From assembly GCA_947568835.1 (NCBI GenBank), contig OX387602.1, forward strand, positions 1,954,570-2,018,569: a DNA stretch of 64,000 bases, written 5' to 3'. A program made the position numbers and the translations under genes. Positions 1 through 64,000 of this stretch are shown here, piece by piece; the first letter of the stretch is position 1, and every line of letters starts with the position of its first letter. The stretch comes from Protonemura montana. Its lineage: Eukaryota > Arthropoda > Insecta > Plecoptera > Nemouridae. The notes under the pieces are model-generated. The model made no database searches. It was not told the DNA's origin and worked only from the letters and a program-made list of their open reading frames with translations.

Positions 1-3000
1 GCTCAGCGCAGCCAAGGTCGGCTGCGCTCAAAGGCAGGTCACGAACGACAGTGGTTAGGTACCTTGTTTCATGGCATTATGGTTCACGTTTGATGTCTTT
101 TGCACCTGATTTATCAAACGACGGTAACATTAGCTGTGCGGTTAATGCGCTTGCTGAATTGTCTATGCTCTGTACAGGAAATGTTATGGCAATTAATAAT
201 ATGTCTATTTTGTAGTGACTCGAGATGCAACAATCGAGAATCGCGCGTTGAAGAGGATTGCCGTGCCCTCCGTTCTGGTCTTCTCATGAACAGACAAATA
301 TTTTGATTCGCTCCTAATTTTTTTCTTGATTGATAGGATAATCTTTTTCAATCTATGATGTCTAGTATCTATGATACTTGAGCTTGTGTCCCGATGTCAT
401 CGCAGGAGGCAGATTTCAGAGTTTTCTTAGCAGCGAATAATAAAGCTCTACACTCAGTCTTTGAAGTTTAAATCTGAGAATTATGGTTATCAATTATGCA
501 TGTTGTATCCCATGTCGAAGTTTGCATAACTTTGTTCGGCATGGTAATTGAGGTGAAGCCTATTTCGACTTTCCGTGTATAATGTCTCGAGACAGCATTT
601 CTGATGGGTTAAGATCAATTTCGCGTACTTAAAAACTTTCTCGCAAAGAGGAAAAGTCGTAGTAGCGATCTTCGACGTGCACCAGATAACTTGCGGCAAA
701 AAAAAAAAACTGGCCTAAGTTAGCGCCTACTAGAAACAAATAGAAAAAGACATCTTATCTCGAGTATTAAAACTAAGATATAGATGAAGATTCTAATGAA
801 AACTACGCAAAGAACTAACTTTATTTTTGTTAATTATAATGCTATCTTCGTGATTTAAGACTTGCCATCGAAGACGCGGCACGATTGACTTTGAGTATAG
901 AAGATATCGTAGTGGAAATGCACCAAGATCTTTATTCCTTCTTTTGGAAAATGTCAAAGCAGGATTTGAGGAACAACTATTTTTCTAAGAACTTGGGAAA
1001 ACAACCGACTCTCATCCTCTGTTAGGTGGCTTCATGAACGGCGCTTTCTTGGCCAGAAGGATTTTGTTGCCGCAGAAGAAAATAATAATTGAGCTCATGA
1101 AGGCGCTTTTAGTCGCCAAGAGACTTAGCAATAATTACTTTACCAGACTTTCTGGTAAATCGGTTTGTTGCTTACCACTTATATACAAGTCTCTTCGTCC
1201 ATTTTAAAATAGTTCACAGTTTAAACACTCGACCGCCTTTCAACAGAAAGTGACAGGTGCGACTTCCTCGTCTTGGTGCGGGTTTCGACTCTGCGTGGAA
1301 ACCAAATAATCATGTTATTGAAATAACTCCACAGTCAGCTTACTTTTCTCTCGATGCGCTATTATTCTGTAAAGTTTTATTACAATTTGTTACAAAATGT
1401 ATGTATTTTGCTAAAATAAAGTGAACAGTGGATATTGAAAGCTTGCACAAGCTGCACTAGACCATGTGCATGACGCATCCGTAGCAGTCAATCATGGATA
1501 AGAAAACCCGGCATTTCTATGCGAACAACAATACTTTGCAAGCAAAACAATTTTCCCCAGCACAACAAGTTTCATAAGAAACATCTGCACGCTTTCTATC
1601 GGTTTTCTGGTGTTGTTGTTTTTTAATGTGGATTTCTAGTAGAAATTTCCATATTATTTTCAAGATCTCGTACCGGCTTTGCGAGGTTTTAGAACTAACT
1701 GCCTCGAAGTAGGGCATCCCGTTTTATTAAATGTACTATCAGGAACAGATTGGCAATAACCGATAACTTAATTCGACATGGTTTGGTGTAGAAATTCTTC
1801 ACATTTTACAATAGTTCGTACCTACCAAGTGGAGGGGAAAAATCGATGACTTCTTGGAAATCAGTCTGAGACTTTTTAAACCAATCGAATTTATATTTGC
1901 CCTGTGTATACGTGGTTGCAAAAAAGAGAATAAGATATAATTTTATTTAAGAAAAATATCAAGAAACAGATACAAGACTGGAAACTGAGTATGTTTTAGA
2001 TCAAAAATTAAAATTCGTTTCAACAGGGTACATTAAAACAAATGTGTTTAGTTTGTGCACTTAGTCAAAAAAGTGAAGTTTTCGGGGGTTAATTTGAACA
2101 AGTGGAGTTGGAAATAAAAAAAAAAACATGGTCAAACAAAGTCTACAAAACAATAGTCTTTTGTCTACAAAAAGCTTGATTTGTAATTTTCTTACATGAA
2201 CAAAACTACCAGTAAAGCGCTGCAAAAATATATCTGAAATCACCAAGTCAGATGTTTCTGTAAATCTTGGTAAAATATTTCAATAGACCATGCGTGCAAA
2301 TAAATTCAAAATTAAAGTATGAGGCATAGATTTGGTTAGATCAAGTACCATTTCAATTCAACTGGACCACTCTTTTGAGATAAAGATGTCAAGCTATTTT
2401 AAAACTGGTCAGATATCATATTCATATGAAAGGTACGGATGTGGATTCCGGTATGCAAGGTTTACCTGAAGTGCGTTTAATACAAGAAGAAAGTATTTTC
2501 TTTATTTCACCTAGCGCACATAAAATTGAAAGGTACTTTAAAAAAATCTCTACCGAGATGGTAATGTATACCATGGCTAAACTCTTTGAGCCAGCTACAG
2601 CTTCACCGTGTATGGTTGCATCAGCTGGATTAGCTGAAAAAGTAATCAGATTGCTCAGAGCGGCAGCGCCACTGTAATGGCGCCTGCGAGCCGCTTGATT
2701 ATTCCTAATGAATTACGGAGATGAAGTAGGTGCCAAGTAGATTGTGCCAAGCAAAGCAAAGCTAGACCATGATCTGTTTAATGCTAGCCTTTCAGTTCGT
2801 ATTTATATACGAACAGTTCATGTGATGTGACAGTTCTAGGATGTGGCGGCGAACTGAATTCTGAAATGAAATTTCTGGCAAAATTACTCTTTGCATGACA
2901 CGTCTTGTTGAGCGCAATGCAACCGAGATTTATCATGGATTTATTAATTTCCACATTTCACCGAGAGTTCATTTAATCGGAATAACTTGCAGCAGCGTAT

Positions 3001-3023
3001 AATTTTCATGCAAATTATCCTTG
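1..3023. other. Non-coding stretch upstream of the transposon
   Basis: No recognisable gene was found here. The open frames are short (under about 85 codons), lie on both strands and have no recognisable domains. The sequence is AT-rich with scattered A and T runs. The only structured item noted is the GC-rich hairpin at the very start. The stretch ends at the outer edge of the inverted-repeat element at about 3024. Confidence 0.6.
5..28. repeat. Perfect 9-bp GC-rich hairpin
   Basis: AGCGCAGCC (5-13) and GGCTGCGCT (20-28) are perfect reverse complements around a 6-base loop. It is much richer in GC than its surroundings. It lies at the window edge, so whether it belongs to a larger element (for example the hairpin of a Helitron end) cannot be judged. 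Confidence 0.6.
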
Positions 3024-3593
3024 TAGTCTAGGAATATCGACGGCAAAAAGGGGCGTGTCCGTATTCGGTGTTATATAAAGCTGAAATTTTGATATTATGT
3101 GCATAACACCATGACACAACTATTGTCACAAACCCGGACAAAAAATTTTCATCGGAAGACATTCAAAAAAATTACCAAAGTCAAAATTTCTTAAAAAATG
3201 AAAATTTCTTAAAAGTTTAATAAGTAAGTCATTTTTGGAGATAGAAACGTCTAGTTTCCGCAGAAGCCTAGGCATTAATACGTTATATCGATACCGTTTT
3301 TAAAAAACATCAAAAAGTTTTTGCAAACCTATGATATGAGCCAAAAAATAGCTAAAAAAACGCAAAAAAAAATATATACCACTTTTCACTTAATGCCACG
3401 GGACCAAATATTGGCCAAATGTTATTAAACGAGTTTGTAAAGATAGCTCAATTCATTGTCTACAAGACTGCAGATCTAACTTTTTGAACACGTCAAGTTC
3501 ACAACTGAGATTTTTGCTTCTCCCTACGAGAGGTAACTCTTGGCGCGCTGCCAAGCGCCGATAAGCCGTGCGGCTGGCTGGTTAATAGCATGC
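3024..3593 (+). repeat. Left terminal inverted repeat
   Basis: This arm matches the reverse complement of 5996-6574. The first 17 bases (3024-3040) pair with 6558-6574, then 3041-3061 is unrelated to its counterpart, and from 3062 to 3593 the match is almost perfect. A TATATAAAG box sits at about 3072-3080, facing inward, and could drive internal transcription. A GC-rich palindromic module closes the inner end. Confidence 0.9.
3539..3581 (+). repeat. GC-rich palindromic module of the left arm
   Basis: This 43-bp module contains three overlapping small palindromes: CTTGGC...GCCAAG, GGCGC...GCGCC and AGCCG-TG-CGGCT. It is strikingly GC-rich inside AT-rich arms and is copied exactly, inverted, at 6008-6050. 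By position and structure it could be a transposase-binding or strand-exchange site, but this is inference. Confidence 0.7.
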
Positions 3594-4389
3594 GTAGTGT
3601 GCTTTGAATGGCATACTAGCGTTGAGTGCGCAGGCTCATTGATACTACGTTAGGTCCGCACTTGATTTCATATTATTTACCTAAAATTGGAGGCTTTTTG
3701 TTTTTTGTCTGTAAATTTGGTCTGTTTCTTGATTTTTACATAAAAAAAAAAGTTATATATTCGAATATATCAACCATACCTTGCTCTCTGTTTTAACCAC
3801 GTGCAGAGGTTTGAGGATCTTCAGAATCCGAGATAATGATTTTCAATAAGACTGCGAACAGATTTGTCGAGGTATATCCACTTGACATGGGTTTCGATGG
3901 CTTGCAGGGTTAGTTTGCTGGCTTGCCAGTTTGCTACCCACATTCAAAGCAGGACGACGAATATTATTGATAATTTCTGAAAATTCTCCCAAATATATGG
4001 AATGCAAATGGCATGAAGATAAATAACATGCGCGTAAACTCACTTGTTTACTCACTAATTCACTAGTTACTCAGCAATGATTTTGTTTATTTGTGCAAGT
4101 GAAAAGATCGCCTACAAAACGGAATACCTAGCAATACGGATGGGTATGTAGTAATGCATGCTTCCTCATACTAGATCCATGTTATCATGACAGTTAATTT
4201 TATTCACTATTTTCACTTAGCAGAGAAAACAGGAGATAGCTGCGAACCCTCCACTTGCAGAACAGAATCTAGAAAAATAATTTCCACCACAGGTATTGGA
4301 AATTTTTTTCAGTTAGCGTTCCTAACCAGCGAGAATGTTCCTAATATAACAGAAAAGGGTCTAATAAGCAAAAGACAATGATATTGCAA

Positions 4390-5954
4390 GAACAATAAAT
4401 CAAGCAAGCAAGAAAGGGTATCAAATTTTTCCTTACAAATATCAAGGCAAGAAAGTTGCAGAGAGCAGTACACCAACAAAAAAAATATTGACATGGCAAA
4501 AAACGTAGGCTCGAGTCCCCTAACTTAAACAGAGGTGAAACACCACCCCCAAACAAACGGGTATCGCGTTCAACAATGCCAGAGTTTGACTGGAGCATAT
4601 ACCGTTTCATTATCCATCAATTAAGAGATACAAACAAGACAGGACGTAAAGTTTCTCTCGTTGACATGAATCCGGAGTCTCTTAGGGAAAATGTATTGAA
4701 AGCAACCAAAGAGAGAAATGACGGGGTAATTTTAAATCGAATGACATTCGGTTCCCTCTTTGAGGTAAACGCCAGCTACCATGCAGATTGTTTGTCGAAA
4801 TATCTGAGTGCTAACAGCATTGAGGCATGTAAAAATGTCCAAACCGTCTCACAATACGATCGCGCTGCTGTCAACACACAAGCGTGTATTTCGGATAAAA
4901 TGAGGAGATGGAAAATTATACCAATTCCCAACGTTTGCGAAAAATACAGGGAATTCCTCATTGCTGAGGGTGTAGACACTAAAGTGGCAAGTTCGTGTCA
5001 CCTACAAGTATTTAATACACAATAAACTAATTAGCAACAGCAAGGACCAAACCATCTCATTCCACTATTGCACAGGAAACCTCCCAGGTATCATGTGCTC
5101 AGATTTTCTTTCTATTGGGCTGTTATATCAGCAAAAACGGGATCAGTCGGGAAAAGCACCGATGCACATCGGTTCATTCCTGTACACGAAATTGCATTGA
5201 AAATTGGGCTCCCAATAAGCATCGCTTTGCAGCCCCATGCACTGTCCGGCTGTGACACTGTTTTAAACGTTTTTCGGAATCGGTAAAAAAAGGCTTTGGC
5301 GTCAACTGAATAAAATGACCCGAGACGAGTTGTCACTTTTGGCCAATTTTTCAGACATTTTGGAAAAGGTGAGCACCGCTCGAAGTTTGGTGATTAAATT
5401 GTACGATACAAACAAGAAATTCCGACAGTATCATTACTCGCTAAATGCACTGCGTTTTAAGATAGCAGTGTCGCGACCTATCTCAATTGCCAATATACTC
5501 CCGAGCGAAGGGGCATTTCATCAGCACCTTCGACGAGCTGCATGGCAATGTAGCACTTAGGTAAACTCGCACGTGCAATTTCCAAAAATGTGGCTTAAGT
5601 TTACCAAAGTAATATTCAAAGCTACCAGAGGTTTTTGAACTAGAATTTAAATGTCGTCTCTATTTTTCTTCTTCTTATTATTATTTTTATTATTTGTGGT
5701 GAAAGGTCCCGAAGACAGTGGCTGGTGTCAGAGCCTGGGCAGAAAGTTCGTCTTACCTGTATATTTCGAGGGTCAAACAGCCATGGAAATGTTGCAAAAT
5801 TTCAGTCAAGTCCAAAAAATCCTGCAGCATAAACCCCACTTGCACGTGCAATAGCAATGGAATTGGATGCATCGACGTATGCAGGTGTGATAGGGAATGC
5901 TACAATGCCTATAGTGACATGATCGACAATGCCGACGAAGAAACGCTTCAATGA
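4390..5954 (+). pseudogene. Transposon-encoded GCDT-family protein, fragmented
   Basis: Plus-strand pieces occur in order but in different frames. A piece at about 4400-4520 includes ESCREQYTNKKNID, like the C-R-x-x-Y-T-N-K-[KR]-x-I motif near the N-terminus of this family. The longest open piece (4576-5025) begins MPEFDWSIYRF and includes LFEVNASYHADCLSKYL, resembling the family's A-x-Y-H-x-x-C motif. The next piece (5068-5286) carries IALQPHALSGCDTVLNVF, the most diagnostic signature. Then comes a stretch at 5290-5560 with KKRLWRQLNK, and a cysteine-rich tail (about 5790-5925) with CTCNSNGIGCIDVCRCDREC. The methionine at 4576 is probably internal, since family-like sequence precedes it. Proteins of this type are abundant in cnidarian and arthropod genomes and are of uncertain function. 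Broken by at least a few frame changes, or interrupted by introns; the family's central part appears short. Recognition is from memory of motifs, not a search. Confidence 0.6.
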
Positions 5955-5995
5955 TGTACGCACGCATGGATGTATCAAGAGCGTTCCAAGCAATA

Positions 5996-6574
5996 GCATG
6001 CTATTTGCCAGCCAGCCGCACGGCTTATCGGCGCTTGGCAGCGCGCCAAGAGTTACCTCTCGTAGGGAAAAGCAAAAATCTCAGTTGTGAACTTGACGTG
6101 TTCAAAAAGTTAGATCTGCAGTCTTGTAGACAATGAATTGAGCTATCTTTACAAACTCGTTTAATAACATTTGGCCAATATTTGGTCCCGTGGCATTAAG
6201 TGAAAAGTGGTATATATTTTTTTTGCGTTTTTTTAGCTATTTTTTGGCTCATATCATAGGTTTGCAAAAACTTTTTGATGTTTTTTAAAAACGGTATCGA
6301 TATAACGTATTAATGCCTAGGCTTCTGCGGAAACTAGACGTTTCTATCTCCAAAAATGACTTACTTATTAAACTTTTAAGAAATTTTCATTTTTTAAGAA
6401 ATTTTGACTTTGGTAATTTTTTTGAATGTCTTCCGATGAAAATTTTTTGTCCGGGTTTGTGACAATAGTTGTGTCATGGTGTTATGCACATAATATCAAA
6501 ATTTCAGCTTTATATAACACCGAATATCCTAACTTCTCTATTTGAAGAGATAGCCGCTCGATATTCCTAGACTA
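5996..6574 (-). repeat. Right terminal inverted repeat
   Basis: This is the reverse complement of the left arm. By eye the differences over about 530 bp are a one-base change in length of an A run, one C/T substitution and two bases near the inner end. The segment at about 6528-6557, just inside the outer 17 bases, differs from the left arm and contains a short CTTC...GAAG palindrome. Confidence 0.9.
6008..6050 (-). repeat. GC-rich palindromic module of the right arm
   Basis: Exact inverted copy of the module at 3539-3581, at the inner boundary of the right arm. Exact conservation together with unusual base composition suggests a functional subterminal site. Confidence 0.7.
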
Positions 6575-7425
6575 TTGCATTTGTGCCCTGATTGCTTGCC
6601 TGGGTCATGTCGATTATTAGAAAGCTATGCAATATGCATTATATTGCAATACCTGTAGATCGCAGCACAAGATAAATTATTTCCATATTTCAACGAGTTT
6701 ATTCAAATTAATACAACTATAGTCGAAGACTTACAACATCGACTTTTCCAGAAAATCTGAAATCATAATTTTAACCTAAAAGGAACACATTACATTTGGT
6801 CGAGTGACTTTCTGCCATTTATCCCATTTTGCAGAAATGCCATCAAAATGCGCGTGTATGATCTTTTATCCGTGTGCCTCCCTCCCCTTCTGAGCGTCGG
6901 GTAAATTTAATTTAAGATAGAAATAAATATATTTATTTCACGTTATGAAGTATATTGGACAACAGGTGCTGCGTTCGCCGCGCTTAGCGCATATCGTATT
7001 CAGCGAGACATCCATTATGTATGGGGTAAAGACTCTGGTCGTCGTAAATGTTGGGAAACGCAGGCTTATAGCCACGGACCCTGGAGGGGAAATGCGATTG
7101 GACATGGCCTCCAAGGCTTAAAGAAAACCAAACTGTGAAAATTACAGAATATTTTATACATGTCCCTAAAGGAAAATTCGGTTTAGTGGCATAGAGGATC
7201 GAGGGGCAAATATCGAAAGTGATTATATGAATGTTCATGTACTAGAGCTAGTCCTGTTCGAAAACCTACGTTATCGCTGTCATGGAACTATAAAAATTCT
7301 CCGTATATATTTATGATCTGAGTAAACGACCGAAGGCTTATTACAAAACACCGGCTGTCATTACACAATGACATAATTGGGCAACCAAAAGTCAATAAAC
7401 ACAAAACCATCTCTGTACAATTCGA

Positions 7426-7475
7426 ATATTGATATTTCACAATATCAATATACCTATATTGCATATTTTGCAATA
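7426..7475. repeat. Two back-to-back AT-rich hairpins
   Basis: ATATTGATAT (7426-7435) pairs perfectly with 7442-7451 around a 6-base loop. Five bases later TATTGCA (7457-7463) pairs perfectly with 7469-7475 around a 5-base loop. No function can be assigned. Confidence 0.6.
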
Positions 7476-10400
7476 CTGGAAAATAGCCCCGTTTATAGCT
7501 ACACAAACTAACTATTTTGTAGTGGCATCTTTAAATACTTTTTCTAATAAAGAACACAGTTGCTTTGCTCGGTTATTAAAAGTGCCCTGGAGAAGCACTT
7601 TCTCAAATATCCCTGATTGCATCATGGTAGATACATTATTCTAGTGTTTCAAACAGAGGCACGCTGCATTCGTCTGAATAGAGTTCCCGCCAAGTGCATA
7701 TGAGTACTCGCTTCTGTGTTCCGCTCTTCTTCTTAATTCAAAGGCACTCTGCTGCACTGTGCTCTCTCAAGAGTGCGCCACCAGTTCCTCTTTGCCATGC
7801 AAATAAATAGCTACTTTCAGCAAGTCTTAAAAGACATAGGCACTCGTAATTAGCGGTGGTCGCCGTTAGGGGCGCTCTAGCGCACGTCGCTGCGGGTGGT
7901 ACCTGGCTCAGGTGGCTGCAACGTCGTGCACGTCGCGCAATACACTGGAGCGTCGTGCATAAACCCGACGATGTACCTACACACTGCAACATTTACTAGC
8001 CTCGAGTAACATCAAAAACATTTGCCTGGCTTTGTGCAATTTTAACCATCTTGGCAACAAGAAAATAAACTCGGTCCTCTTTAGCAGGTCTTCTTTACGA
8101 GCAAGCTTTCAAGCGGCAATCATTTATTTTCATTCTACTCACCACTGAGACCTCTTTTACTTTTGTTTTGAGGAAAAACTTAGTGCAATTACTATAGGTA
8201 CGTTCATGCACAAACCTAAAGTATTTCTTTAGTATGATTACCACAAAGCTCACTTATAACATTGCATTTATTATTACCAAAACGAGTGACTTGTGAGTGA
8301 TTGGTTAGTTTCAGTCTGTAAATTGAAATTATTATGAGGTAACTAATCGTTAAATATTTTCTAACACATCATTAATTACTCAAACCCTTGCCTTCAAAAT
8401 ACATCGGCATTTTCACGCATTTATCAAAATGCCTCAGGTTCGTTTGGTGTGATTGTGATCGTGATTTGCGTCATTTTTAACAAGCACAGTGGCCTTGTTT
8501 GAAACGTTTCAAAATTCTGATAAAAAAAAAAACAATTACGATATTACAACCTCTGGCCGCGATTCATGGACATCGGAAAAATTAATTGTTCTCTCTAAGC
8601 TGATCGACGCTAGCCCCCGGTCATAAACCTAGAATCTACCCATGTTTTATCACGCAATCTTTTGGAAATTGGAAAATTTATTGCCAGAAATTCTGCAAAA
8701 GTAATATTTTGAGCAGAAAAGTGCGACAGGCTATTTTGGGAAGATTTAATATATGTATTTCAATAAATTAATGAATCTCGTTCGAAATAGAAAACAACAG
8801 ACATTCCAACGAGTTGAATCATGAAACAGCACACGAAAAGCTAGCTGTCGATCGTATACTGTAAAGATGATAAAGAAAGAGGTTGATTCTGATTCTTCTC
8901 ACAAAACAAATCAGTGTTACTCGGATTTTCCATCTCGAAAATTGAAGAAGCTGATTTTTCTTTCGTCAGAGCAAAGAGTGTTATTTCCTTTTTATTTTTG
9001 GAAACACAGACGGTAAAAATGTTTGTTATCTGAAACTCGTTGTTTGGTAAAAGCTGAAGCACTTTACATCAGTATATCAGTGGAGCTCGATTACAAGATA
9101 TCGATCGCGGGCGCACCAATATACGCTTCCGAAATGTTTGCTATTTGTGCTAGATTTCGTTTTGCCATTTAGCGACAAGGGAGCCCCGTTGAGAAGAAAG
9201 TTCGGTTATATTTTGATTCAATCTAGCATGTTTATCAAGCGTACACGACAGCGTACGCCTTTGCAAATGGTAAAATGTTTCGAAATAGATTTTTTTTTCT
9301 TATCTACATCTTGACTAGATTGGACTAACGAAGGAAATAGCAAGCAAAACGTTTCTTCGCCTTCTGACTTTGTATTTTCATACGATCTATGGTAATGCCA
9401 GTAAGACCGTAAATGACAGTCGACGAAATGCTCAATCTTGATGGGAAGAGTCGAGCTGTTTCATACAAATGTAGGTCATAAAAAGGACTTCGAAGTTCAG
9501 TGAAAGAAAAAGAGGTAGTTCGTCACTGGCTAGCAGACTTCATCTGGACGTAATAAATGAACAGTTTGTTGTAGTGTTTTCGTAGTTTAGAAGATGCCTT
9601 CTGGAAAGAGACATCCTTAGCTGGCGTCGCTTGGATTTATCCAGAACAGTGATTCATTTAAAACGTATAAAAGGGGAATTAGATTATTTTTTTTATTTCC
9701 TCAACACGACCCGTTATTCTTGAGAACGCTGCTTGACTTATACGAGCTTATTTGTTAGCCTACACAATCAAATAGTCCCACCTGCAGTGCTACCAATGTA
9801 ACGCTTTTAAGCAGACGCCACTTCTTATTTTGAGAGAGTGACGGTACCTGACTATAGGTGTTTTCTCTTGTTGGCCAGGGATATTTCGGCGAGAAGTCTT
9901 CATCATTTTGTAAGACAACTCTATTTTCTGTTCGGTTACAAACTTTCGTCAATGCGCTCGTTATTGAGGTGGTTAATGAAATCCACACAACAGTTTCCTA
10001 ACATGAGCATGATCACGCAATCATTCAATCGATGTGTGGTGGCTGAAGTTAGCATTAACAGCCCGGAAACACGCTCAGCCAACCCGCAAAAAGCTGACAA
10101 CTAATTGATTCCGATGTAGCCCATGTGTAATGAGGCCTTTACCAACTCGCCTGTCAATCATGAGAAAAATCCATATCATACAAGTTTCAAAATACATGGC
10201 ATGAAAGGAAAATCCACTAATGATTTGAGAGCATTGCTCGAGTTGGAACGCATTTGACTCCCCCTACGTAAAGGAACCACTACACTGCTTGCCACTTTTA
10301 CATGATTTCCGCTCGAATAACCTTTTAATGTGGAAGTAAACATTGCTTCGGGTTCAAGGGTGCATGCCCATTTACTTGAAAACACATTGTAAAGGTGAAA

Positions 10401-13400
10401 ATACTAAAGCTTAGTAATTAAACCAATGAAACAATTTACAGATGAGTCGGCATAATCTTTTATTTTGTGTAATTTTCGACATCGGAACGTACAAAAAGTC
10501 TTCCCAAATATTTTCACGTCTGGTTTACTTTCTTCTCCTCCAGATTTCGCTGTCTGAGTGATTTCTTAGCTTGCAAGTGACACCGGTAGCCGGCCACCAC
10601 CAGGAGGGGAGTTTAACACAATTTTATCTACCTCATTACCTTCTGGTTTGTACCAAGAAAGTGCACGAACCACAACTGATCGCAGATATCGAGAAATATA
10701 AGCGACAAGTTTTTGTACCGCACATTTTCCTACTTTTCCTACTTTTGTACTTTTGTGTTGGTATCGCTCCTCGTCATTCAGCATTGTTTGCATGATTAGT
10801 TATCAATCAATTATTAGGCCAATTCCGGATATCAATTACGTGATTTTACCCATATATGTCCCAATGTTGTTATTTATATACATTTGGGGTTCAATTGTAT
10901 TTATAGGACGTACATACCTACCAAAGTTGATTAACTCAGCGCTTCAAAAACAATTGCACATAATTTCGGTGCCCCGGCCTGTCAATTGCGAGCGGTGGCA
11001 GGGGTGTGGGCTCGGATTTGATCGCACGTTTCGACGTTATTTGCTTTGCAACTGTGCTCCGTACAGCGCGTCGAGCGGCGGCAACTTGATTGTTTGTGAA
11101 TTGTTCCGGAAAGACAAGTTCTCCAACAAGACGCAGCGGCTCGAGATATTTGAATTCGTTTTCTTTTCAGAGGAAAATAACCTTAACTTGTGTGGTAGTA
11201 ATAACGCGCAGCTCTAGTAAAGCATAGCCCATTGTAAAGCAGCCGTGTTCGAGGATGAGTCGAGCGCGCTAATAAGTCGGGGGGGTAGGAACGCGATCGC
11301 TGGTGCGTGAATTATTATTTCATTTGCTGCGAAATCCTGGGCCTAGTCGACAAAACTTTGTGATTAAAATAATTCCGTCTGGAAGTGTCACGACGTGTAG
11401 GTACAATCGGTTCAAATGTACACCGCCACTCCTGCATTCTTACTTCGGGGGGTTGGTACTCGTGAAATGTTAAAAGTATTCAATTTGATTATTTTTACAG
11501 TGGAGCCGGACGAAAGTTTGCGAGCGTCAGATTTATTGAAGTATTTTATAGGAGCACTTATGATCAAAAAAGAGAGAGCTTCTTTGAGGCGCTTTTGCCG
11601 ATCAGATACATTCCAATAAACTGATTCATTTCATTGAGGAGACGGAATTATAGGTACGCGTTTGATGCGATTGATTGAGTGGTTGCAAGCGACACCGTAG
11701 CCATCGGAGCGATAAAGTAGAGGCGGCATGGCGCAGACCCGCTGCCTGGCTCGGGGTTGTTTCACAAGAGCAACCTGCTTCAGCTCCTGCCTCAATTACT
11801 TGGGGGTGTTATTTAGCTAAGGCCAAGTCTATTAACCCTCGCTGCAACATAAAGGTTAACAATTTAATTATCTTATAATTGGATTCAGCATTCAAGGTTT
11901 AATTAATAAACCGACTCGGTGAGGGGATCGAGGGGTGAATTAATATAAAAGTAATCTTCGTCTTCAGACAAGTTATACGCAGTACTTTTATTAAACTGAT
12001 ATCATATAAATCATTTTTGATATCAAAGAAGCGAAGTCGAGGTTTTACCGACACTACTATTTGACTGTTCACTCAATTCGAAGTCTAAAAGAGAGAGAGT
12101 AGGTTTGTGTGAGTTTAGGTAATGAAAAATATCTATCCTCGCGTAAGTGATAAAATATATTTTATGGTTTATAGCACATACAATTCGTTCGGAGCTCGGC
12201 GCACTCAACATTTTAAAAAGCCCAGAGCTAATTCCAAGTTTCCTGTTCTCGTTCAGTTGTAAAGAATGCGCTTACTGCCGCGTACAATGTTCACCGACTG
12301 CGTGTTCCACACATTTTATTATTCAAGATAAAAATAAAAAATAAAAAGCGCGAAGTTATTCGTTTTATTTTTGCCGCGCACAGGCCCGAGCATTGGCTCT
12401 AGGGGCGCAGATGCAGCCTAAATCTGCATACATTAGTGCGTCACTGCAATCTAATCCGAGCCATCCACTGGATCTTGCGCGGACGATTGCGATAAGCTCG
12501 AGTGTGGTGGTCCACGATTTGCAGCTCGCTGGTCATTTGCCTCCACTTCACTTCTCCTGCTCCGCCCGGCGCGGCCCGGCTCGGCCACCCATCGAGTCCG
12601 CCTTGCACCCTCTAAATTGTGCATTCCGGCCGACGTACTGATTTCACTTGAGATTGTCCCTTAGTAATTGTTTCAATCATGGCCACTGTACGTCCGCTCG
12701 CGAGTAACGATGTTTTATTATTCCAGGGGACTGCGCTACGTGACATTTCAATTTGTTTCATTCAATCTATTGTTCGTGACCTGCTGCAAGACTGTAGATG
12801 ATAATTGCTTTTGCGTGGATTTTTCATTTTCTCTAGGTACTCAATTAAAAAATAATCAATATTGCTAGAACAAATCGCCGAACAAAAGCAGATTAAATTC
12901 AAATGAATGCTTAATGAATGATAATGTTACCTACATATTTTTTTTTTCAGAGAAGTGTTTAGTTAAAACAGAACACGAATGATATAAGATTGGCCGAAAG
13001 AGGATGAAGCAGACACAGGAAATAGGGTGGTGATACGCTTAAAAGGGGTGGGGTGTGGAAAGGGTTAGCCTGCTAGTAGGACACGCGTGCTTTTAATTTC
13101 CTAGCGCAGCTATCTACGCAGCGGCCATGTTGGCTCCGTACCCGCAAGACTAGACTGCTCGACACAAGGGTAATGGCTAGCACCTGTACCACCCCAATCA
13201 ATGCCGCGCGCAGACGTTATTTGACAGCGCTAACGGATTTAGCACTACACTCAATAAGACGCGAGTATTTCAACGAAGCGTTGGGACAGCAGGCTACGGG
13301 TTGGGAGAGTCACACTTTTTCCCCTCCCCCCAGAGGACCAGCTGTGTCGGCGGGTCGACCTCCCACTGTCCGAATCCGTCGAATCATTACTCTTGATTTA

Positions 13401-14565
13401 TATTAAATACATAACGCACCGATCATGCCGACCAGACAGCTCGCGGCTCCGGCATCAACAGCACTCAACGAGGTCGATGAAGTTGTGCTCTAGAGAACCA
13501 AACATAACCGACCCTGAAGATGCCAGGGCCGTCTCGTCTTCATGCCCAAGGTGCAACGAGTGAACGCTACCTGTGGTTACCTAACCATTTGTCAAATCAA
13601 AACTATGAGCACTGACAGACTCCCGGACAGAATGTTCCCAATATTAATGACTTGGACCTCCTATAGATACATTTAACAAGAGAGGGACGGTGCTTGAGGG
13701 AGGCTGCAGATGCGTTATGGCATCATCATCGTCGTCGTACGCATATCTTGTCTTAAAAACGGCTCGCGGCTGCGAAGAAGGAATATTTTATCTCCGACGA
13801 AAGAGCTCTATGTTTTAATGATTGCTTTCTGTCTTTTACTCCGACATGGATGCTGAAGTCATTGCTGGTTAAATCGATTCATATTTAGAAGTCAAAGAAA
13901 TCGAGGACCGAGCAAATGTCGTCATTATCACGCAGTGCCTTCCAAAGCGTCCCACAGCCTACGTTCAATTGGTTACCAAAGGAAAGCATTCGTAAGTATA
14001 AATGCTCCACATGAAAGATTTAATTTTAGTACGAGCAGCCGAATTTTTGTGGTTTGCCGTGAAAAGGTGAATTATCTTAGAAGCAGTTTTCCCAGCACTT
14101 AAAACTGTGTTTGAAATATTCCGAACAGCTGAAAACTTTTAAATTTATTTAAAAATACTCGACGCTTTTGTGTGAGCCGCCATAAAAGAGCTTAGTCAGA
14201 ATTCCACCAAAAAGTGATCAAAACAAATATCACGAGTTCCCTATTTTCGGTCCGAGCTCTCTCTCGAAGATAATCCTATAGTTAATGATACTCTTCGGAG
14301 GAATCTTGTAGTGTAGTTGAGGTGTCAAACGCGGTGGCATGCACGAGGGCCTCCTTAAGAGATCCTGATGCCTGAATCAAAACGGCTTTTGTGTAGATTT
14401 TGTTACTCCAAATATAGACTCAAGTTTGTAATCTTGTCCGTTTTGTTCCACTGGCGTGCATAATTGCGTCATTGTGCCGCAATCAATGCGTGCCGAGGCG
14501 GTGGCGAGTGGGCAACGCACTCGAGTAGAGGTGAAAGAAAGATACAGCGTACTCGTGGTAATCGC

Positions 14566-14573
14566 TGACGTCA
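14566..14573. promoter_or_regulatory. CRE palindrome TGACGTCA
   Basis: A perfect 8-bp ATF/CREB consensus site lies about 1.9 kb upstream of the likely first coding exon. Single occurrences can be chance; a paired cluster of the same motif exists at 30396-30417. Confidence 0.3.
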
Positions 14574-15485
14574 TCCAAGAAGCTTTTACAAATTTGTCGA
14601 CGACGATGCGTGAGGATGGAGTGTTTTGCTGGCGGGGCAGAGGGGGGGCGGGCGTTGGTTTCGACGCTCGCGACGCCTGCGACGCCCCGCCGCGACGCCG
14701 AGGCCGGAACGGCGATCACATGGCGCACGACGCCATACATCAAGCAGCCTAATTGTGGTCGCAGCTCCCCAATCTGATATCTCTGGGATATTGTGATAAA
14801 TAAACTACCCTAGCGGACGCCAACTGTGATGAAGAACTAGGGTTGCAAAAATGTACGCGCGAACAAAATCGCCCGCTTTATATGACTCGCGATGCAAGTG
14901 GAATCAGCGACGAGGACGAGAGATATTAGTGTGTGGATTTTAATATTTCATGATGTCTGTCTTGTCTCTTTCACCACTGCGTTTTTTCAAGTCGACTTCG
15001 GTTTAAAAACTCAAGAGTTTAAGAATTCACCGAGGGGTTTCTGTTGCCAAAACTCGAAAGTCAGGGGAAAGTCCTAACTGGCATAATTAGACGACAAACT
15101 ATGTCTCGTGGTGCTATATACGCATCAAACTCCACTAAGGACTGGGGTAAGAATTGCTTCAAACGCAAGAATATACATTGTGTGCGCCAATGTGGCTTAT
15201 ATCCTATGGGGGGATATCAAAATGATATTTTTATTCTATTAGCACCGCATAAGGTGTCATCGTTAAACATCCCTCTCTTTTATCTCAAGGGACACGTTTC
15301 CCCTTATTATTATCCCGCAGGGTGCCTTCGATTTCAATCTCATTACTACACAAAGTCTTCTTTTGCCTCGCGAAAATTAAAATAAGGGTCCGTCCATATC
15401 AGTAAGACCAGTTCCATTGATCTGTAAAATCAGGCGGGGCGCGGAAGCTTGTCCAAGAATGCGGAGGAAGGAGATGGCCCGGGCA

Positions 15486-15509
15486 GACGCCGACGCCGAC
15501 GCCGACGCC
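15486..15509. repeat. (GACGCC)4 micro-repeat
   Basis: Four perfect tandem copies of GACGCC. The same hexamer recurs as short arrays at 31112-31129, 50447-50473 and 54283-54300, and as GGCGTC within 37159-37210. Confidence 0.9.
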
Positions 15510-15768
15510 GAAAGAAGAATCGTCGCTAATTGGACGTGGAGCCCGGATCGGAGACGCGGACGACGACGACGCCGTCGCGGACGTCGAAGTGTTTCCCAGG
15601 CTTATTAATCAGTGGATTTTAACGGGAAAGGCGAGGCCGGCGATGAAGTCAGTCTTTATTATTTCCAAGCAATTATTGCGTAAGATTTGCGAGGAATGTG
15701 TTTTTGCACAAAGATTGGAGGACAAAAAAGAATCGCGGTTTCCGTCCCACAACACAAATATACATGAT

Positions 15769-15814
15769 GGCACCGGCCGGTGCCGGTACCGGTGCCGGTG
15801 CCGGTACCGGTGCC
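15769..15814. repeat. GGTACC/GGTGCC palindromic micro-repeat
   Basis: A 46-bp tract made of alternating GGTGCC, GGTACC and GGCACC-type hexamers. Because GGTACC is self-complementary and GGCACC pairs with GGTGCC, the tract can fold on itself. It is the most GC-rich microsatellite of the putative promoter. Confidence 0.85.
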
Positions 15815-16459
15815 GAGGATGAATCTGACAGACGTGGCTCGAGTGGGCATGAGAACCGGGGGGTTGTGCGTGCCATACATGCGCGTCGTGTCCCGCGCCG
15901 AGCCCCGCGCGCGACGGTGGACGCTACACTCCTAGGACCGCGTCAGTTGCTGCTCGTCCTCGCCTCGGTGCGCACGCGTTCATATCCTGCAGGAGTCGCC
16001 GACAACGAAGACGCCACACAAGCACCACAGCGCAAACCACGCGGCACTTGGCAAGAACAAGGCAGCGCCATGCTTTGAGACCGCTACATAAGCGTGCACT
16101 TGAAATTCGGTTGATGGGAAATACAAATTGGCATCACTAGTGAAGTGATAATTATTGTTAACTCTAGGTTAATTTATTTTAATCAGTGTATCGCATTAAA
16201 ATTCGCTGTGCAATTAAAAATCTGCAACATCGTTCCAGTGACTTTCAGTGTTAATTGAACGGATTTTTAAACGTTTTTCCGGCAACAGTTTCCCGCTGTT
16301 CCTCCGCTTCCTACTGTCGTGTGTCCGTTCGGTGAAGAAAACCGTTCTTCGGAAGCCAGTGGGCGGTGTCTTGGGTGAAGTCTGATAAGTCCAACTCGTG
16401 GAAGTTAACGTTCAGTTAGCAGACTTTTAGCAGACTGTTAAAATAAGACGCAAAGCACG

Positions 16460-16550
16460 ATGACTGGGTGCACTTTCCGGCTCGTGTGCGTCCTCGCGTT
16501 GACAGGCGTCGCTTCGTGGGACGGCGTCGTCGCCTTGGGCTTGGGAAGAG
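16460..16550 (+). CDS. Probable first coding exon encoding a signal peptide
   Basis: The ATG at 16460 opens MTGCTFRLVCVLALTGVASW, followed by DGVVALGLGR. This has the form of a signal peptide: a short basic n-region (to Arg7), a hydrophobic core of about 11 residues (LVCVLALTGVA) and a plausible cleavage point after VAS or a little later. The start is supported by A at -3 and an in-frame TAA six codons upstream (16439-16441). Position 16550 ends the exon at GAAGAG|GTGAGA, a consensus splice donor, leaving phase 1. Without splicing the frame stops after 37 codons. The gene would be a secreted or membrane protein whose remaining exons lie beyond the window. The family cannot be recognised from the leader alone. 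A chance short ORF is the main alternative. Confidence 0.5.
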
Positions 16551-19500
16551 GTGAGACTTTGGCGTCGTGACGCCCCTAATCTAGTTACTCGGGCCGTCAA
16601 CGCCTGTGGCGGTGAAACGTGTTGGTGATAGTGCGCCCTCGGTGCACACCTAAAACTTGTGTCGTCTTCCCAACTTGTGTTTCGTGTTCAATGCTCGCTG
16701 TTATTATGAAAAGTTTGTAACGGCGCAAAACCTTTTCCCTAACTGGTATCGCATTTGAATTTTTATCACTAGCGCCAACACCTTGCCGTGCAACGTTTAA
16801 GCGAAATTTGTTTTTATCATTATTATCCCCTATTTGAGCGCGAAATATTGTGCTAGTTAATTGTTTCTATGAGAGTGGAAACCATTTAGCAGCGTTTTCT
16901 GCTAGACAGTCACGCATTTTACGAGCTCATTTAGAAAACGTATTTTCCCCGAATATTAAGAGTGAGGATAATCTTAATAGGAAATGAAACCAGCACCAGC
17001 AGTTCGAGCTGTGAAAACGCACCCCAATTTTCTTTTATTTCACTTCGCTATTGAACTATCCAACTAAAAAATGAAGAGAGACATTTCTTGCGTTAGTTTA
17101 GTTCAATGGCCTAAAACATTTAAACGAATGCAAAAAACGTTTCCACAAACGTTTTACCTAAACCTGTACTTCAAATGTTGAAAGATCTCTTATTTCTCAA
17201 AACCTACGTTTTGTCAGCCGGATATTTTGCCTGATGTCACAATATTTCCTGTGTTGTGGGAAAGCGGAAAAGTGGAAAAGCGGAAGAGCGGGGTCAGTGC
17301 AGCCAATGCAATAAGAGAGAGTACCTACGCGTACATGTTAAGAACCAACTTCTCGTGTATTGGGAAACGCTTTCGTTCTCGTCGCCGAAAGCCAGACTCG
17401 GATCTCTGGAGAGAAATGTACAATATTTGGGAGACAGACATTCGTGGTGTGAATAATATGGACAGTAAATGTTCAACTCGCTTTCTGGACCGCTAAGGAA
17501 ATGCCCAGAGTTTAACTTTATATAAAAACAAAATAAAAATACAAAAAAGACGAAGAGGACAGAAAAATTAAAATAAAACAAAATTCGTGTTCGTGTTTAC
17601 CTAAAAGCTACTTGAATTTAAAAACGGTGGTGAGTGAATGTGCCGTTCAAGCAAGGCTAAGTATTCAAATGGCACCAACACCAACTTGTTCAAACAAATC
17701 ATCGCAGCGCTGCTCTAATTTCATAATAAAAAAGTAATGAACGTACAATAATATGACGAGCGCATGTTAATATTATTAAAAAAATCAGAGTGCCCGCTAC
17801 CAGGGAGGCCTGAGGCATGATCGTTCCTCCGAACGGTCCTCGTCGCGGCGGTCGTTGACAGTCCTGCTGCTACCTGTAATTATGGCACAGCAGCCTGGTT
17901 ATTTGGACAGGCAGTGAGCATTATTTACCCCACGATGGCAATTAACATCGGTGACTGTCTGACCTAACAGTGGCCAAGCACATGACGGGCAAAGCGGGGT
18001 TGACATGACATATACCCATATTTATACAACATTGTTTGGATAGAAGTGGCAGATATACAAGGGTTCAGCTTGTTTAGCGGCTACGCCAGTGTACCTAACT
18101 GCCAACAAGCGAGGTACCTACTCGTGTATCCTGCGGGTCTATGGGCAAACTTTAAAATTTCTCACCACAATTGATTGGTATTTATTGATTATTTTGATCC
18201 CGTAATGGTTTAATTCTCATGTGTCTAAATGCCATCAGAAATGATTTCATTCTGCCTTTGTCGCCGCTGAAATACGTTGGTTAGGACATATAATTTAAAA
18301 ACTCACGAGTCCTTTATTTGATTTAAAGTTCAGATATATGCTTTTATTAAATTTATCTCTGAAAGAACTTCCCTAACTTTGTACCCAAAGATAGCAACAA
18401 ACCGCTAAATAACACTGCAATTTCTCTAGTGCATTCATTTCAAATTACTTACATTTCCTTCGAGAAAGAGCGACAAAATTGTTTTTATTATTTGTTTGTT
18501 GTCTTAGCCGTCAAACAGCTAAAGTACCATTATGGTCGGGTAGCACATGACGGCGTCAAGAGACTTGAGACACAAGCTTTGCAATCAGATCCGCCTCAAC
18601 ACCGCAAAGAAAGTTTTGGCGAACGCAATAAGGGTGATTGCTCACGGGAGAGATACACGATAGCTATACTCTGTCGATTAGAGAACTTACTCTCCTTGGT
18701 TTCCGTCTTCAGGAAAAGCGGCATCGTGACATGACAACCACTTTGACTTGACTTGTGCCGTGGGGTTACTGTCATACCAGGGCACTGTTCATTCGAATTA
18801 CCGTGGATGAAAGCAATTCTATTCAAGTAATGGTAACATTGGTATTTGAATGCTCGGAACGAATCCAGTGTCGCTATGTCATATCGAAACATTTACTCTA
18901 ATTGTTTGTTAATAAGAGTATATAGTTCAAGTCGTGCCGTGCCTGCCCTTGTAGGGGAGCCGAACTGAAATACCAAAATGAATTGGATCTAATTTTATCG
19001 CATTGTGTGGGTTATTCATATCGAGTCCCACGTCGGCTGACGGGCGCACCTACCCTTTGAGTCTCGGTGGAGCAACCCCACAATTTACTGCTTTATTCTG
19101 CACGAAAATCCCCACGACGCGGCTGACTTGCTCTCAATCTCCAGCGGCTAAAGGTTAGGGAAACATATTGTCTGTGGAACTTTGAAAAGATCTCGGTTGT
19201 ATACTTTCAAACTCGATTCTTATAAGAAACGGAACAATTTATGTGAACGCCGATCGATTTTGAATAGACGCAGGATCGGTACGTGATTAGGTTGACTTGT
19301 GTACAATCTTTGGGGGGTTTAAACCAGTAACTAATTAGCACGCCTCGATTTCGATTTTTTTTACCATGTTCCAAAGGAAAGAAGGTCAAGCGCAAGGGAG
19401 CAAAACTCACTTAAGATAAGACAAATGATGTTTCAGCGCTGAACAAGGGTTAAATGAATTTTGTGATGTTTTTTTTGAAAAATGATCAAACACTCAGGTC

Positions 19501-22500
19501 AACAAAAAATAAATAAAAACGAGAAAAGTACGCACGCCGATGAAAGAGTGCGACGAAACTTTGCTTTGCTGCCTGTTTCAAATTTAAACAACACTTTCAG
19601 CCAAACTATGTTCGCTACGTTGGCGCGGATCGGCGGAGCGTTCATCTTTCTACTTCTTCACCAAGCCTCGTGTGCCTCTAGTTCACTAACATTTCTGGTG
19701 CTTCCAATTAAAATTATTGGACTCGACATTTCCTCATTGGAACACGGTTGGCCGGGCTATTGATCTCACAGAAGTATAACATAATGGTCAGGAAAAATAT
19801 GCCCGCACTTTGAAAAGGTCTTTCTTCGGACTTCGGACACATATTCTAACGGATGCGGGAACAATGCAACTCTCAGAGAAACCTAATGAAAAACACGTCG
19901 ACCACAGATGTGTGATTTATTTAGCGTTCTTAGGCAAATAGAGTTGCACTTTTTACGACTCTCTGCATTGTGTGACCATGAAGAAATTCTTCTCTGAATT
20001 TTAGGCACTCGAGTATCGGATATCGGCGGTTGACGGGGCTGTCATTCCTGCAGGAGTGCAGAGGCATTCAACTCTATCCAAACCCCCTCCCATACCATCT
20101 TCATTTCAAACTAAGAAATCGCTGGTCATGCTATTTGATGATCGCTGCGGACTCTCGAGATTCAAAACCCTAATCATGCAAAAAATTGTATTACACTAGA
20201 AAGTGGAAACGCATTGTTATTTTACTATCAAGGACCAACTCGATTTAGCTTTTATCTTTTATAACTTTAAATATTCAGAAGTACAGAGGAAATATTCCTG
20301 ATTCTTCGTGGCGTTCGTACCCAACCGTCTCTCAAATCAAAATCCACAATCAATATTTTTCCAGACGCCTCTATTATTTTTCTTTCATATCCCCACTCGT
20401 GAAATGGTGTTTACTTATGACTTTGCTTTCTTAGAAGTATGACCACCCAGAGAAAAATACTCGAGATGACCAACAATGCTCCTTTGGTGCTGCTTCAAGT
20501 GCGTATCTCTGACGGCTCACTGCACGGTCCCAAAATCTTGAAGACTCACGACCGATGTTCTTTCAGCGTCCTCTTGAATTCATACCGACCGACAGAAACT
20601 ATCCTTACATTCATTATTCAAAAGACAAATAACAAAAACAAAATATGGAATGAGCAAGCAAAGTGCAGAAAGAAACATAATTTACATGGAGTTTTTAGTC
20701 TTGCGTATAATTTAAAGCATGAAGAAATATCCAGGACATTTTGCGAGCATCCGTGTTGAATATGAAGGTCCTGAGAATTATGTCATGCAGTATGTGTGTT
20801 GAGTCAGGAAGCGGCGATAGAGCGAAAAATATGCTAAAAATTGCATTCCGTTTGGCAAAAGTTTAGTTGCAAGAAAAGTGCACGTGCGCTGAATTCATAT
20901 TGGTAAAGCATTAACTAGCGGAGATTATTTCGCTCACAGTCTCCATTATAAATTGCAGCCGCCAAAACGTTTAAAACTATCACTCTTTTATTTTCAATCG
21001 CACAGTCATCGAAAAATCCATCCCAATAATTGGAATCGTATCTCGCGCGCATCACCCTTACACGGATAAAAAATAATTAGATTTTTCCCTGCGGAACACG
21101 AGCGCAGCTCCTGAGTAATTGCAGTACAGAGAAGTGTGTGTGTGTACACGGCGAGCGCACACACTATGTACTGTTTCAATTCATTTTGGCTTTTTCAATC
21201 TTTTCCTATCTATTTATTATCGTCCCTTCACGTTTGATCCAAGCCGGGAGTCGGACGAATGAACGCTAGACCTATTCTCACGTATAATGCATACGTGGAA
21301 AAGTCTGGCGTATTTTCCGGCAATAATGTTTTAATCCGATCCACGCAGTGTTGTGCTGCAGCAGCCTGGCAGTGCTGCGAATGAGATTAATTGTGGCCTG
21401 GAGCACGGTTGAATATTGTATTTGGTTTCGAATGAAATTTAAAATGAAACTGACTTGTGAGCTGCTTTGCATTACCATCCCCCGTGCACTTTAGGGCAGT
21501 TACAGCTCTTCGGGTCCGACTATCTAATGCAATAAATTGGTATTCATGCAATTTTTAACTCCATATAAGCATGAACTCGATTATACACTGTCTGGCGCGG
21601 CGGACACGGCGCATAACATTTTCATTCCGCTGAGCACTAAATTGCATTTCGTTCCAAATTTTGAATTCACATCCCTAAGATGGAAAAAGAGAAAGTCAAG
21701 CAAAATATAGATCAGGTTATTCACCACATGCACGCGGATAATAAGGCGCTTGCCGATCGTACTAGCACCACTTTACCCCAGTCCTAAGTGGGGCTGAAAG
21801 TGGCCATTACACCGTGTCGCCTCATTGTTCGTCGATTGGAACATCTAAATCACTTGGTCCAACATTTCATACGGTGCATGCACTCCCTCCCGCGGGACCA
21901 CGTCTTGGTTCTGACAGGACATGGGCCAAATTCACAACAACTTTTCCAGGACGCAGAGAAATGGCAGAGATTGTCAACATGCCGCTCGGCGAGCGACGCG
22001 CGACGCGGCGTCTCTCAGCTGAGAGCTTTTATGTGTAGATTTAGTTTGTTTGATAGAATTTTATGTCTGGCAAGGAGACAACATGATGCCGCGTGTGTCT
22101 GTACCATATACTGCGTGCGCGCTGTTTCGGAGTTGTCATTGAAGGGACATGCGTAGCCAATTCGGCGTTCTTTTGTCCCCAGCTTCTGTCATCGCTGGGT
22201 ATGCCTGATGGCGACGGGGTGGTCGTTTTACTTGCACAATGTTCGCAATTCCCCGTCGTTATTTAACCTGCCATGCGTTCAATTTCATGCCATTTATATT
22301 ATTTCTTGCGCTGCTTAGGGGAGACGTCGCTTTCTTCCTTTGGCGACAATCCATCTGTCTTATAAAGCTGTGTGTTGTGACGATGGCAGTTTTCCGCGCG
22401 GCCATTTTAATGTGGTAGAAATGGCTGTATACAGCACAGAGGCTCGACTCTCTGTTTTCCTCATTTCACGTCACAAATCGCTATGCCGAAAGAGCTTTCG

Positions 22501-23460
22501 AACCCATTTTATTTCCAACGAGTTTATGTTTTGAGAGATGCCATAAAATGGTGGTGCTAGCAAGCAATATTCATTCTAGAACTACTTGTATATCCATATA
22601 AAAGATAAATGACTACATGTTTGCAGTCATTTATGGTCATTATTTTGTGAGATAAATGTTAATCGCCGCGATTGAATAAAAATCATTGTGAGTTGAATCG
22701 TAGCTTCAGGGAGAGTAAATGGTGGTAACTCTCTCTGCTGATAGTATCAAAAGGACATTGCTTTGCTATATGGGTAAGAAAAAATTGTTTGCATTTCAGT
22801 ATTTTGAGTCAATGAACAACTTCAAATTGCGTACAATATTTTGCTCCCAGAAACGTATTATCTCTAACAATGGGTTCAAGATGTTCGCTTCTTCCACTTC
22901 TGATCACGGAAATTAAACCAGGCTACTTTCGCTCATCCTGAGAGATGAAAACGTGGCCTTGTCTGCAGTCCGTTCAGTGACCAGCCCGGACCGGGACTCG
23001 AAGGCTTTCATAGCGCCCTGGCTGCCGGAGGCTCTGTGGCTGAAGATTGAAACGTGAATGGAGTCGTCCGGACTGGCGAATCTTTTCATAGATTCTTGCA
23101 GTGGCCTACATGTCTCGAATGAAGGAAGTCTTGTTTTGATTACCAATGAATATTCCTTTAGTTGCGTATTAGTTTCTCGGGTTGAATTGAGCTCCCCGGA
23201 GGTCTGCGACGTGGTCAGTCGAGTACGCCCAGTGTGGGACGTAGAGAAAGATATTACACTGTGATATATAGCTCCAACAATGTCATGTGACTCCTACATT
23301 TGCACAGGGAAGCTTTAAAAGTATGATTCATTTCGTTGTATGGCAGTTAATTCTATCACCTATTTTGTGTATCGCTCATTCCAAGAAAAATAAAAAAAAC
23401 AGTTTACTAAAAGGATGAAATCTGATTTAAATTGCAAACGCTTGCAATGCGCGCGGTATT
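16551..23460. other. Non-coding stretch, first part of the putative intron
   Basis: No gene, RNA or clear transposon is visible. Contents are ordinary AT-rich sequence, a short GT-rich tract near 21136 mirrored by CACACAC at about 21160, and a hairpin at 22605. Open frames are short and lack motifs. Confidence 0.5.
22605..22634. repeat. Perfect 10-bp hairpin
   Basis: ATAAATGACT (22605-22614) and AGTCATTTAT (22625-22634) are perfect reverse complements around a 10-base loop. The arms are too short for a microRNA precursor. Confidence 0.6.
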
Positions 23461-23646
23461 TTATTATTATCAACACTATAACCGTCTCAAAAAGTGTTGT
23501 TCGAACGGGGACACGAACCCCGATCTCCACCTGTCGCGGGTGTGGCTCTAAACCATTGAGCTACTTGGACACTGGCTTTTTGATATTAGCTTTTGTCCCC
23601 GTTTGGGCAACAATTTTTGAGACGGTTATAGTGTTGATAATAATAA
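23461..23646 (-). mobile_element. 186-bp foldback element with embedded tRNA-like sequence
   Basis: The outer 33 bp (23461-23493 and 23614-23646) are perfect inverted repeats. Inward of them the arms remain similar, with a few mismatches, for about 19 more bases, up to 23512 and back from 23595. Between and partly within the arms, on the minus strand, is a tRNA-like sequence (23499-23570) with polymerase III promoter boxes; its T-arm and 3' acceptor strand overlap the inverted repeat. The ends read TTATTAT..., so a TTA/TAA target duplication is possible but ambiguous. It may be a tRNA-derived SINE that acquired inverted ends, or a MITE that captured a tRNA. I do not recognise a named family. 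Confidence 0.7.
23499..23570 (-). tRNA. tRNA-like sequence, probably a pseudogene within the foldback element
   Basis: Read on the minus strand, 72 nt fold as a cloverleaf. The A box is TAGCTCAATGG and the D stem GCTC/GAGC is perfect. The T arm is perfect (CGGGG/CCCCG) with a TTCGTGT loop, and GGTTCGTGTCC is one base off the usual B box. Defects argue against a functional tRNA: the acceptor stem pairs at only five of seven positions, the outer anticodon-stem pair is mismatched, and the base before the anticodon is G instead of T. With the loop read as CGCGACA the anticodon would be CGA, but the identity is unreliable. Confidence 0.5.
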
Positions 23647-25977
23647 GGTTACTTAAACTTCTTACATTTTCACATGATTCATCTAAAAAAATAGTTTCCA
23701 GTTAAAAGAGTTCGAGGGTACTGTACTATTCATGAGTATTCAGTTGTTGGGTTTGTAATTTTCTAAAGTCGACAGGAAAATATTTTGTAGACGGTTTAAT
23801 GAAGTTTTGTGAGCATGAACTCCGAAAGTTTGCTTATTTATTTTATTGACATTATTGGTAATTTATTTGTCCTTGCAAGTTTTACCCGAACGTGGTTCAG
23901 ACCTAAGACTAGACTCGAAACACAACAACAGCGATGGAGAAGAATATTAATTGAGTAAATTGCTACTTTTCATTAAGATCCTTTCAGCGAAAGGAAAAAA
24001 ATTAACAAAAAAGTAATTAGTTAATTATTAATTCGCAATTTGCAAAAAAAAACATGGCATTATTTTCGGGCTGACAAAAAATATTTCTTATTACTTTGAA
24101 ATGAATGTTCTTAATTTGAATCTTTGAACGTGGAATTGTGCCAACCCTCTAGCAAGAAATTGCGCGGTCTTCTCGGCTGTCATTTCCATGCGTGACAATT
24201 GTAACGTGTGGCGAGGTATAAACTTGGTTCGGTGTCTTTCTTCATGATTATGATATTACAACTTAATAACTTGGACAGTGGCCCAGGGACAAGAAGCCAC
24301 ACGGGTGTCTCTTCCTGGACTGCGACGGCGATATGAGTCAACGAAGGTATCTGCTCCGCTTTTCCGCTGGCAGGAAAATGCTGCACACAAAATCGAGATA
24401 AGTGCCAACTTGCCGGAAAAGTGATCGCGCACCGGATTCCACGGCTAAAGACAACCGCGCTCCGTCGACGAAATCGAAAACACCCCCGGGAACAATGAAG
24501 CGAGCAAACAAAACGATTATAAAAGTTTTTAAAACTTCTGTTAAGTTAACCAAGAGGCGTGTAGTTCGGTTTTCACGTAACTTCCGTTTAAAGGCGATCA
24601 ACGAATCGAGTTTCAATTACTCTCATTTCGCCGATTCTGGGTCTTCTCCCTTTCCGTCGTGCACATTTCATTTGTTGGCAAAACCCGGGCATTTATATCC
24701 ACGAATACGTCATGGATGATGGGCGATCATTCATTACGCGCGCTCTTCCATTTATATTGATAACGCCCACAAGAAAATCACTTTTGTATTATTTACTGAT
24801 GCTTCAATTTTATTTTTAATTATGTCAATATCAGTGAAGAACTCTCATATAGGCAGTCCATGCATTCATAAAGTTTAGATTCACTAAACCTAGTCCAAGT
24901 TTGGTCCAAGCCAAACATTGCAAGCCACTGCCAACTTATTGCAAGTGTTGTTTCCGTGACAATATCCCGAAGTTACTTAGTCTCAAAGGAAACTTTAATT
25001 CCAGATTATGTCATCAAAATTGTTAGCAATTTATTGATTGAGTACTCGCGAGAGCAAGCAGTGTCCCGCGAATCCAACTGTCTTCGGCGTCCTCCCTATA
25101 GCAATCGGTTCCAGTGTTTGGTGTGGGCAACAATGTCGGTCAACTCTGGGGCAGGGATCATCCATCTTCGGCTGGCACCTCATTAGGAAATGACGTGCCA
25201 GAACTGGAAGGTTTCAATCCGATGGTTCACCACTCGCTAGACGGACTAACAAGCTTCCTGGAGGGCAAGGTGTGATACGTTGACAGGGAGGTTTCCATTG
25301 GAAGGAAATAACCCAAAGATCGGAGAGAACGCCTTAAACAGGTTCGCAATCAATACCCTCCCCCTGCCCCTTTAATAAACGATCCTTCCCAAGAGCTCGC
25401 GGGCAGAGATATCACACTTATAGAGTAAATCAGATTCTCTGATGGAGTTCAAACGTTGCCCGATCGTCAACGGTGTCCAGACTTCAAATGGTTGAATTTT
25501 CCTCACTGACTTATTGAAAAGATAACTGATTGAATAACTTCGTAATGGACATTTTAATAAACTTTATTTTGAGTTTTTTCCAACGACACTATGAACGATT
25601 TTTCAATGAAAATTATTTTCTCGGCAGAAATAAAAGTTATTCCAATAAACCGACTAATTAAATTGCGAATTAAATAAACTAAGCTCTTAAGTCTTAATTC
25701 ATTCAAACACGAAATCTCTTGACTTTTATATACCCCTCTTTAATCCCCAAAATCCTTTGCTTTGAAGTAAATCGCCTTTAAAATTTTTCAAAAATAAAAA
25801 AGTTTCAAGCTGACGTTATCTATTTTTCCACCCACCAGTAACTTGTAGTCTCCAGCGAAGGAGCAATTTTGTCGGCTAATTCGCGTGAACTGAACCCAAC
25901 TCGGGGAAGAATGGGAGTCACTGCGGGACGAGTGTTGTGAGTGGGTCTAGCTGGGCGAACCTGGGGTTGGGAGGGAC

Positions 25978-26000
25978 GGGGGGAGGGGGGGGGGGGGGGG
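25978..26000. repeat. G-run, possible quadruplex
   Basis: Six Gs, one A and then sixteen Gs, preceded by several GGG/GGGG groups from about 25961. On sequence alone this meets the pattern for a G-quadruplex. Run lengths in such tracts are often uncertain in assemblies. Confidence 0.8.
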
Positions 26001-29000
26001 CGCAGAGAGTCCCGTGCACTCCGGCTTACTCATCTCGAAAGTCAAACTTTATCAACTCTCTTATACACTTTGCTTGTTTATTATTTTTCGGTCGAATGGA
26101 AACGCGGCTTGGGGGCACACGGCTAACAGAGTTGTGTTTGAGTTTCGTGGGGACGTGTCCGACAAATTTCATGCTTTCTAACAGCGTATTAAAGGTGAAT
26201 TCATGTGCCAATAAAGGGTAAATATATCGTGCACAATGGAAGGACATAATCAACATTGCGCTGGAAAGAAAATAGGTGATTAGCCGCAGCCCGCAATACG
26301 CTTGATAATAGGGACCCAACGGGCCCCACTCAGAAACAAAACTCCCTCGATGTAGTCCACACTGAACCCTGTTCATACCCACCGACCACCACCGGGCATG
26401 TATGCGCATTGACAACAGCAAACTACATACTTTTCGTTGGCGTTAAGAATTAAACATAGAGAAAATGCAGCATACATTCACGTTATATGTGATGTCAGTG
26501 CAAGCGGAAAATAATAATGGTCTCCATGTCTCTCCGTTTGGAAAACATAACATTGCGTCTCAATCCTCACTAACGGTTGATGAGCGGCATAAAGAGCTGC
26601 CGGCAAAGAATGAAAGATCGTTCCGATCCAGCGGAAAAAGAGATGGCAGTTAGGAGAATGAAAAATACGCTCTGAAGTAATAGAGAATGGAATACAATCA
26701 AGATCTAGGATACTTCGGGCGTTCTAGCCTTTCGGGGGAGAGAAAATCTGTAAAAGAACACTCAGATAATTTCTAGATATCTGATGGAAACTTTGTCGAT
26801 GTAAGAGAGGCATGAAATACGTGAAAATGGCAAAAAGGCAGAAGGCGGGCGATAACGAAAAGAGATATGTTTAGGTCAAAAAACAGACACTCAAATTTAT
26901 CAAGGACGAAATGAAATTCGTAGGAAATGAAGTTTGCATAGAACGGAATGAAACAAGTGACGTGAGAAATGCTAAGAAATAAAGCAAAGTGGAAGATGAA
27001 TATATCTTGAAGAGCCACGTGAGAAAGAATGCGAAAGTGGAATAGCTATATCAAAAGCGACGTGCAAAGGAAACTATCGCTTTCTGTGTCACGCGCTCGT
27101 TGAGACCACTGAGACCACTGGCTGAAACGGAGACCAACACACATAGATTTTCCACTACAAGTCGATACAAACAATTATACGAATGCGATACAATCGACGT
27201 TGCACTGTATCATTTCACCAATTTCACCACATTCAGTAAATTTGTCTTTATTGAACCAGAATGCATCTAAATCCAATTACGTTCAAAAAAAAGTCCATGC
27301 CGATTTATATGCTCCATTTGTTCGATAAAAATGCAGTATAAATGCAGTTCCTCTCATGAAGCTTAAAACACGTCTGCTGTCAACCTGACTTGCCACAATT
27401 CTGGTAAACCACTGACAAAGCTATGCAACTGCAAGCCACTTGTGCTCAGGCAGGTGTCGGAACTGTGTCCATTCGTTTCGTTTGGCGGAAGAATTGCAGA
27501 TATGAGCTGCGCTGGAACACATAAATCTTGCAAGATTGCAATTTCTTGTGTACATCCTTATTATTATCATCGCAAGACGTGCGACGTCGTCTCTTGGGGC
27601 TATCAAAACACTTCCTTGAGGTTTCAAGGCGCAATGCGGCAAAAGGACCGGTAATTACATTAATTTCCTTGGAGCATTACCCTCGTTCGTGAACTGAGAT
27701 GCACAACACCACTGCAAGAAACCGTGCGGCACATGCAAAACCAGAGCTCGCGGCCGCCGTATGTGCATGGTGGTAGCTTACCAACCCCTAATCCGGAGCG
27801 CAGATAACAGATCGTAGCCGCGCTAGAGAGACTCGCCATTAGTATTGTTTTATCTGACAAATTCACACCTTACCGTTGTATCTGGTTGATGTCTCAAATG
27901 GGAACGAAGCCATGCAGAGTTCGTATCTATTACAAATTATCATCATTACTATATTCTAGGATTTTCTGGAATCAACACATTATTAATTTATTTGCGATTG
28001 ACTTTATGATCATTGAAATAAAATGATTGTACGTGTATGTATAGCTATAACGGTACATTTTTGCGAGGCAATTCTTCCTGCTTACCATTTGCAACATTGT
28101 CTACCAAAAGTAAAAGGTATAATGGGAATATAACCGCGCGCTCAACTAGCCATTTCACCAGAAAAACCTGAGAGTCCTGAGTGCTAATGCTAGATAGTAC
28201 TCTTCGAAATCTACCAAACTAGAAAAGTAGAAAAACTTTTGAAAACATTCTCGTTTGCTAGCAGGAACACATATAGACAACTGGCTTAAGGCAATCCGCC
28301 ATTGCGCAACACTTTAGACAGTTTAAACAGAGAGTATCTACATCGATAATTAAGAAACGCAATAAACACGCTAGACTTATTGCTGGCATTAATCTTGCCA
28401 GTCAGTACTCTAAGAGCGAACGCTAACGAGTGCCGCAGCCGCGACGGACGAGCACCGAAAGCTTGCGTTAACTTGTGGCAGACAAGCAGCGTCGACCTCT
28501 CAACCTCCAGAGGGGCTAATGCAATGTGAGGCAAGCGAGCGGCCAGCGTGCGGTGTGGTTGTTTAGTCTTGGTGTTTGTGGGAAGTCCCAACCCCTTGTC
28601 CGCGGTAAGACCGGGGGAATCAATAAGCCAGTGGGTGCAGCCAGCCGACGGGTTACAGTTGACCTGACTCTTGGGGGCCCCCGTGCCCCGCGCGGCGGCC
28701 GCGTGACCTCGAGATACGCGTGACATAACTTCTCGATGCCAATTGCTGGAGTTGACAAGGTTGGTTCGCGGGTCACGTCTAGCGTCCGCCCCTTAGCGCC
28801 GTGTCGAGTGAGTCCCGACCAAGGGTGCGGGACGGACGGGAAGTTATTATGTACTTCCTAGTTTTATAGTTAGTTGCAAAGGAGGCTGGATAACGCGCGG
28901 ACTTATTTTAAGTCCCAAGTTTGCGCTGGAGTCACGCGATACCTTTCAGTTTCTTACAGACGACTGGAGTAGATATTTGGAGTGAATTTTGTGAGTTGGA

Positions 29001-30385
29001 TATCCTGAGCATGCACCGAGCTCTACGGCTCCATTGCTAATTTAGACACAGCTGAGATGTTCACAATCCGACGAAACTAGTAACCAATAATTAAGTTAAC
29101 TTATATCAAGTTATTTCTTAGCTTGTGGATATTAATCATGCAACCGTCATTTCAGATTGAGGTGAAAATGTTAGGATTCAATACCGCAGAAATGGGTACG
29201 ATGCTATGTAATGCAGCGATATTCGTGGGGGTTGGGGAGGACAGAAATTAAAATTTTGTAAAGATTAATTTTTATGAGTGCATTATTTGTAAAACGGGTG
29301 TTTTTGCGACTGTTGTAAAAAATGCCTAGGTAGCTTATCTCACCGATAACGTTGACTTTTTTTATAAAACAGTTCCATCTCCAAGGCCAACAACCCTTCT
29401 AAACCATCGTCAAGAACATCTTTTTCTCAGAAGAGACTGTCATACCTGGAATGTTATTCCTGTGAGAAACGTGACTACAAAATGAGTATTTTGTAGTTTT
29501 ATTTTGAGCGTGTGGGAGTTTGTCAGAGCGTATGTTGTTTCTTTGCTAAGCTATTCGACAGAATCTCATGCAAAAACGTTTTCCATCAAGCTTTACATGT
29601 CAAACTCGCAGATTCCGCGAAATAATTCTGCTGGAAATTCCCAGCAACTCTAGATTCGTTGTTGTGGGGCACCAAGATGCGCCCTCCCAGTTTAGACTGT
29701 TGACAAGATATTACCTTTCCTTTTTCAGTCAGCACCGGTTTTTACCAAGTGTTTCTCAAATGACTTCTTAATTAAATTGCCATCGATTTTTCCTGCAGAT
29801 AATTCGCATGGTTGTAAAGTTTTGATTAAAGTTGAAACAAAAGGCGGTCGGAGTGAATGATGCGGCGACATCGGCCGGGCCGGGCAAGAAATTGGAGTAG
29901 TCATTTCGATTGCATTGCGGGTGGTATCACGCTAGGTACTAGCACCAGATTCTCTTTCACCCAGCACGGAGCCTTGCACGCCCCAACAATCCAGCGAAAT
30001 GCATTTTAAATTTAAATTACTTTCATAATTTTGTGTTAACAGCAAATGAATGCAGAATTTCAAAAGTAAAATTCATTTTTGGACCGCAATTTATTGGCAC
30101 GGTTTGGAACTCTCTTACGCAGCCCACAATGCTCATTTAGCTTTTTTGATTTTTGTTCGCTTTTTCGGCCAGTTTAAGGTACGCAGCACGCATGCGCCTC
30201 GTCACACACTTTTACGCTTAATGCGGGAAGAAAATATTTCCGGACCTGATTCATAATTTTTTTTTTTTTCATTTGGCATTTAGCTTCTCGATTGGTTTTG
30301 TTTAAACTCTAAATAAAATTGAATAAGTATTCTGGAAAGAAGATCCATAATCCAGCTGGACCTCGGCTGGTCTACCGGCCCGTGA

Positions 30386-30417
30386 CACCGCGGAGTGACG
30401 TCATCGCGGTGACGTCG
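30386..30417. promoter_or_regulatory. Paired CRE sites inside a dyad
   Basis: TGACGTCA (30396-30403) is a perfect ATF/CREB palindrome, and TGACGTCG (30410-30417) is a near-perfect copy 14 bp downstream. CACCGCG (30386-30392) and CGCGGTG (30405-30411) form an inverted repeat spanning the first site. The density of these elements suggests a regulatory site in the putative intron, though binding is unproven. Confidence 0.4.
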
Positions 30418-31111
30418 GAGTACGCAAGATCGAAAGCGATTTACCGCCCGAGTGTGGTCCTAATTTCAGCAAAAAAACAAAACAAAACAAAACAAACAAA
30501 AACAAGCGGAAACACTGTCAACTGCATTAAGAATAAACAACCATCCACGGGACCTTGCCAACGCGAATTTAACCCAAAAACAATGATGTGCACTTTAAAT
30601 TTGAGACTGTGCCAATGATCGCAGTGTGCACACTTGCGGCTAGATTTTATTTCATTTTATTATTCTGTTTAAGCTATGAATTATTACTGTGCTTAATGCT
30701 AAAACAAATCTAATTACAGATCTAATGCTATAGGAATATGAGAAAATATTGTTAATACGGCTGAAAAGCAAGGAATGCCATGACTTTCCTTGCCATTTAC
30801 TGGCCATCGATATTTTTCTTTGAAAAGTATTCAATGAGTAAAACTCGTTCGGATTTCCCGACCGTTGTGTCACAGCGCTGTCTCACAGTCGAATCGAACC
30901 GAATTGACGGCCGAGATTAACAATGAAGTTCTGAACTCAAGTATGCCGGACGCCATGTTGTCCAACTTATTTCCCAATTTGATGGCATCGGTAAATTAGG
31001 AACGCGACAAATATTTACCCAGATCGATTGCCGAGTCCGAGAAACATTCACTCGGGCGCGAGGTCACTTCTTGTAAAATGAAATTCAAGTACGAGCAGGG
31101 AAAGTTTTGGC

Positions 31112-31129
31112 GACGCCGACGCCGACGCC
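31112..31129. repeat. (GACGCC)3 micro-repeat
   Basis: Three perfect tandem copies of GACGCC in otherwise ordinary sequence. One of several such micro-arrays in the window. Confidence 0.9.
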
Positions 31130-32060
31130 CCACCGTTTTCGGCCACAATGTTGCCGTTTTCGCGTGTCACCGTAATAAATATACTGGCATTTATCATTGT
31201 AAAATATCGCTTTCTGCGTGATTCATGGCCCATATAGATTTTTGATAGCTCCAGTCAAGACGGGTTGGCTTTTTCAGGATCTTTGAAATATGATCGCGAA
31301 TGTTTCGGTTATGGATCGCAGGCCAATCAGCGCAACCGACGCTCGGCGTATGTAATGCGATATTGCTTTATCGGGAAAACATCAGTTTTAAAAAAACAAA
31401 ACGCAATTTTATGTAAAAAAAAATATATATATATACATATATATAAAGCATATCAATTTTGTTAGAAAATCTAATGGAAACGCTAATTATCAGAGTGTTT
31501 TGCAAATAAATCAAGTGTAATTAAAATGTTGCAACACGATATATCGTCTCCGGTTTCCGGTTCTTCTCGATTGCAGAGGTGAAATTGGATCATCACTAGC
31601 TTCACCGCGTTTTATGAAGGTGTATTTAGAATATATATTCTGTCTGCCAATAGATGCAACACGTGTAGGTATCATCCCTTCGTAGTCCGCAGTTCAGAAG
31701 AAGTTTCACCAATATTTGTTCAATTACTCTGTACTGTATGCTTAAATTTCAGTTTAAAACATCTGTAATTACTATAGTTGTTAAACAGTTTAGTGCATGT
31801 CTTGAAAGCTCATGAGCTATGAAGCCATGGAGTGGAAATCGGGGATCTATCTCGGAAATTAAGTTTATTTATAAATGTGCTTTATTAAATGATCCATGTG
31901 TAAAATCCATTTAATTCTGTATGCAAGCAAATGTATATTTAAATCTAATCTATCTATCTTCTTCTTATAATAAAATGCCTGTGTCGCAAAAACCCAAGTT
32001 TTTGTCGTTTTCTATCGATTTGTCTTGATTCTGTTCCATACTTTTGATAGGATGTCTTTA

Positions 32061-32098
32061 AAACTTGATAAGCTTGAGCTGAAATTGACGCTTTACAG
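32061..32098 (+). repeat. 38-bp direct repeat, copy 1
   Basis: Pairs with 32392-32429 at 32 of 38 positions, with a shared core AAGCTTGAGCTGAAAT. The spacing is 331 bp. It may be an internal duplication of the Helitron-like element. Confidence 0.75.
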
Positions 32099-32391
32099 AG
32101 GGTGGTAAGTGTTCGCACACCCGGGAGGCAATTTTGGGCAAAATTAAATAGTGCATTTTTCGTAGTTTTTCCAGCTTTTAGGATTTTCTTCAGTAACTTT
32201 TTGCGACGGGTTGGAATTGACCGGTTTCGCAATAGGTTTTGGTGCCCGCGGGGCAATCGTGCTCTTTTTGGGGTGCATTTTGGTCATTTTTGGTATTTGC
32301 ACACCTTTTATTAATAGTTGCGAACCAAACAAAATTAAATGATTTTGTGATATGGTTATGGCAATGGAGTGGGTGGGTGGGTATGTTTTTG

Positions 32392-32429
32392 AAACTTAAA
32401 AAGCTTGAGCTGAAATGTACGTTTTGCAG
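32392..32429 (+). repeat. 38-bp direct repeat, copy 2
   Basis: Second copy of the segment at 32061-32098, diverged at six positions. A GGGTGGGTGGG tract lies just upstream. Confidence 0.75.
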
Positions 32430-33808
32430 TTTTACAGCAAGCATTTTGAGTTGGAATTGAAACTGCATTGACTGGCACTTGCCACTTTGATGCGCTTGCA
32501 AGCCGAGAAAAACAAACGCGATTCTGTGACTAAACCAAATAATGGTTGACTAAAAAGGCTTTCACAGCTTGTGCTATCGTTCGTTTCACGTGATAACGTC
32601 AAACTCCCGCATGAACGTCATACAAATCTAATTTTCCATGATTATTTTGCCACAAATATGCTCTAAAGTCTATCGGTAAATACTATGACGTTGTAGAAAT
32701 ATGTCAGTCCATTGTTAGGAGGCTGCCGGAATGACACATTGCTGGGACAAAACGCAATGCCTAGAGTATCAATAGTTTTAGCGCACCACAAATGCACGAG
32801 TAACAAAACCGTGTAGAACAAAAAAGGCCCTTCAAAATGATCGTTTGGCCAGCCAACAGCCAATACATTTTTTAAACAAAGCAGATTTACACTTTTTCAG
32901 CGATCTGCACACAATGCATCATTAGCAACTTCTGCATCAACTGATTCCCAAATCCGAAATAAATCCTGTTGTTCGCTGTATTTGCAATAATATATGCCGA
33001 AATAATTGGACGGCCGTGTTTTTTTAAAGTTTGAATAAGTTTAGTTAATTGAGCAGAGTGAACATTTCAGAAGTCTGCTTATGGCAGGCCGGCAAAATTT
33101 CACGCAGAATTGTGTGTGGCAATTGGTATACCAGCGCGGAAATTAGTTGGGCACAAGATAGCGCTAGGACGGGCCTGTTAGCTTGAAGCTATACCGGCTG
33201 GCCACGGGAGAGCACAACCCTCCGACCTCACAACTTCCTTCGGACGAGACGATAGCTTCACTCGACTCTACCAACCACTTCAAACAAACTCTGTGCCTCA
33301 TTTTGCAATTGCATTGCTTATCATTTGTCGTCTAGCGATTCATTTCACTGGCGTTGAACCGTATTTTATCAGACACCTCTGCTCTGGTACAGCGCAGGTT
33401 GGTGCTGCGAGCTGTCGCGTGGGGTGAGCACTCAATGTTGTGCTTCTGTCTAGGTCGTTAATGCCCATTTCCACTATCCATCGATCAAGATGCGCATTCT
33501 GAATTATGACGCGACGTTGAAATCTATTCCACAAATCGGTTTGATTTATTGGTTCAAGAATCATCTATAATAATATCGAAATTAAATCCGCATAAATAAC
33601 GAGTCCGATGGGATTGCAGAGGTGCTTTCTGATAACAGTGATTCAATTTCGTGATTGACAGAACGATTCGGCTTATGACAAATGTAGAGTTTCGTTTCAA
33701 TTGAGAGATAACACTCAACCTGTAGCATGACAGATGACCTCGCGAGTTTGACATGGCAGACGTGTGCAGGTGCCATTTATTTCCATGCAGACAATCTATA
33801 ATATGATT

Positions 33809-33846
33809 GCGGCGGTGGCGGCGGCGGCGGCGGCGGCGGTGGCGGG
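33809..33846. repeat. (GGC)n trinucleotide repeat
   Basis: About twelve GGC/GCG triplets with two GGT interruptions. A plus-strand reading gives a short alanine run and a minus-strand reading an arginine-rich one; neither sits in a recognisable protein. Confidence 0.85.
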
Positions 33847-36800
33847 GGCTCGTATGAGTGATTGTGCACTTGAGCTGGCTTTTCACTCTCGGCTCCATGC
33901 GACTCGACCTGCTCAACAATGGCCCGTCAAACAGCTTATCATATTTGGTTGCGTGACACGCTTTTTCAGCCGCAGATAATCTCGTGCATTCACCGAAGAT
34001 CCGTATGTATTGAAACGATGGACCAGCCATCATGTACCGACATTGAACGACGTGGAATATATATGACCATACCATTGCAAACTCTTTAAAAAGTTCATTG
34101 AAAATACGGCATATAAACACGGTTCGGTGTACACCCATAGGTTTTATTTAAGAGCTCAAATCGACGCATGCTTATTTTACTCCTCCATCTCGCGCTTTAT
34201 CAGATTTTGTTTGAAATAAGCTGCGGAAGTTTCGCTACCCACAGGCTACTCGTGCATGCTTTAAACACCTAACACTCAACTTTCTAGTTTATGGGCTTCA
34301 GTTTTCACACCGGTTTTGATTGATGGCTGGGTTTCTGCCTTGCAATTGCAGCCTTCCACCGAATTATGGCGGCTTTCAGTAAAGAAAATCTTGGCCATTA
34401 TTAATGCCAGTCACGCTTTTTCATATCGCAGTGGTCTTGGAAGCAAAGAGGAGAAAATAGGAATCTTTGGCGCATGTAATTGCCTGTTGGGAGGCCTGGC
34501 AGGCGACAAATGTGCCCCATAACCAATGCTTTAGCGAATTGTCTCCATAATGCAGTAACAGTCTTACCACAGTCTTATTAAGAAGATGGGTCTCGGCTTC
34601 GCGCTGAAAGATGTCACGACCCAAACTTGTGCAAAGTTTTTTTTTTCCACGCCAAAATATATGTGTGCTCTCATGGCATTTCATAGTCGCGCTCGCATTG
34701 TGAGTGTCTATGGAGATGGTCACTCGTTTCAGGGTGCAAGCACTGGTATATGGTGATGTAAACTTTATGTAAATCCATATCAGCTCACTTCGACCGTCTT
34801 AATTCGTTTGAAAGTCAGTTGACACTGCTTGTCAAATCTCATAGTCCAAAGTGCCGCTATCAGTTGGTCATCATCTCGTGAACTCATTAATTGGCGTCCC
34901 CGGGGCAGAGCCAAAGGTCAACTAAAACTAAACCCTGTGATAATATTATGAGTGTCTCTAATTAGTATTTCAGCCGAACCACACGAATACCCTGGACGTT
35001 CACTGTAATTTCCTGACAAAAGCAATATCCGGCGAGCATTGTCTACTTGCAATTATTGGCACTAGACTGAGTAAGCACATACCCGCACCGATCACACCAC
35101 ACGTCTTCCTGAAGACCGCATCGGCTGCTTCTGGCGATGCGATATTAATAGGATATTATTAGGATTCTTGTTACACCTACAGTAATGACCCACGTCGAAG
35201 TTACTAGATTGCAGGTACATATGGGATTTATTAATTGCTTTTTAAATGCCAATCAATGCACTTTCGTATGCGTATGGCACAATTTGTTTCGAATTGGTAT
35301 TGGGTATGAACGGCTGTAATTACAAGCGGCACTGCGATGGAGAGTATCGATGCATGCTCTCACGTCCAGGGAGTACTGAGGCTAGGAAAAAACCAGCTCG
35401 ACGACGGAATGCCATTGCGAATTCAGCCGTGTGCGTAGGCAAACGGCACCTAGCTATATAAACAATTCAAATTTTACCTTTGTTTGTAATTGCCAAATAA
35501 ATATTTTAAAAAGCGAATGTCACTCGGAAAATACTCGGGAATAAACAAAAACAATTTTGTTAGCAAAGAAAAGCAGATCGTTACACCAACAGATTGACAA
35601 GGCCGTACATGGAATGAGCGTAAAGTCAGGCAAACAAAATCGCGGCCGCTAGCGCAAGAGAATAAATCCAACGATCTAAATTTTATATTTTATAGACGTG
35701 AGAACTTTCAGAGTTTTCGCACGTAGCCTCCAATTTTTTTTTTTGGAATTTCGCTCAAGAAGCTCACGCTCTCAAATTTCGCCAGTATTTTGCCATCTCG
35801 ATCTTAAATCTTAGCGGAGCGATGTGATAGATTTATTAGGCACTTCTCGACATGGGCTCGCTGTCGGGAAGTATGTTTTAAAGTGATTCTATCGGATGGC
35901 CGAGAAGCGATGGCGAATCAACGAAATGTAGCGCGTCAGATCTCCTGGAAATAAACAGCATTGTTGACTCCACACCGGAAAAATCATCATCTTGAAATCT
36001 CTCGTCAGAAACAACTTCACAAATGTAAAAGCTTGTTTCGCCCCACAAACAATGTTTAACACGTCTGTGCAGCTGTACCACAGATCTTTGACCGCGGAGA
36101 TTTTTCCGCACAAATTGCATAAAATTCTGATGAAAACTAATTTTTTTTTTTAAAAGCAAATTCAGCAGAGAATTTTTTTGGTCCGGTTCCTTCATATTCT
36201 TTGATCTTTTTTCATGGCAACGGATAAAAGAGATTTGAAATTTAATTACGCCCATGTTGTACAAGCTTTACCCCAATAACAAACAAAGGTATTTTCACGT
36301 ATCATTACCGGCCATGTGTGGACGTTTTTGATTAATTACTGTGCAGTGTGCCTCTCACTCAGCCATGCTTTTTGTAATTGGCAAATGAATGCTCGGCTAA
36401 AATTGTGCTTTGTACACACAACCAGATTCATAATGGCAAAAAGCGGTTTTTGAAAATTCCATCTCCACCTATTTTTGCGGAGAAAATTAAAACATTTTAA
36501 TTTTTTTCACCACACTTTCTATTTTAAACGTCTGTGAAAATCAGCAATGGTGAATAATACGCTCAACGTATGTGTTTTTGTCACATTAATTGAAAAATAA
36601 AAGTGTTTCTATAAATATTTCTAAAACTTTTCAAGCTGAAAGTGATTTCGGTTTTTAAATGCTACTGGCTATCACGACTTTCCACGTTAATTCGCTGTTA
36701 CAACAGCTCGTTGCCATACAAATGCTTAATAATGGTTAATCTTCCTCGCTGGAGGCTGCGACACAGTAAAATATACTCTCTCCAGGCAGTCTTTGCCCAA

Positions 36801-36959
36801 ACAGACCGAGCGGCAGAACGTTTGCGTTCGCTAGCGATCGATACATTTAATGGCGATATAAAGAGGAAAGCTAACTTTTCCGCGCCTAGCTCTCTTTCCA
36901 CCCAATTTTCTGCATTTTATCTTGGTTTCACTTTCTTGGAAAGCAGTGAGCCTCTCTCA

Positions 36960-36976
36960 CCCCCCCCCCCCCCCCC
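36960..36976. repeat. C17 homopolymer
   Basis: Seventeen consecutive Cs followed by a C-rich segment. On the minus strand it is a G-run with quadruplex potential. Confidence 0.85.
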
Positions 36977-37158
36977 ATTCCCCGCCGGGGCGCGCACGCG
37001 TGATCGATAACCTGGGAGACCCACGAGATTTTTTTTATACGATTTTCTTAAGTTTCACGTGTGGATGACGTATGGCCGACCGTCACAATAGCTTAGGCAA
37101 GTCTCTCCTCTGGCCAGGACAAAGTGTTGGAAATAAAGCACCATTGGGGCCGAACGGA

Positions 37159-37210
37159 GGCGTCGGACAAGGCGTCGGACGAGGCGTCGGACGAGGCGTC
37201 GGACGAGGCG
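37159..37210. repeat. 12-bp tandem repeat GGCGTCGGACGA
   Basis: Four full units (37159-37170, 37171-37182, 37183-37194, 37195-37206) plus GGCG. Units two to four are identical and the first differs at one base. Each unit carries GGCGTC, the complement of the GACGCC hexamer found elsewhere. A plus-strand frame reads as repeated A-S-D-E, but there is no recognisable protein context. Confidence 0.9.
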
Positions 37211-37784
37211 GAAACGCACAGTCTGAGCATTCGAGTGCGTTTTAATATGAGACGATCAAAGACATACCCTGAGAAGAGAATGACTGCAGTATTTTGGGGA
37301 CAATCGCCGCCCAATAAATCTTTTTAGCTTCCTCGGTATTATTTTTTATCTAAGAAAACAATAAAATTGCAAGGTCTTTAATGATCTTTTATACGAGGTG
37401 TTCATTAACTCGGTCTTAGCACTATTTGCGAGATTTTCTTGGTAAAGAGGAAATGGAGATCTCTTAAAGTTTACTATCTCTCCAAGAATAAAGTAAGTCT
37501 TCTCAAGTTTTTAAGACTGCCCTGAGAAAGTAGTTTCCTAATTTGCGGGCACGGAATTAATCTAGTGCTGCAAAGTTGACGGTAGTTTTAACACTTTTAT
37601 GAATGGCTCCTCCATAATAACTGTCCGTGGTTGAGAAATAAAATAAAATGTCTTTAGTTTTGCACAAACCATACGACATGTGAACGAAACACTGGGACAC
37701 GTGATTCCTCGGGGAGATCAATCTCTTTATTTTGCACCGTATTCTTACATCCGCTGTCTTCTGTGCTATCATCCTCTTGCAACC

Positions 37785-37826
37785 CCTAATCTAATACAAC
37801 GTGTTTTCTTTCATTACAGGTAAGCG
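37785..37826 (+). promoter_or_regulatory. Candidate recursive (zero-length exon) splice site
   Basis: An acceptor and a donor are directly joined: TTTTCTTTCATTACAG followed at once by GTAAGC, with the junction between 37819 and 37820. Upstream are two tandem CTAAT branch-point matches (37785-37789 and 37791-37795), about 25-32 bases before the AG, then a T-rich tract. This is the arrangement known for recursive splice sites in long Drosophila introns, where the intron is removed in steps and the donor is regenerated. It lies about 21.3 kb downstream of the donor at 16551 on the same strand. No function is proven, and a chance acceptor/donor pairing is possible. Confidence 0.5.
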
Positions 37827-37829
37827 ACT

Positions 37830-40800
37830 TCTACAAATGCCTGGATCGCTGTCGAGACCATTCGAACTGCCAGTGCCAGTTGCCGACTTCTTTGTAATTA
37901 TTACCGAATCGTCCGCGATTCTTTGTTGTTGCTGGTGGCAAACAAACGTTTACAAATGTTATGATTCTGAATTCTAAAATAGCATGACACACACACAAAT
38001 GCGCTCCGGTATACATATTTATCATCGGAGATAAATTATGCTGGAACCGCTCGGGGGTGTTAATTACTCAAGCAGGGATATGAATATCATTTCTTAATTA
38101 ATATTATTCGCTCTCTGAACCAACGTTTACATATTTGCTGCGATTAATTTACTTGCACAACTTGCAAAGTAAAAGGAGATATTTGTATTTAATATACACA
38201 CTGTTGGACCCCTCCATCCTCCACCTCCACCTCCTCCCCACGGCACCACTGTAAGTGCTTAACCAGGCTTTTATCAAACTGCAGCCGGAGCGTCGCATTT
38301 TCTTGCTTTTATTTGGATGCAGAAGAAAATATGACAACCTTACTTCAACAGATTTTCAGAGGAACTGATAGCCCCTCTCTTCCCAACAGTTATTTAGAAT
38401 CATACAGTGATTTAGGATAAGCAATTGCCTGGTGGTCAATTACTCGTAATTAAAAAAATACAAAAAAAGTCATAAAATTGCTGAACTGTAGTTTTTTCCC
38501 CCCGATTAGACATTTGCATGATTAGGGCTTCTAGCCCATGAGTTGGCTGACGCATATGGATAGACCGACCACTGTATGATAATTGAACGCGGTGGCTCTG
38601 GAGTTCTATACACGGCCCTTCTTTGACCGAATCCCGGCCAACTCACAGCTGACCGCTCGCCGGTCAGCTGCATTGCAATTATCATCATTGCAATTAATGT
38701 GCAATAAACCGTGATTCCGCTCGCAATTATCGGTGCATTCGATCACGAATCAAAAAGCCCAAAGTTGGTTAAAATGTGCACCGTTTTTCATCAGAAATTT
38801 AGTAAAAAAAAATACATAATTTAATTATTTAATAAGCTTATGTTATAACAATTAAGCAAGACAATAATCAATAAATAATTGTAATGTTGCAAGGCTGAAA
38901 GGCACTGGTTGTACTGGTTGCATTGCGTTAGTGTGAGTGGGCCCGTTGCGAGCCTGGGATGATGAGGAAGGGAGATAATAGATTCAAGCCACTCAATCAA
39001 TATGCGTTGTTTGTGAAACTATAACATTCTCAGTAAAGTTCGCCAGAAACATAATTGTAGGTCCTTGTTTACCACGCGCGCGTGTGTTAGTCAACGAATA
39101 TAACCCAACAAAGCTGTTGGCTACCCATCAGTTCTGCAGAGTAATTATTTGAGACTTAGTCTTGGACATGGCCATACCTAATTTAACAGCGACGTAGCGC
39201 CAAAGTTAGCAATGATTCCAACTAATTTCAACTTAAGACCGTTGCTTCCTTTGCTGCACATTCCCAACTCAATTAAAATATAATCACAAATTATCAGTGG
39301 GAATAACGACTCGCCGTGGTTCACTTTCTAAGGCGGGCTAGCGTTTAAATTCTCCGAAGAAGCGGAAAAATGGGGCTGCGTCTACCACCCCTGTCATGAC
39401 ACCTATTCGAGAAAAACCGTTAAGATAAAACACCATCCGAGCACTTTTTTTTAATTAAAAATGTGATCAAACATTTCATTTCAACGCAATCAAAGGCCAC
39501 GAATGCTGAGCGAGAAAAAATGTCAATGAGCTCGCCATGAGCGCTAATTTGGTGCCATCCAAAATGCAATAAACGCGATCCAGGTTTTCTTTAAGACCCG
39601 TACCCAGTGCGCATTCCCCCCGATGCAAATAGCTTATCTACCCTTTTCATGGCACCAATAAGAATACTTAAAAGCAGCCCTGAAAACCCCCCAACCCCCC
39701 ATTCGGCTTTCGTAAGGGGTGGTTTTCCGGTGGCTCTTTTGCAAGCAAGCGAGTGCGTGTGTATGTATATATACGAACTCTTTATTTAGTATTTTTCCTT
39801 GGACGAGCAAAATTCACCCCAGCGATACACTTCAGTACGCAGCCCAGATGCTATATTTTGTGTCGTTACCCCCGCCCGCCCCGGTGTAGTTTTTCCTTCT
39901 CTATTGAGCGAAAATGCGAAATATGCAAAAACTGGTCCGGCGAAGGTACCACAGAGTAAATAAAATTATAAATCATACAAGGAATTTAGCTTGGCACGCG
40001 CGGGTGGATCATTAAACCCAAATTTAATCCTCGAATATAATATTTCAATCAAAACTTCTAAATTTTACTAAAAGGTAATCTTCCCTCACCCTCGCCTCGC
40101 ATTTAAAATACTGCATCTGGGTGCAAATACATGGTCCCCTCGTTCGGTGGATTCTATGGCCTGAGGGAGGAACCAATCACAGTCGAGCCAACTTTGCATA
40201 TGGCTAGGATTTTTAATGTAAGTAATGGCATTGGCATCTCGTACCGAGGCAGAAACCGGACGCTTTGCGAAGATTTTCCTGGCAACTTTTGCCAATCCGG
40301 CTTTTGGAGCGTGTTTGCTGTTTGTACAATTTTATTGATAGTTTAGCTTCAGTACCGCTACTGATGGAACATATTGATATACATAAAATCTTCTTCCTCT
40401 TCCCTAACTCCATTCTACTAAGATACTGCTTAACCTTTGCCAGCCTTGTGCCAATATTTGGATCAAATTTACGAAATGTGAAGGCACATCCACTATACTG
40501 AAGCTCAGCGCAACATCAATATTGACGCGTTTTGAAGAGTTTTCACTTAGATACTCATGGTTTATTTAATCAAATGCTAAAATATGAGTCATATCAACAA
40601 TCTGTCCGTATATTGGTATCACTCACGCGACCAGGTTTGCCCTAAGGGGCGTTGTTCGAAGCCCGGGCCGCAGGAAAGCGCGTGTACTTACTTTCATTCA
40701 CGGAAATTGATTCTGCACATACGTATACCTACGTGCCCATTAGGACACCCTGATATTATCATTTTTATGTAATTGATTTCACATTAGGTTCACTCACAAG

Positions 40801-43800
40801 CACTGAGCGGAGATTTCAGTTTCTTTTGTCAACGAAAAATGCTTTTTCCACAATTGCACGGATCACAAACGAACTTATTTTGCGAAAGAGCTGCCGCTTA
40901 ATGTAGCCGCGCGCCCTTGATGTTTTTGAAAGAAAGTGATTCTAATCTGTTCTCGTAATTAATAGGCAACGCAACGTGACACTATTTAATGTATGGAGTA
41001 ATTATTGTTGTAGGTGTGCTGCGGCAAGTTTTACAAATGACAGTCTGTCGGAAGTTAACGAGGTGCCCCATGCTAAGCACCCATCGACGAGGGCCAAATG
41101 GACGCCAAAGCCGACGTCGACGCCGTTGTGCACAAGAAGGGGCGTGTAGTACGCATTAAGTTCCTTTCAGTTTCCATTTCTCCTTACCACACAAAATATA
41201 CAAATGAGTTGGGCCGCCATTTTACGTTCTAAGTTGATATATGAACGCTATAAATCTTCAAACACATCAACATTAACGCATATCCAACATGTTACACGCC
41301 GATATGATACGGGGCGACCGTAGAGCGCTATTCGCCTCAGATCATTGGGGAAATGCCTACTTTTTTATTGCACAGTCTTCGCGATTTATTTCAGGTTAAT
41401 TGAATACGTGCACCATCCCCTCGAAAAGCATCGAAACACTCACGTTTTATACCGACCTCTCAGACCCCTGTATGACCACGTCGATCAAAATGCCAGAGGG
41501 TGCACTCTACCAGGCTCTTGCGAAGGGTCCCCCGCCTGCAAAAAAGCATTTCAGCACAATTAGCGTCGATGAAATGAACACAAGATGATCTTCAAGTACA
41601 AGGGCTCAAGTTCGCTTCCAATAAATGTGATAATCAATGCTCGAAATACGGACTTAAGCACATGCAAGAAAAGCGCCCCTGAGAGCATGTCACGGCGCCT
41701 GGTCGATGCAATATTTAGAGATTAATCTATTTGGGGTGGCTCGGCTTTCAGAATGAAGTGGAAGGATATATCAGGCTCAATATCCATCAAGAAGATGCCA
41801 TGCGACTACAAGGACTGAATGTGGAATGACCTTTCCAAAGAAGTCGAGAGATTCAATTTTGAGAGAGCCCCCAAAGTTCCTAGCGGATTATTTGTCTGCA
41901 CGCAGCTCATCCTTTGGCTCTTCAAGCCAAAGAAGCTAAAGAACCGCGCGGCTCTTCCTTATATTTAGCCTTCATTTGCCAAATTAAATGTTTTCCTTGA
42001 CGCTCGGTCGATATACCGAACTGGCCCAGTGACGTATCGGCTCGTAAAATACATCTGCAGCTTTCGGGCAAAGGAGTCACGTGACTGCTCGCGCCCAAGT
42101 GATTGTCTCAGAGGCGATTATCGAGGAAAAGGTGCTGGTTGTATTGACAGGTCTCGACGCCGAGCTCCTTTGTAAATAACAACTGAATGATAACGCACAG
42201 GAAATCCGAAGTAAATAAGCACTTTCGGGCGATACAATGCCTGCCTACAAGCAACGGGATGGCAATTTCACCTGCTCAGCGTAAAACCCCGTGGGTTTAT
42301 TATAGGTTACAATGTTCCATCTCCAGCGTGCGCTAGAATCATGCACAAGATAGGTATTAATTGTCAAGTTCACTCGCATATAATTCCAGATCGTTATAGC
42401 AAGGCATTAGTGTATTGAGACCTACCATATACACCTTTGAAAGCGAACGACAATCCCCACAAGGATTCAAATAAATCTTTCGCTGTCATGGGAACGTGTG
42501 CACTAACCAGTCTATGATTAATATTGTCTGAACTTTCACTTTAAGCCGTTCTAAATTAAGAGGAGAATATCCAGATGTCATTTTTTGTGTTTAGGGTTTC
42601 TTTGCATCCCTTTGGAGAAAATTTGGGGGTGTGATAAGAGGAGCAATTCGAATTGTGCTGTGGAATGGGGAGTGTTGAGATGTGTTCTAAGTTAGAACAC
42701 ATAGAAAATAAAAACCAATTTACTTTGGCAGAGAAAATCAGAAGACATGGGCTGTACAGTGCAGTTTCACACAAGTTAAGAGACAAACTTTTTGTCCCCG
42801 GAAAACCGATAGAGATAATCTCTACTTAGCCTCGTGGAATTGAGAGTGTTGTGTTTTGGGCGCGTTCGCTCGTTCGTTCGTACAGCTGGCGAAACGGGTG
42901 CGAGGAACGGTAACAGCTATCTTTTTGTTCATAACATATTTATGAAAGCTATACCGACTTTAAGTTTAATCCGAGCCAGTCCATTGGGGTGAATCAGCAC
43001 ACAATCGTACCTAAGTGCGCATTGTCTGCATTATAGTAGCACCAAACGCTAAGTAAACGCAATTCATTTAATTAGTTTCTTCAAAACAATTGACAACTCT
43101 CTCGAAACTGTAATATAATCAGGCAAACTGCACTGACTTTAACTGTCTAACTTAATGAAAACTGACTTCAACTTTGCCTTACTTTGCTCGCGAGTCAAGT
43201 GTATTTCCTCCATATTCGAGGTTTCACCCCCGAGCAATTGTTGATAACTTTAGAGGTAAAGAGCGAGCTGAGATGGATGAGCATCGCGATTGTTTGCCTG
43301 CGTAATTTCAAGTACCTACAAATATTATTCACTCGCTGTGTGTTTGTTTCCGAAGCAGGTTAATCACGACAAACCTTGGTGGAGCATCTCACACGTCGTC
43401 TGCTTGCGCCAAGAAAGTATCAAAGATTTTTCAGAAAATTCAAATCAGGACTGTGAAAGTGTTGACGCGGTTGTTTGGGGCGTCAGGCCACGAATGAAGG
43501 TCTCTGTCCTCTGAAGAAATATCACATCACAGCGATTGCTCGCCCCACGGAAATTCTTTGGGTTTGAGTTACATGGCGAGTCGATTCGAAAACGATCTCA
43601 ACTTCTTTGCTTGGTAGTTCCAGGTCGACAACAAATTATACTGATACTCAATTCTCTTCAATGCTCCTGCATTCGATTACATTTCCTTCTTTCCTTCGTT
43701 TTGCCTTCTTTCCAACTTTCTTTGAGATCCGCAAGTGGTTCCTTTGAGATGTCGGCATGTTTGTCGACTTCTCACTCACCTCTCCATTCGCCGTTCAGCA

Positions 43801-44040
43801 TATTTTCTCTTCTTCAGATTAAAGCGAACTTTTAATTCCGACTGTCTTTTGCAAAATCTCTTAAAACTTGACACCTTATTGTTTGCTTAAGTTGCTTTAG
43901 ATCTGATGCCGCACCTTTTCTTCGTTCGAAATTTCTTACAATTTAGAAAGAGTGATTTCGGGCTTTTCATTTTATTCGATCCTTGAACTGCTTCACTGAC
44001 TATCGTTTCCATTTCACATGTCAGTCTTTTTGTTGTTGTG
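37830..44040. other. Non-coding intronic stretch with enhancer-like patches
   Basis: No gene is supported. The block at 38500-38760 is the most structured. An open frame at 41400-41588 follows an acceptor-like TTTATTTCAG (ending about 41394), but no matching donor or recognisable domain was found. C-rich and pyrimidine-rich tracts occur at 38213-38240 and about 43660-43740. Confidence 0.5.
38500..38760. promoter_or_regulatory. Enhancer-like block with E-boxes, palindrome and repeated ATTGCAATTA
   Basis: CAGCTGACCG (38646-38655) pairs perfectly with CGGTCAGCTG (38661-38670) around five bases, putting a CAGCTG E-box at each outer end. Immediately downstream ATTGCAATTA occurs twice (38672-38681 and 38687-38696), each combining a C/EBP-like ATTGCAAT and an ATTA homeodomain core. 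More ATTA/TAAT cores lie on both sides. Such density is typical of developmental enhancers. It lies about 0.8 kb downstream of the candidate recursive splice site. Function is inferred only. Confidence 0.4.
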
Positions 44041-44111
44041 CCTTCACCGACCTTGCTTCGTTTAGTTTGAAATTAAGTCCCGCTCGCTCTTCTCTCCACT
44101 TCTCTTCTCAG

Positions 44112-44152
44112 GCGTTTATCTCAGCCTGGCCTGGAGGCCGAAGTGATATAAG
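44112..44152 (+). other. Weak cryptic-exon candidate (41 nt)
   Basis: A strong pyrimidine tract from about 44078 ends in CTTCTCTTCTCAG at 44111, a good acceptor. ATAAG|GTAAAC at 44152/44153 is a plausible donor. In the phase left by the exon at 16460 the segment reads GVYLSLAWRPK and then stops, so it would end or poison that protein. In another phase it is open. Most likely a decoy. Confidence 0.15.
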
Positions 44153-44758
44153 GTAAACCCTGCCAACTTCAACGGGTCGAAACTATCTCCCTTCTCCACG
44201 GATTGCTGGCTGTTCTTCGCCTTTAGCCGGCGCGCGAATGTGGGAAAGGAAAATTGCACGGCACGGAAAGATCAAAAAGAGCCAAGTGTATTGATATAAA
44301 TGAAATCAAGCATTGCGAACGAGCGAGCGCCTCAAACGGCAACCTCTGAAAGACATCGAGTGGCTTGCGAGACTGACTGGAAGTGAGTTTTCAGAGAGAT
44401 AGTGCAAGTGACATCCCCTTGTTACCCTGCGGCTACAAGAAGTGAGACTCAAATATTATATATAGAGGGTGGACCACCCTCGTCCATGACTTGCTGTTTC
44501 TTGTGTTTTACCCCCAAGGCTTCCAAACTTGGATCATTGATGCAAGTAACATAAAACATGGAGAAAAGTTAAATGTGAAAGGGAGGCTTGCAGACGCAGT
44601 TCGACAGAGGCCGCCTGCTGTCTGTTTCCTGGAGGATGCGTGTTAATCCACACAAGCTGGACGAAAAATAGGGGGGCCGCGGGTTCGAAGGCATCGAGGT
44701 ACCGCGCATTCATCACAGAGAGTGTATCCAGACACTTGCACCGCGCGATAAGGTCTCT

Positions 44759-44796
44759 TATAAAATACCGATACGAGGGACCGACCGTTATCAGTC
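44759..44796 (+). promoter_or_regulatory. Possible TATA plus initiator core promoter
   Basis: TATAAAAT at 44759 is followed by TATCAGTC with the initiator A at 44793, a spacing of 34 bp, slightly long but usable for an arthropod core promoter. No downstream promoter element was seen, and the next ATG (44841) opens only about a dozen codons. It could be an internal or non-coding promoter, or chance. Confidence 0.18.
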
Positions 44797-46740
44797 ACCG
44801 CCGCCCTTAGGTTGGGTGCACTCTCAGGACGTGAGGCAGGATGCTTGAGAATGGCCTCTGGCGAAGTTCAGGCGTTTAATTACTAGAAGATTACCGTTAA
44901 ATTCAAAGCTAACTTAATTCTGGGTGGGCCGGGTGCAGATGACGCGAGACTTGGTTGAGAACGACGCCCGAAGCGACGCCTCTCTGGCCTTAAACCAAGA
45001 GCGTCGCGACGCCGAAATTTAAGCCATCAAATCTCACTCACGGCCCTTGTTGAGTGTTTAATGAGTTGAGTGGACTTTTATGACACAATGTCTCAGTATG
45101 TTTCTACCGCTTTGTATTGTTGAGAGGAAGACGACGGCAGACATCAAGAACGAATCGAATCAAACGTATCGTGCATTTTATTGTGAAAACTCTGGGGCTC
45201 GGTACAGTAAGTTCACAATTGGAAACTTCTAGGCCATGTCAACCATTATGTTTTGTAAGTGGATAAAGGACAATTCTCGATATTATTAGGGCAAAAGAAA
45301 CGTTATGGCCATTCGCTAGATCTGCAGCTCCGTATTTCGAAAGCTATATAGCTTTTCGAGTCGCAAGGAAGAGCCACCGATTCCGCTGGTCATCTTCTGC
45401 GCCTATTATCTGCACTATAATACATAATATTAGCTAAACGACCCGCCATGCGTCCACGTTAGTAGCGCGTAGCGCGTGGCCCCCTTATGCCACGACGCCG
45501 AGTCCAGCGACGCCAGCCAGAGCGCTATCAAAAGATCCAGACGCTGCGGCCGCCGCAATAAAAACGTAATATCTCGGCAAGTGGAAAATTCGTCCGCAGA
45601 GAAAATTCTGTTCGAAGCTCGATATTTATCATTCACTTAAGAAGCGCTTCAAGTAACTCACATCATTGACCACCACGCCTTTATATTGAATCAAAATTTG
45701 TCATTGCTTTTATTTTGCACCACTCACATCCAATAGCAAGTTTTGTTAAAAAAAAAAGGATGTCATAAAAGTATAAATCTTCTAGTTGTTGATATGAAAT
45801 CACGATTGCACGTGCATGGTCTTTAATTTAACTAACATTTTAATTAGGTACAAATGTTCAGAAGTTGGTTGTTGTCTGTATTTGCCGAGTCAGAGAGACA
45901 CCGCACTGTAGAATGGAGACCCCGTGATATTCCGCGAGAACGACGTTATGGAATTACATTTTAGCAACGATAGTTTCTCTTTGTGTGTTGTCTGGCTATT
46001 TATACGCTTGATTTGCCGTCGGAATTTAATTAATTTCTTGCACCAAGTGTTTTGAAAGGATGAATACTACATATAAAGAGATCTGGTATTGCAATGCTCG
46101 ATGAGAGGAAAGAGTCGCCATGCTTTATTTGGTTACGCCATACCATGTACACTACTACACTTCGGTGCTTGAATTGTTGACGCCGGCACCGAATACTATT
46201 TATTGAGCTTTGATCGTCGACGAAATCCCCACTTTATGTTACTGGCTGGCAAAGTCGGCTTGGATTGTTTCACCGCGAGAGTTGAGAGGAAACAATGCCA
46301 GCATTACTTCTGTGCAATTCAGGAATGTTTAATTTCTAGCATCTCTATTCCGCGCATTGTTTTCCACCGATAAGACGATAAGATGCTAAAAGACGTTCTG
46401 TGATTTATTGTTAGTTATTGAGCTCAGCGGGTTGTAAACAAATGGAAACATGATAATTGTATACCAGAATCAGAATGTGAACACATTTTGGGGATACTTT
46501 TTTTCAAAAATATCTTTATATAAACATAGAAAGAAGTGACAAATCATATTAATAGGAAAGACATACGCTAGCAGCACTTTTAGCATCGAATGGCGGAGAC
46601 GTCGGTGAGCGCCACGCCGCGACGCCTCGACGACGGCACGCGCTCGGCACCGGCATTCAGCGCCCCGATGCGACGGCTCTTTTTGCCTGGCTGATTTGAG
46701 CGTTTGTTTCACCGTGTGGCTAACTAAATGGAAACCACAA

Positions 46741-46780
46741 AGAGGGGGTGGTGCTGTGTGGGGGGCTGGGGGGGGGGGAG
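46741..46780. repeat. G-rich tract
   Basis: Contains GGGGG, GGGGGG and an 11-G run (46768-46778) within 40 bp. This satisfies the sequence pattern for a G-quadruplex on the plus strand. Confidence 0.75.
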
Positions 46781-48109
46781 AGCTTCTCTGTTCAGCACAC
46801 ATCCGATCCACACGTGCTAATCCAACCTGCTTTACAGCCGGGATTTGCGTTCTGCTACAACATGGGTGTCTGCCTGCCTGCTCGGGTGCGGTGTTTCAAA
46901 TTGCTGACCGGCCACGATTACTAATTGATGTCGCGAAATGGTTAAAATGATGAATAGGATCATATCAGGTATACTGTGCTAATATTACGTCCCTACGATT
47001 AATCAATTAAACACGAATACATTTCGAGATGAACCTTTGTTGCATGGAAATCGGATGAGAGACCAAAGGATCGGGAAGAATAGATTGCTTTTTTCTGAGC
47101 ACTCGGGGAAAGTATGCAGTCGATGCCAAACGAATTTAGTTTTCTTGTTTTCTTGGCCCCCCATTTACGCAACTGTATCAATAAAATATTTAGCAGTAGC
47201 GATATTGAAGTATCGATTTCCCTGCGAACACGATTGTTACAAGAAATTGAAGACGGAATTTAAGTGGCACGTCATTTCGTGTAGATAGATACTTCAATTA
47301 ATACCGACGCAGTGAAACTTTTCCGCTCGTCTTCTGAGATTGTGCTGGAAAAGTTTTCTTTACAATATCGAAGTAAAGATTCCGTATGACAAGCGTAAAC
47401 TTAATGCGCAGGATAAAATTCATCTCCAGAAAGTGTTTTTTTTTTCCCTTGTACACGCGTAAAACGGTAAAGAATGGTTGTAAAATTACTTGTTTCAAGT
47501 TTTACAAGCTTGTGATGACAGGCGTACAATGCATTAATTACGCTGACGTTTAATTTAACGGCCGTATCATTAACCCATCTCTTAGATTATTCATTCTTCC
47601 CTCATAATTGCAACGAAGCTAAAACGTTGAACACCTAGACTAAGGGTGCCATCAAACAATTATTTTTACCCAAGCAATTTCTCGAGAGGTGTATACATGT
47701 AGCATGCACGCAATTCTCTAGGAGAATGAATTTTCTGTTCAGTTGAGAGTTTCAATTTGAATTAGATACAGAACTCTCATTGGTACATTTTAGATTTTCT
47801 TATTCTCTGAACAGTAAACTTTCGTGTTCTAATTAAATTAAAATCATCAGAAATAAATGATTCTAGCTTGAGTTTAGATTGATGATATGTTAAGACCGCT
47901 TATGAAACAAACATTCTTATGGCAAAAACGACCTCAGCACACCTGTTATTTGTATCAGAAATTCTACTCTACCGAGACCGAGCCAATTTGAAAAGTTGTG
48001 AGCATTGTATTGGGTGCCAGACGATCCACCTTGGTAAAGTAGTTATGACAAGATGAGATGACAGGCTCAAGTTTCCCAAGTTTTTCGCAAGTTAGTTGTC
48101 TATCTCTCG

Positions 48110-48129
48110 GTGTGTGTGTGTGTGTGTGT
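48110..48129. repeat. (GT)10 microsatellite
   Basis: Ten perfect GT units. Confidence 0.9.
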
Positions 48130-49905
48130 TGTGGGCTGGTTCGGGTCGAAGGGAGTTGGGTGGGTTCGGGGTTTGGAAGCCGCCTCTGTTTGTGTTGATT
48201 TGAACTGATGCAGAGGTACGTCCGTGCCAAACGAGTTATCGTGACGCGTCTCAGATTCGACGCTAACTCGCAAAATTGTAAATGTCTTCTGAGATCTGTT
48301 ACTGCGATTGGCGGACAAGTACAGAAGAGAGACGAAAAACTCGCTCGAACGATGGCGCATGATCACACAGAGAAATTTAGTGATTTCATGAATAGAACGA
48401 CGAATTTACCATTATTACCGTTTTACTTTAGAATGTGGTTCACGGTACACTGCTCTATAATATGTCAGATTTTGTCATTGTATATTCCTAAGGTAGCTTC
48501 TTCATTCTAGTTTCTTACAACATTCAACCTTAGGCTTTATAAATAAATTTGTTTGCAATGCATGAGGTCATGCATAAATTTTGGATTTCTCAACGTAATT
48601 CAGCGCAACTTTATTGACCAGACCGGCCCTCGTCAAAAGTTGAATCGATTAAGGACATTCGCATGTTATGTGCTCATTTGCCTCGTCTTTTCGTTTATTC
48701 CATTTCTTCCTCGATTGCTACATGAAGTCGAAACATCTTGGAAAATGCATTTCAAACTTCCGCCGACTTCCAGCTCGGGAAATTGAGAGGTTACGCGATA
48801 TTGACAAAACCATTTCAACATCTCGTCCGTGCATGCACTCTTCGCCGGGTGATGCAGAATTATTGCGTCGGAGTCGATTCGACCTCTTTCCAACTTGATT
48901 GATCACATCACCGAGTACTGGAATCAGCACACTGTTTTAGCCAGCGAAAATAAGGTCATTCTTTAATAATCTACTTCTTTATTCAACGGATTCGAGACGG
49001 CTTCGAAACAGTCTTCACGCTCTGATATCTATATTTCATACCCAATGGGAGTTCGTAGCTGGCAATTTCGCCGCCGGACACTACAGAAGTTGATGATCTC
49101 TGACGAAAACTTTTTGCGGTTTTTGGAGACTGAGCAAAAATACGCTCTCTATATATGGTTTTGATTTATCGAGACCCTTTGCTGACCACGCTTTTCCTCG
49201 GCTGTCTAATAAAGTGTGTAATTGTCTCGCTCTCAGGGTGTGTGAAGCAGAAGAACGGAGGGCATAACTTTTAGTCTCCCTTTCTATAAGGTCAAACTAA
49301 TAAAATCACACACATACAAACTGTATAATAACGACTGAATGATTCAATCCACAAAAGTTGAATACCCATCAGCGACACACTATACCGTAACTCTAACTTC
49401 CCTTGAAAGCTTCAATGAAGATCTATCTCTTCCATTGTCACTATTGTATTTTGCAGTCTATTGCCAATTTCGGCGTTCTCCTGCGACTGCCCTGGCTAGC
49501 ATGGCTGCTAGCCCACACCCCCCCACAAACCCCCAGCCGTCCATAGCCCCAGCCGATCGCGTCGGTCATGCAAACTACCTCGCCCGGCCCGGGCTCCGTC
49601 CACGTTCAATGCTAATGAAACAAGATAGTGGTCTCAGAACAAGAATAACCAGGAGAATAACCACACATTACGACAACTGCAAGAAGATACAACTATGTGT
49701 CTCTCCATTGTTGGACCACAGCTTCTTTTATCGCTTGAATCAATTCCCATAGGTTGATTTGTTCCTTGTCTCGAACAATGACAAACCTATATGACTGGTC
49801 GGGACTCTATTGAAATGTTGAAATAGAATTTGTTGCCCGCAGATAACCATTGTTATTCTCATGGGTCGAAGAAAGATGCTTATTTATTTATATATTCTGG
49901 CCGAG

Positions 49906-49933
49906 TTTTTTTTTGTTTTTTTTTTTTTTTTTT
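49906..49933. repeat. Interrupted poly-T tract
   Basis: Twenty-eight bases of T with one G interruption. It could be the complement of a retroposon poly-A tail, but no element body was recognised beside it. Confidence 0.7.
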
Positions 49934-50446
49934 GTGTAGGACATACAGGAAGCAGATCTGTCTGTACTCTGAAATAATTTAGTGATTTGGTTTAGGCAGC
50001 TTCTGGTAAGATAAAGCAAATTGTACTCAATCCGTTGCCCTGCGCGCTCAGCCTAGGGGTTTCCTGGGAACGGTTTGGTGTCATTGCTACTAACACACAT
50101 AGGGTAGGCAGCATCAAAGGCAGGTAAACCCCACCGGCTTCCAACAATTCGCAATTCAAAAAAACCTTGCTGTGTTAATTGCCAGCCAGCACACACGCAA
50201 TTAATCACCTAAATTGCCTGAAACAAAACTAACTTTACAAAATGGTAGTATCAACTACTTTCCGCAGAGCACTTCGTCTAACTTTTCGACTGTTTCTGTT
50301 AAATGCCATGTATTACTCTTGGCACTAGAAATCGGAAACGCTATTAATTTACACGCGCCGGGGCAAACGGCGGCAGAGGTTTTGCTAGCTCCTGATCGTA
50401 TATTTCATCTACAAAGCCGTTTCCTTGGGCTATAATGTCCGCGCGC

Positions 50447-50473
50447 GACGACGCCGACGACGCCGACGCTGAC
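50447..50473. repeat. GACGAC/GACGCC micro-repeat
   Basis: Imperfect array of GAC, GCC and GCT triplets in the GACGCC style, with further GGCGACGACC and CAGACGCCGACC motifs up to about 50505. Confidence 0.8.
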
Positions 50474-52071
50474 TGCTGAGAACGGCGACGACCACAGACG
50501 CCGACCACGTCCTAGCTGGTGCGTCCGACATGACGCTCGCGGGCACAATTAGCTTTGTCATGCCTTTTGACACCTAACCAATGAGAATACCCGCCGAGCG
50601 GTGGTTAACGTCGAGGCACACCCACCGTGGCCGCATGCAACAGCGCACCTTTTTGTCGTGGAAACTGGTAGAAGGGTCTCATTTGCTGAGATAATGGTAC
50701 TAGTGACATTCCTAATTATGGCACGATTTCACTAATAATCAACGAGACAACGAATTGTGCACCGCGTGCTTGTGAATTGGAACGAGCGGTGTTAGACGTG
50801 TATGGTTACAAATTAGTTAGTTGCACGGAAAGACTCATTGAGCTGCGAGGAATGAAGAAGATGAACTCGTTCAATTGCATTCGTTTCACGAGTTGCGTAA
50901 GCAGTAAGCTTTGAAGCTTCCAGTTAACGAATCATAAAGAGCAATTTATTTCACTTTTGTTTCATTGTACTTTTGTACAATGCATAGTAATGTGTCGTGA
51001 AAATAAACCACGCAAATAAAAAATAATTCCAATTAGCTTACATTAATTAAATATTGTATCAGAACGATTATTCAGCGCTTGGGCAAAATTGTGAAGCATA
51101 GCAAAAGTCAGGTATACTCGTTCTGCATGTTGTACGTTTCAAGCTTGGATAGGCGCATGCATAATTAACAACCGCACTCGCTTAACCATACAAATTTTTC
51201 ATGATATTAACGTTTTGTTACGCCTGGGACCTGACCTTTTGAGCAGAGTTTTGTTGATGTTGATGTTGTTGTGTGCAACTGCACTGTTTTTTGGGGACAT
51301 GCTCCACATTTTTCCTGCAACTTTCATTGCGAACACAAAACACAAAGTCGCCAAGCTAAGTTGGCTGGTCGAAGCCCGATGCTCTTTCATCGGCAAAACG
51401 TGTTGGGTAGGAACAGGGCGGGTCAGGTCAGGAACAAATTGCAGACGGTTTAAGTGCATGGTCTAGCCTAAGCACCCTGCTTCGAAAGCAATACCTCTTT
51501 GATAAGCTATACAATCTCTGTCTTGACTCGAATTCTTCAAGTGTAACGATATTGTATACTGGAATAAACTTCTTGAGACATATCTTGGTTGCGTTGCGCT
51601 GCCCGGGGTCGCAGAGCGTTACTAAAAGTGCAGCTACTGTTCACAACCAGCTCCTTTGTTGAAATTTAGATTGAGAAGCTCGGGAATTGGTCCCCGGCGC
51701 TGGTCTCCACGCGAGTGGAATGCTTCAAAATAGTAGTGTCGGCGAGAGTTGCATCAAGATGCAGCGGGAGCCGGGGTCTGAGAAATCCAACGTCAAACAG
51801 CCGTGAAATGAGTCTTTTGTGATTCTCCTGGCAAACGTCCGGACGGCGTGTGCCCCGCTCGGGTCAATTCGCCAAATGGCATTCAGCTTGACCGGGCGCC
51901 AATTGTATTGAAATTGCATATCGTTTCTCGCACATACACATCATTTTCAGCCCCCTCTTTATTTTGTCTCACTTCGCATTGATTCCACTTCCACGCGCCC
52001 TCCCTCCGCGTCGATATATTATTGTAGCCGGACTCTCACCCAGCGCAGGATCAAGATTTATTAAAGTAATA

Positions 52072-52099
52072 CTAGTCGCCCGTATTATTTAAGGGCAAC
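52072..52099 (-). mobile_element. Possible Helitron 3' end on the minus strand
   Basis: On the minus strand GTTGCCC and GGGCGAC form a 7-bp stem (one G-T wobble) with an 11-base loop, followed by CTAG and then T. A hairpin close to a CTRR|T end is the mark of Helitron 3' termini, although here the stem overlaps the CTAG. The element body would extend to higher coordinates. No 5' TC end or helicase was found there, so only a terminus can be suggested. Confidence 0.25.
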
Positions 52100-54282
52100 T
52101 TTTCGCGTAACCTTACACTACTTGCAACTCTTGCATCGTAGCTCACTTTGCTGCATTGTCCTGGTCCCCTTCACTCTGTAGCATTGTCCTCCACAGCATC
52201 CAGCACATCCTTTGGGCCTCTCCATTTCCTCTTCCTCCTCGAGAGCTAGCGAAGCTTTCTTTCTACCCCCGTCTCATCCACGTCCTCATCTTCCATCTCT
52301 ATATACACGTTAAATACATCTGGCAGATTGGAAACTCTTGGAAAGTGCCCTGGGCGAAGTTCGATTCGGTCCGAACCTCGTCATTCACCAACTTTTCCTG
52401 CTTGTTCCTTGCCCGCTCACCCCTCCCGCGCGGCTCCTTTAGCCCGAGATCGTCCCAGCGTTCCAGGCTTGACGTCCACATGCCATACCCTAAAGCACAC
52501 GAGCACCATTTAGATTTAGGAATTATTAGGTCCCGATCTTTTATGGTCGAATGCCATTATTTGATCGAAAGGAAAACATTTGGAAAGTCCGCTCTTCCAT
52601 ATTGCGGTCTGCGCACAATTTATCTCGCTCATCCGTAAAAGTTTTCGGACGTGAAGTTTGTTGCTTTATTTTCGAAATTGTAGTTACAGCAAACATGGTA
52701 AATTTGCCCTGGCTGGCTGCTTTTGAGTTGCCGAGTCGAAGGAGAAAAGATTCGGCGGCCTTCGGTGTCTTTGTTCGAGCCAGGCAGTGCATCCAATTAA
52801 AATTCATTGGGTCGATAAAAGTCTCCGTGTAGAAGTATGCATGTTATTAAATATTCTTTTTGAGAAGTTTCAAAATCGGTGCAAAAACTTTGTTACCTAC
52901 TACCTACTTTGAAATACGAGATGAAATATTCGAGATAAAATAGGAGACATAAAGATGCTACGCTGTAGCACTGTATTAACTTTTAAGTTTTAATAAGACG
53001 TATGTATATAGGGGTAGTTTTGGCGTAGTTTTTATTTGCGTTAGATATAAAATAATTCCTTCTATAGCCGGAAGATCTTCTTAAACCAGATCTCTTCTTT
53101 CGAGCGAAACTTTTTAAAACGCTTGCATTATAATAAGGAGGTGCACTAGCATGTGAAACTACACCTCAATTCTTTCAAGCACCTTTCTCTCCTAATCGAA
53201 TATCCCCGACTACCTTCAAACACGCCAAGATCATAATCGTTTTTTACACCCCTAATTGTTTCCATTAACCATTAGTTGCACTCTAATCCGCTAGCAACGT
53301 GACACCCCTCGATTAGGCCCCAGCTACAGGCGCCGCGACGCCGCTGCGGGCGGCGCCCCGCAGGACTCTAGTTTCCGATGGCATCGCCGTCTTTTTGCGG
53401 AAGACGCTGTGATTGTCTTACGAGACGACCCCCGGCCGCCGGTCGCAGGTTTTTATCCCCACATCCCCACACACGAGATATTAGCGTCGATTATATCCTC
53501 GTCGACGCTCTGATGTGGTAGCGTCGCGGCGCTGGGTGTGTAGCCGTCGACGTCTTTTAGGACTAAGCCACGGCTTCTGCCAAGAAACACTCGGGGAACG
53601 CGGCAGCGATACGACAACGATTCTGTGGAGATTGCGGTAAAAACTGATCTTGCCCTAATGCTTCTTGGAGAGTTTCTATTAAGTGCAGGCTTGCGCTCGT
53701 CGGTCCACGGTTTCCACAGATATTATGCCGGAAATATTATGAAAAAAAAAAGTTCTTGAGGCATGCATGTGCATGGCCACATTAAATGGACCCCAAGAAA
53801 AGATTGATAGATTATGAATGGGTTCAAGTTAGCAGTAAAACAGATAATCTGTGCATCAGTATAAAACAGCTTCCTTTTTACTCCAAAACAACGTTCTAAA
53901 AAGCTTAAAAACCATTTAAATATATATCACAGACCCGGCTATTCATTAATTCTCCAAGTTGACTCCAGCGGTGGTGTGGTTTGGCTCATTATGTGAGTAT
54001 CATGGACTCTTGAATCCAAAAGAGTGAAATAAACACGATGGTCTCCACGCCGCACTCTGCGCTCTTTTTTTGTCCACGACGCCGTGGTGGCGGTGGTGGG
54101 TTTGCTTCCAGACTGGACTGATTATGTCGGGCATGGGAAGTGTCTGCTCTGTTCCGCCAGTTATGGCATACATAAAGAAGCGTAATGGCAGCCTGCCGCT
54201 AAGGGGTGGCAAGGGGATGATACCGGCCACGTGTGACTCTGTGCTGCCTGCTTGCTTGCTTCCTTGTATGCTATATAATACC

Positions 54283-54300
54283 GACGCCGACGCCGACGCC
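54283..54300. repeat. (GACGCC)3 micro-repeat
   Basis: Three perfect tandem copies of GACGCC, another member of the set dispersed over the window. Confidence 0.9.
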
Positions 54301-55577
54301 GCGTACGCGTGTGCGTGAATAAAAATATTATCTCTAGGCCAAATGTGATGCCTTATGTCTAGCAGGGAGAGAGAGCGAGCCAGATTGTGAGATAGACGAT
54401 GTCCGGGAAAGCGAGTCGTTTAAAAACAATGGGTGTGATGTGGTTTGTGAACATGGCAGTTAGAAAAAATGTGATGGTGAAAATCTGTCATATTATTATT
54501 GTATAAAATAAGCCTTTGCGCGACGGGGTCTTCTTCTAGCTCGAAGCTTGTGTCAGGCAATTCATCCCCCAACCCTTCTGGCTGTTTAAAAATTATCTGT
54601 TGGCTAAAATGTGTTGCCATTTATCGCCGAGAGATTATTAAGCCTTGTTTTAAATGAACTTGTGCTTGAACCTGAGGATTGAAGCATCTTTCGTGTCATT
54701 TTTAATATACTTGTTTCTAAATAAGTCCACCCTGTGAGTAAAGAATTTCCAATTAAAATTAAATTAAAATATTACGTTGTGTGGAAATATTGATAGATAA
54801 AATAAGTAGAAAGATAACGTAACATATTCTCTCTGCGTCCAGTGGTTCACCATTCCCATCGGTCAGCCCCAGCAACTAACATGTCTCACAATCCACATTG
54901 CAATGAAATGATGGAACAGTTGGCACAGAGCCGGGGTCTTCTATCATCGCATCACTGTATGTCGTGTGTCCACTTCTGCAGGCGTGATGTTTGGACCCCA
55001 AACAATGACGGAAATCATCGCCCGGCAGGATGAATAATTCCCGACATTTCACGAATTATCCACGTTTTGCCGGTGATTGTGTGACCCTGCTTTGTTGTAC
55101 CTACTAGCATGCGATACCGCCGGTCCAGGTCTGCCCCACGTAGTCCCTGCGTTTCGTGCACGGCTTGTCCAGAAATGCGTTGCTTTCCCTCCCTCTGATG
55201 AATGAATATTCATCAGTTGATGCTTGATCTTGCTCGGAGCGAGGCTTAGAATCCTTTATACACATTTCCTATTTTCTCTTTTCGAAGTTTTAATTAATGT
55301 GCGCCTGTGCGGCTTTCAGTTGGTATGATCTCCGGTGTCTCTGCGGCTCCTTTACTCGAGCCAGCAACCCCATCAATAATTCCCGTGCGTTCGTCGGCTC
55401 GTTTCTCATTCAATTATTTTTGTAAAATATCGCAAAGTTCGTGGCATGCTAATTAATATCCGTCGAAGCAGCAGCCGATTGTGTGTGAGTGTTTCGCTAC
55501 GCTTTCAACATCTGGGGAGTCATGCTACTTTGATGAGAATTAACCGTTTCGAACTTATTTATAACAATCTTTGACAG

Positions 55578-55633
55578 TTCAATTAGCACCGTGTGCGCTA
55601 AATGCAAGCTGCACTGGAATTCAAGTCGACGAC
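55578..55633 (+). other. Weak cryptic-exon candidate (56 nt) in frame with exon 1
   Basis: CTTTGACAG ends at 55577 as an acceptor, and GACGAC|GTAAGT at 55633/55634 gives a good donor. Joined in the phase left at 16550, the 56 bases stay open and read VQLAPCALNASCTGIQVDD, a cysteine-bearing extracellular-style peptide. The pyrimidine tract is weak, and an open frame of this length is expected by chance fairly often. Confidence 0.2.
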
Positions 55634-58248
55634 GTAAGTACCAAAAATCTCTGTTAATGGATTGCCTTTCATGGCATTCATCGATTGTGCGCGTGTATTA
55701 TTAGTTCGGGAAATGCATGCAAGTGCGTCCTGCATAACTTAGCTGAAAACGCGTACACGTGTTGCTACGCGCGAAGCGAACACTAATTCCTGTGGAACCA
55801 TCGAGCATCGAAATCCAAAATTTGGCGCCGCTTTATTATTGTTTCCTTTGTACTGAGGGTGCATCGCAATTAGATTGCGTGAGCCTCGTTAACTTTGATC
55901 GTGTGATCCAGGAGATTGCATTGCCGTGCGTCTTGCCGAGGGTCGCGGCACGGCGAGGGGTGGGAATGATTGGGTGACGGATGCACCACGAGCATCTGGC
56001 GTCGCCGTCGGTCATTAAGCGGCGTCGCCAGCGTCGGTCTTGACCGTCTCCCTTGTCAATTAGATACAATATGAGCGGGACACTACACGCGTATCAAGCG
56101 CATGCTGTTGGTAACAATTGGTGACCGCATGAAAGTTATATACTCGTTCCGAGTCTAAACGTATTGCAAGTTTATTGTTATAACAAATTAACTTCAAACC
56201 GAAGCTGCCAATTAATGGGAGTAGGTACATGGATGGCGACAGTTAATTAACAAGACCGGCAAGTTACTTTGTACGCAAGAGGAAATTCATTCCGCAGGAG
56301 AAATCTAAAACGAAATGTATCACGAAACGTGTTTCTCATTTTGTCCCGATACACATACGACCAAACATAATTTTTGCTCTTGTTTTGTTTCCATCTAACT
56401 CGCGCGAGCCGACGCCGCCGCCGTCGTCGACGTCGTCATTCTCGGCGTGTTAGTGTTGTCTGTTTGCTTACTCGTCGCCAACCTGGGATGTCTCGACGAA
56501 TAAATCCATTGTTGATATTGTCGAGTCACCTCTATCGAAGCTGTGCCAATAGAGGCTAGCGGTTGTCGACAATGCCGATGGCAAATACCGCGGTGCGCTC
56601 TGTTCGCTGGATTGATTGCCGGTGCATCGAGTTCCTAAACAACAGACGTTTCACCGAGGGGGCAGCACAAGCAGCCACGCAAGGATGTTTAGCGCCCAAA
56701 GAAGCGCAACTTTCTTGCGCCGTATTTGAACGGGTAATGGAATTCTCTGGTCAGGAAACAAGTTTTCTATCTTATGCCATTGCTTTCCGTCTTTTATCAT
56801 CTAACCTTTTCTTTACGAAGAAGATCGTCTCCCATCAAACCTTCTAGCGTTTTTCCGTTGCTTTTCTCTTACACACAATCATCTTTGTTCAGCGTTTCGT
56901 CTCTGCTTCATGCTTTTACTTCATATATTTTATCATAGTTTCTTCTGTCATCAAACATTCTTCCATTTTTTCCTCTATATATTTTATGCTTGCTGAGTTG
57001 CGCGACATCTTTCTATAAGCAATATGACATTCCCATATTTATAGTTGTGGATTTTTATGTTCGTCTTTTTGAAATATTTTACCCAGTTTTCCAACGTCTT
57101 TTTCGATTCTTGTTTTGCGAGGATTACCTCGGATGAAAACGGCGCGCGCTCTTATCCTGACGTTTTGTCAGGATTAAGCTGCAGGAATTGGATCCAAAAA
57201 ATCGCCCGTCCCTTTGAACGATTTTATTAAGGAATACGTTAAAAAATTATAAAAACTCGGCCAGAGTTTTGAACGCAAAACTGAAAGCGGAGAAGTTCTT
57301 GGCTTTGTTCCTCAAAGGACTCACACACCCACACCGTCTTGCTAACCAGATTTCACAAACAAAACAGTTCTCAGTCATTTAAGTAGCAGCGAAATTTGCA
57401 CGAAGTCGCACGAATTGAGTTAATAACGAGGCGCAGATCTGGGGAAAGTAGAATAAAAACAGTTCTTTGATGTCTCTAATTAAAATGCTTCATTAAAATT
57501 TAGAAAATTGCTTTGGCTTCCAAATTTTACAAACTGTCTGAACAACAAAATTCGTTGTGATCTAATTGTCGCCGTGCAGTCTAATTGTTCTCTCCAATGT
57601 TTGTACATATTTAGTGGAAATTGCCAAAGGAAATTTTGATATTTTCCCAAAAGTTTAAAGTTAAGACAAATGAGTCCAAAATCAACGTTGTTAAGCTGCT
57701 ACCCCTAGCTCGCCAAGCTAAGCCAGAGTTATGACCTTTCGTTAAGCATGTTTATATTAAGGGAAAGAGGGAAAACATTGCTAGTATTTGCAACATCTAC
57801 GGCTAAAAATCGTAAAGTTTTCCCCAGCACACATTTCGAAACGTCTAACCGCGCGGATATTATTATTTATTGCTGAAAATGATTAACCCCAGTCGTGCCT
57901 ATAGGATCCCTCGACAATCCATCATTCGAACACAAAATTCAATCTCACAGCATTTACCTCAACTTGGAAATAGTTACTTTATTGATGATCACGGCAAACT
58001 TTAAAGAACCTGTGTGACTCTTCAGTACTGAAAGAAAATTCGAGTCAGCTGAAAACTCTTTGACTGGAAAACTCTTTGATTCTCCTCGCCAGACACGCGA
58101 CGAATTTTTACCACTGGCAAGTAGTGTCGGTACACTTTACCTCGACGTACTCCATACATACGTACTCCACTCCATATTCATTGTATATTGTAAATATATT
58201 GCATTGTTTAACTGACGTGTCCAATATCATGTATGTGATCAAAAAGGA

Positions 58249-58281
58249 AATAAAACAAAATACAAATACAAATACAAATAC
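58249..58281 (+). mobile_element. Possible 3' tail of a non-LTR retroposon
   Basis: AATAAA (58249-58254) is followed by an A-rich spacer and (TACAAA)3TAC at 58261-58281. Many animal LINEs and SINEs end in a polyadenylation-like signal plus a short A-rich tandem tail of this kind. No reverse-transcriptase frame or polymerase III boxes were recognised upstream, so it may be a simple microsatellite. Confidence 0.3.
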
Positions 58282-60060
58282 ATCAATCCTTTTAAAAGTA
58301 TGAAATCGAAGTTCTATCCATCCTCTGTTCATAATCGCGATTGAAATTGCTCCACTTTAACGCTTTCAAGACAGAGACATGCCACGATCCACCCCCCGGT
58401 TTGTCACAAACGTATTTCCGTGAAGCGACACACAATTCGCTTTCCTCGGGACGGTGCCACTCGCCGCGGACTACCCGCAGTGAGGAGTGAAAGAGATTCA
58501 AGACACACTTTTGTATTATTGAGTGTGTCTTGTCCAGAACTGTATATTATATTGTAGCTCATGAATTCCAGCCTAAGGGCTGAATGAAAGGGTGGAAAAC
58601 AACATCCGACTGCGGCCCGTAAAGTGCGGCGGAGCCTACTTTGAAAATTGGCCGCATGCCACTGCCAGTGGAACCTCATATTACACACTTCGGGCTCTTT
58701 TATTCGAAATCTTAACGGCTTATCTCTGCAATTCCTCGGGGATATTTACATAAAATACCCACATACTAACTTGCATAGTCATATTTTCTCTGGGCTAGAT
58801 AGCAGCTTTACGGTTATCACAAAATACGCGAGGATATATATTAACGACCGTGCGGTCTCGTGAAAGTTTTACATTTTTTAAACGCAATGTTTTTCTCCTT
58901 GTGAAATTCTTTCATGAAGGCGTCAATATGATTGAACTTTAAATTATCTACAACGTGAACGTTGCTCAGAAGAGTTTAGTTTTGTTCTTGTTTCGGTGGT
59001 AACAATGAAAGTTTCCGTGATGTAATTGAAACTTGCCGTGTGGCTCAAGACTGAACCGAGGTCTGGTTGCAAATTGCGTGCTCGCCTAACTAGATGTAAC
59101 CTCGATAAAAGTTGCGATGCGATCGCAGATAAAGGAAGTTGAGTTCACTGGTTACCCTGTTCATTGATAGGAGAGATCACGTTTGTAGATGCAAGGAACA
59201 TCAAGATTATGTTTGAGATAACATTTCAAAGATGTCAGTGGATGTGGGTAACAAAGTGAAAAATAAGGATCAAGTTGTGCCACAATTCAAAGATTGTAAA
59301 CGATTCAAATTATTGTCTTCATCGGTTCTGAACATTATTAGTAATAATCGACATCAACCCACTTGGGTAGATAAAGCTACGCTTAAGTCAGTTCTGCGCT
59401 CTGGTGCATGTTCCAAGAACAGCAAATATTATAATCACACCAGAACGAGAACTATATATGCAGGTAATTGCTGGCAATTTCATCCAGGTGTCGCGACTAG
59501 CAGTTACAGCAACCAACAGGGCAACACTTTTCATCGCCAGGAAAATTCCATTTCCCACCCGACACTGGCCGTCGTTCAGTCGATCCCATACATCAATTTT
59601 AACTAGCACCCACTTCACATAATAATTTCCTCGCAAGAAACACCTATCCAGCAGCTGATTTCATCGCGTGTTCAGAATAATTAGCCCAATATTCTTCGCA
59701 CACGACCGGCATAGTTTAGTTGAAAGTTTAAACACCTCGGCAACTAACGCTTTGTTAAAATAGTGACTAATATAAGAGAACTCGTCGAGGTAATCATATT
59801 CTTAGTAGTCACACAGAGTGCGCGAGTAAAGGACATTCATAGGAAGATTATGTCCTTCTAACCCGCCGAGGAGCGCCACTTAATGAAAATCTTATGAAGC
59901 TTCAAAAATGGCGCTTGGAATTAATTAAACAGTTGGCGGAGAAACGGAATTTTAAAAGTCTTGCACGCACGCCACAGCGATATATTTCTTTACCCCTGAA
60001 ATAAATTTTTAACGAATAGGAAAGTTGGTTCGAGTTGTTCTCCTCCAAACATTGATACTC

Positions 60061-60431
60061 AATTCCGTTTTAATTTAATCGTACGTGATCACGGCACCTC
60101 CACACCTGTATATGAACACATAATTCCGCTTTAATATAAGCTAATTATGCTACAACACGGCACCTCCACAGTTGTTTTACTTGGACATTAACTACTTTAC
60201 CACTAAAATGTAAGCTTCCGCTAGGAAACACCTGGTACCTACTGCTTTCTTCCAATTAGGAAGTTATAAACCCGTTTTAAAGCTTACATAGACACGGCAC
60301 CTCCACATTATTGATGCTTAAATATGCATGTTTTATCTCCCATTCTTAAGCTTTCGTCAGGGCATCACACCAGTCTTCTTCAAATTACTACATTTTAAAA
60401 CAGCTTTAAAGCTTAGCACGGCACCTCCACA
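60061..60431 (+). repeat. Four-copy array with CACGGCACCTCCACA core
   Basis: The 15-base core CACGGCACCTCCACA is exact at 60090-60104, 60156-60170, 60293-60307 and 60417-60431, at spacings of 66, 137 and 124 bp. The first two units share an upstream AATTCCGYTTTAAT (60061-60074 and 60122-60135). The third and fourth have inverted arms just before the core: TGTAAGCTT/AAGCTTACA (60209-60217, 60280-60288) and TAAGCTTT/AAAGCTTA (60347-60354, 60408-60415). In the first unit the palindrome CGTGATCACG overlaps the core. The cores are exact while the rest has diverged, which suggests selection or a duplicated binding site or RNA motif. I recognise no known element. Confidence 0.75.
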
Positions 60432-63400
60432 TTAGAGTGAACACACAACAGGATGTAAGCGAGCAAAGATGAGAAAATAAACCTAGATCTCTAAAAATCG
60501 TGAAGTATTTTTTCTCTTGCCTACCACCCGTCTACGGCCGGTCATTTGAACGCGTTATCACGGAAACCTCATGCCTGGCTGGACCAAACGAAGATGCTAC
60601 GCTGAGCGTGCGTGTGGAGAATGCATGTCACGGGCCTTTGTTTACTCCTGCACTAAACGAATAAATATATTATTGTTTCATTTCACCCTTCCAGTGATGC
60701 CTTTCTGAATTCACACAAAACGTGGAGATCACCGCAACGCAGGAGCACATGGCATGAAAACTCATGCATTACTTAACTCTGACCATTTCACTTGGAAATA
60801 ACGTTGGGATGAAACAGGAACGAGCACAGCGCTGGAAAAATACCACAACAGTATCCCATAATAAATGTACACTTTTATAACAGCTATCAGCGCGCTGTTG
60901 TCTTTTCATTTCAGTATACAATTAGCCAGGAGCGTGCGGACGGTTCGAAGGTTTATTTATTTTTGAAAATAACAACTGAATGATCTTCAAACGCTTCAGA
61001 TGTCTGCAGCGACGCCTTCTGTGCGAGGGATGAATAATTTCCTTCTCAAGATGGTTGTCACAATTTGCAAGTGAGACGCAACCTTTGAGACAAACAGACG
61101 TTGGCTACACACACGTTCCCCGTCTGTGTGTAGCGGTTTTGTTCGATAATCTTGCGGCATATAATGGAGGTAAATCTTCCCACATGCAGCATTACACGTC
61201 TAGGAGACGTCATGCTCGTGTGAATAGCTTTAGATTCAATAATGCTGCTCTGGGATATGAGTTTCTATTCGCAGTACAAGAGCGAAGCTTGTGGATCAGC
61301 CATATGCACCATATGATCCATATTTACCTTTGCTGATAATATTCGAGCTGCACGTTTATAAAGGCTGCCCAAATACTTATCATGTATCCAACCGATTAGG
61401 TAATTCAAGAATGAAGGTGCAATTGTGAATACACTCATGAGAAGCGATGGAAATGAAATGGGTGCGCACAGAAACTCCCTGGCCTCCAGGCTCAAATCGC
61501 TCACACAGAACATATTGGTGATTTCAAATTTCGTTCATTACATCTTGCATAAATCATCAGGCACATTTTTACGGCAGAGTATGTGATTTAGTTATCAGCA
61601 TTTGATTTCGAAAGTTCAAAGTTAAAACCTAATTGAACATCGTGCTTTCATTAAATCCACCTTTGATTAGAAAGGGAGGCTGTTTACGCTTCCGCGACGC
61701 GTGCGTACACGCACGGACCTGATTTTCTTCCTGGGACACCTATTTATTTAAAGTTGTTTCACGGCCTTGTGCACGATGTCTATTCAAAACACATATTCCT
61801 CTAAGGAACGTCGCGGTGGCGGGATAACAAGAAGGGATCTGCATGGGCCTACACCTCAACCCTTGCCGTACAAGCCGCGGAGAGTGCGTACGGTGCGTGG
61901 AGACCGAGATAGAGTACGTTTAGAACGCACGAGCGAAATGCAATTAAGGATAACGTGAAACTCTGAATGTGACGCACCGCCGCCAGTGTTATCCTTCTCC
62001 GTTCCTGCAGACTGCCACGCTGCGTCATCCGGTGACAGTTCTTGATTGACAATGTCGGGGATTAAGTTCAAGGGCTATATATAAATTCGATGTGGAAATC
62101 CTAACTACTTCCCCCACAATCGACTTGATTTCTCCGTGAAACGATACGGAATGAGTTTGCAAGTAAATTATTTGCTTCGATTCATCTGCAATCGCATTGC
62201 GCGTGGCTGGCGGATGCACCTACGTGTTCTGACATTGGGAATCGATGTCGTAGTAGAATCAGTTTGTCATACGATTTGAGGTTCGGTTTCTGGCCGAAGG
62301 AAGGAAATCATTCGGAGGAAAAATTGACAGTGAAATATCAGCTTGCCATAAAAAAATCAGTGTCTCACGACAAATTATGTCACTCACATATGGAAATATT
62401 TTTTCAAACAATCCTACAACCCCAAATGATTTTAAATTTAGAATAACCGACGTTTTTTTCCTTGACTTTTTTTAATGTCATTTTTCAATTTTGAATCTAT
62501 TGCAGTTGTATAGAAAACCACGACACGTAATTCGGTGCTTTTATTGTGCAAGTACCAGCTCGTTCCTCTGCCAAAACCGCGGGTTAAATATTACATGAAG
62601 CGCTAAGCATGCCAAACCTTGCATATGATTACAATTACTTCAATAGGTATTCAACATTACGCATAACTCAGCCCTTACCGGGGTACAAAATTATCTCTAT
62701 GAGTTGAAACAATATTATTAGCGCGATTTAATAGCGTGAACAGCCAGAGAATCAACAGTCAATTCCAGAGCTACAATAATCCAACCGACGCCGGCGTGTG
62801 GTTGCTCATGGCTTGCTCAAATTATACGCCTGTTTATAAATTCATGGCATTCATCTCTGCACCAATCTCGATTGAATCTCTCTTTATCACTCGGCCGCTG
62901 CGCATTATCAAGCGAAACAATTACGCAGCCGCCTGCGCGAAGCTGGCCCGCGAGGCGGCTGCGCGAAGCTGGCCCGCGAGGCGTCGGGCCTCTGTTCCGC
63001 TGCCGGCGTCGTCTATTCTCTGATTGCCAATACACAGGCGAGGAAATGAGGTTATGTCACTGCGAGCACATTTTCTCGAGCTTGCCGGAAGCCATCAACA
63101 GAACACAGCTCGCTGATGAAGAGGCTCAGCATGAAGGAAGAAGGTCGCAACCTGGGCAAATATATGTGTGTGTGCCTCCTTTTGGTAAATGGGTATTCAG
63201 ATGGGCACCTTTAAACACCCTTCCATTTGATAGGCGAGGTAATTTCATAATCGCTCAGGTAGTGAAGAAGATTACAAGATAGGCCATGTCTTATCAAAAC
63301 AAGCCAACAACACGTTTTCAGCGGAAAACAACAGATTCATGAATATTACATTAAAGTTTTTTTTTCATAATCTTGTTTGTGTAATATTCGCACATTGATG

Positions 63401-64000
63401 TTTCGCGGGCCGGCAGCCTCCGCATGATCATGAAAGTGATTTATCATGTCGATATTGTATAATCCGCTTTTGTAGAATCTGGCTGTTTACAGCATCACCC
63501 CTGGCCTCTCCTCCCTCCCCCACCCAGCACTCACCCCACCCTACCGCACCATAGCACAACCCACCCCCATCAATGCACATAATATCGCAGTGTAGCCAGA
63601 GGCGGCAAGCCATTAGTACCAATGCATATGTCCATACAATTTCGCACTGATATATAACTCCAAGAGTATCTCGATTGGCAAAAAAAAAAGCTTCGGCGAG
63701 CAATTTGCTACAAATAATTGACAGTATTACTTAAAAAGAGTGTTGCGAGATGGATGAGGGTGTGGGGTTGGATTTCAAGGCGAAAAAAAGCTGTATGGAA
63801 TAATTTATCACTTACAGGAAAAACGACTTTGAAGATTGAGTAATACTGTTTCAGTTCTTAGTAATAAATATGTCAAAGCCCAAGTAAAAAAGGAAGAGAG
63901 AAATCTATGAAGAAATTGAATGATCATAAAATTTCAGAAGGAGGCAGACGCCGGTTAGAGGCATGATCGTTTCATCAGTAATCGATTATGTTGGACCGTG
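60432..64000. other. Non-coding stretch to the window end
   Basis: No gene is supported. The 26-bp duplication at 62931-62982 and a C-rich tract near 63500-63570 are the notable features. Short open frames are without motifs. The putative intron has not reached a recognisable acceptor and exon by 64000. Confidence 0.5.
62931..62982. repeat. 26-bp GC-rich tandem duplication
   Basis: Two adjacent 26-bp units (62931-62956 and 62957-62982) differ at one base and contain GCGCGAAGCTGGCCCGCGAG. Much richer in GC than the flanks. Confidence 0.9.

Follow-up and report, generated by a model that had tools for sequence, protein, structure and literature searches.

The window, a stretch of 64,000 nucleotides from contig OX387602.1 of the Protonemura montana assembly GCA_947568835.1, carries on its plus strand the predicted first exon of a gene whose next two exons were located beyond the window end (Table 1). 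Coordinates above 64000 continue the window numbering, and the 104 kb referred to below are the window plus the next 40 kb. Exon 1, whose signal peptide was assigned from hydrophobicity only, had both the top donor and the top hydrophobicity among three candidate first exons in 66.8 kb, and its peptide matched no other place in the genome at E 10. Exon 3 was clearly the top coding segment of the 104 kb (19.7 bits, the next reaching 13.4) by a codon-usage score whose model was trained on 30 of 30 correctly oriented kinase loci (9965 codons). Exons 1, 2 and 3 join in frame in phase 1 to give a signal peptide followed by an Ig domain, the arrangement looked for in an Ig-superfamily cell-adhesion protein, and the joined protein matched Pfam I-set with 28.9 bits, above the cut-off of 23.7 (E 1.2e-6), and, among 34 PDB sequences, resembled chains of sidekick-1, DCC, DIP-eta and Dpr4. 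An additional Ig exon was detected on this strand, at C1:2069795. We take the host to be a klingon-like Ig cell-adhesion gene (klingon/DIP/Dpr-like), the name being suggested by the motif; a literature search found no paper joining klingon with recursive splicing.

As the three exons join in phase 1, the first coding intron would extend from 16551 to 66826, ending at the exon 2 acceptor TTTGTTTCAG/GC at 66826/66827 (a slash marks a junction), and thus measure 50,276 nt, well above 40 kb, with the site under study on its sense strand, 42% along. The first-pass annotation had assigned this candidate to a long intron and had placed a same-strand signal-peptide exon about 21 kb upstream; that the intron belongs to the gene of this exon is supported at the sequence level by the in-frame exons 1–3, and exon 16460–16550 was indeed found there, with 21,269 nt between its end and the junction.

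Table 1. Features of the putative recursive splice site and of its host gene, in window numbering.
Feature	Position	Strand	Remarks
Exon 1 coding part, signal peptide MTGCTFRLVCVLALTGVASWDGVVALGLGR	16460–16550	+	ends in phase 1
Exon 1 5' splice site GAG/GTGAGA	16551–16556	+	10.0 bits, rank 2 of 2745 GT sites in 16541–66900
Predicted recursive segment 1 of intron 1	16551–37819	+	21,269 nt; from exon 1 end and AG at 37818–37819
CTAAT, branch-point-like	37786–37790	+	fourth-position A at 37789, 30 nt 5' of junction
Second CTAAT, branch-point-like	37791–37795	+	fourth-position A at 37794, 25 nt 5' of junction
Polypyrimidine tract TTTTCTTTCATT	37804–37815	+	read from letters
Candidate 3' splice site ACAG	37816–37819	+	12.0 bits, rank 4 of 2590 AG sites in intron 1
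Candidate 5' splice site GTAAGC, abutting acceptor	37820–37825	+	11.3 bits, rank 1 of 2745 GT sites
Predicted recursive segment 2 of intron 1	37820–66826, leaving window at 64000	+	29,007 nt; from exon 2 acceptor
Exon 2, TPRFLSRGQTFRAVIGDTLVLPCEVEDLG	66827–66934, past window end	+	motif search; phase 1 at both ends
Exon 3, Ig-domain exon	91919–92119, past window end	+	codon-usage score; phase 1 at both ends

The described series of a tandem CTAAT, a T-rich tract and ACAG directly followed by GTAAGC was confirmed letter by letter, with the candidate junction at 37819/37820 on the plus strand. Compared with the published tandem motif (y)nncag/gtaagt (PMC2773006, excerpt), TTTTCTTTCATTACAG/GTAAGC shows one mismatch, at donor position +6, where the candidate has C and the consensus T. 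The 201 nt around the site matched only themselves in the 258.5-Mb assembly, in a search that ignores simple repeats and very common words. The DNA itself shows the signals, how they are ordered, how strong they are and that they lie in sense orientation, as well as the intron around them and its reading frame. The site is likely to represent a zero-nucleotide exon, or intronic ratchet point, within the first coding intron (50,276 nt) of the Ig cell-adhesion gene.

Splice-signal strength was scored with a main matrix and a crude, near-flat one, both set up for the test and neither trained on this genome. With the main matrix, the combined acceptor and donor score of the candidate was 23.3 bits, which places it first among the 495 AGGT sites found when the two strands of the 104 kb are taken together, 7 bits ahead of every other, the runner-up scoring 16.3; none of 33 other loci (237,732 nt with both strands counted) held a site as good, the maximum there being 20.8. 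Among the gene's own sites, the acceptors of exons 2 and 3 scored 7.8 and 4.4 bits and the donors of exons 1 and 3 scored 10.0 and 8.9 bits, respectively; the candidate exceeds all four. The runner-up, TCCTTACAG/GTAAAC at 70145, is likewise in sense orientation, within this gene's 25-kb intron 2, and may be a weaker recursive site.

By chance, a strong but unused decoy acceptor in unconstrained intron sequence could have come to lie next to GTAAGC by accident. Strong-looking acceptors without known use are frequent in this sequence, where the candidate's acceptor is outscored by three other AG sites of intron 1, and under the crude matrix, where the candidate still ranked first with a lead of 1.1 bits (15.6 versus 14.5), a Markov null reached 0.085 and 0.06 equals per 50-kb strand at orders 2 and 3, respectively. 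The same null with the fuller matrix gave, for intron 1 at orders 1–4 (100 runs each), means of 0, 0.01, 0.01 and 0 equals per 50-kb strand and, with the site excluded from training, 0.01 and 0.005 at orders 2 and 3 (200 runs each). This near-zero expectation, the 7-bit gap to all other AGGT sites and the position of the site on the sense strand, 42% into a 50-kb intron, argue against coincidence, whereas the missing cryptic-exon donor discussed below and the antisense sites reported in honey bee, about one RP-site for every four sense ones (PMC2773006, excerpt), argue for it. On balance we consider a chance origin rather unlikely.

Were the site a ratchet point, step one would join exon 1, ending at 16550, to position 37820 and remove 21.3 kb. 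GTAAGC would then sit directly behind exon 1 and rebuild a 5' splice site, GAG/GTAAGC, which scored 10.4 bits compared with 10.0 for the original exon 1 donor. In step two, splicing of the rebuilt donor to the start of exon 2 (66827) would take out the other 29.0 kb, and the mRNA would keep nothing of the site itself. Use by the spliceosome, the order of the two steps and any benefit in accuracy or speed are what we infer from this arrangement. The reading of the site as a recursive splice site, already proposed in the first-pass annotation, holds as a strong prediction at the sequence level, the combined acceptor and donor being by far the best with the main matrix and the intron being in frame.

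Most of what is known of recursive splicing comes from Drosophila and mammals. Of fly introns longer than 40 kb, 63% were found to contain a high-confidence recursive site, single sites being biased to the intron midpoint and first introns being enriched (PMC6110457, excerpt). Like the ratchet points established in flies (Ubx, kuz, Bx, Ten-m), the candidate combines an abutting strong acceptor and donor on the sense strand of a very long intron near its midpoint; unlike them, it has C at +6, shows no donor above 3 bits that could close a cryptic exon in the next 430 nt, and is a prediction at the sequence level. For RP-sites in introns longer than 50 kb, the published sense to antisense ratios are 4.0 in bee, 8.0 in beetle, well above 10 in mosquito and 21.7 in fly (PMC2773006, excerpt). 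Ratios of 4–8, as in bee and beetle, imply that about three quarters or more of the sense-strand sites are real, and it is from this that our confidence in the ratchet-point reading was set; it therefore leans on ratios from other insects and assumes that this genome resembles that of bee or beetle. The bee, beetle and mosquito RP-sites are likewise sequence-level predictions of the same motif in introns longer than 50 kb of non-fly insects, although the present case concerns one single site with a worked-out gene model (PMC2773006, excerpt). With mammalian RS-exons, the candidate would share the regeneration of a 5' splice site after the first step; mammals, however, are said to have thousands of expressed RS-exons but hardly any intronic ratchet points that are fully suppressed (PMC8605326, excerpt), whereas no exon-closing donor is found near the present site. 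In an Apis mellifera-related paper, a 3-nt exon was not a recursive substrate (PMC8553928, excerpt). As the mechanism is already known from flies, what is new here is probably a candidate member in another genome, which in itself adds to a mechanism already established and would be no surprise to specialists; it does provide a clean single mid-intron candidate with exact predicted junctions that is easily tested.

In flies, ratchet points are accompanied by a cryptic exon of about 50 nt that typically ends at a weaker donor, although recursive splicing is defined by the tandem acceptor–donor pairs and the cryptic exon is an associated feature (PMC8605326, excerpt). A donor closing such a short RS-exon was not found at the present site: the best donor 30–300 nt 3' of the junction scored 2.9 bits, and none exceeded 3 bits within 430 nt in a search extending to 38320 in which the first to do so, at 38251 (6.8 bits), would close an exon of 431 nt. 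A possible weak donor, TTT/GTAATT, is present at 37894 (1.1 bits). Either the cryptic exon is unusually long, or a weak donor such as this was missed by the matrix, or none is needed, or the site is unused. That zero-nucleotide recursive splicing truly takes place at this site and needs no cryptic exon, the acceptor and the regenerated donor being sufficient, is a possibility that we put forward tentatively and with more doubt than belief. If true, such a site would be a natural test of the claim from flies that the short exon must be defined first, and the absence of the donor makes the locus a useful case for asking whether exon definition is required.

Alternatively, the acceptor could serve an expressed exon, cassette or terminal, that begins with GTAAGC and is spliced from exon 1. 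The acceptor is strong, the frame continuing from exon 1 stays open for 51 codons (GKRLLQMPGS...), a second phase holds a 25-residue reading that contains Cys, and A[AT]TAAA hexamers occur from 38449 onward; the best partial codon score, 5.0 in the phase of exon 1, corresponds to the 90th–95th percentile of random positions. Over the whole frame, however, both readings scored negative (−0.5 and −2.5), the Cys-containing one is out of phase with exon 1 and without Pfam match, and no donor above 3 bits would close a cassette within 430 nt. A coding exon after 37820 was accordingly rejected for both open phases, and an expressed alternative exon appears very unlikely to us.

The acceptor might also belong to a different transcript, for instance one that starts elsewhere, in which case the signal-peptide exon would not be its partner. 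Two further phase-1 hydrophobic first-exon candidates exist, at 1034–1154, upstream of exon 1, and at 45080–45206, downstream of the site, but exon 1 surpasses them in donor strength (10.0 versus 6.8 and 7.0 bits) and in hydrophobicity (2.72 versus 2.12 and 2.49), and it is the exon at 16460 that completes the Ig gene in frame. We regard this explanation as extremely improbable, and the recursive site between exons 1 and 2 as the preferred reading.

Across the genome, YYYYYYYYNCAG/GTAAGT occurred 27 times, compared with 11 and 10 occurrences of the control strings GTGAAT and GTTAGA, respectively, and six of the reversed pattern; the GTTAGA control had yielded 38 matches, of which 28 were set aside as copies of a repeat on contigs C26 and C32. 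These 28 copies, of TTTTTTYCTCAGGTTAGA, all lie on the plus strand, many of them a few kb apart, and are a satellite or tandem array. A looser GTRAG pattern, by which the candidate site is not matched because its tract has an A, gave 99 matches versus 43 for its reversed form. Among the 99, ten same-strand pairs lay within 100 kb of each other (three of them stemming from one triplet), whereas uniform placement gave about two and reached ten in 0 of 1000 runs; this null used guessed lengths for contigs C13–C15, two other guesses giving means of 2.2 and 2.0 same-strand pairs and, for each, ten pairs in 0 of 1000 runs. Opposite-strand pairs within 100 kb were also somewhat high, with five against a null mean of about 2.0, a number reached in 53–57 of 1000 runs.

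A donor of at least 8 bits was present 30–150 nt downstream at 7 of the 30 RP-like loci examined out of the 99, compared with 7.1% of positions drawn at random within these loci; it accompanied 6 of 15 sites with a high RP score and 1 of the 15 others, an association that was rejected (Fisher p 0.08). When the 99 matches were set against homeodomain, I-set and RRM exons, they showed no clear orientation towards these conserved exons: the numbers with a same-strand family exon downstream and upstream, respectively, were 1 and 3 within 30 kb, 4 and 5 within 60 kb, 9 and 7 within 100 kb, and 10 and 12 within 150 kb. For 21 control matches the counts were one downstream, none upstream and one opposite, at both 60 and 100 kb. 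The exon lists had been thinned by hand to 91 of 99 homeodomain, 63 of 151 I-set and 110 of 137 RRM matches (author's count), mostly by dropping neighbours within one gene, and three exons of the host gene and its paralogue were also taken in. Altogether, the moderate genome-wide excess is consistent with real recursive sites mixed with chance ones.

Two plus-strand RP-like sites, C1:12035647 and C1:12046261 (27.2 and 26.9 bits), lie 10.6 kb apart and are followed 79 and 118 nt 3' by donors of 10.9 and 12.8 bits, respectively; by these signals they have the appearance of successive ratchet points within a single long intron. Two minus-strand RP-like matches, C16:2890456 and C16:3036268, lie amid ten same-strand homeodomain exons at C16:2.28–3.32 Mb, a run that we presume to be the Hox cluster. 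Ubx is the gene in which fly recursive splicing was first described (PMC8605326, excerpt).

A paralogue of the host gene was located on the opposite strand near C1:2.16 Mb (64% over exon 3 and 52% over exon 2). An RP-like site of 24.6 bits at C1:2216598, followed after 69 nt by a donor of 11.2 bits, was found 48.8 kb upstream of exon 2 of this paralogue and shares its strand. In the one 10-kb stretch read for a first exon of the paralogue, a single weak candidate was seen (C1:2221039–2221102). Homology between this RP-like site and the candidate site was rejected, as comparison with the 3-kb locus gave just a 17-nt match (E 0.12).

Two other elements were observed in the window. At 3062–6526, inverted-repeat arms of about 530 nt (3062–3593 and 5996–6526), made up of a 310-nt pair with 100% and a 239-nt pair with 97% complementarity, enclose an open reading frame of 177 amino acids (4492–5025) without Pfam match; this structure suggests a DNA transposon of the type that has long terminal inverted repeats. 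No part of the window reached the gathering score of any Rfam family. ARAGORN called a tRNA-Ser (cga) on the minus strand at 23496–23571, but this call coincides in part with an arm of an inverted repeat (53 nt, 92%) at 23461–23646, and the feature is probably a small palindromic element or pseudogene.
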